The translations under genes were made by a program, and so were the position numbers. Of a DNA stretch of 64,000 nucleotides, positions 1-64,000 are shown piece by piece. Position 1 is the first letter of the stretch, and each line of letters starts with the position of its first letter. Source of the stretch: Diphasiastrum complanatum (taxonomy: Eukaryota; Streptophyta; Lycopodiopsida; Lycopodiales; Lycopodiaceae). The notes below the pieces were generated by a model. It was not told the DNA's origin. It saw only the letters and a program-made list of their open reading frames with translations, and ran no database searches. The stretch covers positions 64,345,370 through 64,409,369 of the forward strand of contig CM055096.1 in NCBI GenBank assembly GCA_029204225.1, in the 5' to 3' direction.

Positions 1-455
1 CTTCTGGTTGAAGTCTTTGGCTCTGAGATTTGACTTTGTGTCGGCTGCTCCTGAGTGCAGCTTCTTTCTCTTCTTCTGGATCTGACTGTACAGAGTGACT
101 ACTAGAAGAAATTGAAATAGTCTTTTGATATGTATCAGTGGTCGGGACAAAAATGGTAGACTGCATCTTGTCCTTGCCCTTCAAATCAATAAACTGATCT
201 TCAACGAAAATCACATCCTTGTTAGTAAAAACTTTACAGGTCTCTATATTGTACAGTCTATACATTCCATTAGATGAAAATTCATTCAAAAATAGTTTTG
301 AATGAATTTTCATCTAATTTTTTTTTTCTGTTGTCCTTTGGGACACGAGCATAGGCAGCAGTACATTTGAATACTCTCAAATGTTTCAATGAATGTTTGG
401 ATCATGTCCAGACTTCATGAGGGGTTTTGCTGTCAGGGAGGCCTTTAGTTATACA

Positions 456-719
456 TCAGTTCTGCACATAAGTCGTTGTTGAAACAACATATTGCCAGAA
501 TGATTTGGGCAACGAAGCATGAGTTATCACGCATTTGGCAGACTCGGCTAAGGTTCTGTTCTTCCTTTCTGCTAGTTCATTCGACTGTGGAGAATAGGAA
601 GCAACAAATTGTTGCTCGATGCCATTGGCTGAGCAATAGTCTTTGAACTCATTTGAGATGTATTCACCGTCTCTGTCACTCCTAAATTTTGATTTTCTTG
701 CATGTCTAGAACTCAACAT
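456..719 (-). pseudogene. copia-1 integrase core fragment
   Basis: This 87-residue open stretch carries the second half of a copia integrase catalytic core: the RSDRDGEYIS segment with the second catalytic Asp, then SPQSNELAERKNRTLAES with the catalytic Glu about 35 residues later. The rest of the integrase lies in other frames on either side. In an intact element the enzyme joins retroelement cDNA to the chromosome. Residue SNE stands where the family usually has SNG. The first catalytic Asp is not in this open stretch, so this is a fragment of a dead gene. Confidence 0.85.
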
Positions 720-983
720 TTTCTTTGTATTTCTTGAAGAATTGGAAGGCTTCAGATTTGTGCTTCAGAAAATATACAACGGTCCTTTTGGAATAGTCAT
801 CTATGAAAGTAATAAAGAATTTAGCACCAAGCGGTGATGGCGTTTGCATTGGGCCACATATATCAGTATGTACAATGTCTAGCAAATATTTATGTATATG
901 TTCTTGATTTGACCTAAATGGCCTTCTTGCCTGCTTTTCTATAATACAACTCTGGTAGACAAGAGGGTTGATAATTCGATAGT

Positions 984-1484
984 CTAAATCGAGAACTGAG
1001 AACCTCTAGACATGTTACCTATTGATACATGATTAAGGTGACCAAGTCTATAATGCCAAATTAATTCTTTATTGACAGATGTTGAACTACTTAAAGCACA
1101 ATCAGTTACAGAGTTACAATGACTAAGCCTATAGAGATATCCTTGTCTCTTTTTGAGTGCAAGAATCCTCTTGCTTTTATCAAGAATTCGATGGAAATCT
1201 ACATGAAACTCTACCTTATGTCCTAAGTTTGTTATTTGACTGATTGACAACAGATTTGTAGTCAGGTTTGGGACATACAATACATTTGGTATCAGTTTAA
1301 ATAGTCCATTCTGAAAATTAAGTCTAACAGTACCTTCACCTTCAATTCTGTGTGAGTTGTTGTCTCCAAGGTGAACAAATTTCTTGGTGCTGTAGGTTGA
1401 TAGTCGATAAACCATTCTTGATGGCTTGTCATGTGTTACGTTGCTCCAGAGTCGAGGATTGTTCGACACTGTGATGGTCACCAT
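984..1484 (-). pseudogene. copia-1 protease end and gag-pre-integrase domain
   Basis: The sequence includes HLGDNNSHRIEGEGTVRL and VLYVPNLTTNLLSISQ, the conserved stretch after the copia aspartic protease. It then runs to IWHYRLGHLNHVSIGNMSRG, the HxxxGH start of the gag-pre-integrase zinc-binding domain. The protease active site DSGAT lies just upstream in another frame (about 1445-1470) and is followed by a stop (TAA) where related proteins have Gln. The polyprotein is therefore broken here by a frameshift and a nonsense change. Confidence 0.85.
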
Positions 1485-1701
1485 GAAGGCTTCCTACTCG
1501 TTGTCATCGTCTTCTTGGATCTTCTGCTTTGTGTTTGCTGCATCGCTTGTTGATCCGGCTGCTTCTTCTTGTCGTTGTTGAATTTCAAGATCCAACAGTT
1601 CCGGATTTTGTAGTTCGTCCTCTTGCAATACTTGCTAAATAGTCTCTTCTTGTTCTAAACAAGTTGCTGATTTTGGGCCTTCTATGATTGCTGTTGATTT
1701 G

Positions 1702-2349
1702 TCAGATAGCTCTCTTCTTCTGTTTTTTCCTTGTGTTTTTCTTTGAGAATAATGCTTGCAAGTCGTTGATGGAGGACGAGGATGCTCCATTCCTTCTTGT
1801 CTCCTCCTGCATCAACATGATTATGACTCTGGACAATGTTATTTCTGAGTGTGTGGAAATCATCATTACCCAGTCTTCATATGAGGATGGCAGGCTGGAC
1901 AATGAGGTCATTACAACTTTCAGAGTCTTCGATCATTGAACCTATTGCCACCATATGCTCTAACAGAGTTTTATATTGATTAATGTGATTCTGAACAGAA
2001 TCACTTTCTGACATTTTGAGTGAGAAGAACCTTCTCTTCAGATGAAGTGACATCCCTCACTTTGTATAGTATATTCAATATTTTCCAAGTCTCTTTCGAA
2101 GATCGGGCTTGTCTAATGTGGCCAATATGTGTGTCGGAGATGTTAAGGTGATCAAGGAAAAAGCCTTGTCATCCCTAAGCTTCCACTTGGAAATGGCTTG
2201 CTCATCGACATTGGGAAGTAGTTTCGTTTCAACGACTATTTTTCAATGCTCCTTGGCCATCGCTACTACCTCATATTGAATTTTCATAAGTGGTAATTCG
2301 AATCATCGAGTTTGTCTACCATTAGAGCAGACTATGATTGCGAATCCAT
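1702..2349 (-). pseudogene. copia-1 gag remnant (UBN2 type)
   Basis: Minus-strand translation gives pieces of a UBN2-type copia gag: a start MDSQ near 2349, a DKL-SNYHL segment, a coiled segment with SVQNHINQYKTLLEHM, and SLPSSYEDWVMM at 1860-1905. Gag packages the element RNA into cytoplasmic particles. Frame changes and stops are frequent, and the zinc knuckle near 1600 keeps only C-K-x-N-Y-K-I-R-N-C. Its stop at 2284-2286 matches the position of a stop in copia-2. Confidence 0.75.
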
Positions 2350-2492
2350 CTACAAGTTCAGGATGATTGTATGCAAATAGTAGATTATTATGACTAGAAA
2401 CGATTATAACAAGTGTCTACTCTTTATCGGAACAATCGTTTTGATAATGTAAGCTCTGAGTCCGCCGTTAAGAATCAAAGAGTAGAATTACT

Positions 2493-2504
2493 GCTCTGAG
2501 ACCA
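2493..2504 (-). other. copia-1 primer binding site
   Basis: On the minus strand the sequence is TGGTCTCAGAGC, one substitution from the plant retroelement primer site TGGTATCAGAGC, which pairs with the 3' end of initiator tRNA-Met. It directly follows an LTR ending CCCAACA, so it fixes the LTR boundary at 2504/2505. Confidence 0.85.
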
Positions 2505-3380
2505 TGTTGGGATTCTACGATATGTCGTGGCACAGCAGAGGCATGCGTGCGGAATTCTTGGTGCATGTAACTATGTATATTGGATTCAGATTGACTTCGA
2601 CAGATCGAAGTCTGAGCTACTTGATCACAGCTTCGAAGTCATTGGATTGACACAATCAATTCCATAGCCATGCACGAATTAACTGGGTTTTGGATTTAGC
2701 TTTGCGGAAGCGTATTAGATGTGGAAACTAGAGCGATAAATCGACACATGCTGTCAGTCATATGAATACAATTTAATCTACGCATAAGTTTATCTGCATG
2801 CAAGAAGCAATTTGAGCATGAATAAAAATGAGCATTCAATCACAGATTATTCAATTGTGATAAAAATACAATCTGAATGCAGACAAAAAAATACAAACAG
2901 AGTCACATTCTTCCTCAATCAGTAGTCTGTAATAACAGAAAGAAAGAACAAAACAATTGTGCTCTGGATGTTTGATTGATCGACTTGATAGATAATTGAG
3001 CTAAGCGATCTCTTCTTGCCTAACCTAGCAACTGACAAATTGTCGATATATACACATGGCTAATTAATTAAAAGAATACTTAATTTGTAATTTAAAGTAC
3101 AGTTGAAAAGTAAAATACAGTACTAGAAAGCACCATAAAGCATAACCACTTTCAAGACGTCCAGCTGATATCTGCCACCATACCTTCGGTCAGTATCTTA
3201 ATGTGAGAGAGTATGTGCGGTCGCGATGAAGGTAATGATGAGTCACCGATTGTTTGAGTCAACTTTTGGAGTGGATATTGACATACGAGTAATTAGTGAA
3301 GTCAAACTGTCGATGTTGGATGTCCCCGATGAATAGTCAAATGAGTTGATGTGACCGACGAATAGTCAGGGCAATTTACA
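2505..3380 (-). repeat. copia-1 5' LTR (right edge uncertain)
   Basis: The LTR starts on the plus strand with TGTTGGGATT at 2505, immediately beside the primer site. Its other end is not clearly marked. I place it near 3380 because spaced GACGAATAGTCA-type motifs end there and the base composition changes. Segments of 2540-2680 resemble 59,800-59,930, including the shared CTTCGAAGTCATT, so a related LTR sits at the far end of the window. No open reading frame of note lies inside. Confidence 0.6.
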
Positions 3381-4650
3381 TGGCTAATATTTTACGGTTA
3401 TATAATTACAATTTACAACAAAATTGTACATATAAAAAGAATGCATGTACTATAAAATTTAATAGGCACTAGGAACTTTGAGCTTGCTTATAACTTCGTT
3501 GTAATTTTCACTTGCAAGAAAACTCCGTATCTCTTTCAACAACCATTTAGAACATAGAGCTCTAATTTACTGGTTTACTAGAAACCAATCTAGTGTATAT
3601 AGCTCTTCAATGGACCCAAATAGAGAATATAGAGCAATAGAGGCCATATATATAACTTGGGAGATTTACATATCAATTTCTGTAAAATTTAAAATGGAGC
3701 CAACGAGCATTTGTGAGGATCAATTATGCTCTCATATATTTGGCAAAAAGAGAACTTGTCTTGCAACAATATTTCATTAAGACAGGAAGATATATTTCGT
3801 CTATTGGTGTACAATCTACACTTGTTAATCGATACCTCCTTACATAGTTGAGGATGACATCTTAAAAAGGACTACTTGCATACATGCAAAGGGACTCGTT
3901 CAAATGATATTTAAACTACATTCTTCCTAATAGGGGAATTCACATGATATTGGAAATATTGCCTCCCAATCAATCCCAAAGGATAGTTCACATGGATTAA
4001 AGAGCAAACCTACCAATTTGGGTACTTTGCTCTTATGGCCCCCCCAACCAGGCAATTGGCATGGAATTGAAAGGCTTGTATCCCAACCATGAGAGTTCAC
4101 ATAAATTGAAAACCTTGTCCCCTATAGAAGGTAGTTCACACCATATGTTAGGACATATTGCTATTGCAGGAATGAAAGCGGGCTGGGTTGTGTGAAGGAT
4201 CACTGACATTTATTAGCATGCTCGAAATCACTAAGCCAAGCAACAATCGAGCCTCAATAACAAATGGGCTGCTCTCAGATACACTATCAAAAACATCCCC
4301 ACAAATTGTATTTGTACAGAGAGATGCTGAGCAGGTGGTTGAATCTAGGCAAGAAAATTTCATGGTTAAAAGAGGTAACGTCTGTCAAGTATTACAAGGA
4401 TTTAGATTGCCAAACATTTAGCACAACATCCTGTCCTTTTCACACCAAAACTCATCAGGTAGAATGCCACCATTACGGTGGAACGATTCCAGAACAAGCA
4501 TTCACAAATTTGAGGTACAGATTGGAGCATTCCACAAAAACAATTTAGGTTTTTGCAGCTAGTTCTGTAGTTCCTATATAAACACATAATAAAGCAGCTG
4601 GGATTGAGATTCATTGATTTAATATATTGAACAAACTATATTCGCAAAAT
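3381..4650. other. unassigned AT-rich stretch with a degenerate short repeat
   Basis: No gene is recognised. Between about 3935 and 4150 a motif of the form GGNAGTTCACATNNATTGAAA recurs five times, at about 3935, 3981, 4051, 4091 and 4130, with spacings of roughly 40-70 bases. Small open frames at 4148-4614 look like chance frames. The downstream (3') flank of the P450 gene would fall at the right of this stretch. Confidence 0.5.
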
Positions 4651-5037
4651 CTCGTCACATTAATGACAATACTACACGGATATAAAAATCAGGATCCAGC
4701 AAATGGTACAAAATATGCATGAAGAACATTTGGCGTCTACAAGAAAAAATATGAAATTTCAAGAAAGACAGCACAAAGTAATAACTCGTTTCAAACTTAA
4801 CGAAACGGTGGTTGTATATATAATGAGGTAATTTCCCCACTGCACAGAATACGTTACATATCGACTCATCATCCGGTTTGGTTATATCCATTAAAACCTC
4901 ACTATTTTCCAAGTTTTGGCTGCTAGAGTACAAAATTTCATCGGAAAAGGAGTGCTTGCCCTCTTGCTGCAAAACTGGGCAATCCGAAACGAGCTCAATG
5001 GGTATTCACAATATCATTTCAAAGCTTGGATCGAGCA

Positions 5038-6804
5038 CTAAAAAGGTAAAGACATCCTTCTCACGGGTCGCACTGATAGTGGAGTCACCATCTCGCATGA
5101 GAGCTTCAAAACTTCAGCCAAGTCCACAGGATCAAGTGGATTTGCGTGCCATTCAAAGTGATGTAGCAGACGAGCAACCCATAGTTGCACCGTGGCCAGT
5201 CCAAGCGCCCGGCCCGGACAGACTCTACGACCAGCTCCGAATGGCGCTAGCCTAAGATCATTACCTCTGATATCAACGTCCATTCCACCTGCGCTGACCA
5301 TAAATCTTTCGGGCTTAAACGAATCTGGATCAGACCATATGTTTGAGTCGTGTGTAATGGCCCACATATTCACCATTGCTGTTGTGCCAGATGGTATACG
5401 ATGGCCTGCAATGGTGACGTCGTGTGTAGCTAGTCGAGACCAGGATAGAAGCGGGCCAGGAGGATGGAGTCGCAGGGTTTCTTTAATCACAGCTTGCAAA
5501 TACGGTAGCTTAGAAATGTCTGATTCTCGAACTCTTCTCTCTACGCCAACCACTGCATCAAGTTCTTTCTGAATCTTTCTCTGGATTTCAGGATGCAATA
5601 CGAGCTCAGCAAGAATCCACTCCGTCAGAATTGCAGTTGTATCGGTACCTCGAAAAATCATTTCCTGCAGTTACACTAGCATCAGTACAAATGCCTACAA
5701 GCTGAAGTCGAAGTACGATAAATTGTTGAACACTTAAAAACGACAAATTCAACAGATGAGCTTCAACAGTAAAGGAGCACAACTCACCCAAAGAACAGCT
5801 ATCATATCCGAATCTTGAATCTTGTCTTCGCTATTGAAAGACAGCAGAACGTCGACAAAATCTGATTCAGTATTATCTGTCTTTGCGTGCTGCCTATGTT
5901 CATCTATTATATCCTGAACAAAAGCATTCACTCTTGGCACAAGCTTTGCACAGCGATTTAGAATTTTTTGTGGATCTACTGCCTGTAAAATCGGAAGGTG
6001 ATCCGCCCAATTAAAAGCACCTAAAAGATCAAAACCTTCTCTCACCATATCTTGCAGAGATCCTGCTTCCCGAGAATTTGACCCAAATTCGTATCTCTTA
6101 CCGAAAACACTTCCCATAATATTGTTCAAGGAGGCCCTCTGCAAAACAGAACGTATATGTACGCATCCATTACCAGAAGCTGCATTGCATTCTAGAGTCT
6201 TCAGCATCTCTGAGGTTTCACGCTGACGAAGTTCTTCATGAGCAGCGATCCTCTTGGGAGAAAATAAATGGTTTGCTGCAATCCTTCTAAGGTTACGCCA
6301 GTATTCTCCGTAAGGTGCAAACCCAATGGCACGCCCAAAGAGAAGCTGCTGAGCAGATTGCTTTAGAGGACGGTCAGCAAAAGCAGGACTGTTCAGCAAT
6401 TCCCTTGCAACCTCTGGAGTAGAAGTGATAACAACTCGCGTATTTCCGAGGCTCAAAGCCATTAAAGATAAACTGTGAGCTCTTGCAAGTTCAGCAAGTC
6501 TCTTGTGAGCCAGCCCTCCCATTTCCATCAAGCTTCCCACAATAGGCCATCCCCTTGGCCCTGGAATGGTTGAGGTGCTTCCACTCAAAGCACCCCAAGC
6601 ACATCCACCCGGCGCTGCCCATCGAACCAAGGCTGCAATGGCGCTGATCATGAACAAAAATCCGTAAGGTGCCCAAGAGCTGGTAATACTCCAAGCTTCC
6701 TCATTACCGGGTGATAATCCTGTATTCCTAGGTAAGAAAGGAACTGCACAAAGCCACCAATCTCCCGAAGAACTGGCAGCTGCATTCATCTCGCTTTTTG
6801 ACAA
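5038..6804 (-). CDS. cytochrome P450, CYP78A-type (two exons: 5788-6804 and 5038-5664)
   Basis: The spliced product is 547 residues, normal for plant A-type P450s anchored in the ER membrane. CYP78A members are heme monooxygenases that promote organ and seed growth; the substrate is not settled. Exon 1 has a hydrophobic N-terminal segment (about residues 45-62), a proline hinge IPGPRG and the CYP78-characteristic [15 protein letters not shown]. Exon 2 has the I-helix FRGTDTT (343-349), K-helix ETLR (401-404), PERF (457-460) and the heme loop [10 protein letters not shown] with the Cys ligand at 488. All key residues are present and no stop interrupts either exon, so the gene looks functional. 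The start is the first Met after an upstream stop; a second Met lies six residues in. It is the only clearly intact multi-domain host gene here. Subfamily assignment is from remembered motifs. Confidence 0.93.
5665..5787 (-). other. P450 intron, 123 bp, phase 0
   Basis: On the minus strand exon 1 ends ...GTTCTTTGG, followed by GTGAGT, and the intron ends CTGCAG before GAAATGATTTTTCGAGG. Splicing joins MIAVLW to [10 protein letters not shown], the usual CYP78 junction just before the I-helix. Reading through instead adds a short tail and a stop, so splicing is required. Confidence 0.93.
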
Positions 6805-7600
6805 ACTTTTGAACGCTTTATTTATCTTAATGCTTCTCCTTTACTATGTTACCTAGTCTCCGAGGATAGCAGTAGATTGCAAAAGATTAAACTGCTTCTA
6901 TTACGTAAAAACAGTTATTGAATTCTATAGAACAGCTGAGGTACATAAAGAGAATCAGAAAGGAGCTGTTGACAACTATGAGCTTTTGCAGCTCGGAAAT
7001 ACGCCTACACGTTCATGCTAAAGTAGAAAGCTGCCTAGTCAGCTAACTCGAGGGATTCTTAGACCAAAAAAGGTAACAACAGAAGGATTTGCGATCTAGA
7101 GCCCAGAAAAGCCCAAAAGAGCAACGGAGCTGGAAAGCAAAGGCAAGCAAAAAGCACAAGAACAAGGTCAAGTAGCAGCACAGCTCCGGAGGCAAAGAAA
7201 CAACAACGAACGAGGGATGTTTGCGAAGGTATGGATAGATGAAGAATAACTGCAATCAGCAGAAAGCCAAAAAGTGATTGAAGATTCACAAGCAAAAGGG
7301 AAAAGGCGCCAGTGACTGAATGAGAACAACAGTCACGACTCACACTCCCTACCGTCGACGATGCGAGCGTGAAGGTACATAAGACTACAAGATACTTCAA
7401 TACCACAAACAAGACATATCATTTATAGATATGGAGATGCCCACCAAAAACCAAGGATCGCGACCAAAAGCTAAAAGGCGAGAGAGAGATAGCGAGAGAG
7501 AGAGAGAGAGAAAGGGGTGGAGGGTTTATGGGGTGAGCTGACGGCTTAGATGCTTGCCAGGTGGCTTCATGCCACGTGGGGTGATTTGAGTGGTCACTCT
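6805..7600 (-). promoter_or_regulatory. P450 upstream region with a CT-rich tract
   Basis: Upstream of the P450 start the sequence is of mixed composition, with a run of GA dinucleotides at about 7474-7514 that reads as CT repeats on the gene's strand. Pyrimidine patches near transcription starts are common in plant promoters. I cannot place a TATA box or transcription start with confidence. Short open frames here (7043-7412) look like chance frames. Confidence 0.4.
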
Positions 7601-8345
7601 GGAGCACGTGTCAAGATCTGAAGGTGGATGGGGGATCTGACGGTGGCGAGGTGGGGAAAGGTGGGCGAGGGGGGTTTGGGGGGAAGGACGGAGAATCCAG
7701 ATATATGGTGATGGCGATCGAGAGAGAAGGGGGCGGGGGATGATGGATCTTCTTCAGGCCTTCCAGGAGGTAACCGACGGCGCGCGTGAGAGAGGCGGCC
7801 GGCACTGCCCACTGGCCTGGGGCAGCGCCGGCATGGCGGCCGGCTTCGCTTTTCGGAACCAACGGAAGCAGCCATGCCAAGGCCTCGAGGCTCGCCTCCC
7901 TCTCTCTTTCTCGGATCTCCGTCCAGCCAGGCCCCGCGCCCAACCCTCCCCGCCTCCCAGGCCTCCCGTCGCGTCGCGTCGCATCCCGGCGATTCGCCGT
8001 CGCGCCTCCGGGCCGGGGCCTCTCTCATGTGTGTCGCCGCGCTGTCTCTCTCGTGTGTGCGCCTGTCTCACGCCGTCGCGCGCCGCCGCCAGCTCCCAAC
8101 AACGACAACTCACTCGCACTTCCATTTTTTCTCTCCCAACTGGACGCCAAACTAACGTCCGTCATGAATGAATGCGATCCGACGAGACGAGGACTGATGA
8201 GGCGTGAGTTATCGCCGGCGGACTGACTGGAGTGGCGCTACTAGGCTTGGCGGCTTTTTACCGGCTACACGACCCAGGGCCCCGGCTCCGGAGCGATCCC
8301 GCCCGGGAAAGCTGTAACGGCCGCCGCAGTAACGGCACCGGCCAG
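7600..8345. other. GC-rich CpG-dense island upstream of the P450 gene
   Basis: This stretch is far richer in G, C and CpG than the rest of the window and is sharply bounded by AT-rich DNA at about 8420. Overlapping frames of 90-146 codons occur on both strands, which is what high GC alone produces. None has a recognisable domain; they are rich in Arg, Pro and Ser. It could be a distal promoter, a 5' exon of the P450 transcript or of a divergent transcript. No product is called. Confidence 0.5.
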
Positions 8346-8619
8346 ATTACTGCGAGAAAAGATTTGGTGGCAGAAGAAGAAAAGGAAAAGGATGTCATAA
8401 ATAAAGGACCTCAGGTTGGCATTTAATATATTTAATTAACCCTCGCTATATTTTCGCCTGAATTAAAACTAAAATAAACAGCCTTATTAATTAGAATTAT
8501 CAACAATAATACCACCTAAGTAAAAGGATTAACAGCTTAGCGGCTGGGGCCTGCCACCTGCTCCCTCACCCTGCCCACTGCCTACTACTGCTTGCAGCCT
8601 TGCACCTACTTCTTGTGAG

Positions 8620-8910
8620 TTTGGACTTAAAAGGGTTTTTTTTTTTTGTTTTTTTTGTTTTTTCCCCCTTTGAGGGCGATGGGGGCCTCGCATCTTGGGA
8701 GCACGGTGGCCCTTTGGCCCCGGTGCCCCCCTGACGACAAGTTTTTTTTTTCTTAAAGATTGGCTGCCCGGACGCCATGTGTCTAGGCAGCCAATGTTTG
8801 TCCCATAAGCATTCCTATCAAATTATGAGGAGGGCATATATATAGAAACTCCCCATAACCTTGCATTTGTGTGTGTGTGTGAGAGGCTGCCCCTGCCCCT
8901 GCCCCTGCCC
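8620..8910. repeat. cluster of simple repeats: poly-T, (GT)n and (GCCCCT)n
   Basis: T-rich homopolymer runs occur at about 8638-8665 and 8740-8755, a GT dinucleotide run at about 8868-8881, and a GCCCCT hexamer repeated about four times at 8888-8910. A TATATATA stretch lies at about 8837-8845. No coding signal is convincing. Confidence 0.7.
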
Positions 8911-9650
8911 CCCGCCACCTTGCACGCTGCCCGGCGCCGCCCTCACGCTGCCCGGTGCCTGCCCGCCCTCCCGGGACCTGCCCTGGCGTCACCCGACAAA
9001 ATTAGACGCCCCGTAATTTTTGACGGGCACTGTGCGGATGACACGCACGGGGGGCATCGGGCCCAAACCCCTCCCTCGCGCGAGCAGTGCTCGTAAGCCC
9101 CAGCGGTGGGGGGGCCATCAAAGCTCATCACCATGCATCAGAAACATCTACTTATTCACGCCATCTTTCTGTCGTTTCTGTTCCCGTGAAAATTTCACAA
9201 ACTTTCTCCTGTGAGAAATGGCTTTCGAGGGCCCTTCTTCCCACCCTCTAAACCCACTCCGAAGCGGCATAGAAGACTGGATCCTGCTTCAAATGTCCGT
9301 TGCAAGGAGAAGAGCTCTTAACTCTTAAAGACAATAGTATGTGTTCATGGTGCGCCCTTGATTAAGGAAGTTTGTGAGAAAGTTAATGTTTAATAGGATT
9401 TATAGTTTGGAAATCCACTTTACAAAATCAAAGGTGGACATGCAACGAAAAAATGCCACTTCTTAATTTTCACCCTCTATCAAGACATACATGCATAGAT
9501 TGGAAAGGCATCATGACACACCGAGATTTTAAAAATTTTACATTGATGATGGGAGTTATGAAAATGATTGTCATTAAGAAAAAAAATTGTAGGAATAATG
9601 ACTAATCATTGGCATCGTTTAGAATAGTTTAGTATTGTTTATTATAAGTT
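8911..9650. other. unassigned spacer, GC-rich then AT-rich
   Basis: The first 200 bases are GC-rich and the remainder is AT-rich. I see no gene, RNA or clear repeat. It lies between the P450 upstream island and the left LTR of the copia element at 9.65 kb. Confidence 0.4.
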
Positions 9651-9988
9651 TGTTAACTTGAGTCTAAAGGGCCATCTAGTTTAGTAGATTGTTAATAATT
9701 AGGATTTTATCTACTCATGGTTGTAATTTCTCATAATTGTTATGATCGTTAGAATAAAAGTAGAACTATTGTGTTACTATACTGTGGGGCCAATCAGTGA
9801 CCAATTAGCCTCGCCATGAGACAAGTCAACGGGACACGCGTCCTGCCAACGACAACCTGGGCCATGCCTGTGTTGCCAAAGAAAAAACTATATGTATAGT
9901 TGTTATGTGATCTTGGTGTGGGAGAGTGCTTTCTAAGTAAATGTTACTGTGTTTCATGATCTGTGTCTTGTTTAGAGCGAATTTTAAC
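9651..9988 (+). repeat. 5' LTR of a plus-strand copia element (approximate)
   Basis: The right edge is set by the primer site starting at 9990. The left edge is proposed at TGTTAACTTG (9651), which is inverted relative to the TTTTAAC at the right end. The 338-bp length is plausible for copia. No second copy is present to confirm it, because the element is truncated at 11,760. Confidence 0.5.
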
Positions 9989-9989
9989 T

Positions 9990-10001
9990 TGGTATTAGAG
10001 C
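9990..10001 (+). other. primer binding site, plus-strand copia
   Basis: TGGTATTAGAGC is one base from the usual initiator tRNA-Met complementary site and sits between the LTR-like block and the gag start at 10,514. Confidence 0.8.
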
Positions 10002-10513
10002 GGTTCATGGAGTGTGCACACAATACAGAGTAGCTATTAAAGAGAGCTTCAGAAAAACGGTTTTCCGAAAGTTCGGGATTTACGACAGCCATAAAGCAAA
10101 AAGTGAAGTATCGGTGCATTGTTTCGGGCATACGGAAGCTTGGCAAGCTCAATACAGGGATTCTTAGCTTGTGCATATTGCAACATATAGTGTCAAAAGC
10201 AAAGATTAACTTCAAGGGACCCGAAGTGTCTTGAAGAGCAAAACAACCTTCAACTTCATTAAAAAATTTCAATTTGAAGGGACCCAAGGCTCAAAATTGC
10301 TTGAAGATTGAAGTTTCCTCACTTTGAAGAAACAATTTATTTTCTAAAAAGGCCCTTATTTCCACCTCCTTTAACCATTTTGGACCAAACAAATGGCTAA
10401 CTGTGGAGAAAGCACTCAGTGGACAACAAAAGTGATTTCACCCCGGTAAATTTGGAGACAGGTTGTGTGCTCAGGTTGAGCCATTCTTGTGATCCTAACT
10501 CATCTATCCAGTA

Positions 10514-11760
10514 ATGACAACTCTAAGCGAGAGTGTCCTCAATGAGTCAAGCAAATTGGAAGGAGCCGACAACTATGCAGCTTGGAAATTCAAACTGAAG
10601 AACATTTTGATGGAAAAAGAGCTTTAGGAGATCGTGACAGGTGAAGAAATAAGGCCAGTAATTGAAGAAGATTAGCGGGCATGTGACAGGAGAAAACAGA
10701 AAGCACAGAATGTCATCAACTTGTCAATCAAAGATGCAATTATTCCCTACATTTCGGATTCAGAAGGACTGAAAGAAACGTGGGATACATTGAAGGCATT
10801 GTTTAAAACAACAAACACATCTTGAATACTATTTCTAAAGACAAAGTTGCATACATTGTGGATGGATGATGGTGCAACTATTGCCGATCACCTACTGAAG
10901 ATCAAAGAGATTTGTGACCAATTAGCAGCAGTTGGAGAGCGAGTACAGGATCGTGAGATTGTGCAGTTGACATTGAATAGTCTGCGTGAGTCACATCATA
11001 TGTTTGTGACGAGTATAGCCACGAGAGAGAACCTTCCAACCTATGAAGAACTAGGTGGATTGCTTTTGCAAGAAGAGCAACGTCAAGAGAACTTGAATCA
11101 TTGTAAAATGGGCTATGATCAAGCTCTTGCAGTTAGAGGACGAGGTGGAAGATTTGGCCGTGGAAGGTATCAATCGAGAGGAGGAAACTCAAGTCGGAGA
11201 TCATTTTAACAATTTCATGAGCAAGGATAGTCCGAATCGAGGCAATTGGAATCAAGGCTGAGGTCAAGTGCACGACTATTCCAAGCAAAATAAACTGGAA
11301 TTTGTAGTTACTACAACAAACCTGGCCATTGGGAGTGTGAATGCTTCAAGAAACAGAAGGAGATAGCACAAAGAAAAGATGGCAAGCGGGCAATTATGCT
11401 GATCAACTTCAATTTGATGATAATCATTATGAAGACAACTATGCTGATCAACATCAATACGATGATGATCAATATGAAGATGATACAGGTGAGAGTTTAA
11501 ACTTGTTCATTACGGAATCAATGACAAGTGATGAAGCCAAGGATACCTGGTACATCGATAGTGGAGCGTCCAAGCACATGGCTTTAAGGAAAGAGTGGTT
11601 TTTAGAACTCAAGGAAATTCACAATGGTGATAAAGTTGGACAAGTCGATGGCCAATTACTATTTGTTAAAGGATTTGGAGTGGTACCAGTGAAGCTAGCC
11701 AGCGGGATGATAACACAGATGAGCAACGTGCAATATGTACCTGACTTAGCTAACAATCTA
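10514..11760 (+). pseudogene. copia gag, zinc knuckle and protease, truncated
   Basis: Gag starts at ATG 10,514 and matches UBN2-type copia gag (LEGADNYAAWKFKLKNIL, then LTLNSLRESHHMFVTSIATR and YEELGGLLLQEEQR). A Gly/Arg-rich RGGRFGRGRYQSRGG tail ends at 11,209. Downstream, in shifted frames, are a CCHC zinc knuckle (YYNKPGHWECEC, about 11,308) and the aspartic protease active site YIDSGASKHM (about 11,552). Stops at 10,625-10,627 (expected Trp), in EED-TAG-RACD, and a TGA near 10,823 (expected Arg) break gag. Coding stops abruptly at 11,760, where another element's LTR begins. The integrase-RT half is not found on the far side. Confidence 0.88.
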
Positions 11761-12409
11761 TGAAGGATTTCAGATCATTCAAGATCCAATCCATGTCCCT
11801 GATCTTTGGTTACAAAAAGGAGCAAACCAACAATCTTGCCAATGTAAAAAAATCAGTATCTACATACAAAATGAGATGTAAACTCTAAGAGATACTGATC
11901 AAACATGAACCAAAACATAAAATATAGTTGCTTTTCGTACAATTACAGTACCCTATTGAATTTCACACGTGTGAAATCGAAAATAGCAATAAATGATCAT
12001 TCTACACATAGAATTGCAAGATAACATCATGAGAGGCGCCAATGAGTAGTAGAACCCAAAGAGAACCACATATAATGATGAAATGAGAGAGAGAAGAGAG
12101 AACATGTGTCTCTCCACGAGTTACATCCTTTTATAATAGGTCCAAATCCTATTTGGCCACTTGGCTTTCCCTCCAAAATGTAAACCCTACTATTTTTGGG
12201 TCTAGATTCAATGTACCCAAAGTTCAAATTTGAATCTCTCTCAAACTCGACTACCAACTTTCCCACACTTTCAAAAATTGTTTATTGAGTGTATTTTAAA
12301 CTAATATAACTTCAAAAAGTTTATCTCTAAGTCTAAAATGAGTTTTGGCCTCATATTGACAATTTACCAAAATATGACTAAACTAGACTAAACTTGTTGA
12401 AATCTCTCA
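11761..12409 (-). repeat. 3' LTR (649 bp) of a minus-strand element inserted in the copia protease
   Basis: The block starts TGAAGGATTTCA where copia coding breaks off and ends TGAAATCTCTCA at 12,409; the ends are near-perfect inverted copies, as LTR termini should be. A purine tract on the minus strand (GAAGAGGGAGTG, 12,410-12,421) abuts it as a polypurine tract would, which sets the element's orientation to minus. Confidence 0.7.
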
Positions 12410-13545
12410 CACTCCCTCTTCAACTAGTTTTGGCATAGTTTTAACCATACTACTTTTATCCAACTTTAGAATGATCTCCATCCTAAGTATAGACATCCTT
12501 TTTAAGGTTCTAAAGTATCTTTCATAATTGATATAGAGAATAATGTCCAAATTGGATGCTTCGCTATTTCTTACATCAATTTTACACATCAAGATATAAC
12601 TAGAACATGAAGAACCAAATAGAATGTGAATGAAATGATTCCTCCATGCTTCAAACTTGAACTCTCTGAAAAATTATAGCAACCAAACAATAAATGTGAG
12701 TGAACCATGTGCTTGCTTATCTCCTCCAACTTTGTCCTTTCTTGATATGTCTCCACCATAAAACTCCATGAATGAGCTCCATCTCCATCTTGCCACAAGA
12801 TATCATCAACACTTGATGACTTGGCCATGAATGAGTGACATAATGAACTTCCAATAGCTTCATTTCCATTAGCAAAACCAACCAAGAATGCTAGTACAAC
12901 TCCAACGATAAGATATTGCAAGACAATGTAGCTAGTTTGTCCATATCTTGACAATTTGCACACATTCACATGAAATAGCTCAAATATGAGATAGAACAGG
13001 TAAAATAAACCTTAAGAACACTTTCTTGCTGCTCCTTTGACCTAACATGAGTTTAAAGACTCCTGCAAAAACAGATCCAAGACATCTTTGCCAAATGACG
13101 CTCCTTTGATGCTCTTGACTATCTCCAAATTGCCAACTTTTCTTTTGTGTTGTTGAAGCCCTTTGAGACCAACCTCTTGATCTTCCTCTTGACCATCAAA
13201 GTCATTGAACAAAATTTGTTTTTTAGATCCATTACTTGCTGTAAAATCATGAAGGCATCCATCCACTTGCATAACAGCATCTACACAAGAAGATTCTCCA
13301 AAACGTGTGAGTAAAGCAAATTGACTTGCTTCCACTTGCTTACCTTTCTCTTGATCATTAAAGATATCAATATCGTCAGACCTGACCCTCTGAAAATACT
13401 CCCTCTCAAACATATGATCTAGATCCAGCAAGATCTCATCAATGCTTGATCTCAATCTTCCATAAAGGTTAGTAAAATCAATGTCACCAATGTCACCATC
13501 ATAAGTCAAAAGATAGACTCCAAACTTTCCATCCAACATGAAGTA
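12410..13545 (-). mobile_element. internal region of that minus-strand element, unfamiliar ORFs
   Basis: Three minus-strand open stretches follow the polypurine tract. 12,410-12,592 ends almost at the LTR and could be a worn copia RNase H tail (EIILKLDKSSMVKTMPK), but the match is weak. 12,589-12,969 includes a hydrophobic segment (VLQYLIVGVVLAFLVGF). 13,042-13,539 encodes 165 acidic residues with no domain I recognise. No RT, integrase or gag is visible and no right-hand LTR is found before the minisatellite at 13,556. It is best described as a non-autonomous or badly decayed LTR element. Confidence 0.5.
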
Positions 13546-13555
13546 GAGTAGGTGA

Positions 13556-13780
13556 AGATCTCAACCGACGGCCTGCTATCATATCTCAACCGACGCACAT
13601 CACTCAGATCTCAACCGAGAGCCTGCTATCAGATCTCAACTGATGCACATCACTTAGATCTCAACCGACGACCTGCTATCAGATCTCAACCGAAGCCATC
13701 CTCATCAGATCTCAACCGATGCGCTACACTCAGATCTCAACCAACGGTTAGTATCAGATCTCAACCGACGGCCCTTTTGT
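13556..13780. repeat. 25-bp minisatellite, nine units
   Basis: The unit AGATCTCAACCGACGNNCTGCTATC repeats nine times in exactly 225 bases. Alternate units share the variable half (GCCTGCTATC versus GCACATCACT), hinting at a 50-bp higher-order unit in the left part. Since 25 is not a multiple of three, the open frame across it is a by-product and is not called as a gene. Confidence 0.92.
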
Positions 13781-13794
13781 CAAATTGAGTAACA

Positions 13795-14567
13795 TCAAGA
13801 TGACAAAAGACAAACGCGTACGAGACTATATCGAGCATTTCAAACGTCTCAAAAGTCAAGTACAAGCACAGCCCTCTGAATAGATGCTCATCATCTGGTT
13901 TTTAGTCTGCCTTCCAAGATGGATGAGACACGAGCTTAAATGCAATGATGAATACACAAGTCTAAAGTTAGCTATGTCCGATGTTGTCAAGGAAGAAGAC
14001 GAAGGATCAGATGTTGACGAATCCAGAGAAAGACGAGCACCACGTGCTCCTGTCCATGAATCAAAGTCGATCGAGGACACCCGAGATTAGCTTTGGAAAT
14101 CCCAGTTGGAGTTGTTTAATAAGCAACATCAACTACAGATGGAGAAACTCACCAATGAGTTTCAAGCTACCCTGAAGTCTATCCAAAGCAATATGCCTGG
14201 TCAACAAAACCCTGCACAGGTACCTTATAGACAAAAAACAATATGGTGCCCACACTGTCGGGCTACGCATCTTGTTGATGCTTGTCCTTCATATCGACCT
14301 ATCCAAGCACATACAGTTCAACAATATGAAGAACACCCATCACAATCTGGAAATGCCTTGCTTTATCAAGAATATCCATCAAAAAGTCCAAAACCATTAG
14401 CCATACAAGATGGCTATGTCGTTGGCCACTTCATGGTTGATTGTCCAGTCAAGACCAAGTACCATGCTGAGTGTCCTGACTGTATCAGAAAACACAGTTT
14501 CAAAGACTGCCCGAGACAACCGACCAAGATCCTACCTGCCCGTCACGTTAGTTATGAATCACAATAG
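13795..14567 (+). pseudogene. gag-like ORF with CX2CX3HX4C zinc-knuckle repeats
   Basis: Translation from about 13,795 gives MTKDKRVRDYIEHFKRLKSQ, resembling the helical gag core of Ty3/gypsy elements, then an acidic linker and, after stops and a frame change, an open stretch from 14,106. That stretch has CPHCRATHLVDAC (residues 48-60) and CPDCIRKHSFKDC (123-135): two copies of an unusual CX2CX3HX4C knuckle (the standard one is CX2CX4HX4C). Between them HFMVDC keeps only the HX4C half of a third. Such knuckles bind nucleic acid in gag proteins. No protease, RT or integrase follows, so this is gag of a non-autonomous or truncated element. Confidence 0.6.
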
Positions 14568-16769
14568 GATCCTCACGACAACACAACACGAGCACCATCG
14601 CAACAAACAGTTAAACCTGCTGCTCAATCGAGAAGTTTCTTGCAAACTTCTACAACACCGCACAATACGCCAGCGCCATAATGCAAAAAGACAATCTGAA
14701 ATGAGTCCTTGTCGAAAAAAAGTGAAACTGATATTCCGTCATCTGCTACAATGTCCAACCAAGAGCAACCTCCACAGGGAATTGACAGTTTTTCTCCCTT
14801 TCTACAAACTCCAATCTATTTGTCTTTCCACATGCTGATCAGATTTCCAATGTGCCAATACACAACAAATCTAGGATTCGAAATCCATATAGAGATTCGA
14901 TTCTGAATCTCTTGTTCAAAGAGGTCCTCATGACATAGTACCTCACCCATACCTGCATCTCACACTATATCTTACAACATCTGTTATCCATGATGATAGA
15001 TATTAGTGTCACCAACCCTGCCTTGTCAAGGGCATATGAGAGTAAGTCACATTACTCTACAACACAAATGAAATATTACAACTATCAAGGTGACTTATCA
15101 ATGTTGATGAATGCAAGTTTTGTTCGACAAGTGCTATACGGTTCTCACTCTCTGCCACATTTGTTTATTTCCTTGTTTCTCTTCACCTATTTTGTTTGAT
15201 TGATTTTTGGGGATGAGGAATAGCTACTGCACGAGAGTCTTCTGTAGAGCATCTCCATAACACATTTTCATTCATCTCACCATCTTCAGATTCCCTTGCA
15301 CAGAAATTCAGGATTCTTGAGAAATATGTGAAATCCATGTCAAATTAGAGTTGATTCCTGCATCTCATCATCATATTCAATTTCGAGTCAACTACAGCAA
15401 GATCGAAACAAATTTAGTTAAAATTTGTTCAATCTTTATTCCAGTCACATGTTCACCGTGTTTTCAACTACGTGTTTCACACACCGATCCAATCCTGAGC
15501 ATGAACAGTTACCAGCAACAACATCCCCACCAATAGATTTTGGGACAAAGTCGACAATGACAAGGCTAAAGAAGACAGATGGGTAGTCCAAAGAGACTCA
15601 ATCAGAAGAAGTACCCCAGCCACGATGAAGATCCTTCAGAAAGGGAAACACAAGCATCGAAAAATCAGTCTCCCTCTTCAACCAACCTCTTGCCATACTT
15701 CTGCGCCCATTCTCATGTCTATCGTCCACACCATCTACCGTTGTCCCCACCACCCTTCCTTCCATCTGTTTGTTTATCATTAGTTTACTGTTCTTTTGAG
15801 AAATTCCCAGTTTTTTATAGTCTTATCGAAGAAGCTGATAGATCATTGCAAGTGTCTTGCAGAGACCAACTACCACCTATATTGGTTGTTCAGACGAAAA
15901 AGACCTACAAAAGCAGGCAAAGCAGCCAGAACAAATAAAGAGAAAGATCCAAGAAGATGAGGAGGAAAGGACAAAACTTAAGCAACAGATGAGTCAAATC
16001 AACCTGGATCAAAAGAAACTCTCTAGAGCAATGGTAGTTGAATCCCCTCCTAGGAAGCCCAAAGAGATCCAAAAGTAGCGGATCGAGAGAAAGAGTTGCA
16101 GAAAAAGAAAGATGAAGACAACTGTGAACCTGCAAATAAAGTGAGCACATCACCAAGTAAGTGGTGGTCAAAGCTCGACATTGCAAACATCCAAGCCTGC
16201 GATGGTAGTATTATTAGTTCCTTCACTCTTCCACTAGCCTTCATAATATTTCCCTACCTTCACCAACCCATCCGTCCAAATGTGTTCCTACCACCAATTT
16301 GTTGATGAGTCCACCCCTTGAAGACTGATAACCAAGATTTGTGCAACCTGTCGATCGAAGATTTTCCTTGAGACTAGGACTTCAACTGGGAGAAGAACTG
16401 AGGAAACACCTAGAAGCAGAATGGAGGATACAGACCTCCCAAAAGTTAGAATCTACCAAGAAACCAGAAGCAAATCATCCATGGTAGATGCAAAAAGGAC
16501 ACATGGAAAGCACTCATGCATGCAGAGTTGTGAAGTTGTTGAGAGCTCTCCAAATTTTGAGAATGTCAACCCATTACAACAATAAGACATTCTAATCCAA
16601 TTGCGGCAATTTCTGAAAAACAATTTTTGTGATAAAGACTGGCGACAATAAGCACTTGGTTTTATGCAAGCAAACGAGGATCTACACTTTTCCAAGTGAC
16701 GATCGAAGATGCCAATGCAAAGCGGAACGACATCGTTCAATATGAGTTGTAGTGGGTCCTACAACGCAT
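14568..16769 (+). other. non-coding-like internal region downstream of the gag-like ORF
   Basis: Only short broken frames occur. One at 15,857-16,078 is lysine/glutamate-rich and could form a coiled coil (EEERTKLKQQMSQINLDQKK). No pol motif is seen on either strand. The region ends at a purine tract (16,770-16,780), consistent with the internal part of a non-autonomous LTR element. Confidence 0.4.
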
Positions 16770-17300
16770 TAGGGGTGGGATGATCTTGGCTGATTTTGTC
16801 AAATCCCCTAAGATACTCGGACAGAGCAACTCAAGAGCACCTCTCACCTTAGACCGAGGAGGTCTCTAAGAAGACGAGACTAATGAAGACTGAGAGCCGA
16901 GTATGAGAGCCGAGAAATGCTAGTTAGTAATAACAAGTAAGAACTGTGTAAGCCTCATGGTGAATCTCGAAAGATGGAATGACCATGTAGGAACTAGTAT
17001 TTCTAGACAAATGTAATAAATGCAAGTAGACCCCTCTTAAAGAAAGTAGAGTGAGACACCTTTTGATGGTGACCTCTAGTGGAGAGCAATATTCCACTTG
17101 TAATTTGTGAAATGTGGAAATTCCACTAGGATGCCACCTAAGGAGCTCTCTTGCTTATTTAAGGGGCTCCCTCTTTGTCTAGAGGAGCTTTTTGTGATTT
17201 GTATCAACTCCATGCTGAAATGAGAAGAGCCTTCACGAGTTTGGTGCAACCATTGAGCTCCTTGATCATGCTTGTTTCTTGAGTGATGCATTTATGATCT
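16770..17300 (+). repeat. polypurine tract and candidate 3' LTR of the gag-like element
   Basis: TAGGGGTGGGA (16,770-16,780) precedes TGATCTTGGC at 16,781, a possible polypurine tract/LTR junction. A TATTTAAGG promoter-like box lies at about 17,157, as expected inside an LTR. The right end is not defined. A local inverted repeat (TCCAAGAAT ... ATTCTTGGA) lies further right at about 17,488-17,530. Confidence 0.4.
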
Positions 17301-18200
17301 TGCCCTTCCCTCCTTTTGTGTGTGGTTGTGGACTGTAGAGTGGATTAGATTTGTAGAGTGGATTAGCTTTCTTGCTTTCTTGTGGATTAATGTAGAAACC
17401 AGCATTCAGGTAAACTAAATAGGTTGGATATGTGGTGTGATTCTTGCATATCTCTATACAATCCAGTTCTTAATGTCCTTGGGATGTCCAAGAATCAATA
17501 GACTGGTTGGTTTTTTTATTCTTGGACTTCTAACATGCCGTAGTTTAGTTCTTGTTTCTTGTTTATCAGTTTATGCAAATGTAGCTCAGTTCAGTGTAGT
17601 GTAGGCTCTGATTTCAATCCGTTTTTAGAGTAAGTAGCAATAGAAACTACTGAACGTTCATTGGTTTACATGTTGATCTGTGAATGAGCGTTCTAGGCTT
17701 GCATCTATGTAGAATGTAAGTGCGTTCAAGAGTGACATCCCTGAGTAGTCCTCTGACAGACAGGACAAAGAAAATCTATACTACAACGTCTGCCTGGTTT
17801 GGCATCGTGAAATCAAGAAACCATCTAACGAATGCCTTTGAGCCTGGTAACAGGCAGAAACGGTTATGAAGAAGAAGTAAGTAAAAAGTCCCGTAGTAAA
17901 CCAATCCTCTGGAAAAGAGATTTGTAAACACCCTCACGTACCGTGGAGTTGAACTGTTTTGGTGACTTGACAGCTTGTCCGACCGAATTGTATCTGACAC
18001 CTGAGTTGCTATGATTTCTTGTGGTTCCTCCTGAAGAGTGTCTTCAAAAATATTCTCGGATTCATGGACAGTCTCGAATCCTCTTCCAGGGGATTGGAGT
18101 TCAAAGGGTGCTTGACAAAAACTTCTGAGGCCCCAAGGGGGTCGAAATCATCAAACATGTCCATGAAATACTAGGTATTTAGCAAAACAGCTCTTGTTCA
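17301..18200. other. unassigned stretch left of gypsy-1
   Basis: No gene is recognised. A small minus-strand frame at 17,776-18,000 has no family resemblance. This is where the 3' LTR of minus-strand gypsy-1 would be expected, but I could not define its ends. Confidence 0.35.
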
Positions 18201-19110
18201 TGGGGATGAGGCAGCCTGAGCAGCTGTGATGGGAATGGTAGCCCCAATAGTCACAAACTGTCCTTGAGAGGAAGCTGAGGCGAGGGAAGCATCAAAGGCG
18301 GGGAGAATCGGTAGTTCAGTGCGGATGGCAGGAGGAGGTGAAAGTGCAGTTGAAGATGTCTGCCTAGTCCTTTGACATGACACAGGAGGCGAGTCAGGAA
18401 TAGCGATATGGTTGCATACACGTCGACGACTATGTGAGGTAGATGCCTAGTGAGATGATTCTGCTGGTGCTTCTTCATAGATAGACAACACGAAATCTGC
18501 AACAAACCCATGAAGCCTATCCTCCTGGTAAGAGGTGGATAATAGAGAGAGGAGAGGGCCAGCCAAATTGTTGCTTGGTGTTCTCCTTGATTGCCCTCTT
18601 CAACTCTCCAAAAACCGTCTTATACCAGTTATAAGACTCGAGGGGGCCAGATCCTATCTTGTAGTTGGAGTCAACAATACGGTGTAGGATCTGTGAGGAA
18701 ATACATTCCTTCCTAAGGTTGCCAACCATCAGGAAGTTGTTCAGAAGCTGAGCTGCGGCCTTGGATGACAGGATCTCAGATGGAGTCTAGGAGATACTCG
18801 TCAGCAAAACTCGACGGAGGTTTCTATGAACGACTTGATCACGTTCTTGGCATGTTTATGGTTTAAGGATGGCTCCTTACCAAATGTGATTCCTATGGAT
18901 GCAAGGGCGGCTTCAGTAACACGCACCTTGTCTGTGGTATTCTAGAATGTGACATAAAATTTAGACTTGGCCTCGGTCCACGTGCTAAGGCCCATGGTAA
19001 TAAAATGCATGTTGATTTTTCCAAAGAAGGCATGCTCGTAGATTTCCATTGTCGTGAGCAAAGGCCCAACAAGGGTCATCACCATGATGGATGGAGTATT
19101 TCGGAGACTG
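18198..19110 (-). pseudogene. possible accessory ORF downstream of gypsy-1 pol
   Basis: On the minus strand, beyond the integrase, a broken frame reads EIYEHAFFGKINMHFITMG and TEAKSKFYVTF near 18,950-19,050, then NVIKSFIETSVEF, and after a frameshift MVGNLRKECISSQILHR and GPLESYNWYKTVFGELKRA (18,517-18,729). It looks like a real degraded protein rather than chance sequence. I do not recognise the family. Plant Athila/Tat gypsy lineages often carry extra ORFs beside pol, and its position fits that. Confidence 0.4.
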
Positions 19111-19990
19111 AGAGGTGTCGTAAGAAGACATGGTCACTGGAAAGTAAGTGTGAGTGTATATCAGAAGGCAGAAAAAAGTTGGCAGAAAGTTTTGGTCGTG
19201 AAATTTTTTTCAAGAGCTTTGCTAGCACAAGTGACAAATGAATCGAATTCAGCCTACTTATAGGTGAATTTGGAGGGTCCATTATACAAAATACTAGTTT
19301 GGCTGATCAGTTGTAGACAAAAATTTGCAGGCTTGCTCAGTATTGTGAAAATAACTTTCAAAATTATCAGGAAAGGTTTCGGACAAAAATAGTAGTTTGG
19401 CGAATGTTCTGAAGCTCAACATTCGCCTAAGGCCGTCATTCGCCTAGGTACTATAATAAATGCAAATTTTAAGGATATGAACCTATGATTGATCTAAATT
19501 TGGAATTTTAATTCCATCTTGCATGTCGGCAAAGATTCATCAGTATTGGAAGATACTCGGCGAACGTTTCCAAAATGGCATGATATCGATCATTTGCCTA
19601 AGGTAAAAACAGGTACCAATTGGTAAAAAGGATGTTTGCCCAACTCAGTATGGGTATATCTGAAGTGGATCTTGCCTCTGAAAACTCGACGAACAATTCT
19701 AGAACAGTATGTGCACAAAATGACCCAAAAAAGTAGTCTTCCATGTCATTTTCCATAAAGATTTGATTTCTAAGAACACTTTCCTTCAATTTTTCTGATC
19801 TGATGACATTTTTGACTTTTGCTCATCAGTCTTTCCATACATTTTTCATTTTTTTTAAGATTTAATTTAGTTTAATTTTTTATTGTCTTTTCCAAAAGAA
19901 AACGTCAAACAAATAGTGAAAACAAAAAATCGAAAAACAAGCAAAATAAAAGCATAGTCTGCGATCATGCTAACTGAACTGGCGGAGCAG
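19111..19990. other. AT-rich spacer between accessory ORF and integrase
   Basis: No coding signal. The motif ATTCGCCTA recurs two to three times around 19,415-19,450. The stretch just left of the integrase C-terminus (19,840-19,960) is A/T homopolymer-rich. Confidence 0.4.
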
Positions 19991-19994
19991 GCTA

Positions 19995-22745
19995 TCAAAA
20001 CTTGCATAATCGGTTGCCATTCACGGGAGTATAAAACTGTTTCCCATCAAGAATAACTGCTCCATAGTTCAGTATTTCTTTGACTCTATACGGTCCTTCA
20101 CCAGTAAACTTCAATTTCCCCTTGATTAACTTTGTTTTATACATCAATGCTAGATCTCCTTCTTTCAGATCTTTTTTGTGTAAACGACGATCGTGCCATG
20201 CCTTACGACGAGTTTTCTTTGTTGCTAATGCATGAACTACCATCAATCTGGTTCCACATAATTTGTGCAAGGCTTCATGACATAGTTGTAAAGACTTATC
20301 GTCATCTAATCACTCTATTGCTGCTATGCATAGAGATGGTACTAAGAATTCAATTGGCATGACAACATCTTGACCATAAACCAATTGAAACGGTATTTGA
20401 CTCATGCTCCCTTTATAAGTGTTTCTGAATGCCCATATTGCTGCATGCAATTTATGTTCCCAGTCAAAATGACTTGCTTCAACTGTTTTTGTCATAATAG
20501 TGTAGAGAATCTTATTGGAAGATTCAGCTTGGCCATTACCCCTGGGATAATATGGAGTACTAAATCGGTGTATAACAAAAAAAACTCTTTCAGCAAACAC
20601 TTTATCGTTTGATTAACAAAGTGTGTACCACGATCACTAACAAAGTGTGTACCACAATCTCAATAGGACATCCGAATCTAATAATGATGTGTTCATAGAG
20701 GAATTTAGCCGTAGATTTTGCATTAGCTTTAATAGCTTTGGCTTCAACCCACTTGGTCATATAATTGATTGCTACGATGATATATCTAGCTTGAGATCCT
20801 CGTGCCACAGGATGCATCGGACCAACATAATCCATTCCCCATTTCCTAAATGGTGCATGTTAATAAAACCGGATGTAAGGGTTCATAATTCTGTCACGTA
20901 GGACGTCGTGCTCGTTGGCAAGCATCACATGACTAAATATAATTCTTGGTGTCTTTATGAAGTGTAGGCCACCAACACCCTGATTGCAAAAGCTTGCGAA
21001 CAATGATATCTATAGAAAAATGTCCTCCACCCATTTCATCATGTGAAAATATGAGTTCAGGTATTTCATGCGGTAAAACACATCTTCGAAGAATATCATC
21101 CATTTCGGACAATACAATTGTCCCACCATCAATTGATGAGGTTGAGCCTTATGAATCAACTGCCTCTTTTGTACTTTTGTCAAGGAGTTATTAGGTTGCC
21201 CTAACATCAGATACTCAACAATATCCGTTGCCCACTCAGGTACTGCTTTAACATGAAATACAACATTTGGTAATTCATCATCCACTTCAGTATTAACTGG
21301 CGCAGATTCGATTCTTGAAACATGGTCGACAAGATAATGTTGTTTACCTTTTTGAACCACAACTCGAAAGTCATCTTCGGTCAATAACAGTAACCATCTT
21401 GCAATACGCCCTATATTACACGTCTTGTTTACCAAGTAAAGTAACGGCTAGTGATCCGTATAAACCCAAAGTAAATTTCAAGGAATTTTTGTAGATAATC
21501 TTTGAAAGCAAACTGCATCACAATGAACTAGGTGCATTATAGAGTCCAAAAGGCATTACTTTATAAGCATAAGTGCCCCATTATGTTGCAAAGGCTGTTT
21601 TATGGCGATCCGCAGGTGCAATCTTGACCTGGTTGTATCCACTAAATCAATCTAAAAAGTTGTAAGCTTCTACTCTAGCAAGGCGACCCAAAATGCTTTC
21701 GGTAAAAGGTAACGAAAAGTGATCCTTTCGTGTCACTTTGTTCAAGGCCTTGAGATTCACACAAATTTTTAATTTCCCATTCTTTTTAGGAACAATGACA
21801 ATTGGTGAAACCCAGTCAGTGTGCTCGATCTAATAAATGAAATCGGCTTCAAGCAATCTCTGTAACTCTTTCTTTATCAAATTCGTAACATTAGGATTAC
21901 AGTGATAGAACTTTGTGATTTTGGAAACTGCATCAAGTATTAAGGGTATGGTATGCTGAATAACTAATGTCAGAATCCTTTTGAGATCTTTATAAGTCCA
22001 AGAAAAGCAATCTTGATACTTAATAAGCAATGTCCATAGCGCTTGAAACTGTTCAGGATTAAGTTGTGCTCCAACTTGTACAATCTTTTTTGGTTCTCCT
22101 GGTTCTACAAGATTCATAGGCTGATCCTAGCTAGGCCATCATAAACATTTTTTGATTCTGGCACTTGTTCTTCAGGTTCATGATGCGCTTTTGGTAACAT
22201 GATAACCACATCATCTAGAGTATAGTGTTTGAAATGCTTTGGCATATCAATCTAGACTTCATCTGATTGTTCTTTGTCAAAAGGATTAGTCTTGGATCTC
22301 CGTTTAGCTTTCTTAGCAGGAATCGATCGTGGAGGCGATGACTTCCGAGAAGATGGATTCTTCTTCGAAGGTGATGACTTCTTGGACGGTGATGTCTCGC
22401 AAGGACTTTAACTTGAAGAATCATCCTTGACTTTTCCTTTGTCTTTATCTAATAAGGGTGGCACATTATTCGAATCAGCCTTTTGAGGTGAATTTTCCCA
22501 TTTCAGAACCGTATTATAATGTTGCTTAGCTTGTTTCTTCGTCATTGATCCTGTAATCTTGTCTTCCTTCAATATAACTGCTCTTGGCGGTTTTATTGTT
22601 GGTTCATCGGGAATATCACGTACTCCAAATCTGGTAGGATCCATGTGATTTAGAACCTGTTCATCAGTAAGTTCTGCATTGTCATCATAAGTCATGGCGT
22701 GACTCACATGAATAAGTTCATCTTCAATTGGATCTGGTATGGGTT
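19995..22745 (-). mobile_element. gypsy-1: Athila/Tat-like Ty3/gypsy pol, decayed
   Basis: From right to left on the minus strand: a charged gag-to-protease linker (22,215-22,740, KPPRAVILKEDKITGSM and Lys/Ser-rich repeats), the RT start (21,830-22,117), RT/RNase H remnants (21,010-21,435), integrase core (20,310-20,835) and integrase C-terminus (19,995-20,270). The C-terminal GPYRVKEILNYGAV ... NGNRLCKF style is typical of Athila/Tat lineages. Frames shift many times, including through RT at 21,440-21,830, so it cannot encode a working polyprotein. Confidence 0.88.
20310..20835 (-). pseudogene. gypsy-1 integrase core, disrupted by a short tandem duplication
   Basis: MDYVGPMHPVARGSQARYII carries the first catalytic Asp and the segment ending YYPRGNGQAESSNKIL carries the catalytic Glu. 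Between them, the second-Asp motif (V-S-D-R-G-T-H-F) is spoiled: the 15-base sequence GTGGTACACACTTTG occurs twice about 24 bases apart (20,621-20,665), out of frame, giving a nonsensical VVHTLLVIVVHTLL. This is a direct duplication inside the catalytic motif and inactivates the gene. Confidence 0.85.
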
Positions 22746-22905
22746 TCTAAAAAAAAACAAAAGTATTCCGGAGGCCAATTTTTTGTTTTTTTTGCTCCAA
22801 AACGTAATTTTTGGTCTTTTGATGAAGTGAAATGGCCAAAAATCGCAATTTCGGACGAAAAAAAATGAAAAATTGGCCTCCGAGATACATTTTCATTTTT
22901 GCATG
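22746..22905. repeat. 160-bp imperfect palindrome (foldback/MITE-like)
   Basis: The left arm (22,746-22,825) and right arm (22,826-22,905) are inverted copies along nearly their whole length, centred at about 22,825. The best block is CGGAGGCCAAT (22,769-22,779) against ATTGGCCTCCG (22,872-22,882). Inner blocks (TTTTTGG ... CCAAAAA) also pair, leaving almost no loop. It interrupts the gypsy-1 gag/linker reading frame, so it is probably a small foldback transposon. An RNA from it would form a long hairpin. Confidence 0.8.
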
Positions 22906-23412
22906 GATTTAGTCTGTTTGACATCAGAACTTCAAAAAAAGTGTTTATAAGTCAATTTTTTTTATTTATTATTGGACATTATTCATTCTGATATTGGCCT
23001 TCTGCAATACAAAAACCGCTGCACGAGATCACTTTTGGATTCTTGTAATTTCTTCTATGATTCATTTTACACACCATCCAGTTTAGGTGGAAGATTATGT
23101 CTAAAATAGGTAGATAATGGAATGCGGAAACTTCCTACTTCCAATGCATGACTACGCCTATCAAAAATTGAACAAAGTAGTAGTGATAGAAATCATGTTC
23201 AATCTTTAGCAACTAACTTTTGCTAGATACTAAGTGATTACATAGCCAAACATAAAGTATTGAATTCTCAAACAATTTCTATCAATTACAAATATGCATT
23301 CTGACATAAACTGAACGCAATAAGAAATAGTATTGATTCAGAAAAACAAAATCAGATGCTAATGAGGATTAAAACCGATTAGTCGATTGGCAAGAAGGAA
23401 AATAATCCAACA
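22906..23412 (-). repeat. copia-2 3' LTR (right end firm, left end uncertain)
   Basis: The right end is ATAATCCAACA at 23,412, followed on the minus strand by a purine tract (23,413-23,424) as polypurine tract. TGTTGG LTR starts are shared with copia-1 and copia-3. The left edge could be anywhere from about 22,910 to 23,000. No gene is present in this stretch. Confidence 0.5.
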
Positions 23413-23429
23413 CTCTTCTTTAATCTGAA

Positions 23430-24860
23430 TCCTTGAATGCCTTGACCTTCAAACTTAGTTCTACACAGAATCTTCTGTGCGCTTCCAAACTTAATGCTTT
23501 GGTAAAAATATTTGTTGTCATATCTTGCGTTCTATAGTACTGCAATATGACCTCTTCGTTGAGAACTTTGCTTCTGACAAAATGATACTTCAGTTCAATG
23601 TGCTTACTCCTCGAATGAGATTTAGGTTGGCTGATAAGATAGTGGCACTTTTATCACAAATTAATAATGTCGGAGCAGATTGATTCAGACCGATATCTGA
23701 AAGTAAGTTCCTCAACCAAATTGCTTCCTTTGTAACTTGAGAGGCTACGATATACTCTGATTCAGTGGAAGATAGAGCTATCGAAGATTGCTTGCGACTG
23801 TTCCAAAAAATTGGACCATTGTTGAGGAAGAATGTAAATCCGAAAGTGGATTTATGAGTGTCTACATCTCTTGCCCAACTTGCGTATGTATAACCACTGA
23901 GTAAATTGAGTTTGTCGTTGCTGATTGCTCCATAACAAATGCAAAAATCCATAGTAGCTCGAAGATATCTCATGACTCTGATAAGAGCCTTCCAATGTGT
24001 TACACCAGGGTTAGTCATAAATTGACTAAGAGAGATGACTACAAAAGCTATGTCTGGCCTGGTACAGATCATGGCATACATAAGAGATCCTATAATAGAA
24101 TGGTAAGGATACTCACGCATCTGCTGCTTTGCATGACTTGTTTGTAAACACTAATCCTTTGACAATTTGAGATCTGGTTCCATTGGTGCAGAGCTAACTT
24201 GCAATTAATCAAATTATATCCAGCTAACATGTTGTAGATGTACCGCTACTGTGTTTTGTAGATTAACTTCTGTTTTCTGTCTCTGTGGATTTGTATACCA
24301 AGGCAGAAATGAGCTTCGCCTAGATCGATCATGTCGAATTCGGAAGATAGCATTGTCTTGGCTTCTTTTATCAGATTGGTATTGTTATTGAAAAACAATG
24401 TATCATCCACATATAGAGTGATAATGATCAAAGACTGCTGCACTACTTTGAAGTAAACAATAGAATCTGAAGAGCTAGGTGTGTAGCCGTGAGTAATAAG
24501 AAAAGTGATATTGATCCTTTGAAACCATGCTCGAGTAGATTGCTTCAAGACATAAAGTGCCTTATGGAGTTTACACACATTATTGTGTTTACCCTCGATA
24601 ATATAACTTTCAGGTTGCACCATGTAAATGTCCTCTTCAATAACTCCATTGAAATATGTTGTCTGTACATCCATTTGATGTATTTCCAAATCTGTTGCAG
24701 CGGCAAATGATAGCAAAAGTCGAATAGAAGAATGTTTGACTACTGGACTGAAGGTCTCAGTGTAATTAGATTGTATACCTGAGAAAATCCTTCGGCGACA
24801 AGTCGTGTCATTCTCCTGTTGATGCTCCCATCTGCATTGTACTTGAGTTTGAAAATCCAT
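23430..24860 (-). pseudogene. copia-2 reverse transcriptase and RNase H
   Basis: RT spans 24,246-24,860, with LLLSFAAATDLEIHQMDVQT (first catalytic Asp region), ALYVLKQSTRAW (normally ALYGLKQAPRAW) and the active-site box LYVDDTLFF. RNase H spans 23,450-24,120, with YASWARDVDTHKSTFGFTFF and the conserved ALSSTESEYIVASQ. In RNase H the ICDNKSA-type motif is ICDKSATILSANL, after which the frame is lost near 23,610. Together these enzymes would copy the element RNA into cDNA. Confidence 0.88.
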
Positions 24861-25519
24861 TTGTAATCAACTATGTTTCTGCTAGCAGGTAATTCGACAA
24901 TTGTCCATGTTTGGTTCTCTTACCTTTATCCTAGCTTCTTTCCAGAGATCTGAATCTGGCTGACTGAGTGCCTCTTCGACAAACATCGGCTCATGAACAA
25001 AGTAGGCTGCAGACTCATCAATATACCGGTTAGGTGCTCTGCTTGCTCTTGAAGATCTTTTAGGTAATAGAGGAAGTTGATCATTTCCATCATACTGTAG
25101 TTGATGAACTGCAACATCATCATCTTCTGATTCGCCGTTGATTTGTTGTTCGTCAAGAGTAGATGAGCTTGGACCTTCAATCAGAATAGTCGACTAAGGA
25201 ATTGGAAAGTTCAATATGTCAGGAGAATCTTCAGGTCGGCTACATGGGCACTGCCTTTTCCTTTGAGGCCTTGAAAATGACCTTTAATGAAGGTGACATC
25301 CCGGCTAGTGAATATCTTTGATTCAATGGGATCGAACAACTTGTAGGCTTGATCTGAATAGTGTAGCTGATGAAAATACATTTGATACTATGGAATTCAA
25401 GTTTTTTTCTGAGATCACAAGGTATCTATGCAAAAGCAGGGCATCCAAAAACTCATAAGTTTGATAGAGAAGGTTTGGTACTTGTCCAAACTTCGAATGC
25501 TGTTTTGTCTAAGAGACCT

Positions 25520-25840
25520 TTAGTTTGCCGATTCAACTAAGGTTTTGTTCTTTCTCTCAGCAAGACCATTTGACTGAGGCAAATAGGAGGTAATGTATTG
25601 TTGCTCAATGTCGTTGTTAAGGCAGTACTCCTTGAATTCGGTGGAGATGTATTCTCCCCTGTTATCTGACCTCAGTGCTTTGATTTGTTTACCAGTTTGA
25701 TTCTCATCATGCTCTTTGAATTGTCTAAATTTGATGAAAGTCTCTGATTTCTGTTTAATAAAATAAATAGCTGTTCTTCTGGAGAATTTGTCAATAAAGG
25801 TAATAAAATACTTTGCATCTAGCAATGATGAAATTTGCAT
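25520..25840 (-). pseudogene. copia-2 integrase core
   Basis: MQISSLLDAKYFITFIDKFSRRTAIYF is the start of the catalytic core (FIDxxSR motif), followed by LRSDNRGEYISTEF with the second Asp and SYLPQSNGLAERKNKTLVES with the catalytic Glu. The zinc-binding N-terminus lies at 25,819-26,037 in another frame (VCHSCIFGKQTRIPF). Confidence 0.88.
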
Positions 25841-26200
25841 AGGTCCACATATATATATGTATGAACAACATTTAACAGACCTTTTGTTGCATGCATATAA
25901 CTCAATCTAAAAGGAATCCTAGTCTGCTTTCCAAAGATGCAGCTATGACAGACAAGAAGATGGACCTTACCAGAAGGATAGTCAAGATCAAGAACCATGG
26001 ATTGTCTGGACATGTTCAAAACAGATGCATAATTCAAGTGTCCTAAGTGATGATGTCATAGTAATGCTTTATTAACAAGAATAGAGGTTTTCAAGGCTTG
26101 ACTAGATTCAAAATAACAATGCGCCAATCTATATAAGTATCCCTGCCTCTTGTCGAGTGCAACTTACTGATAACAGATTTGTAGAGAGTTTAGGAACATA

Positions 26201-27283
26201 TTAAACCTTTGATAGTAGTTTGAATCGATCATGTTGGAATCGCAATCTTACAGTACCTTTACCTTCAATAGTGTGAGTATTATTGTCACCAAGATGAACA
26301 AATTTCTTCGTGTTGTAAGGCGTGTAGGAGGTGAAAATCTCACGTTGATTGGTCATGTGTTGAGTTGCTCTAGAATTCAGAAACCATGAGTCATCCAAAA
26401 ATGCGCCTTGGTCTTTGACAATAAATGCGCCTTCATCCAATTCAACCTGGGAAGATGATGAAATTGTGTTTGCTTGTTGATCAGGTTGTTTGGCTACATT
26501 CTTCGCTTGGAGAATTCGGCAATCCTTGATCTCATGGTTATTGTGCTTGCAATACTTACAAAGCATCTTCTGCTTTGACTGTGAATTTGATGACCGTCTT
26601 TGACTTTGAGTCTGTTTTTGATTCGTTGCAGCCTTCTTGGAGCTTTTCTGCTTCTATCGCTTAGAGCATTTGTTGACATATAGAGCCTGAGAGGAGGAAG
26701 TAGACAAAACGTCTTGACTTCTTCGATTGTTTGCTTGCAACAACATAGTGATAACTTTGGTAAGAGTTAAATCTGAGTGTGTCGTGATGATCATCATACA
26801 GTTCTCATATGTAGAGGGCAAGCTTGAAAGCAATGTCATAATTGCGTCTTGATCGTCTATGATTGATCGGACAGTGGCCATTTGTCACAAGAGATTCTTA
26901 AACTTGTTAATGTGACTCTGAAGAGAATCACCATTAGACATCTTGAATGTGAAGAATTTCTTTCGTAGACGTAACTTAGTAGTTACGTCCCTCACGTTAT
27001 AAAGTGAGTTCAGGATGTCTCAAACTTCTTTTGAAGTTCTGGCTTCAGCTATGTGTCCAATCTATGTATCTTATATATTGAGAATGATAAGTGCAAAAGC
27101 TTTACCATCTTTCGATTTTTACTTTGAGTCTTCTATGTCGTCTTCAGGTTTTAAATCTGTACTTGTAACAATATCCCATAACTCGTTGGCGATCAGCAAG
27201 GTCTTCATCTTAAATTTTCACAAATGATAATTGGATCCATTCAGCTTGTCTGCGATAAGACCAACTTTTCTTTGAGAATCCAT
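26201..27283 (-). pseudogene. copia-2 gag, zinc knuckle and protease
   Basis: Gag starts MDSQRKVGLIADKLNGSNYHL at 27,283 and then meets a stop (27,218-27,220) where Trp is usual. LLSSLPSTYENCMMIITTHS (26,654-26,881) is the UBN2 signature. The knuckle is CKYCKHNNHEIKDC (26,520-26,566). The protease active site reads LNSRATQHMT where the family has LDSGATQHMT: both the catalytic Asp and the Gly are changed, each by one G-to-A step (26,367-26,381), so the protease is dead. Confidence 0.85.
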
Positions 27284-27423
27284 CTAGAACTTAATCTGTC
27301 GATTGTATCGATGACGCTAAGATGTAGAGACACCAACAATAGGAAATCAATTCTCTAATACTGAAAGGTCAAAAGAAACTGAAGAATATGATATCACGAA
27401 AGATATCAAGTATTAGAGCTTTC

Positions 27424-27436
27424 GCTCTGATATTGA
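27424..27436 (-). other. copia-2 primer binding site, degenerate
   Basis: The minus strand reads TCAATATCAGAGC, keeping the TATCAGAGC core of the initiator tRNA-Met site. It lies 140 bases upstream of the gag start. Confidence 0.6.
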
Positions 27437-27439
27437 AAT

Positions 27440-28025
27440 AGTATTAGGCATTGATAGCCATAGATTGCCCTGGTTTCTGCCTTTTGCAATGTTTGTAGAT
27501 TTTTTTGTTGATCTTTTATCAATTTACAAAATTGCCTGAAAGCAATCTGTCCGAATGCAATATGCTTGCCATCTAAGGCTCTCAACAAATATTCCATGTT
27601 TTTATTGGAAATGGTAAACTCTTGTTCCGGTAAGAAGATTGAAACAAGAGCGAAGCAAACGAAACTCTTGAGATTTGGGTCTCTAATATAGACAACTTAT
27701 ATCCTTTCTTTTCAAGGTATGTTTTCTCTTGAAAAGCTCTGCTTCTAGTAATGTAGTCAGGCTTTGTGACTGAAATTGTGCTGTCAATAGGCAATCCTAA
27801 TGCACGACAATAAAAACTTTCAGAAATAACAATCTCCTGATTGTGGACGATACTAGAAACATGTCTGTCATCAGTTTCATCAATGTTTTGAATGAATTCA
27901 TGACAAAGATCTGTTAGAATGACTGAATGGTCAAATTGAAGTAATCCATCAATTCGAGCTCTAACAGCAAAGGGTTGTAAAACTGGTAGCATTGGTCTAG
28001 GATGCGATTTGAAAACAATAGCCAT
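27440..28025 (-). pseudogene. possible accessory ORF beside gypsy-2
   Basis: A 147-codon minus-strand frame from 28,025 runs into a second frame ending near 27,440. It contains FDHSVILTDLCHEFIQNIDE and SIVHNQEIVISESFYCRALGLP, a pattern reminiscent of the plant-transposon-protein domain found near gypsy ORFs (an I-V-x-ALGLP element). I recognise the style but not a defined family. It sits downstream of the gypsy-2 integrase on the same strand, the position used by extra ORFs in Athila/Tat elements. Confidence 0.4.
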
Positions 28026-28029
28026 GGCA

Positions 28030-28725
28030 GTAGTATTAGCGAACTAGTGATGGTGGAAAAGAGCTTGATCATAAGAATTGCGAAAATGGGAAGCAAAGAG
28101 TGATGGAAAAGAAAAACGAAAACCAGAAGTGTTTGAGGTGTTCGGTGTATTGATGGTATATCGGCGGATTAGACTAATACTTAATGAAAGTGTGTCCTCT
28201 TTTTGAAGGTACATACTCAAGAATAAAGTATTTAATCCTTAAATAAAATTAAAAAATAAAAAATAAAAAGAATAAAATACACAAATGCTTTGCTTAGTTC
28301 GCAAAAGTTCAGCTCGGTATTCATGGGTATTGAACTGAGAAAATAAATAGTATACATAATCCATGAAACAATGTATATGATATTGGCGGCGAAGAACACT
28401 TTTTTTTCTCTTTGTTGAAATATATGAGCAGAATTTGCAAAGGCTGAAGTGTCGACATTTTCACATATTTCTCATATGCTGAAAACATGGTGGAAACAAA
28501 TAGACGTGGCAAATCAATGTGCAACGTATTAGCGAAAATGTCGGTTCTTTTCACAAATTTTTCGAAGGCAAAGGATTGAATGAAAGTGTCAGGTTTTTCG
28601 CAGTTTCAAAACAAGAAATAGTGAGTTGGATGAAATCTGAACAATGTCACAAATTTCACATTTTTTTGCAAAAATCTGAACCTCGTTATAATCATCAGAA
28701 ATTAGTCATAATAGCGCTTCACTCT
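28030..28725. other. AT-rich spacer between accessory ORF and gypsy-2 integrase
   Basis: No coding signal. A/T homopolymer-rich around 28,230-28,280, resembling the spacer in the equivalent position of gypsy-1. Confidence 0.4.
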
Positions 28726-30296
28726 TGATCCATTTACTCGAGTATCAAGTAAATGTCCTTCAAGATCGGCTAATTGTAATGATCCATTGTTAAAGACTTC
28801 AACGACCTTATAAGGTCCCATCCATCTTGTGTGCAACTTCCCAGGAAACAACATGTGTTTGTTGTCATACAAAAGCACGTAGTCTCCTCATTTAATTTTT
28901 ATCTTTTTTATAGATTGATCAAAAATTTCTTTTCATTTATTCTGCACTTGTTCAGTCTCGATTAATGAAAGACGATGATCTTCCTTTAGTTCGTCAAAGC
29001 CATCATCTACTCCTGGAGATTATCGTGTTCATCAATTCATTCCTCATTGCTAATGTAGAATGTCGGGACTTCTAATTCTATTGGTAATATGGGATGCATT
29101 CCATACACAAGATAATATGGAGTTTGCCTAGTTGTGATCTTTTCGGCAGTTTTATATGCCCATAAAGATCCCAATCAAAAGAATGTGCATCTGTCACTTT
29201 ATTTAGAATTTTGCATAAAATTCCATTTGCTCGCTCAGTAAGTCCATTCGCTTTAGGATTATATAGAGTAGTTTGACGATGTGTAATGGAAAAATATGAT
29301 AACACAGCCTCAATAGTCTGGTTAAGGAAGTGGGTTTCCCTGTCACTAATGAGTTCTAAGGGACATCCATAATGTGTGATAATATTTTGGAATAAAAATT
29401 TTGCTACAGTCTTAGCATTGTTTTTAACTATGGCTTTGGCCTCTACCATTTTGGTAGCATAGTCCGTTGCAACAAGAATATAATGTCGACAGGTTTTACT
29501 AGTGGTCGGTTTGATAGGCCCTACAAAGTCTATCCCCCACTTCTCAAAAGGTGCTAAGGGAATAATCGATGTAAGTGGCCAATGTGTTGCGAAGCTGGGT
29601 TTCCCCATCCTCTGGCATGCATCACATTTTTGAATAAACAGTTTGATATCTCTATAGACGGTAGGCCACCAATACTTAGCATTAAGGATCTTTCTTGTAG
29701 TATTTTTAAGAGCATAGTGACCCCCCAAATCTTCTTCATGAAGTGCACATATTACAGTGACGGTTTTGGTGGGTTCTAAACAATGACAAAGATTATCATC
29801 GGCTCCTAATTTACACAATATTTCATTTATAATCGTATAAGGTCCTATAAAAAGTTAATAATATCCATGTAAATTGATGATTCCAATTGGATGCGCATTA
29901 TATGTTCATCCAGAAATTCATCAAAAATAGGATCAAATTGATTTTTTATTTGGAGGCGTGACATATAATTAGCATTTTCATGATCCTTGTCTCTCTTTAA
30001 CTCTACTTCAAATTGAATTCATCTAATAACAATACCCATCTAGCTACTCTACATGAAAGATCAGGTTTATTCACTAAATGTTTCAATGCATAGTGATCTA
30101 CATGAAAAACAAAAGGGTATCCTAAAAAATAATGTCCAAATTCCTTAACTGAATAAATCATTCCTAATGCTTCATGCTCTATAGTGGAATAATTCTTTTC
30201 TGATGCTGCTAGTTGTCTACCAGCATAATAAATTGGATAATCTATATTTTGGTCATCTTTTTGACTAAGTACTACACCTATTGCAAACGATGATGT
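28726..30296 (-). mobile_element. gypsy-2: Athila/Tat-like integrase and RNase H
   Basis: The integrase occupies 29,078-29,818: HHCC zinc finger (CDACQRMG end), WGIDFVGPIKP with the first Asp, ISDRETHFLNQT with the second and YNPKANGLTERANGIL with the Glu. The C-terminal domain (28,730-28,900: PGKLHTRWMGPYKVVEV) is Athila/Tat-like. RNase H lies at 29,950-30,290 (KNYSTIEHEALGMIYSVKEF; FHVDHYALKHLVNKPDLS). Coding stops at 30,296, where a copia LTR starts; the RT and gag are not recovered on the far side. The integrase core is one of the better preserved in the window. Confidence 0.88.
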
Positions 30297-31059
30297 TGTT
30301 GGGGGATGAAGTGATGAGACGACGACAACGGAATGAATGAAGTTTCAACCGACAGGAGAAAAACGATGAAACAAAATGATGACTATGATTAACAAGAACG
30401 TGGATTCACTACAAGAAAAGGTGACAAAAATTGCGGAAATTTTTGTAATTTTTGCCAAGAAAAAAATTGCGGAAACGGATTCCGCAATTTTCTTGGCAAA
30501 TCCGCAATTTCGGTCCCGCAATTTTTTTGGCTAATTTTCCACAATATTTACGGCTAAATTAACAATAAAAAAATTGCGGAAACCCACCCACAATTTTTTA
30601 ACATAATAAATGCGGAATCCGTTTCCACAATTTGTTTGGCTGATATTTTTTGCTAGATTTTTTGGACAAAAATTGTCAAAAAAATTGCAAAAATTCATTT
30701 CCACAATTGTTGTGGCAAAAATTGCGAATATTTTTTCGCAATTTTATGTGCAAAAATTGCGAAAAAAAAATGCGAAAATTCATTTTCGTAATTTTTTTTC
30801 AAAATAGTGTCAAAAATTTTGTGGAAAATAAATTCGCAATAGAATATAAATTGCGAATTTATTTTTCGCAATTTTTAACTTCCGTTGTCATTTGTTCACC
30901 TGTAAGTGATCGTAAGTGATAACTTACGAGATTTGATGGTTCCCTACATGTTGCGGTTTGGACTTTACGTGTATTTCTACAAACTGTTTGAGAGAGCGAT
31001 TTCTTTGAGAGATGAAGGAGGGCGAAAGGAACGAGTAGGAGTAAGATTAAACTCCAACA
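30297..31059 (-). repeat. copia-3 3' LTR, containing a CACTA-type insertion
   Basis: Starts TGTTGGGGG at 30,297, exactly where gypsy-2 RNase H breaks off, and ends CTCCAACA at 31,059. A minus-strand purine tract (31,060-31,071, CTTAAGGGAGAG) adjoins it. The 763-bp length is inflated by the CACTA-type sequence at 30,407. Confidence 0.7.
30407..30890. mobile_element. CACTA (En/Spm) transposon end, truncated
   Basis: CACTACAAGAAAA (30,407-30,419) is the canonical plant CACTA terminal inverted repeat. It is followed by dense short subterminal repeats of TTGCGGAA/TTCCGCAA and TTTTGCAAAATT type in both orientations, as transposase-binding subterminal repeats of this superfamily are arranged. No matching terminus (TTTTCTTGTAGTG) is seen to the right, so the far end is deleted or the element is a fragment. 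There is no transposase. Confidence 0.75.
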
Positions 31060-31830
31060 CTCTCCCTTAAGCTTACTGCTACGAATCTGAATTCAAATTG
31101 AGATTTAACAATCCTACTAACGTGGAATGTTTTTCTCTTGACAATGGTTTTCAACATACTGTCTGTGTGACAGTAACTTAGTACAATATCTTCGTTCCTC
31201 AGAATTCATTGCAGAGCTTTCCAGTGCTATAAGCCTGGATTGGACATGTATTGTGAAAATGTGCTCACTATATATGCTAGATCAGGTCGTGTGTAGATCA
31301 TAGAGTACATTGTAAAACCTATGACAGACTGATAAGGATACTTGCACATTTCTTGCTGATCTGCCTGAGTTCTGGGACACATGTCTTTGGACAGCTTGGA
31401 TCCTGGATCCATAGGTGTGTCTATGGGCATGCAGTCCTCCATGCCATATCTGCGAAGTACGTTGATTAAGTAGGGCCTTTGGCTTATCATAATCCTTCTG
31501 CTTGCGCGATCTTTGTGAATCTCCATACCGAGTAGATAATGGACTGGGCCTAAATCAGTCATCTCAAATTTTGATGAAAGTAAAAATTTGGTTTCTTGTA
31601 ATAATTGATTTGAGTTGTTGATAATTAAGAAATCATCAGCATATAATGCTATTATAACATGACTTGACCCTTTTCGATTGAGATACACATTGGAGTTTGT
31701 GGAGCAGGAAGTGAAGTTATGCTGCAACAAGAAGTGATTTATCCTATCATACTAGGCCCTCGGAGCTTGCTTCAGACCATATAATGCCTTATGCAATTTA
31801 CATACCAAATGCTCTTTGCCTTGAGGGACG
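31060..31830 (-). pseudogene. copia-3 reverse transcriptase fragment
   Basis: 31,227-31,730 encodes the C-terminal half of copia RT: IIALYADDFLIINN (the YADD/YVDD active site), TDLGPVHYLLGMEI and IYTRPDLAYIVSTFSQYMSNPG. Upstream, VCKLHKALYGLKQAPRA is followed by a stop (31,752-31,754) where Trp is conserved. RNase H, expected at 31,080-31,220, is missing. Coding ends at 31,830 where another LTR starts. Confidence 0.87.
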
Positions 31831-32640
31831 TGTTGGGGATGTGTGATGACTGATGAATTTGTCGGATTCGCGAATCAGTCACGACTCTCTTCAGCTCGGA
31901 TGGAGTTCAAATGCGATCGCTGGACACTGCCAACTGAATCACTCCTACAGTCCTCCAGAGTGTAGTTAGTCACTACTGATCTATGTTCATAAAATTAATA
32001 CAACATTCAACATAGTTTCAACCAAAGTGCGAAATTCAAATGAACAATAAGAAACTCAGACATGCGATTAACAGCAGAAACATTTGCATTCGAGATCAGA
32101 CACAACACGAATTGATATGGGCGCAAAGGCTACAATATTGTCTATTGATTTTTTTTCTCTGATTCTTTGAGCACTATGTGCATAACCACTCAGTGCATTG
32201 GCGTGAGAGAAACGCGGTTCTCTCACGAGTAATCGTCTCGCTTTACTAGCGGACAGTTGGATCTTCTGATCCTAGACAAAATTGTCTTCGCACGCAGGCG
32301 GACAAGTATTTTGTATTTTTTGTCTTGATTGCTTACTAGCATCAGACTATAACATTACACTATATGTGTATTTTATTGATCTATATGTCAAGTATCATCC
32401 GGTAAGTATGGTCTCTCTATGTAAATCTAAGATTAGAGTGATTAAGCAACTAGTCAGGGAGTTACAAGAGTGGCAGATTAGCCACGACCTAAAGTGTATC
32501 TGTTGACGTCATACCATCATATCAGATATCTGTACTTATGGGTACTTGCATGATCTTACTTGGTACTCTTTGGAACGTGAGAGAAAAACGAGTTTCATTT
32601 TTGCTCGTATGCCTTTCTCTCGTACTGGACTACAAAGGAA
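31831..32640 (-). repeat. copia-4 3' LTR region (right end uncertain)
   Basis: TGTTGGGGAT at 31,831 cuts the copia-3 RT. The right boundary toward copia-4 coding is not clear; no purine tract stands out. No gene lies inside. Confidence 0.5.
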
Positions 32641-32646
32641 TCTCGT

Positions 32647-33628
32647 TCATGGATCTTTTGTGTTCGTGAATCGTTCGTCTTTGTCTCCTTTGACTTTCAT
32701 GTTCGCGAAACCTTTCGTGCTTTGTGTCTCCAGATCTTTGAGTTCGCGAATGTCTTCGTCGAGCTGAGGACTGAAAGCTAGCAAGGCTTTGTAGTTGGAA
32801 ACATTTCGTTTCTTCAGCTCCCTCTCAAAGCATGATAGCTTTACAATCCCGAGACTGCTCCTTTGTCTCTCAAAGAGTCCTTTGTCTAGGGCTTTGGTGA
32901 AGATATCAGCAACCATGTCTCTCATTCTGATGAAGGTGGTCTGTAGCATCTTCTTCTCAATTAGATCCCTGATCAAGTGGTTCTTGATCGCAATGTGCTT
33001 TGTTTTGGAATGAAACACGGTCTCTTTTGTCAGGTGTATTGTAGAGGTGTTGTCCATCTGCAAGATTAGAGGCTCGTTTCTTGTTTCGTCCAATTCATCC
33101 AGGAACTGCCTTAGCCAGATTAATTCGTTGCCCATCTTCGCTGCTGCTACGTACTCTGCTTTGCAGAATGACTGGGCTACAACGGTCTGCTTCTTGCTAA
33201 CCCAAAGAACTGCTACTCCTGATGCAATGGTGCATCCTCCTGAGACGCTTTTACAATCGTCCTTGAGAGATGCCCAACTAGCATCGCTGTAGGAAAGTAT
33301 TCTGAAATCGTATCTTTGAGAGAAACCCTTCGGTCTTGTCTTGTATTTCGTGATGTTTCCATCTAGTCTGCATTTGAGTTTGAAAACCCATTTGCATTTG
33401 ACAGTCTTGCACTTATGCGGTAATGGCTCCAACGTCCATACCTGGTTCTTCCTCATGGACTCCATCTCTTCGTTCATGGCTTGGATCCATCTGTCCTCTT
33501 TTGGACCTTCAATCGCCTCCTCGAAAGTCTGTGGTTTGCCACTGAATCTGCAAAACTCTTCTGATGTGGAAGCTGAGCTACTTGGCACATATCTTGTTGG
33601 CGCTCTTCGTATTGGATGCGATCACCCT
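32647..33628 (-). pseudogene. copia-4 RT-RNase H with an internal deletion
   Basis: An uninterrupted frame (32,647-33,588) starts with the RT N-terminus (EAIEGPKEDRWIQAMNEEMES, VKCKWVFKLK) and jumps at about 33,300 from GFSQRYDFR straight into RNase H (LSYSDASWASLKDD, CKAEYVAAAKMGNELIW, QMDNTSTIHLTK). The RT palm with its YVDD motif is therefore missing while the frame is kept. RNase H is otherwise well preserved through IFTKALDKGLFERQRSSLGI. The upstream RRAPTRYVPSS linker is in another frame to 33,628, where unrelated sequence begins. Confidence 0.88.
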
Positions 33629-33629
33629 T

Positions 33630-34379
33630 GAAAGAGACACTTACCTGCAGACACAAGTACCTGATCGTCATGTGTCACCAAACGAGATCCGTTATTTGTT
33701 CAAGAAGGTTGAAACCTACCGAACCTCATTGGTAGAGTTTCAAGTTAAACTTGATGAATTCAAAAGTATGACATCGACTGAGCTGGCCAAGGCAAAAACA
33801 ACTATTAAAGATTATGAAAGGGCCACCGCTCAAATGTTAGAGTTGAATCCCCAGATTCAAGTTTCGGTTATGCCACAGTTCTTGCCTTAGCCACAAGATC
33901 AAGGAGGATTGGATACAAGCATGGATCAAGGGGGAGATGCCGCTATGGGAGACATATTACCAGATGCACAGGCCACAGAGGAAGGTCCATCTACTTCCAG
34001 GGCCAAGCCTTTATTTCAGAAGTCGATCACCATCAAGGACCAAATCCAAGCTTTTCTGCAGCAACATCCGCATGAGTACTTGAGGGGTGGATGGGTAATA
34101 AAGTTTAAGACCTCCGAGATCGAGGCTGGCAAAGAAATTGACAACAACCAGCATTGGGAGAGCAACCAGCCTGGCGGAAGACAACAATCTTTGAAAAAGT
34201 TCAGATTCCATCGTGAGCTATGTCGCCAACCCTCACCAATTGCTAGTAGATCCATATTATGTGCCAATGCCATGACAAAACAAATGAAAAGATTTGGGGA
34301 TTCTAGTGGGACAAGTCACCATCCACACCCCAAATTGGCCCATAACCTACCAAAAATACAACTGGAACATCTCAGTTGA
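33630..34379 (+). pseudogene. unidentified coding remnant, coiled-coil-like
   Basis: A plus-strand frame runs from the copia-4 boundary: TYLQTQVPDRHVSPNEIRYL, a helical heptad-like stretch (LVEFQVKLDEFKSMTSTEL), a stop at 33,888, then in a new frame an acidic segment and LFQKSITIKDQIQAFLQQHP. I do not recognise the family. Composition suggests a real protein, perhaps a retroelement gag or a host gene fragment. Confidence 0.35.
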
Positions 34380-34870
34380 CTTCCTCGGGCCCTACATTTT
34401 TATGCTATGGAGTACCGAAATTTGTCAAATCCAACTGTTAGGCAATCTACACTTTTTGCAAACGACTTGACAATGTTGGCATCTATATCGCCAAGATGGG
34501 ATGATTGCCTTCCAGCTTTGGCTTTCAATCCAAATCTCCCGTTGGTGTTCGACAAAGTCCAGGATCAGTTGCCATTGGCTAGATTATACTATCGAACTGT
34601 GATACTGGGCGGAGCATGGGAGTCCAGACTTACAGCTTGGACAACCTCCAATTGGATTGCAGGGGCAAATAAGTGCTTTTTACCGCACAAAAAGGATTTC
34701 AACACCGAGCACCTGGAATTCATAGAGAAGGTGCAATACCACCTGATAAAGGTGCGAAGAGAGGCCAACTAGAGCCCAAAATAAGTAATCTCGCAAGGTG
34801 TCGTGGGACCGCCACTAGTTTTGGTGGAAAAATACTATTGGAGGGTCTGGAGATCCCAAGGCAACCCTAA
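34380..34870 (+). pseudogene. unidentified coding remnant
   Basis: An open plus-strand stretch (34,407-34,772, 121 codons) has no recognised domain. It follows the preceding remnant and may belong to the same decayed ORF. Confidence 0.25.
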
Positions 34871-34879
34871 CCCTAGTTA

Positions 34880-35610
34880 ATAAGTGACAGGGATTTGGCA
34901 CCCTGTGTGTGTAAGTCCAACCTGATGATCACATATGGATTTGATTAATTAGAAAGCCAATAAAAGGACTTTAGGCCTATTATGCGAGACTTTTAATGTT
35001 GTAGGGCCTAAAAGTCAAGTTAGTGAATAAAGTAGGGGTTCCCACCAAAATTCATTTTTCAAGTTGGATCCTCCAATTAATGAATGGGTTCCCTCCACTA
35101 TTTGAATTCTTAGGTTTAGATTAGCCAATAGGAATTGGGGTGCCCATCTCCTCAATTTCCTATATAAGAGGCAATTTTGAATCATTGTATATATTCTCTT
35201 TTCATTTCAATACAAGCAGATTGGCTCTCTATGGAATGGATGTGGAATGTCCTTGCTCTTTATCTCTTTTCCTCCATCTCTCATGCTTTCTTCGGTGTTG
35301 TTATTTGTTGGATGTGATTATTATTGGATTTGCTAATTCTTATGCTTTTTGTGAGAGAAAAACTAGGGAGAGAGAGAAGGGTAACCTATCATCATTGTGG
35401 ATTTAGGGTTAATGGTTGTAGTGTTAATTGATAGTGTTAATGGATCTTAGTGTTAATTGTGGATCACTCCCTAGGTTCTTTGCTAGGCTAGTGAAAACGT
35501 CAAGTGGTGGTGAATTATATCCATCACTCCGTTTATTGAGCGACGATATTTCTCATTCTTCGGTTCTAGTTGTTTTGCCAGATAGTTTCGAAAAGTGCAT
35601 GTCTACTTTG
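34880..35610 (+). repeat. LTR-like stretch with TATA box
   Basis: CCTATATAAGAGGCA (about 35,158) is followed by CATTTCAATACAAGCAGATTGGC, the usual look of a plant LTR R/U5 region downstream of its TATA box. Ends and a partner copy are not found. Telomere-like CCCTAACCCTA occurs once at about 34,865. Confidence 0.35.
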
Positions 35611-36560
35611 CGACATAAGTAGAACAACATATGGTAGTCGTATTTGGTGGGCTGCCCGCTCTGGTGTTTCACAGAGGTCGGGCCCGTTTAATACATGCAC
35701 AAACAGTACCCATATACAATGAATATGAAAACGATTTCAACTTGATGCTTCAACTAGCTAGACAACTGCATACTAGCCCAAAATGGAAAAAGATGATTCT
35801 GGATTGCAAAAGAAAAGGACAAGTACAGAGTGAATTACTAGTGTACAAGACAAAGTACACAATACTTTATGACAACTAGCATTCTATCATTGCAATTATT
35901 ACGAACTCTTACTTCAGTGTGGAGATTATGGCAAGAACTGCAGATATGCTATGTATGACATACAATACTGCATAGCAATTAATCTTTTATAATCATTTCA
36001 AGCACATCGAACAAATCTTTTGAACAACCATGATTCACAATCAATTCATAATACACTACAAAATTCATTAACTCATTGTGATAGAAACTAGTTCGGAATT
36101 CAAGCACACGATTTTCAATTGATGGCAAGTGCTTATGAACAATAAAGACTACATAAAACAACAAAGATGAAGCGAATAGAGGTGAGGTAAAGCCATACCT
36201 CAGTATGTGATTAGGTAGCCGAAAATTGATAAAACTCAAGTAATGAATGCTGCAACTTGAGGTGAGGTCCATTGGTCTTTATGACATCAAACCTCATATT
36301 TTCAATGAGCTTCGTAGTAGAATATCAGACCCAGGAACGTTGATGCAGTTCTGACCACTGTCCACATGTCGAATCAAGTTGATATAAGAAGAGAAAATGA
36401 AGAAAATTATATTTTTCAGAATGTAAGCGATGCGATTGACAAGTTAGCGGTTCAGTTGAGAGGAAACTGAGATGTAATTTTGTTAAAAAAAAACAAGCTA
36501 GAAATCAAATGGCTAAAAAAATAGCAACTAATCAATCAACTCTCATGTTTAGTCAATCAA
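35611..36560. other. unassigned AT-rich stretch
   Basis: Only short frames without family resemblance. Nothing further is supported. Confidence 0.35.
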
Positions 36561-37230
36561 AACATCACACAAGCAACTCATTCAACCTCTAGCGTTCTCA
36601 TATTCTCCATCCAAATGCAATACTTCAAGCAACCAAAAATTCAAAGCAAACAAACCATGAGCTCTAGCATACTATGAGTCACTCACAACCAAGCATGAAC
36701 AACACACAACCATTCTTCCAACATACCTTCCAACATTCAAAAAACTAAGCACATTCCATTAACTCCCTTCATCATGCAATCAAGGGAGTGATACAAAACA
36801 CAATCTTCCTCTATCTACCATAGCAAAGGCATATACCAAGCACCATCACCCCAAAGAATCATCTAACACTTTTACGAATAATAACACTCAACCAAGACAA
36901 GGCAACAAGTAAACATGATGACACGAAGGTAACCATCAATACTACATGCAAACATCAAGCAAACTGTAACTATTTGCATATCACTATCATTCTTCAACCA
37001 AGAAGTAAGCATGCTAGTGAGGCAACCCTCAATCAAGAATCATCACTCCAAAAGCAAAACACACTACTCATTATGCAACTCATACCATCAAAACAACTCA
37101 CAAACCAAAAGCAAAACTCAAGCACTCACAAAGAAGTCATATGAATCTCTCCACTCATATGAAACAATACAACAAGAATCCAAAATCTACTAACTCCGAA
37201 AAATACAAAGGGTCCTTCAAGATGGAGATT
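36560..37230. other. G-depleted (AC-rich) strand-asymmetric stretch
   Basis: The plus strand is dominated by A and C (CAAC, ACAA, CATC runs) with very few G for about 670 bases. It has no ordered repeat unit and no coding signal. Confidence 0.55.
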
Positions 37231-37371
37231 TTCCAATCTTCATGAACCACATGTCCTTCAAGCCCTTCTTGCCACATGTCCATCCCTCTTTGAAAGGTTG
37301 CCCAAGTTGGACGTCTTCCAAGTTGGCTTCCATTTTAATAGCATGTGCTTTGTGGGTTCTTGACGGTTTTA

Positions 37372-38065
37372 TATACAAGCATATATACCTTTTTATGAGG
37401 AAAAGTCTTCAAAAAATCGAGAAGTTATCTAAAATGTAGGTTTTTTGAGGATAACTCCGAGAAGGTTTCTCGAGCATTGCTTCCAAAAGTACAAAAACTA
37501 GTCGAGAATGAGTTTTAATGGAATATCATTAACACATGTCCACCACTTGAAATAGTAAAAGAGTTGTTTTGCCCTTTTATTGGCAAGGTGAGAGGCAACA
37601 TGTCAATGGGAGGTGGAGAGATATTAAAGCTTGGAACCCAAACATGTGGCAACCTAGCCAAAATGTGCCAAAAAAGGAAACCTAGGCTCATGCTAACAAC
37701 CTAGACGAGTGCCGACCAATCCAACATGTGAAACCAAAACCTTGCTAACTGTCATTATGCATGGGACCTAATTTTCACATATGGGTTTCAATTTTTCCAT
37801 TTCTTCTAAGTTGAGTTTCTATAAATTCGAGTATCTCCACGACGAGGAAGTGCATTCTAGGCAATGCTCAGAAAAACTAGCAAGGTACAGGAATGAAATC
37901 AGCATTTTTTCTCAAAAACCAATATCATAGAATATTTGACAATTTTTTATGCAAGCATATAAATTCTTTTATGAGTGATAGTGTTCGATAGTGTTCAAAT
38001 ACTCAAAAGCTTTAGAAAATGCAGGTTTTTGAAGATAACTTAAAAGAGATTTCGCGAGCATTGAA
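37372..38065 (+). repeat. diverged direct repeat pair (37,372-37,486 and 37,951-38,065)
   Basis: Both copies run from a CAAGCATATA-type start through TTTTATGAG, TGCAGGTTTTT/TGTAGGTTTTT and GATAACT to TTCTCGAGCATTG/TTCGCGAGCATTG. They are about 115 bases each, spaced about 580 bases apart and clearly diverged. They may be ends or internal repeats of one element; nothing coding lies between. Confidence 0.6.
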
Positions 38066-38167
38066 TCTTGATGATTCTAGTTGAGAGGATCCAAGCTTGA
38101 CCAGGCCTACTAACATAAGCACCTTAAACTCTTCTTCTTCAAGGCAAAGACCAATACAAAGGCCAAA

Positions 38168-38225
38168 AAGGAAGGAAGGAAGGAAGGAAGGGAGGGAGAG
38201 AGAGAGAGAGAGAGAAATAGAGAGA
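38168..38225 (+). repeat. GGAA and GA microsatellite just upstream of the subunit f start
   Basis: GGAA tetramers (38,170-38,190) pass into GA dinucleotides (38,196-38,214), ending about 30 bases before the ATG at 38,254. GA/CT tracts are common in plant 5' UTRs and core promoters. Confidence 0.75.
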
Positions 38226-38253
38226 GCGCGAGCGAGCGAGATAGGGGAGAGAT

Positions 38254-38514
38254 ATGGCGCTACAGTGGGTGAAGGGATTGTCGCAGTTGAAGGTGAAGCA
38301 GGTGCCTCCATATCTCAAGTCCACGCTCACCAGGGACAACATCGTCTCAGGCACTCGCTCCTGGCTCGACAATTACAACACCAAGTACGTGCAAACGGGT
38401 AGCATCAAGCCCCTCAACGATGTTCTCATTTCGGTTTTCTTGCTCTCATATGCCGTCGGCTGGCCCACTGAGATCCGTCACCTGCGTCATCAGGAGCACG
38501 AGAAGCATCACTGA
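38254..38514 (+). CDS. mitochondrial F1Fo ATP synthase subunit f-like small protein
   Basis: 86 residues, uninterrupted, starting MALQWVKGLSQLKVKQVPPY. The C-terminal half has a Tyr-rich YNTKYVQTGSIKPL stretch, a single hydrophobic segment (about residues 50-66, LNDVLISVFLLSYAVGW) and a basic, His-rich tail RHLRHQEHEKHH. This layout matches subunit f of the membrane Fo sector, which has Y-x-KKGSI before one transmembrane helix and a LKHER..KYH tail in animals. Subunit f sits in the mitochondrial inner membrane and helps dimerise ATP synthase. There is no cleavable presequence, also as in subunit f. The start follows a GA-rich leader and has no nearby alternative. The assignment is by remembered pattern, not a search; another small inner-membrane protein is possible. 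Confidence 0.72.
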   Translation: MALQWVKGLSQLKVKQVPPYLKSTLTRDNIVSGTRSWLDNYNTKYVQTGSIKPLNDVLISVFLLSYAVGWPTEIRHLRHQEHEKHH

Positions 38515-39400
38515 TGCAACCAACATTGCAACCCTTTCCATTCATGTGAGTGCCATACTCAGATTTGCATATGTATCTTTCAATCCAAAAGGATAAACCC
38601 TATTTTGCTAGGAATGGGATGCTGGATGGTTATTTATATTCCATTGCTGTGGCTTAGTGGGAGTTTCTGGCTGCCCCCTTTTGTTCTTTCACGCTTTACA
38701 CCCGCAAATCCTGGGATTAAAATGCTCGGAGTTTATTTTAATTGGAGCAATGGATCTGAAAATTCCATTCACAAACTTATTTATTATTAAATGTCAAAAA
38801 CAGCAAGGGTTCTAAAAGGACTACCGGCTTGTGGCTCTTATGTTTTCTGACAATTTTGATGGAAGCATTAATTGTGTGGATTCCCTTGAATTGGCCTTAA
38901 TGACACTGATAAAGCTATGCTATGTATTCCATTCTCTTCTTTCTCTCACATCATTCCCTCTTCGTTCCACTCTCATCTATCTAGATGGCGCAGAATGTGG
39001 TAATTTTGTAATTTAATTTTAGCACATATATTGCAGCAAATATTGCAGTTCACTTCTTGCAAACCTCTCAACAAGCTAGCCTCTGGTGAAAATGAAGCTC
39101 CTCCCTGCCTTAGACCGCCATTTATGTATGCTACCCACCCGCAACCTAGGTAATTGGCTACACTTCAGACTCAATTTTGATCAGGTGTTGACTGGTTGTC
39201 TCTGACCCACCCACAATGGTGTAACACTAATAGCAATCACCCATGTGCCTCAGCATGGCACCATTATCAGTGAGGATACCTCGGGGACTTGCTGGCTACC
39301 TTATAATCTCATTGTGGCAAAATTCAGCACCAACTGCTTGGTCTGTGATGATGATCTTCAGCTGTACTTCTGATAACTTGTCATATGTTCTTTCCTGGTC
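38515..39400 (+). other. 3' flank of the subunit f gene
   Basis: GTGAGT 30 bases after the stop (38,548) and TTGCAG repeats near 39,033-39,048 could mark a 3'-UTR intron, but neither is proven. No other coding signal. Confidence 0.3.
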
Positions 39401-39404
39401 ACCA

Positions 39405-39570
39405 CTTGCAACATCCTGACTCAGCTGGGGCCAAATACCTAGTGTGCATATAGCCCGTCACCATAGCTTACAATGATTGGCCCTTTGGTAGCTTCAACAC
39501 TCTCAACATTCCTGACCCAGCTTGGGCGAATTACCTAGTCATGCTTATAGCCTGTCACCGTAGCTTATAC
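39405..39570 (+). repeat. imperfect direct repeat, about 67 bp twice (period 98)
   Basis: 39,405-39,471 and 39,503-39,569 share the layout ACATcCTGACtCAGCTtGGGCc, TACCTAGT, GCaTATAGCCcGTCACCaTAGCTTA. No function is apparent. Confidence 0.65.
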
Positions 39571-39876
39571 CTAGCTTTCATTCAAATCCTAATATTTTTG
39601 GTTTTGTTTTCTTAGTTATTTTGAGATCTCTCAATGGAAATCTTCAAACCTGTTCTTACCAATAATGCAAGTTTGGTGTTACAAAAAACTTTTCATATCA
39701 ATCCTGGTTTTCCAAATCCAATGTCTTTGCTCACCTCCAAAAAAATTGCAGCCAATCTAGCCATTATGGCAATTGAACAAACTTAAGGACCTTAAAATGT
39801 GCAGATCCTTCACATACGTGTCATGTACTTATAGTACATCAGGCTTATAGTGCAATATAATATCCAGTGTAACCTT

Positions 39877-40367
39877 TGTTAGGCCCAAAAGGAGTTATTA
39901 GCCTTAAGAATAAGGTGGTTCTTTCTTTAGGCCCTCCAAAGTACTTAAATAAAGATAAGAGGCCAACAAGGGCCCAAAATAGACAATAGACTTTATAAAA
40001 TTTAACAAGGGCTAATTATCCCTCAAGATAAGTATGTTTAGTTAAGTTAGGGGATCGTCTATAAATAGACAAGGGACATCATTTTGAAGAATCTTTTGGC
40101 TCATTTGTAAAAATGAGAGCTTAGCTTCCTCTTTGCGAATGTGAGCCTTGGGAATAGAGCTTGCTAGGTCTCATGTGCTCAATGCACATGAATCTCATCC
40201 CCATTTTGTATTTATTTTCTTTCATCCCTCAATTTTATTGATGATTCCATGGAGCTCTATTTGTGACTTGTGTTTTATGGCTATATCAACATAAATGTTT
40301 TGTTATTCTCTTGATTGTGGCTTTACTTTCATTACTATTGCTATTTGATTGGGTTTGGCACATGACA
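39877..40367 (+). repeat. solo LTR, family D (copy 1)
   Basis: Runs TGTTAGGCCC to GGCACATGACA, 491 bp, and is closely matched by 57,199-57,671. A TATAAATAG box at about 40,052 sets plus orientation. No primer site or polypurine tract adjoins it, so it is a solo LTR. Matching 5-bp target duplications are not evident. Confidence 0.85.
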
Positions 40368-41068
40368 TTTTGCTACGATCACTTGACTCAAATAACTAAC
40401 CATTAAAAAAATTTGCCGTCAAAATTATAAAATTTTCACGGTCTCTTTCTTTCTTTGACGAGCACCTCAATGCTTTATAGAAACAACCATAAAAAAAACT
40501 TACTGACAATTTTCAGATTTTTGAAGGTCTTAAATTTTTTTTACGAGCAAATGTTTCACGAAACCAAATTCTTTTTTTTATCAAGGTTGTTTTCTAAGTT
40601 GTTTATTTTGTTTCATTTTTTCTTATTTCTTCATAACTTCTTCATTTTAGCTCAAAATTTGACATTATAAAATGCAGAAGTGATCAATATGTCGAGCTTG
40701 ACATAGTGCAATTATTTGTACTTTTGTAATCATTACTTAAATTTTTTTTAAGTAACCTTTTTTCTAAGTCAATTCCTTTTTAGTTTTCTTCTTTCGAAGC
40801 TCTATATAGTATAACTTCTTTGTTTGAATTCGGATTGAATGTTGTAAAAAGCAAAAGTGCCCACGGTGATCTGATCTACAAGTTGGGCACAATTATTGTA
40901 CATTTTATATTTTCCGTTTACATCCACTATAAGGATTTGACAATCAATTACTTCTTCAAGGACTCGGAACTTTAAGTGGGTGGAGAAACTCTTAACGGCC
41001 TATCAAATTCCATTGTGAAAATTTTTTAGTTGCTGAACTCATAGTCCATAGATCTTCATCGGTCATTA
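40368..41068. other. AT-rich unassigned stretch
   Basis: Many T and A homopolymers; no gene recognised. Confidence 0.4.
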
Positions 41069-42560
41069 GTGATGGATTACGGGTATAGTAAAAACGTTCA
41101 ACAATCTAAACTCACATTGTATAACCTTGGTTTTGATGGACAACCAAGTTCAATCAATATTGAAGATTGGGTGATTAAATTGGAATCTTATTTTCGTCAT
41201 CACCATTATCTTGATGAGGATAAAGTCTACTTCGAATCGTTATGTCTTCAAAGACAAGTTTGAGCATGGTGGGATACTCAAGCATATTCGATCTTGAAGC
41301 TTTGGAGTAAATTCAAGATTGCGTGTTTTGATAGTGTTACAATTTTCTACATCAAATCATTCGAATCTCTCAAACAGACTAGATCTGTACAACAACTCAA
41401 TCACCAATTTTGCTTCATTAGGTTTCCAAGGACGTGTTTAGTCATGGTGGAACATCGTTCAAGACTGTCTTCATGTGAATTGGAGTAATTTTAAAGTAGT
41501 TTGTAGACAAGTTTTCCATTGATCTTATTTCATCCAATGGTGTTCTTTGAACCAAACATCCATTGTTGCAGAGTACAATAAAAACTTTTAGCAGATGATT
41601 CCAATATTCGACTATGGAGAAGTATATCTTATATGTTGCTATATATATGGTTTACGGACTCAGTATCGGAGCGTTGTAGAAAGTTGCCTGCAAACTACTT
41701 CTCTACAGTTTGGTTTTCAATTAAGGGAAATAATGGAATATGCATTAGGGTACGAGCAATGAGAACAAAGGCTAAAACGGGCAGCCAAAGGGAAAGAAAA
41801 ACAATCTAAATGGTTTGAAGAAATGAGGATGCTGGTGCAGAAATCGATTGATCAAAATAAAACATCAGTGGATCGCCAACCGAAAAAGGAGCACAAAAGT
41901 GAAGACTGTTCTGAAGATGAAGACGATTTCAACAATGAAGCGGATGAGCAAACCGACGACGAAAGTCAAGTTTTGGATCCAGAAACAGTTGCAGACAACA
42001 AAAGTCCTATTCAGGATTCAGATCAAGATGCAATGACAGATGGCGAAAATTTGGACTCAGATCAAGAAGCATTCACAGATAGCGAAAGTCCTAACCAAGA
42101 CAAAGAGGATCAGAGTTCATTTGAGGATGCATAATTTGATCAAGGAGATGATATTGCTAAAGCAAATGATGGTCAATTGGAAGGACAAATTGAGATGCAG
42201 ATGATGGTCAATTGGACGAGTCAACCTCTAATCAAGAGAAAAATCAAAAATCATATGATCATCCTTGGCAATCAGAGCAATTTCACTGTGAGGACAAGCA
42301 AGTTCACACAATTGAAGATCTGGAGACCGGAAAACGTGGGGATAATAGTCAAGATTTTCTACATGGAAAACTGGTCAATAGCCAAGTGCAGAACTTGTGT
42401 CAAGAACCTAATCTGCAATGTCAAACTGATGGTATTGACCGCCAATTCAGTGATCAAGTTGATGTTGCATATGATTTCGAACAACAGTCGTTTTCCAACC
42501 GGACGTTTCAGATAAAGTCCAACAAATATTATATTGCATTGATAAGCTTGATGTACTAAA
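41069..42560 (+). pseudogene. gypsy-type gag remnant with acidic tail
   Basis: GFDGQPSSINIEDWVIKLES, then KVYFESLCLQRQV and AWWDTQ match the conserved helical core of Ty3/gypsy gag (W-x-x-K-x-E-x-F ... WW). Stops and frame changes follow. EYALGYEQ and KRAAKGKEKQSKWFEEM lead into an acidic stretch (41,823-42,134) with repeats of DSDQEAFTDSESPNQD type, then a Gln/Asp-rich segment to 42,558. No zinc knuckle, protease or pol is visible, so it is a decayed or non-autonomous gag. Confidence 0.6.
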
Positions 42561-43920
42561 AGTACATGACACTCCTCCTAATTAAATAGTTTTGTCGTAA
42601 AAAATGAATGACACTTGTCTGATCAGCTTGATCACCTCATTTAAGTAGTCATGATTGAGGATGTCATGTCCAAAACTTGTTGCATCATTATAGATCCAAG
42701 CTATTGAATTGAATCCATTTGTTAGCTTAAGTCTGTAACCCATGTTCCCATGAAGAAAAAATTATGGTCAAAGAAGAGATTGATCTTCTTGGCAACTAAT
42801 CTGCATGGACTGTCTAAGTGTATCACCGCAATATCCTCTTTTGTCTGCTTCCTTGACATCATACCAACTTGGATGCTTCATTCAATTCCCTTGGATTCGT
42901 GTTTTTGCATTACATATGGTTCTTCTATCGCACTGGGCAATCCATGTTGTTTGATCAATTTGATGAAGAAAATTAGAATTGATCTATTAACAATGGTAAT
43001 CATGAGTTGTTGTTCAAATACAAATGCTCCATGTGAGGTAACCGCCATCAGAAATATCACTCGAATGTATGTGAGGCCTTTGGGCATACTGTTGACCAAA
43101 ATATATTTCTTCAAATTTGGTCAATACTTCATTCATGGTTGGCCATGAAAAATTGATCTGATTGACATCGAAAATTGACTTTCGTTTAATAGTATAATAT
43201 CTATAGTTGCACATAGATGTGGTTGAAGCATCAATTCCAAGTAGTGAAAATATATTCCAAAGTTGAATCAGGGACTTGATGTTTCGATTATTTGAATTAG
43301 CCATTAATTAAAAATCATGGTTGACACAGCTTGATATTAGACCTAGTACATTCAACTTTGTAGAGCAATGTAAACCTTCCCAAAGAAACTGATACAAATT
43401 GTTGGCATATTTTAAAATCGGCTTCCTATAGAGTGTTGGTTGACTGAGAAAATATCCCCAATTGTTATTCTTGTCTATGCATTCTAAATATGCACGTGAA
43501 ATAGATATTGGTAGTTTAGTTTTAGAGAATCCATAGGAATAAGATTCTCCATGAAAGGCCACTTTAAGCTCTTGTGAAATGGATCCATGAGGCACGTCGA
43601 ACAATAATCTTGAATATTGATATTGGTAGGATCTCTATGGAATAATTAAGTCTCTTCATTGCTAACAATATCCACGTTAAATACTTCGTACTCCATTGGA
43701 TCATTGTCAATAATAAAAACATTCTTGAGAGCTCTCAAACCAAATTGAAATGATTCACAGATCGGATCCTTAAGTTAGCCATTCAATTCCAAGTTATGGA
43801 ACGTCGGTGCCAAATAGTCTCATTTCGAAAGATTGATGAATGCCTTGATTCACTTTCTTTGAGCATAACAAACTCCTCGATTTGACGGCCCATAGTTGCT
43901 TGTCCATTGATCACATTAAG
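42561..43920 (-). other. unidentified stretch with minus-strand open frames
   Basis: Consecutive minus-strand frames (43,308-43,604; 43,014-43,304; 42,878-43,114) look protein-like and lie end to end, suggesting one decayed ORF read right to left, but I recognise no domain. The stretch ends at the gypsy-A LTR start. Confidence 0.3.
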
Positions 43921-44389
43921 TGTTACAACTCCCTAAGATCTCCGACTGCCTTGAAGGTTATCGCACACCCCATACTAGTGACAACGCACCATATCCGCCC
44001 ATCCGTACGGTCACAACTGACCCACTCCCATGCACTGGAGCTATCGACATACTCATGCCTAGTCAAGCCTTCTGCGATAACTGGCGTCCCATACCACCAG
44101 CCATCGCCCTTGGCTCTCCCTAGCACACATCTCTTGGCCTGGAGAGACATCTTGGCTAATGCACGTGCTCTCCATCCACCAATTCCCAGGTAGACTGAGT
44201 GAATGGCAAAAGGGAAACCCCACCACTATATAGGCATAGCATAGTGGGTCCCCTCAAGCACTCTCCTGTCGGCGACATGTGACCACCTAGGAGGTGACGC
44301 GTGGCACCAAAACATGTCGATAATGCCAGACCTGCGTCATGCCCCTTGCGAGGCCGTCACTGGAGGGCGTACCATTATGGTACATAACA
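43921..44389 (-). repeat. gypsy-A 3' LTR
   Basis: TGTTACAACT at 43,921 to TACATAACA at 44,389, 469 bp, ends inverted (TGTTA/TAACA). A minus-strand purine tract TGGGAGAGGAA (44,390-44,400) abuts it. The 5' LTR is not in the window. Confidence 0.75.
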
Positions 44390-45859
44390 TTCCTCTCCCA
44401 TAAAAACTTCCTTCTATGGGAAAACACCAGGGAATTTAAGTCTCAAATCGTCGTCCTTCTCCCAGGTGTCCTCATCATCTGACTTACTTTTCCAACGAAT
44501 CAGATGTTCAGAAATCAAACGATTTCTCAGCTGATGACGTCGAGTATCCATGATCCTGTTTGGTTCATGGGGTACAAAAGCAGTCAAATCCTCCAATTGA
44601 TCTAATGCTTTCCCTAGCCACCTGCAACATTTCTTGCATATCATGCAAGAAATCCGCTGTTGCTTGTACCTTGAGACCTTTGAGTCCAACGGAGATAGGC
44701 GAACGAGGCTGAAAGTCGTACAAGAGCATAAAAGGACTAAAATAAGTGCCAGAATGCTTCATACTATTATATGTGATCTCACCCATTGGGAGGTACTTTT
44801 CCCAATCTGATTGTTGCTTGGAAACATATGCGCGAAGCATATCTTCCATCGACTGGTTGACACGTTCGGTCTGACCATCGGTTTCTAGGTGATCCGTAGA
44901 CGAAAGGCTTAAGGTAGTTTCCAGTCTCTCAAAGACTGCCAACCAAAATTTGCCAGTGAACTTGGAATCACGATCACTAACAATATCGTAAGGCAAACCA
45001 TACAACCTGAACAACTTTTCAATGAGGAGTTGAGCAAGTTCTGAAGCTTTGACAATGATTTTTGTTGGAATAAATTGCTCCATTTTGGTAAGCCTGTCAA
45101 CTACTACCCAAATGGCATCGTGATCCTTCCTAGACTTGGGAAGTCCAACCACAAAATCCATGGAAATACTTTCCCACTTCTTGTTGGGAATTTCCAACGG
45201 ATGTAACAGATTGAGTCTTTCCGCTTTGTTCACTTGGCATTGTTCACACTTTTGAACATAAGCCTTGACATGACCTTTCATTTTTGGCCAATAAAATTCT
45301 CTCTTAACAAGGTCAAGTGTCCTCCTGTATACCAGGGTGTCCCGCACTGGGGCTATCGTGGCACTCATGCAGGATTTGGGCCCTAATGTCTGCAATAGAA
45401 ACTTTTCCTCTACTGAAAAGTAACCATTCCGAATGGAATATTCATGAAGTATCTTCTCTTCACGAGACTTCTTGGAATCGTGCTTTCCAAGATTATTTCT
45501 CACAATAGAGCTTCCTACCAGGACTTCTTGCCAAATACGACGGTTCGACAAAGGTCTCGCAGAGAAAGATACAACTCGGATTGGAAACTAATTAACCTCT
45601 CCAATCCGGCTCAAAGCATCAACGACACAGTTTGACGTACCCCGACGGTACTTAATGTCGAATTTCGAACTCCTGTATGAGTTTCGACCAACAGGCCTTA
45701 CGACCCCTAAGGTCCGAGGCATCACAAATATACTTAAGAGACTTGTGATCCGTCATAACCATGAATTTAGATCCGTATGAATAATATCTCCAGATCTTTA
45801 ATACATGGATGACAGCAAAAAGTTCCTTCTCATAAGTAGAATGGATATCTACTTTGAGT
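44390..45859 (-). pseudogene. gypsy-A RNase H part, integrase and chromodomain
   Basis: RNase H C-terminal part: STYEKELFAVIHVLKIWRYY and TDHKSLKYICDASDL (45,652-45,859). Integrase (44,565-45,551): zinc-finger end CEQCQVNKAER, SMDFVVGLPKSRKDHDAIWV (Asp 1), IVSDRDSKFTGKFW (Asp 2), ETDGQTERVNQSMEDML (Glu). A C-terminal chromodomain (EHLIRWKSKSDDEDTWEK, about 44,450-44,510) marks it as a chromovirus, whose chromodomain guides insertion to marked chromatin. The frame shifts near 44,640. The upstream half of pol resumes at 56,380 after the copia-B insertion. Confidence 0.9.
45855..45859. other. left target-site duplication of copia-B (TGAGT)
   Basis: TGAGT here equals TGAGT at 56,380-56,384. Removing copia-B and one copy restores a continuous gypsy-A RNase H frame. 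Confidence 0.93.
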
Positions 45860-45979
45860 TGTAGGAATCCAGAATCAAGACTATTCATTAACACAAAGTA
45901 TTCTCAAAGAGAGTCATCTAACCATCTCTCTCTTCTCTTTGAGAATACTTTGTGTTAATGAATAGTCTTGATTCCTACA
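45860..45979 (+). repeat. copia-B 5' LTR: 120-bp palindromic U5-inverted-U5 structure
   Basis: The right part (about 45,910-45,979) equals the R/U5 end of the 3' LTR, apart from a 7-base deletion. The left arm (45,860-45,912) is the exact inverse of that same end, so the LTR begins TGTAGGAATCC, the complement of its own terminus GGATTCCTACA. The arms (53 and 46 bases) enclose a 21-base loop (45,913-45,933). U3, with the promoter, is absent; the 3' LTR is 383 bp. The flanking duplication TGAGT abuts this odd end, so it was used in integration. Confidence 0.95.
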
Positions 45980-45992
45980 TGGTATTAGAGCC
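45980..45992 (+). other. copia-B primer binding site
   Basis: TGGTATTAGAGCC directly follows the LTR end at 45,979; one base differs from the usual initiator tRNA-Met site. Confidence 0.9.
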
Positions 45993-46603
45993 ATTTTTCA
46001 GAATTGATTGCTTGCTGGAGGGCACCCAATAGGTAGCCACATTTCTCCTCTTTTGGTTCATAAAAATCAGAATTTTTCTGATTTTTGTGGAGAGAGAACT
46101 GTTCGGCTTCTTGTTTTTTGTGCAGGAAATTGTAGGGAAAAGCTTGGAACCTCCACTCATTTGGGAGCCAGTAGTAGGGTGCCCATGCTCAACTAGTTTT
46201 CATGTGATTGAAATCAGATTACATGCATCAAATTTTAGATTTTCTTCTTGGAGGAGGGCGCCCATCTACCTTGAAGACAAATGTGTTTTTGACACATTTT
46301 TAGTGGCTGAAATTTTTCTGTTTTTGAGCTTGGAAGAAGGTTCTACCATCTGCTCCATTAGCACATTGAGTGCACACCATTTTACTTCTGGTTGTGGTTT
46401 TGGCTTCATTGGAAGCTTGCATATTAGTTAGTATTCTGTTATTTCAGTAGAATACAGCCACCTATATCTTCTTGTGAATGAGCTATTGCATGTGGTGTAT
46501 TGCAATCTACAGTGCTCATTAATTCAGCTTTGATCTGCTGATTTTTAGTAGATTTTGGCCTGGAATCTGTTTTTCCCATCTACTATTAGCTGAATTTTCA
46601 GAA
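45993..46603 (+). other. copia-B untranslated leader
   Basis: Non-coding leader between primer site and gag. It holds the self-complementary octamer GGGCGCCC (46,256-46,263) in a 16-base context shared with the chromovirus-C leader (49,121-49,136). Confidence 0.6.
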
Positions 46604-47040
46604 ATGGCTAAAGAATCTGAATCTATAGGTTCTTTGTTCAATGAAGATAGGTTGGATGGAACTAATTTCTCCTTGTGGTGCTACATGATCAAAAACCTCC
46701 TTATTGCTAAAGGTTTGTTTGAAGTTGTAAGTGGTGATGAAGAGAGGCCACCTAGTTTGGCACCTACTACACCGTCAAGAGCTACTTCTTCAACATATGT
46801 GGAGGTGTCTTCCGAAGAACAAAAGAAGTGGGATCGACGTGACGCACAAGCACATTCGGTCATAGCGCTATCCGTGAAGAGATCAATCCTACCTCACATT
46901 CGATCATGCAAGACTTCCAAGAGTGCTTGGGAAGTACTTGCCAAGATGTTCCAAGTGAAGAATACGGTGAAAGTGCTTTTTCTACGTAATCAACTCTCAA
47001 CATTGAAGATGCAACAGGGTGATACGCTTTCAATCACTTA
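46604..47040 (+). pseudogene. copia-B gag, N-terminal part
   Basis: Starts MAKESESIGSLFNEDRLDGT, typical of UBN2 copia gag (LDGTNFSLW, KTSKSAWEVLAKMF, LRNQLSTLKMQQGD). A one-base loss near 47,030 (an A in a short A run) throws the frame into a stop at 47,039-47,041. The rest of gag continues in the next frame from 47,041. Confidence 0.9.
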
Positions 47041-48619
47041 ATGAAGATCAAAGATCTTCGTGAAGAGCTTCTTAGCATTGACGAAATTGTCGAGAACTCT
47101 CAATTTGTTTCAATTACTCTTAATTCACTTCCTCATTCCTATCTTCCATTTGTGTCTACTTTAAGCATATCTCTTAGGGGACAACAAATCTCCTTTGAAG
47201 AGCTTGTTGGCTTACTTCTCCAAGAAGAGCAAACAAGGATTAATTTTGGTGAACAAGAAAATCAAGCCTTCTTCACCAAAGGCAAAGGCAAGGGCAAGTG
47301 GAAAGGTAAGCCTTTTTCTTCCAAGGATCAAAAATCCAAGGAAGGCCAAGATCAAGGATCCAAACAGAAGGGTAAGTGCCGTTATTGTAAAAAGTTTGGG
47401 CATCACATAAAAGAATGTAGGAAGAAGCTTACTAAGGATAAAGCGAAAGGTATTGATACAAATACAACCATGATTTCATTAGAACAAAAGGAGAATGATT
47501 CTTTCAATGGTGATTTTGCTTTTGTCACTAACAATCTCATTTCTAATCAAAATGAGATTTCTAGCACTTATCGACTTGCTGGTTTTCCAGCAAAAAACAG
47601 CACTACTTCAGCTTTGCAGGTTGCTATTTTTTCTTCCATTGATTGGGTGATTGATAGTGGAGCTACACGCCATATGACTCACCATAGAGACGTCTTCACA
47701 AAGCTTATGAAAATCAAAGATGGAAGCAAGGTTGAAGGTGTTGACAACACCTCCTATCCAATTGAAGGCATTGGATCTATATCCCTCATTCTTCCCAATG
47801 GAGAAGAAAAGTACATTCGAAATGTACTTTATGTTCCTAAGATTAAGAAAAATCTCATTTCGGTCTCTACAATTATGATTGTAGAATTTAAAGAAGACAA
47901 ATGTCTTATAAAAGACCCAAAGAGATCACTTTTAATTGTTGCTTCGGGAACATTGCGAGGAGGTTTGTTTTTGTTGGATATTTATGAACCTAAAGCTTTG
48001 ACATCGTTTGGTCTTGTTGCTACTAATTCACATGCATTGGAGTTGGCTAAACTATGGCATGCGAGGTACGGGCACCTCAATTTTGGAAGTTTGAATATGT
48101 TGAAGAAATTCAACATGGTAGAAGGCATTCCAAATATGGAGCATCCCGAAGGACATGTATGCGAAGGATGCATACTTGCTATGATAGAAAATCAATTTGG
48201 GCATACTTTGAAGATACTACGTACCGACCGACGAGGGGAATACATTAAAAGTACGTTCGGCACGTTTCTTCAAAGCAAAGGCATTCTACATCAAATGACT
48301 ACACCTTACACACCGCAACAAAATGGTGTTGCCGAGAGAAAAAATCGCACAATCATGGAGATGGCTCGTTGCATGCTTAAGGCAAAGGGCGGTCCCCACA
48401 AGTTTTGGGCTGAAGCGGTTATTACGGCGGCATACATTAGTAATCGGTGTCCGACTAAAGCCTTGAAGATTTTGACTCCTTATGAAGTTTGGTATGGTAA
48501 GAAGCCATCGGTTTCTCACTTTCGCACTTTTGGTTGCACGACTTATGCGTTTATTCCCGATAAGCTAAGATCCAAACTAGATGATAAAGGAGTAAAATGC
48601 ATTTTTATGGGCTATAGTA
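47041..48619 (+). pseudogene. copia-B gag C-terminus, protease, internally deleted integrase
   Basis: Continues gag (SITLNSLPHSYLPFVSTL), zinc knuckle CRYCKKFGHHIKEC, protease DWVIDSGATRHMTH (catalytic DSG intact), gag-pre-integrase LWHARYGHLNFGSL and HVCEGCILA. Roughly 110 residues, including the first catalytic Asp, are then missing in frame. The sequence resumes at GHTLKILRTDRRGEY (Asp 2) and ends with NGVAERKNRTIMEMAR (Glu) and FMGYSS. There chromovirus-C is inserted (48,620), replacing the C-terminus with a chance LTR-encoded tail. Confidence 0.92.
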
Positions 48620-49067
48620 GTTATGGACTCGGCTCATTACATTCGCCATGTCCATTTACATTTACTTTACTTTATGCATAGGCAGGCTTTGGGCCCTTTT
48701 TTATTCATTATTTGACATTTAGACTATATGGTTGGCCTTGGGCCCTATTATTGACGTTTAGACCATATTATTGGCCTTGGGCCCTATGATTCACTATATC
48801 AGTTATTTGGTCATATTACTGAGAGTGGGGGCGTTCTTAGAGGGCGCACTATTTTCCCTCTCAGTTTGGCCCTAGCCACTGGAAGCTTCCTTTTAGGACT
48901 TCCTCTTGGCTATAAGTAGGGATTCTGTGTCATTTGTTACTTGGCTTATGAATGATCTCCTTCTTTAGTCTCTTTAAGCTTTCCCTCTCCTGCTTTCTAG
49001 GGTTAAGTCTTGCTTATGTGATGCTTTCATAGACTAAATCTAGATCAGCCGTGGCTACGTTCATAAC
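48620..49067 (+). repeat. chromovirus-C 5' LTR, 448 bp
   Basis: Matches 54,863-55,311 with roughly nine differences. Termini are GTTATG...CATAAC, not TG...CA. Internally, TTGGCCTTGGGCCCTAT is repeated twice. CTATAAGTAG (about 48,910) is a TATA-like box. Confidence 0.95.
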
Positions 49068-49068
49068 T

Positions 49069-49080
49069 TGGTATCAGAGC
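49069..49080 (+). other. chromovirus-C primer binding site
   Basis: TGGTATCAGAGC, an exact copy of the plant initiator tRNA-Met primer site, two bases after the LTR. Confidence 0.95.
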
Positions 49081-50130
49081 ACTTTTTTGAGCATCTCCAT
49101 TGAGCAGATTTTTCTCTCACAGGAGGGCGCCCATCTTCAGCTTGGATCTTCACCATTTTTCAGCCGGATCTTCACCATTTCTCCACACTTGTCTTGCAGA
49201 TTTTCACGACGGATCGGAGGAGGACAGGCGCCCACTTGCTGCCCATTTCTAGCGCCCTCTTGCTGGCTGCCTACTGCTGCATTTTCAGCCTTTTTCCTCC
49301 CCTATTTTGGGCGCCCTACTGCCTCCTATTTGCTGCCCTATTGGGCGCCCTCATGCTTGTTGACCAGCGCCCTACTGCTCCTTCCTTTGCTGAAAATTTC
49401 CGCTTTTTGCTGCCCCTATTCGCCACCTTCCATCAGCCACTCCTAGCGCCCTACCAACCCATCTTTTTGATCCAATTTTTTTTTTGCCGTTTACTACCTC
49501 TCTTGGACGCCCACACTCCACCATAGCTGGCGTCCTACATCCGCCTCAATTTCAGCTCATCCTCCTACACTGCTGTCTGTGTTCGCAACCCTACCCCGGA
49601 CAATACAAACACGCCTAGATGCTTAGAAAGCCACTCCCACCCAACTTCATCGCGCATCGGGATTGCTCCCCGTCTTTATCGCAAACTTTTTTTTACCCTT
49701 GAAGGGCGATCTCTGATTTTTCAGCCTTGTTTCCTCGCTGCCCATACCTCCTTTTTGTTATCACTTCTTTTCCTTGGCTGCTCCCTTTCCAGCCCCATAG
49801 TCCATTATTGTTTCCCATACTTTTACCCACCGTTTACTCCACGTTGTCAGGCCCTTAGCATCTTTTTTGGAGGCTGCCTGGTACCGCGACATATCGCCGC
49901 TATTTTTCAGCTCACTTCCGGTTGCGGTTACGAGGTATTTCTTACTTAGTTGTCCTTTCCGTTCATCTTACATCGCGAGTTCTATTGTGTCTTTTCATTG
50001 GCGTGCCTGTTGTGACGACTTATGTCCTCTCCTTCAGTTCGTCCAATTGTTTAACGCCAAATTGTCCTGAGTGGATGGAAAAGGAGAGATGCCAGCTGCT
50101 ACGTCAATATTCGCTTACTTTTTCTTCCTC
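49081..50130 (+). other. chromovirus-C leader with repeated GGGCGCCC palindromes
   Basis: About 1 kb of C/T-rich leader without a convincing ORF. GGGCGCCC occurs at 49,125-49,132, 49,309-49,316 and 49,343-49,350, with several partial copies (AGCGCCCT) around them. A run of T lies at 49,478-49,487 and another at 49,687-49,693. Confidence 0.7.
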
Positions 50131-52194
50131 ATGGCTAGCTCACCCACTACACCTGCGAGTCATTCCGGACCTTTAGATGAACAGTTTGCTGATATGCGTG
50201 ACTCTCTTACTCTCCTCAGTAGTCGTTTCGACCAAATGATGACCGGTTTTACCACTCTACAGACCGGCTTTGCCACTATGCAGTCACAGATTGATTCCTT
50301 ACAGCCACATGGACCTGGCAAAGCCCCTGTTTATTCATCATTTGGGTCTCCATTTGGACTTCCATCCTCGTCTACTTCCTTTGGCGGTGGGTCTCATTTT
50401 CCACCTAACCCACCACCCGGTTTTCCACGTCCTACAGCTCCTGAGTCACATTTTCCACGACATCTAGCTCTTGAGCCACATTTTGCTCGAGATTTTCGTG
50501 ATCGGGTACAGCTTGCCACCTATTCTGGTTCCTCTGACGGGAACTTGTTAGAGAATTGGTTTGCAAAGCTTGATACTTATTTTCAGATTTACCCTAAGAC
50601 TGATCCTCAGAAGATCCAGTTAGCCGCCTTACATTTAGGTGGACGTGCTGCCACTTGGTGGCGGGTCTACCGACTTGACCCTGATCGGGACGGTCTCCAG
50701 TTATGGCCTACCTTTCGTCATGATCTTCGTCATGCTATGATTGACCCTCAGTGGCTGAGCCGCCAGCGTGATATATTCCGTAGTCTTACTCAGACTGGTG
50801 ATCTTTCTTCCTATACAGATCAGTTTATGGACCTTTCCTACCTCTTTACAGATCTTCAGCCCACCGAGCTTATTTCTCGCTACATTGTTGGACTTCGTGG
50901 TGCTCTACGATACGATGTCTCTTCTTTCCGTCCACCCACACTTGTTGAGGCCATGTCCCTTGCTAGTACTTTACAGCATAAGTACCCTGATCCTGCTCCC
51001 TTTCGCTTTTCCCGACCCCGTCCATCTCTTTCACCTCTACCATCTCCGGCCCCATCTGCCCCATCCACTGTCGTCCCGACCTCTTCTCTTACTTCTCCCG
51101 CTCCTCGCCCTCCGCCTCCTCGTCCTGCTTTTGTCCGACGTTACACGTCTGCAGAGTTCGCTGACATTCAGCAGAAGCGTCTTTGCTTTCGTTGTAAGAG
51201 TCCTGACCACATTGCCCGTGATTGCCGCCAGCCCCTGCCTACTTCTACTGTTGTTTTCTACCATGAGGGCACTACCCCAGATGAGTCCGATATCTACATT
51301 CATATATCTGATGAGCCTGATCTATCTCCTGAGCCTTCTACTGATTTACTTCCTGCTACTTGCCATGCTCAGCTTGCTTATGCTACCTGGACAGGGTGCC
51401 CCGGTCCTCGCTCCATTCGGCTACGTGTGCGCATTACTGGTCGTGAGTATATTGCTTTAGTTGATACCGGCAACACTCATTCCTTTATCAGCAGTTATGT
51501 TCTCAGCCGGATACGCGCTTCACCTATTCCTGCTCCACAGCCTCTCACAGTCGAGGTTGCCAGTTCTCACTCATTTCCTAGTTCTCAGATGTTTCAGGGA
51601 TTATCCTACCGCATTGGTGATTTTTTTGGACAGGCAGATCTTTATATCATTCCTCTGGAGCGCTATGACCTTATCCTTGGTGCTGATTGGTTTGCTTCAT
51701 TGGGAGCGGTTACTTTGGACCTGGCTCAGCAGACATTGACATTTGTTCATGATGCAGTGACCCACTCACTTGCTGGTATTGATTCTCAGGCAGATTTCCA
51801 GCTGATCAGCGGGAAGCAGTTTATCCGCAGCCTACCTAAGGCTCATTGTGCAGCTTTATTATGTGTTCAGCGTGCTGCAGCAGATTCTCCAGTGACTACC
51901 TCTCCTCCAGCAGCTGTTCCTCAGGTGATCTCTAACTTATTACATCAGTATGCATTTGTCTTTTCAGAACCTACGACGCTACCACCATTACGTGATGTGA
52001 ACCACCATATTGATTTGCGTCCTGGTTCTGCTCCTCCCTCCCGGCCTCCTTACCGTATGTCTAAGTTTGAGCGTGATGAGGTTGAGCTTCAGATTACTGC
52101 TTTACTAGATCAGGGCCTTATTGTTCCTAGTCACAGTCCTTTTGGTGCCCCTGTTCTCCTTGTCAGTAAGAAAAATTTATCGTGCCCTCAATAA
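50131..52194 (+). pseudogene. chromovirus-C gag, protease and RT N-terminus
   Basis: I prefer the start MASSPTTPASHSG (50,131) over one 20 codons upstream, because the upstream part is unlike gag. Gag core: ENWFAKLDTYFQIYPKTD, LGGRAATWWRVY, DLSSYTDQFMDLSYLF. A Pro/Ser-rich linker leads to the knuckle CFRCKSPDHIARDC, then the protease active site ALVDTGNTHSFIS and LILGADWF. RT begins PPYRMSKFERDEVELQITAL and VPSHSPFGAPVLLVSKK. There a deletion of about 30 bases at 52,170 removes the conserved K-D-G-x-W-R segment and shifts the frame to a stop at 52,192-52,194. Confidence 0.93.
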
Positions 52195-53167
52195 GTTGAC
52201 CATCTGTAGCCAGTATCCTATTCCTCAAATGGATGATCTCTTTGACCAGTTAGGCACCTCTCATCTTTTCTCTAAGATAGACTTACGTTCCGGCTATCAC
52301 CAGATTAGGATGCATCCTTCGGACGAACACAAGACTGCGTTTCGTACCCATCTTGGTTTGTATGAGTTTCGTGTTCTTCCTTTTGGTGTTACTAATGGTC
52401 CACCTACGTTCCAGAATGTGATGAATAACATCATGCGTCCTCTCCTTGGTTGTTATGTTTTAGTTTATTTTGATGATATTCTTGTTTTTAGTAAGACTCT
52501 TGATGAGCATGTGTTACATCTTTCATCTGTTTTTCAATTGCTTGTTCATCACCAGTTGTTTGCTAAACTTTCTAAATGTTCCTTTGCTGTTGTTGAGATT
52601 GAGTTTTTAGGATTTCTCATTTGTGATGGTCGTATTCGTTTGGACCCTCATATGGTTCGGGCAATCGCTGATTGGCCTGTTCCCACAGATGTCCACCATG
52701 TTCGTATGTTTCTTGGTCTTGCTACTCACCTTCGTCGTCCTGTTCCTCACTTTGCCACTGTGGCTGCCCCTCTTCATGCCCTTTTGAAGAAGTCTAGTGC
52801 TTTTGTTTGGACTTCTGATTCTCAGTTCGCCTTTGACACTCTTCGTCGTGCTGTTGTGGAGGCCTCTGTCTTGTGTTTACCACAGTTTGATCAGAAATTT
52901 ATTGTTGAGACCGATGCTAGTAATGTTGGTTTGGGTGCCTTGCTTCGTCAGTCTCAGTGTATTATTGCTTATGAGTCGCATCGTTTACGCTCTTATGAGC
53001 AACGTTATTCTGTCCATGAGAAAGAGCTTCTTGACATTATCTATGCTCTTAAGAAGTGGCGCCATTACCTGTACCGTATTCCTTTTGATATCATTACTGA
53101 TCATCAGTCCTTACGTTATCTCTTCTCCCAGCGTGATCTTAGTGATCGTCAGTTTCGTTGGTTGTAG
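52172..53167 (+). pseudogene. chromovirus-C reverse transcriptase and RNase H
   Basis: Resumes in a new frame at RALNKLTICSQYPIPQMDD and carries FSKIDLRSGYHQI, FRVLPFGVTNGPPTFQNVM and the catalytic YFDDILVF. RNase H follows: FIVETDASNVGLGALL, YSVHEKELLDIIYALKKW, TDHQSLRYLFSQRDLS. The frame ends at TAG (53,165-53,167), immediately followed in frame by FLQSFDFSILY, so the stop is internal. Apart from the missing segment at the start and this stop, all catalytic residues are present. Confidence 0.93.
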
Positions 53168-54817
53168 TTTTTACAATCTTTTGATTTTTCTATTTTGTAT
53201 CGTCCTGGTCGTGCTAACACTGCTGCTGACGCATTGTCTAGACTTCCTGCTTTATTGAATACCCTTGTTGCCATGATCCCTTCCTGGTTTGATGATCTTC
53301 CATCTGCTTATCTTACATGTTCTGATTTTCGTGATGTTTATAGTTCTGCACCACCTATGTCGTCTTCACCTCATCAGGCTTATTCCATTGTTGACCACCG
53401 TCTTTATCATTATGGTTCTCTTTGTATTCCTAGTTCTTTGGGTATCCGTTCTCAGTTGTTGTCGGATGCTCATTCGTCCCCAGTTGGGGGTCATTTTGGA
53501 TTTCAGAAGTCTTATGCTCGTCTTAAGGATCATTTCTATTGGCCATCCCTTAGGAAAGAGCTTGTTGTACTTATTCGTACCTGTCCTTTCTGCTTACGTA
53601 ATAAGTACTCCCGTGCTAAGTCCGCTGGTTTGCTTCAGAGTTGGCCTATTCCTCACCACCAGTGGACTGATATTTCTATGGACTTCATCATTGGCCTTCC
53701 CCGCACCCGTCGTGGTCACGATTCATGTATGGTGGTAGTTGACAGGTTCTCGAAACAGGCACATTTCATACTCGTCCGCAGTACTATCACAGCAGAGCAG
53801 TGTGCACGCTTGTTCCTTTCAGAGATATTTCGCCTACATGGGTTTCCTCGTACTATCCTTTCTGATCGGGATAGTAAGTTTACATCATTGTTCTGGACAG
53901 AGCTTATGCGTATATTGGATGTACAGCTTTTTATGGGGTTTGCTTATCATTCTACTTCTGATGGGCAGTCTGAGGTCCTTAACAGGATCCTTGAGAATTA
54001 TTTGCGCCATTTTGTTACTCCTTCAGGGAAGGATTGGGATCAGCACTTATGTTTGGCAGAGTATAGCTATAACAGCTCTGTTAGTACCAGCACCGACGTT
54101 GCACCATCTTTATTATCTCATGGTTATGCACCTCTTTTACCTGGTATTCCTCTTCCTCTCGAGGATACACCTGTGACACTGTCTTCATTTCTATCAGGTG
54201 CTCGCGAGCTTATTCTCCAGGCCAGTTCCCATTTGCAGCAGGTCCAGCAGCGTTATCAGGCTTCAGTTGATCGTCATCGACGTCATGTTGAGTTTCATGT
54301 TGGTGATATGGTATATCTACGCCTACGGTTTGCACGTCATCATTTTCTTCAGGGCCATGCTTCTACTGAGAAGCTTGCACCACGTTATTATGGGCCTTAT
54401 TGTATATTGGAGGTTCTTAGTCCAGTTACATATCGTCTTCAGCTTCCTGCTTCCACACATGCCTGTGATATATTCCATGTCAGTTTATTACGTGCTGCTA
54501 TTGAGGATGATGCTCCTCGTGATGCTGAGTTTCCTACTGCACCGGATCTCTTTCCTTTATTACCTGCTGCTATCCTTCAGGTGCGTTTGCATCATAGTCG
54601 ACGCCGCCGGCAGATTCAGTTCCTAGTCTAGTGGGATGGTCGTCCTGTTGAGGAGGCCACATGGGAGCCTATTGATGTCTTTTATCATACACCGTCACTT
54701 GTGGATCAGGCTCGTGCTCTTGCCGCACTTGTTGATTCCTCTACATCAGCTGTTGCTCCAGTTGTTACTACACCAGATGCTGTTCTAGTTGATCCTCCAG
54801 GGCTTGCTGTTACTTGA
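53168..54817 (+). pseudogene. chromovirus-C integrase with chromodomain
   Basis: Same frame as the preceding RNase H. The tether ANTAADALSRLPAL leads to the integrase: HHCC finger (H in SPVGGHFGFQ to CPFCLRNKYS), ISMDFIIGLPRTRRGHDS (Asp 1), LSDRDSKFTSLFWTEL (Asp 2), YHSTSDGQSEVLNRIL (Glu). The GPY/F region APRYYGPYCILEVLSPVTYR follows. A TAG at 54,629-54,631 precedes WDGRPVEEATWEPIDVFYHT, clearly a chromodomain, so the ORF originally ran to the TGA at 54,815-54,817. Chromodomains direct integration to specific chromatin. Confidence 0.93.
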
Positions 54818-54853
54818 TCCAGTCCTTTATGGCAGTTGGGTCTTATTTTTGTG

Positions 54854-54862
54854 TCGGGGAGA
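54854..54862 (+). other. chromovirus-C polypurine tract
   Basis: A purine-rich GGGGAGA stretch directly precedes the 3' LTR at 54,863 and would prime plus-strand DNA synthesis. Confidence 0.85.
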
Positions 54863-55311
54863 GTTATGGACTCGGCTCATTACATTCGCCATGTCCATTT
54901 ACATTTACTTTACTTTATGCATAGGCAGGCTTTGGGCCCTTTTTTATTCATTATTTGACATTTAGACTATATGGTTGGCCTTGGGCCCTATTATTGACAT
55001 TTAGACCATATTATTGGCCTTGGGCCCTATGATTCACTATATTGGTTATTTGGTCATATTACTGAGAGTGGGGGCCTTCTTGGAGGGCGCACTATTTTTC
55101 CTCTCAGTTTGGCCCTAGCCACTGGAAGCTTCCTTTTAGGGCTTCCTCTTGGCTATAAGTAGGGATTCTGTGTCATTTGTTACTTGGCTTATGATATGAT
55201 CTCCTTCTTTAGTCTCTTTAAGCTTTCTCTCTCCTGCTTTCTAGGGTTAAGTCTTGCTTATGTGATGCTTTCATAGACTAAATCTAGATCAGCCGTGGCT
55301 ACGTTCATAAC
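54863..55311 (+). repeat. chromovirus-C 3' LTR, 449 bp
   Basis: Near-identical to 48,620-49,067. After it, TATAGTAGTGAAAG continues the copia-B integrase codons. Confidence 0.95.
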
Positions 55312-55953
55312 TATAGTAGTGAAAGTAAAGGCTATAGATTGTTTAATGTGGATACTAACAAAATCATAGTGAGTCGTGATGTTCATTTTGATGAGAAGAA
55401 CTCCTATGATCTTACGCCCATTCATGTCAGGGGACATCCCCCAAGATGACTATGTTGAAGTGTTTCCAGATTTGGTATCACCATCTAATGTTGAAGAGGA
55501 GGGACTGCCATCATCCTCTAATGGACAGCCCATTGATTCTTCAAGCGAACAGCCCATAATTCATCAAGAGGAGCATAAATCAAGCAAGAAGCAGCCCATC
55601 GTTGCTACATCCTCAAGTGAAGCAGAATATAGAGCAACGTTTTCAGCCACTACGGAGTGTATATGGCTGAGACAATTACTTGTCGATATGAAGCATGGCC
55701 AGCCCTCAGCTACTCTCCTATTTACGGATAGTCAAAGTGTGCACGAAATCCAGTATTTCATGCAAGAACAAAGCATATCGAGATCCACTATCACTTTGTT
55801 CGGGAGAGGCTTCATAATGGCGACATCACGCTTGAATATTGTCCCACGGAGGATAATATTGCAGATGTGTTCACTAAGGCATTGCCTAGAGTTCGATTTG
55901 AAGCTCTTTGTGAAGCTTTAAATTTAAAGCAACATGCTGATTTTCTTACTTAG
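55312..55953 (+). pseudogene. copia-B integrase tail joined to RNase H, RT deleted
   Basis: GYRLFNVDTNKIIVSRDVHF is the usual copia linker after integrase. After a broken stretch the sequence passes directly to RNase H (KKQPIVATSSSEAEYRA, CIWLRQLLVDM, LFTDSQSVHEI), with no RT between. After a frameshift near 55,750 the C-terminus LEYCPTEDNIADVFTKALPR runs to a proper stop at 55,951-55,953. The element is therefore RT-less. Confidence 0.9.
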
Positions 55954-55988
55954 TGAATACATGTCATTTCTACATGTCATTTTCATTT

Positions 55989-55996
55989 AAGGAGGG
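55989..55996 (+). other. copia-B polypurine tract
   Basis: AAGGAGGG immediately before the LTR start TGTTAGAATAA. Confidence 0.9.
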
Positions 55997-56379
55997 TGTT
56001 AGAATAATAAATGTAAATGATGTAGAAGCCATAGGTTACTATGACCCAAAAGGTCGAGGGACTCGTGGGTCCACTAGGGGCCTATACATGTGAATTAAGT
56101 ACCTAACTTGTTATTTGGGGTACGTAATTATTTTATGTAACTTATGGTAGCTAGATAGCCATTAGTCAAGTTATTGGACAGCCAATAGTCATGAAGGTAG
56201 ATAGCCATCTTGGACTACTTATATGTAGCCATTCATTTGTATGAGACACACTTTTATTAAGCAATCTATTGTTCATATTGGCTGTCCACAAGTTTCTACA
56301 AGAGAGTCATCTAACCATCTCTCTCTTCTCTTTGAGAATACTTTGTGTTAATGAATAGTCTTGATTCTGGATTCCTACA
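55997..56379 (+). repeat. copia-B 3' LTR, intact, 383 bp
   Basis: TGTTAGAATA to GGATTCCTACA, followed by the duplication TGAGT (56,380-56,384). Its last 80 bases match the right half of the 5' LTR; its U3 has no counterpart there. Confidence 0.95.
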
Positions 56380-57198
56380 TGAGTTGGGTCCAACTTCTTG
56401 CTTTCGAAAGCCACAGGTTTACCATCCTGGTAAAAGACTGCACCCACCGCATAGTCACTAGCATCCGTTTCCACCAGGAAAGGTCTGCTAGGGTCCACTA
56501 TGTGTAAGATAGGGGCTGTAGACACTAGCATCTTCAAAGCTTCAAAGCTTTGATTAAGTTCATTGGTCCAAGTAACATGTGGACTGATTTTCGAACGCCT
56601 TCTTGCTTTCTTCTTATTACCCTTTTTAGTTTTTCTTTTGGCTTTCTTCACTCCCTTAAGAAGATTCGTTAGAGGCAATGCAATTAAGGCATAGTCGTTA
56701 ATGAATTTATGGAAAAACTTTGTGAAACCCAAAAAGGATTTAACTTCCCTCATGGTCTTTAGGATAGGCCAATCACAAACTTTTTGGACCTTATCATAAT
56801 CGATCTCAAGACCTCGATCGGAAACGATATGTCCCAAGTACTTGAGTCTTGTCTGAAAGAACTCACACTTAGACTCCTTAGCATAAAGCTTTAACTGCCT
56901 TAAAATATCTAAGATCGTACGCAAATGTGCCTCATGCTCCTCAAGAGTCCTACTATAATTCAAGATGTCATCCAAAAATACCATGAGAAACTTCCCTAGA
57001 TATGGACGTTCATCATCTGTTGGAAGGTTGCCAGGGCATTAGTTAGACCACTGGGTAAAACTAAAAATTCGTAATGGCCATGCCTAGAACGAAAACCAGT
57101 TTTGGAAACATCCCCCTTGTTGACATTAAGGCATTGATGTAGGTCTTGTTTTGGACTTTGATAGTTGAAGTGAGACTGGAAATGATGTTTTTGAACTT
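56380..57198 (-). pseudogene. gypsy-A reverse transcriptase and start of RNase H
   Basis: Upstream half of gypsy-A pol: GHYEFLVLPSGLTNALATFQ, the active-site region normally YxDDIL read here as MVFLDDILNYSRTLEEHEAH, KCEFFQTRLKYLGHIVSDRG, then a Lys-rich insertion (KKAKRKTKKGNKKKARRRSK) between RT and RNase H, and FLVETDASDYAVGAVFYQDG. It stops at the copia-B target site and continues at 45,859. The first RT blocks are degenerate near 57,130-57,198, where a solo LTR intrudes. Confidence 0.9.
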
Positions 57199-57671
57199 TG
57201 TTAGGCCCAAAAGGAGCCATTAGCCTTAAAAATAAGGCAGCTCCCTCTTTAGGCCCTCCAAAGTACTTAAATAAGGATAATAGGTCAACAAGGGCCCAAA
57301 GTAGACTTAATAAGAGGGCTAATTATCCCTCAAGATAGTTATGTCCAGTTAAGTTAGGGGATTATCTATAAGTAGGCAAGAGATATCATTTTGAAGAATC
57401 TTTTGGCATTTGCAAATGAGATAGCTTAGCTTCCTCTTTGTGAATAAGAGCCTTGAGATTAGAGCTTGCTAGGTCTCATGTGCCCAATCCACATGAATCC
57501 CATCCCCAATTGTATTGATTTCCTTCCATCTCTCAATTCTATTGATGATTCCATGGAGCTCTATTTGTGACTTGTGTTTTATGGCTATATCTACATGAAT
57601 GTTTTGTTATTCTCTTGATTGTGGCTTTAGTTTCATTACTATTGCTATTTGATTGGGTTTGGCACGTGACA
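57199..57671 (+). repeat. solo LTR, family D (copy 2)
   Basis: TGTTAGGCCC to GGCACGTGACA, 473 bp, matching 39,877-40,367. It interrupts gypsy-A RT. The gypsy does not visibly resume on its right and no target duplication is evident, so deletion or recombination at the site is likely. Confidence 0.85.
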
Positions 57672-58520
57672 ATGTCAAACTTAGCATGCAAATGACCACA
57701 TAAGTTGTATGAAATAAAGAGACAAGAATATTGCCAATTGCCACTGTCATCGAGCAAATAGTTCTTTGATTCCTCTATGCCCACATTTTATTTCACTCCT
57801 GGCAATTTGATCCCCTTTCAGAGTTTAATATTCTATTCACGTAATTTCTATAAAAATGCTAAAAGAGACAAGTTTGTTTGGGTGCAAACCACTGAATTTG
57901 AACTTTGAGGGGAAACTTCTTTCTCTTGTAATTTATAAGATGTCTAAGTTACTTTGTATGAACATTTTGACAAACGAATTTTATAAGGCTATGAATCTTG
58001 ATTTTGACGTGTTGCAAGACTCTGATGATTAGTTTTGATCTTGAAATTTCATTTGAACCCTACTCATGTTTATTTAATTTGTAAAAATCCAGGTTATAAA
58101 AAAAAAAGGGGTTGGGAAGTTTATGGACAGTCCTGTCTTGTGAAGTGACTCTTAGGATCCTTAATTACAGAGATAAACTTTCTGATCACAGAAGTCATTT
58201 TTCATAATAGTGCTTCTGTAGCTCTATTCTCTTTCTTTGATACCATATAGGGTGGTGGCTGAGATGCTACATGCTGCATGCTGCAGGGTTGAGCCCTTTG
58301 CCAACCTGTGATAGCATGAAGGCAAGGGGCAAGACCCTGCAGGAGTTTCATGTTGGGTCACAATCACTTCGTATCATAAAAGGTGTCCTACTACGTTTTT
58401 TTAATATTCGTGTGTGACTGGCAGTTGCCGACCAACCTCTAGAGAATAACACTTGGGCCTTGTGTTTGTCCCACGAGCAAGTCTGAATGAATCTGACCTC
58501 ATATAAGGTTGGTTGCACAA
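57672..58520. other. unassigned stretch
   Basis: No gene is recognised. A possible continuation of gypsy-A was looked for and not found. Confidence 0.4.
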
Positions 58521-58521
58521 C

Positions 58522-58522
<1 letters not shown>

Positions 58523-58577
<55 letters not shown>
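58523..58577. repeat. GA microsatellite
   Basis: About 27 uninterrupted GA dinucleotides, directly adjoining a 120-bp tandem duplication. Serine/leucine-repeat frames across it are artefacts. Confidence 0.97.
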
Positions 58578-58579
<2 letters not shown>

Positions 58580-58580
<1 letters not shown>

Positions 58581-58812
58581 TACAATTCGGTTTGGTTGTG
58601 CTTTCATTGTCAAGAGACAAAAATGTAATTTCTTCTACATCAAAATGATATTTTGTAATGTCATTATAGGATTATGCTATTAAATCTATCCCTAGGAGAG
58701 TACAATTCGGTTTGGTTGTGCTTTCATTGTCAAGAGACAAAAATGTATTTTATTCTACATCAAAATGATAGTTTGTAATGTCATTATAGGATTATACTAT
58801 TAAATCTATCTG
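58580..58812 (+). repeat. 120-bp tandem duplication
   Basis: GTACAATTCGGTTTGGTTGT starts at 58,580 and again at 58,700; the copies run through TTGTAATGTCATTATAGGATTA to TTAAATCTATC with only a handful of differences, so the duplication is recent. Confidence 0.95.
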
Positions 58813-59770
58813 CTAGGGATAGTTGCCCTGGCCACATGGCAGAAAGCCATTGGCCCAGGGCCATAAATAGGTCCTCAGCCTTTACCTGAAGATAATCTGA
58901 GGTTTCAGGTCAGCAGCTAGCCTCTGGTCAAGTGAAGTTCATATTGTTCAAAACAATTTTGATTCTTTGAACATGCAAGTTCTTGGTTCATGAACGTAAG
59001 AATAACCTTTGATGGAAGCTGGACAGTCAGAAGGGGCAAAATTTGCTGTAGATTTGACCCTCAGTGTTTTGATGTTTTTGCAGGCGTCAATGGCAATCTT
59101 CTCAACATGTTGAACTACTTTTTGTGGAAATAGAATAACACATGTAATGTCCTCTTGATAAGTTGGAGCAATGCCACTTACTGTCTGAGCCTTTTGAAGA
59201 TGCTGATTCAGCAGCCTTTTATAGCCAATCATTCAAAAAACTCAGTTCCAATCTGCAACTTTAAATGATTTGATTCAACTAAATCATTTGTTTGGTTATT
59301 GCTTTAACAAGAATTCTTGGCGTTATCATTATAAGAATTTTATGAGAAATGTGTGTTTGGTGAATTAAAATGCTTGTCTGGTTTTCTCGACTCTTTACTA
59401 ATTGGCTTGTAGAATAAGGTAATTCTTATATTCATGTTATTGGTAGAAACGTCCATTTCTAGCTTTTAGAAGGAAAGAATATATGTAAACTTGAGAAATG
59501 CAAAATTCAGCTATTTCTTTGATTCTTGAACTTAGTGTCGTTGTGTTTTTTTGTCACCCCTTTTAGGCTGCTTAAAAGTGCTATTTGGAGTTGAAATTGT
59601 CAATTTGTTCTAGCAAAATGAGTTTGGGACTTAACTTATTCTTGAGGCTTGTGTGTTATATTGCTATCTAAATTTAAAACTTGTTTTTATGATGAAGATA
59701 GCGACGTTTATAGAGATACTTGTGCAAGTTGTATCTGTCGCTAAGATATGCATACACGTCGCTATGTGTC
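58813..59770. other. unassigned stretch
   Basis: A minus-strand frame at 58,948-59,232 (94 codons) has no recognised domain. Nothing else stands out. Confidence 0.35.
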
Positions 59771-60780
59771 ATTGGTGTGGTAGTGGATGGTGGAGCAGCG
59801 GATGATTCCTCGGTGCATGCACTATGCCTATCAAATCGAATCGGGATGGTGAGTCGAATGACTCAACTAATTCTACTTGATTCTAACTTCGAAGTCATTA
59901 GAATCGATGGTGTCGATTACATAGAGAAACACAAAGAAAGTCTTATGACTGATATACGGAAGCGAAAAGCAAACAATTTAGAATAAACGATAAGAAAAAT
60001 AAGACAGAATAATTAAGGAAATGTTACATACATGTTGACGACAATTTGAATGCAATAAGTTTGATTCAGAAAGAATATGAAAATATAGGCCAGTCGATGT
60101 TGGAGCACAAGACAATTGCGGGCGAAACCGTGTGCTCAAAACGATCTTAATTTTGTAATAGCTATGAGCTTATTCTGACTCTCAATCTGAAAACAAGAAA
60201 TCAATGCATGAAAGCATCTATAGTGTCTGTCTTTTTCAAAATCGTCATCTCTCTTGTAATGTATATTTGTATAGATATAGACAAAATGCCATAGAGTCAT
60301 TGTTGTGCCGTCTGAAAATAGATCGTGGTTGTTGTCATTGTCAAAACAATTGCACAATGGCAGGAGTGGGCGAGTGATATGATGTCAGCAACCGAGTTTA
60401 GCTTAGTCGATTCGTGAGGTGAAGCGTGACAAGAGTTCTATTGTTTGATCCGATAGTGTGTCGAATCAAATGGTCGAGTATTTGTTGATAGTCGATGGAC
60501 GATACTCCTTCGATAATCCGACTTAGCTCGATTGTTTGATTGCCTTCAACAGTTTGATTGTCGTGTCGATACATGTCTTCGATACTAGAGTATTTTTACA
60601 GATTGTGCAACAATGCGTGTAAAATTGTAGCAATATGAATGGAACTAGATTAACATGGGATTTAAGAGAGTAGAGGGCTAAATCCAACAAGCTAGTGTCC
60701 ACATCTGTGGATGTTGGTATATGGGAGTTCGAAAAAATAGATAGATAACAATGTTGCACGAGAGGGGGGTTTCTTTTAAG
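59770..60780 (-). repeat. LTR related to copia-1 LTR (probable solo LTR)
   Basis: 59,800-59,930 resembles 2540-2680: GGTGCATG, then CTACTTGAT and CTTCGAAGTCATT at like spacing, in the same orientation. Repeated short GTCGAAT/TCGAT motifs near 60,400-60,560 echo those at 3230-3360. No coding or primer site is seen beside it; the ends are approximate. Confidence 0.5.
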
Positions 60781-61391
60781 GTTACAAAAAATTTGACAGA
60801 CTATTTCTCTGTTGTTTTGATTTGTTTTTGTTAGCCATTATTTACAAGGGTAGTGGGTTAGGTTTTTTTTTTAAACTATAACTTCAATTTGAAGGGCACG
60901 TAAAATGTTTACAAAGGAAAAAAACCTTAAAAATGAAGAGTTAAAGTGCTTATTTCCTAAAAATCCAACCAAAGCTAAAATTAAACCTCTCACAAGAAGT
61001 TACATAACTTTGTCATTTTTTCACCGAATTTGCTGAAAATTGACTCAAATTCAAACTAAGATAGAGATCTACATATTTATAAATTTACAAGCAAGAAATT
61101 TTGCCAACACCCAAGAATAGACAACAAGAATTTTGGCTCACTAAAATTGGAATCGTTTCACTAAAATGGCCATAATTGGGTCATGATAGCTCCAAATCAA
61201 GAGAAATTAGTACCTCCTAGAAGCTAAGAGAAAGGGCTATTGATCTAAAACAAGAAATCACACAAGAAATAAAGTTCAATAGGTCAAAAATTGAATCAAA
61301 TAGTTTTGGAAATTTAAAAATCAAGAAAACTAGTGAATAGAAACCTAACCAAAGTTAAGGAAAACAATCAAATCTGATGGGAAAAGGAAAT
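60781..61391. other. non-coding stretch left of LTR G
   Basis: AT-rich without coding signal. It would be the leader of the minus-strand element whose primer site is at 61,392. Confidence 0.4.
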
Positions 61392-61404
61392 GCTCTGATA
61401 TCAA
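61392..61404 (-). other. primer binding site of element G
   Basis: The minus strand reads TTGATATCAGAGC, keeping the TATCAGAGC core; it lies four bases from the LTR. Confidence 0.65.
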
Positions 61405-61407
61405 AAT

Positions 61408-61959
61408 TGTCATGTGTCAATCCTAGCATGAAAAAATCTCATTCATTCTTGAACATCAAATTAGCATGGGAAAACAAGAAATCAAGAAAGTCATCAATAA
61501 ATCAAAAAATTAAATCAAATTAGCAAACCTTCCCAAATTAGACAAAGAAGGTAGTAATATTCACCATTATTGTTCATTCGATACATTGGGCCTAAAATTG
61601 GAGCATGATCAAAGCTCTCATGCTATTTTTGAACCACCAATGACATCAAGAAAGCTCTCAAAGAGAAGCTTCAAGACCACAGAGAGTTCAAAAATCACAG
61701 AAGTAGAATAGCCTCCAAATTTAGCACGATATCAACAACTATAGTAGTCATTTGTGCCTCTGGTATGATTTTGGGATCTTAATTAGCTAAACTGGGCCTT
61801 AGAACCATTACTACAATCTTGCTATTTACAAATATAGCACAGTTGGTCAAGCCAACTTATTAACTATCCTATTGACTGATTCTAGTCTAATTTAGCTCCA
61901 TGGCCATACTTAGCATTACAATTATTGAGCACATGGGCTATTACATGCAGTACATGACA
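61408..61959 (-). repeat. LTR G (5' LTR of a truncated minus-strand element), 552 bp
   Basis: TGTCATGT at 61,408 and ACATGACA at 61,959 are perfect 8-bp inverted ends; the primer site adjoins on the left. The minus-strand start TGTCATGT resembles the inverse of the family D end. No matching second LTR is found. Confidence 0.65.
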
Positions 61960-63150
61960 TCACTTGTAGTTGAATCACTACCAATTTTCTCTCTAGAAAT
62001 TGTAAAAAATGAGTGCTTATTACTGTTTGCAAAAAAATAGTCACAAAAAGGATTTATGTTTTTACAAATGATTCTCACTCTCTGATTACCAGCTGAAAGT
62101 ATTGTTTGTTAGTTACCTTCCCTAGGGACGCCCTAGCCTCAGTAAACTCTATAAGAAGCCATGCATGCTAACTCACTAGCTTTTGAGTGTAGTACTTACT
62201 TTTATTAGAGAAAGTTTTACTTTTTTCACACTAAAATTCACAGACTTTGCATACTTTGTACTCTCAAACCACTGAACTCTTGTTGAATGGTTTCACAAAA
62301 CTTTCATGATGTCATGTAGGTATTTTTGAAGCTTCACTCCATTGAGATTGGTCAAGAAACGAACGAAAACAACTCATCCAAAGTTTGATAGTTGAAAATG
62401 CGGAGTGATCTACTCTCTTCTTCAAGATAAGATTCTCCATAATGATAGCATCTTGACATATTTTGTGGCAATGAAGTGTAGGATGCAAACTTCCTCATAC
62501 CAGATTTGATCTTGTCGAGTAATCCGATATAGTAGTTTTGCATTATGGTCTCTGGGCTCAGTAGATCAATACCTTTTACCAGATCGAATATTCGTATGGT
62601 GTGTTGTTGAACTGTCTCATCAGGAAACTAATCTCACAAACTTGGTAATCATGGCTGGAATGCAGTATTATCGTGATGTACGTAATTGCTTCAAAGGTTA
62701 TACAACTGTGGTGTCCCACTGATTTTTTTCTTTTTCAAGTGAACAAGAGAAGAAAAGAAGTAGACCAAAGATTGAAACCAAGGACAATCAAAAGGACAGG
62801 AGGGAGGTGTGTGAATAAATGGTAATAGATGGTTGTTATCTTAGGATATTGATGGAGGAAAAGATAGATGCATGTAATGATATGAAAAAGGACGAAGGTT
62901 GAGCTGATGGAGATGGAGATGAATACACAGATAGAGATGATATAAAAAATGATTTTTTTTTTCAACAAGGCTGGGAATTAACTTTTGCCCCCATCACAGT
63001 AGTTGAATCAAGATCTGATGAAACTTCTCTGAGACTTGCGAGGGTTAGTTTTGAGCCGGCTATCAAAAATTGAAGATATTTGTTAAAATCTAGCACTTTT
63101 TAGGACTGTTTCTCTAAGATTTCAAGATATGAGTGTTTGTTTTATACCAA
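61960..63150. other. unassigned AT-rich stretch
   Basis: Short frames only; nothing recognised. Confidence 0.4.
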
Positions 63151-63540
63151 AATTTGATAATAGTTGAAAACTGGTATAATCCAGCTATTACCAATATGGA
63201 GTGAGTTTCAAACTGTCAGATTAAGAAAAATTAAGAGAACAGGGTCATTTTTAGTGTATTTTTGCCCATTTTTAGCGGTTATTTGTGGTTTTTCTGATAT
63301 TTCTTCAGATCGGAGGAGATTTAACCTTTTTGCTTCACAATCTAGCTGGATCTAGACTAGATCTAGGTAGTATGAGGTTTGCAAAGGTTCTTGATGGACG
63401 GTTTTTTTGCATAATTTTGAGAAAACTCAGTTTTTGAGCACTTTTCAGCACGTTTTCTTAGATCTTTCTAGATTTGTCCATTGGATCTTCACAAGAATTT
63501 CACAGAAGCCAGATCGGGGTCAGATATAACTAGAAAAATC

Positions 63541-64000
63541 TCACAGAAGGTTAACTCAGAGCAAATGTCAAAAAATCAAGAAAAAAGTGTATTTTTTTGG
63601 GTGTTTTTTGCTATTTTTGAAAGTTTTCTATCAAATCCTAGAGAGATAACCTTCTCCAAGATGAAATTAGCCTTCTTTAATACAGATTAAGCTAAATTCA
63701 GGTAGGCAAAGGTTATTTCCCAGGGGATAGAGAGAAAATACAAATTTTATGGCTTTTTTTGCTATTTCTGGCAGTTTTCTCTCAGATCCTAGAGAGAGAA
63801 CGTTCATCGAGATGATAGTAGCCTTTTCTGATACAGATTAGCTAAATCTAGATGGGCAAAGGTTATTTCCCAGGGGATGGAGAGAAAATACAAATTTCAT
63901 GGCTTTTTTGCTATTTTTGGAAGTTTTCTCTGAGATCCTAGAGAGAGAACGTTCGACGAGCTGATAGTAGCCTCTTTTGATACGGGTTAAGCTAAATCCA
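63541..64000. repeat. 150-bp tandem repeat array, open at the window edge
   Basis: GCTAAATYYA recurs at 63,691, 63,841 and 63,991, exactly 150 apart. The units share GGCAAAGGTTATTTCCCAGG, GAGAGAAAATACAAATTT, TTTTTTGCTATTT and CCTAGAGAGAGAACG. The unit at 63,541-63,690 matches well only in its right half, and weak echoes reach back to about 63,220. Frames across it are artefacts. Confidence 0.88.

What the first reader, a model, noticed from the sequence alone, without database searches (positions are those of the whole stretch)
45860..45979. Copia element integrated with a palindromic U5/inverted-U5 LTR
Copia-B's 5' LTR is not a truncated copy of its 383-bp 3' LTR. Its left 53 bases are the exact inverse of the U5 end, so both sides of this LTR end in the same U5 terminus around a 21-base loop. 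The 5-bp duplication TGAGT abuts this end and the intact 3' LTR end, which means integrase used an inverted U5 end in place of the normal U3 end. A plausible route is snap-back self-priming of minus-strand strong-stop DNA at the AGAGAG/CTCTCT stretches bordering the loop, followed by copying to the end of U5. The copy has no U3 promoter at its 5' end. The right arm lacks 7 bases (between two GATT repeats) that the left arm and 3' LTR keep, so that deletion came later. Such an origin for an LTR is not one I know as a described class.
Basis: partly seen in the sequence, partly recalled or inferred. Interest (0 to 1): 0.88.

Follow-up and report, generated by a model that had tools for sequence, protein, structure and literature searches.

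The report
Retrotransposon integrated by two U5 ends
A mobile element in a fern-like plant genome has, in place of its normal left end, a short mirror-image copy of its own right end, and it seems to have been inserted in that form after a copying accident, so it is a rare misassembled copy rather than a new kind of element.

Summary
Positions 45860-45912 are an exact 53-nt inverse of the 3' LTR's U5 end, joined over a 6-nt microhomology (AAGAGA) to normal-sense R/U5 ending at the primer-binding site; TGAGT flanks both ends. So this Copia element has a U5 terminus at each end and no U3 at its 5' side. The own genome holds the junction twice, but the second copy lies in a duplicate of the same locus with the same TSD: one insertion. 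A second, independent insertion of the family (TSD CCTCA) also starts with inverted U5, at a different joint (CACAA), but ends in an inverted U3 terminus. Inverted-U5 left ends thus formed at least twice; the U5/U5 form is seen once. Best reading: a minus-strand 3' end joined minus-strand strong-stop DNA by microhomology during reverse transcription, and integrase used the tRNA-defined U5 terminus. The 7-nt loss need not be later. New variant of known aberrant reverse transcription; no sign of propagation.

The parts
45855..45859 (.). target-site duplication TGAGT, left
45860..45912 (-). inverted U5 terminus (53 nt) used as the left integrase end
   Evidence: exact reverse complement of 56327-56379
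45907..45912 (.). 6-nt microhomology AAGAGA at the joint between inverted U5 and normal-sense R/U5
   Evidence: 0.2% of simulated random joints within this LTR share 6 nt or more
45907..45979 (+). normal-sense R/U5 part of the 5' LTR (loop 45913-45933, right arm 45934-45979), with 7 nt missing near its end
45980..45992 (+). primer-binding site TGGTATTAGAGCC (initiator-tRNA type; the type is recalled, no tRNA was tested)
   Evidence: sequence; 7 of 11 family 5' LTRs are followed by TGGTATCAGAGCC
46604..48618 (+). Copia gag and part of integrase, in two overlapping reading frames
   Evidence: Pfam Retrotran_gag_2, Pol_BBD, gag_pre-integrs, SH3_retrovirus; rve at 30.6 bits lies just under its cut-off of 32.6
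48619..55312 (+). younger gypsy element nested in the Copia element (TSD ATAGT at 48614-48618 / 55313-55317; LTRs 98% alike)
   Evidence: family copy L029 shows the uninterrupted site
55313..55996 (+). remaining 3' interior: linker, end of RNase H, polypurine tract (recalled motif) just before the LTR; the RT region is missing
   Evidence: translation; where this copy has 6 nt, element 2 has about 1.4 kb and family locus L029 about 650 nt
55997..56379 (+). 3' LTR, 383 nt, TG...CA, 60 nt shorter than the usual 443-nt family LTR
56380..56384 (.). target-site duplication TGAGT, right

Best explanation
A Copia cDNA was completed with a U5 terminus at both ends and integrated by integrase. Shown: the anatomy, the exact U5 terminus next to the TSD, the 6-nt joint, and a second independent family insertion with an inverted-U5 left end at another joint. 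Inferred: in the particle, the 3' end of the long minus strand (already extended through the primer-binding site into U5 and R) annealed through TCTCTT/AAGAGA to a minus-strand strong-stop DNA that had not been transferred, or to the minus strand's own 5' end. Reverse transcriptase copied that strand to its 5' end, which the tRNA primer had set exactly at the U5 terminus. If the strong-stop DNA was also extended on the minus strand, it became the start of a full plus strand, which would give a blunt U5 end on the left without normal plus-strand transfer. In the second element the same thing happened on the left. On the right, PPT-primed plus strong-stop DNA joined a plus-strand end over CATTTA, giving an inverted U3 terminus. 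Confidence: U5/U5-ended integration about 0.85; this joining route rather than cis snap-back about 0.6.
For: TSD abuts the inverted arm and the 3' LTR; the joined flanks read as the target gypsy's RNase H region, apart from one frame shift. Inverted U5 (53 nt) plus normal-sense LTR from position 310, with one 7-nt slip, reproduces all 120 nt; without the slip the distance is 7; a hairpin used as plus strand has distance 23. The left arm equals the 3' LTR 53 of 53 while the right arm lacks 7 nt, as expected if the left arm comes straight from strong-stop DNA. Microhomology: 6 nt here, 5 and 6 nt in element 2; of simulated random joints within the family LTR 0.8% reach 5 nt and 0.3% reach 6 (this null does not cover element 2's right joint, which joins interior to LTR). 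The LTR carries a rare G-to-A change that lengthens the possible joint from 5 to 6 nt; the 3' LTR has it and the 5' LTR's joint reads so too. The pattern with it occurs at 5 places in the genome, two being this 3' LTR and its duplicate. Element 2: C15:8914406-8919502, TSD CCTCA, different joints. In the lone minus strand the predicted cis hairpin pairs a different register from the one used, and the strand is no more folded than shuffles (z 0.16 and -0.23).
Against: The U5/U5 form is a single insertion; its second copy is a duplicate of the locus. Element 2 can also be read as an ordinary element in the opposite orientation with its interior inverted, so it supports joining of strands but not U5/U5 integration. 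A cis copy of the right arm followed by a later 7-nt loss gives the same 120 nt. Start of R, tRNA use and strand intermediates are inferred, not measured. Cis and trans joining give the same final sequence. The left arm would need a truncated or trimmed strong-stop DNA.
Confidence: 0.6

Rival explanations
1. Cis snap-back: minus strong-stop DNA folds on itself at CTCTCTT, copies its U5 to the tRNA-set end, and this hairpin is later joined by ligation to the end of the long minus strand.
For: Products of HIV-1 strong-stop DNA that react with a probe for plus-strand U5 are reported in vitro and ascribed to inter- or intra-annealing (PMC4668388, passages read). Such a hairpin, taken as the minus strand, has the observed loop order.
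Against: Needs an extra ligation; the hairpin used as plus strand is excluded by loop orientation; the predicted cis register differs; the arm that lacks 7 nt needs a later loss.
Confidence: 0.25
2. Post-integration event: a normal 5' LTR was rebuilt by fold-back repair, or two U5-ended cDNAs integrated together and the middle was lost.
For: Fold-back inversions are known in yeast (PMC7467729, search listing with abstract start only). Other inversions exist in this family: locus L027 holds a complete inverted LTR.
Against: A host event would have to end the inverted arm exactly at the U5 terminus and exactly at the TSD. Two U5-ended cDNAs would need loss of a whole element with breakpoints close together in the LTR.
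Confidence: 0.1
3. Assembly or sequencing artefact (inverted chimera).
For: Palindromes are a usual source of such artefacts (recalled); no reads could be inspected.
Against: An artefact would not be expected to stop at the exact U5 end beside a TSD. The same sequence is assembled at C5:38.23 Mb in a copy that differs elsewhere, including a loss of about 1.65 kb inside the nested gypsy.
Confidence: 0.05

Closest known systems
Self-priming of minus-strand strong-stop DNA in HIV-1 in vitro (PMC4668388, passages seen; it cites Guo et al. 1997)
   Same: U5 copied back from strong-stop DNA at short complementarities
   Different: described as abortive products; here such an end was integrated with a TSD, and loop orientation argues against direct use of the hairpin as plus strand
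Template-switched complex LTR insertions in Triticeae (Sabot and Schulman 2007, PMC1950507, passages seen)
   Same: aberrant template switching inferred from integrated plant Copia elements with TSDs
   Different: fusions with three LTRs; 'inverted' and 'palindrom' do not occur in its text
HIV-1 proviruses with asymmetric LTRs or inversions (PMC9278108, passages seen)
   Same: unequal LTRs ascribed to misaligned strand transfer; some proviruses with internal inversions
   Different: the passages read describe deletions, mainly of the 3' LTR; none describes an inverted U5 end
DIRS-type elements with inverted LTRs (recalled; PMC5633606 seen only in a search listing)
   Same: inverted repeats at the ends
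   Different: heritable design with another recombinase (recalled); here one malformed Copia copy with a TSD

Membership tests
Ty1/Copia LTR retrotransposon | Copia-type gag and integrase, TG...CA LTR, tRNA primer site, 5-bp TSD | tested here: met
   (rve core just under its cut-off; other Copia-type domains above theirs; tRNA match recalled)
Ty1/Copia LTR retrotransposon | two direct LTRs with U3-R-U5 each | tested here: not met
   the 5' LTR lacks U3 and starts with inverted U5
Ty1/Copia LTR retrotransposon | reverse transcriptase gene | tested here: not met
   no RT match in the three Copia ORFs searched; relatives have 0.65-1.4 kb where this copy has 6 nt
Integrase-mediated insertion | equal 5-bp duplications directly at both termini | tested here: met
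   TGAGT; CCTCA for element 2
Heritable element with inverted-U5 ends (propagating form) | several insertions with the same junction and distinct TSDs | tested here: not met
   the junction occurs twice with up to one mismatch, both with the same TSD and flanks
Self-primed strong-stop product | loop in the order of a hairpin used as plus strand | tested here: not met
Self-primed strong-stop product | intermediate DNA seen | not testable with these tools
   no cDNA data

The most novel reading that the evidence does not exclude
Plant LTR retrotransposons have a recurrent second route to an integrable cDNA. Strong-stop DNAs whose 5' ends are set by tRNA or PPT join other cDNA 3' ends by 5-6 nt microhomology, so plus-strand transfer is bypassed and integrase accepts U5/U5 or inverted U5/U3 ends. 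Such copies would be missed by programs that require two direct LTRs.
Probability: 0.3. Interest if true: 0.72.

Novelty: new variant of a known kind. Interest (0 to 1): 0.56.

Why it matters
It looks like a fossil of a reverse-transcription intermediate that is usually described as abortive. If the reading is right, integrase can carry such a cDNA into a chromosome with a U5 terminus at each end and a proper duplication. The second family copy, with inverted U5 and inverted U3 ends, shows that inverted strong-stop ends are not a one-off. It gives a searchable signature (inverted U5 within about 150 nt of U5 at a TSD) that would measure how often strand transfer fails in nature.

Tried and rejected
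Rejected: simple 5' truncation of the LTR (distance 30); strong-stop hairpin used as plus strand; propagating form; RNA-family explanation (no Rfam match at gathering score in the window). L027, where the inverted U5 arm also matched, turned out to hold a full inverted LTR with its primer site and is a different rearrangement.

Led nowhere: exact pattern scan of viral contigs (0 matches); search for the 3' LTR of the other insertion lacking 7 nt (none within the 6001 nt fetched); protein search with the 3' interior ORF (1 hit); passages of PMC10986323, PMC12789967 and PMC10085805, none on inverted U5 ends. Palindromes with gaps 58-88 gave 3 places, gaps 89-119 gave 0, gaps 120-150 gave 0 (exact 15-nt arms only, so diverged cases are missed). 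Gap 27-57 and the count of normal 5' LTRs did not complete (58, 90, 137, 141, 143, 145). Ten paper searches were answered (two searches found no paper; one search listed 8 of 3316 and one search listed 25 of 48). Judged by titles, abstract starts and the passages opened, none describes an LTR built of U5 and inverted U5; the library lacks most subscription journals.

Full report
The observation. The first 53 bases of the Copia element's 5' LTR (45860-45912) are the exact reverse complement of the last 53 bases of its 3' LTR. From 45907 the sequence is normal-sense LTR from position 304 on, with a 6-nt overlap AAGAGA that fits both parts. It then runs to the U5 end and a primer-binding site at 45980, 7 nt short of the 3' LTR's version. 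TGAGT flanks both ends; 5 nt match and 6 do not. Joining the flanks gives a gypsy RNase H region on the minus strand that runs on across the join, with a one-base frame change. The single-strand fold of the 120 nt has z = -15.8, with 0 of 200 shuffles as stable.

Surroundings. The target appears to be an old gypsy element on the minus strand (LTRs about 87% alike at 39874-40367 and 57196-57671; RT/RNase H and integrase pieces on either side). A younger gypsy (48619-55312, LTRs 98% alike, TSD ATAGT) sits inside the Copia element; family copy L029 shows that site uninterrupted. The Copia element therefore existed before the nested gypsy. Its RT region is missing. Protein relatives point to a fern or similar plant: (120 of 1485 hits listed) the first four hits are unnamed and the next eleven are all Adiantum nelumboides. 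The plant itself is not named to us.

The genome. The 3' LTR search gave 75 matches, with 40 of 1488 candidates scored, so counts are lower bounds. Complete LTRs were measured in 24 of the 28 loci L003-L030: 21 of 443 nt, 2 of 423, 1 of 444, each ending GATTCTGGATTCCTACA or a one-base variant, so with the 7 nt (L003 and L023 measured on a neighbouring LTR). Eleven of the 24 are followed by a primer site (10 begin TGGTAT, 1 TGATAT); none of these 11 is preceded by the polypurine tract, so they are ordinary 5' LTRs. They stand for 8 distinct flanks, as L004, L005 and L026 share one and L007 and L010 another; L009 begins TA instead of TG. The 60 nt missing from the window's 3' LTR are also missing from the LTR matched in L003. 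The chimeric joint occurs at two places with up to one mismatch. The second, at C5:38.23 Mb, has the same TSD and flanks within a duplicated stretch that spans at least window 14196-78351, with interruptions, at 98.8-100% identity, and ends at a run of N. It may be a real duplication or a misplaced haplotype. It is not a second insertion, but it is a second assembly of the palindrome.

A second event. A search for U5 palindromes (exact 15-nt arms 58-88 nt apart) found these two places and one more, C15:8914418-8914518. That element runs from C15:8914406 to 8919502 (5097 nt) and is flanked by CCTCA on both sides. Its left end is 37 nt of inverted U5 joined over CACAA to normal-sense R/U5 and the primer site. 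Its right end is the interior up to ...TTTTCATTTA joined over CATTTA to 17 nt of inverted U3 terminus, overlap included. It differs from the window element in TSD, contig, both joints and right end. It can be viewed as an element in the opposite orientation whose interior is inverted. So inverted-U5 left ends arose at least twice in this family, while U5 at both ends is seen once. Searches with gaps 89-119 and 120-150 found none.

How it probably arose. LTR cDNA ends are set by primers: the tRNA sets the U5 end (5' end of minus strong-stop DNA) and the polypurine tract sets the U3 end (established knowledge of retroviral reverse transcription; outlined in PMC4668388, passages read). All four termini of the two odd elements are such exact ends, and the three odd joints inside them have 5-6 nt of microhomology. 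The order of the parts requires the long minus strand, after PBS, U5 and part of R, to continue into a plus-sense U5 copied from a minus-sense strand that ends exactly at U5. A strong-stop DNA or the minus strand's own 5' end is such a template. A hairpin of strong-stop DNA used as the plus strand would give the loop in the other orientation. Copying the right arm as it stands now cannot give the left arm's 7 extra nt. Two histories fit: the right arm was a slipped copy from the start, or it was copied and lost 7 nt later. The same 7-nt slip between GATTC repeats occurs in another insertion with a normal 5' LTR (L047-L049, one insertion assembled three times), so it carries no date. The element's LTR has a G-to-A change that lengthens the complementarity from 5 to 6 nt. 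It is in none of the family LTR ends printed, and the pattern CTACAAGAGAGTCATCTAACC occurs at 5 places in the genome, two of them this 3' LTR and its duplicate. In family LTR coordinates the two switch points are 351 and 364 (304 plus the 60 nt missing here). They are close together and may lie near the start of R; this is inference, as no transcript start is known. The lone minus strand is no more folded than its shuffles (z 0.16 for 86 nt, -0.23 for 130 nt), so nothing marks it as a strong self-primer.

What is known. Products of HIV-1 strong-stop DNA that carry plus-sense U5 are described in vitro (PMC4668388, passages). Template-switched plant Copia insertions with TSDs are described in PMC1950507 (passages), and asymmetric LTRs and inversions in HIV-1 proviruses in PMC9278108 (passages). 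Ten answered searches of the paper library showed no LTR made of U5 and inverted U5 in titles, abstract starts or passages opened. I therefore call it a new variant of a known kind, namely aberrant strand transfer that was integrated.

Limits. No reads were seen. Pattern searches used exact or nearly exact arms, and two planned counts did not complete. Cis and trans joining cannot be told apart from the final sequence. With one U5/U5 insertion, frequency cannot be stated.

Noticed in passing
L053 and L054 (G000:C15:8914406-8919502): Family element with inverted U5 at its left end and inverted U3 at its right end, TSD CCTCA, joints CACAA and CATTTA.
   Followed up: yes
L027 (G000:C6:52764303-52767625): A complete inverted LTR with primer site and 5' leader joined directly to plus-sense leader sequence of the same family, as might be expected of autointegration.
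   Followed up: partly
G000:C5:38185000-38263622 against the window: Near-identical duplicate of much of the window about 26 Mb away on the same contig, identity 98.8% on the left and 99.5-100% around the element, ending at a run of N: segmental duplication or misplaced haplotype.
   Followed up: partly
L047, L048, L049: The same 7-nt loss at the end of U5 in another family insertion with a normal 5' LTR, next to a long CT repeat; assembled three times.
   Followed up: partly
L003 (G000:C19:36780030-36783405): The LTR matched here also lacks the 60-nt U3 stretch and seems to lie between 3' interior and 5' leader sequence, as in a tandem with a shared LTR.
   Followed up: no
55313-55996 and L003, L007, L010, L014, L017, L021, L026: Several family copies carry different internal deletions; the window copy lacks its RT region.
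   Followed up: partly
58579-58810 and 63604-64000: Tandem arrays with 120-bp and 149-bp units, the first next to a (GA)n run.
   Followed up: no
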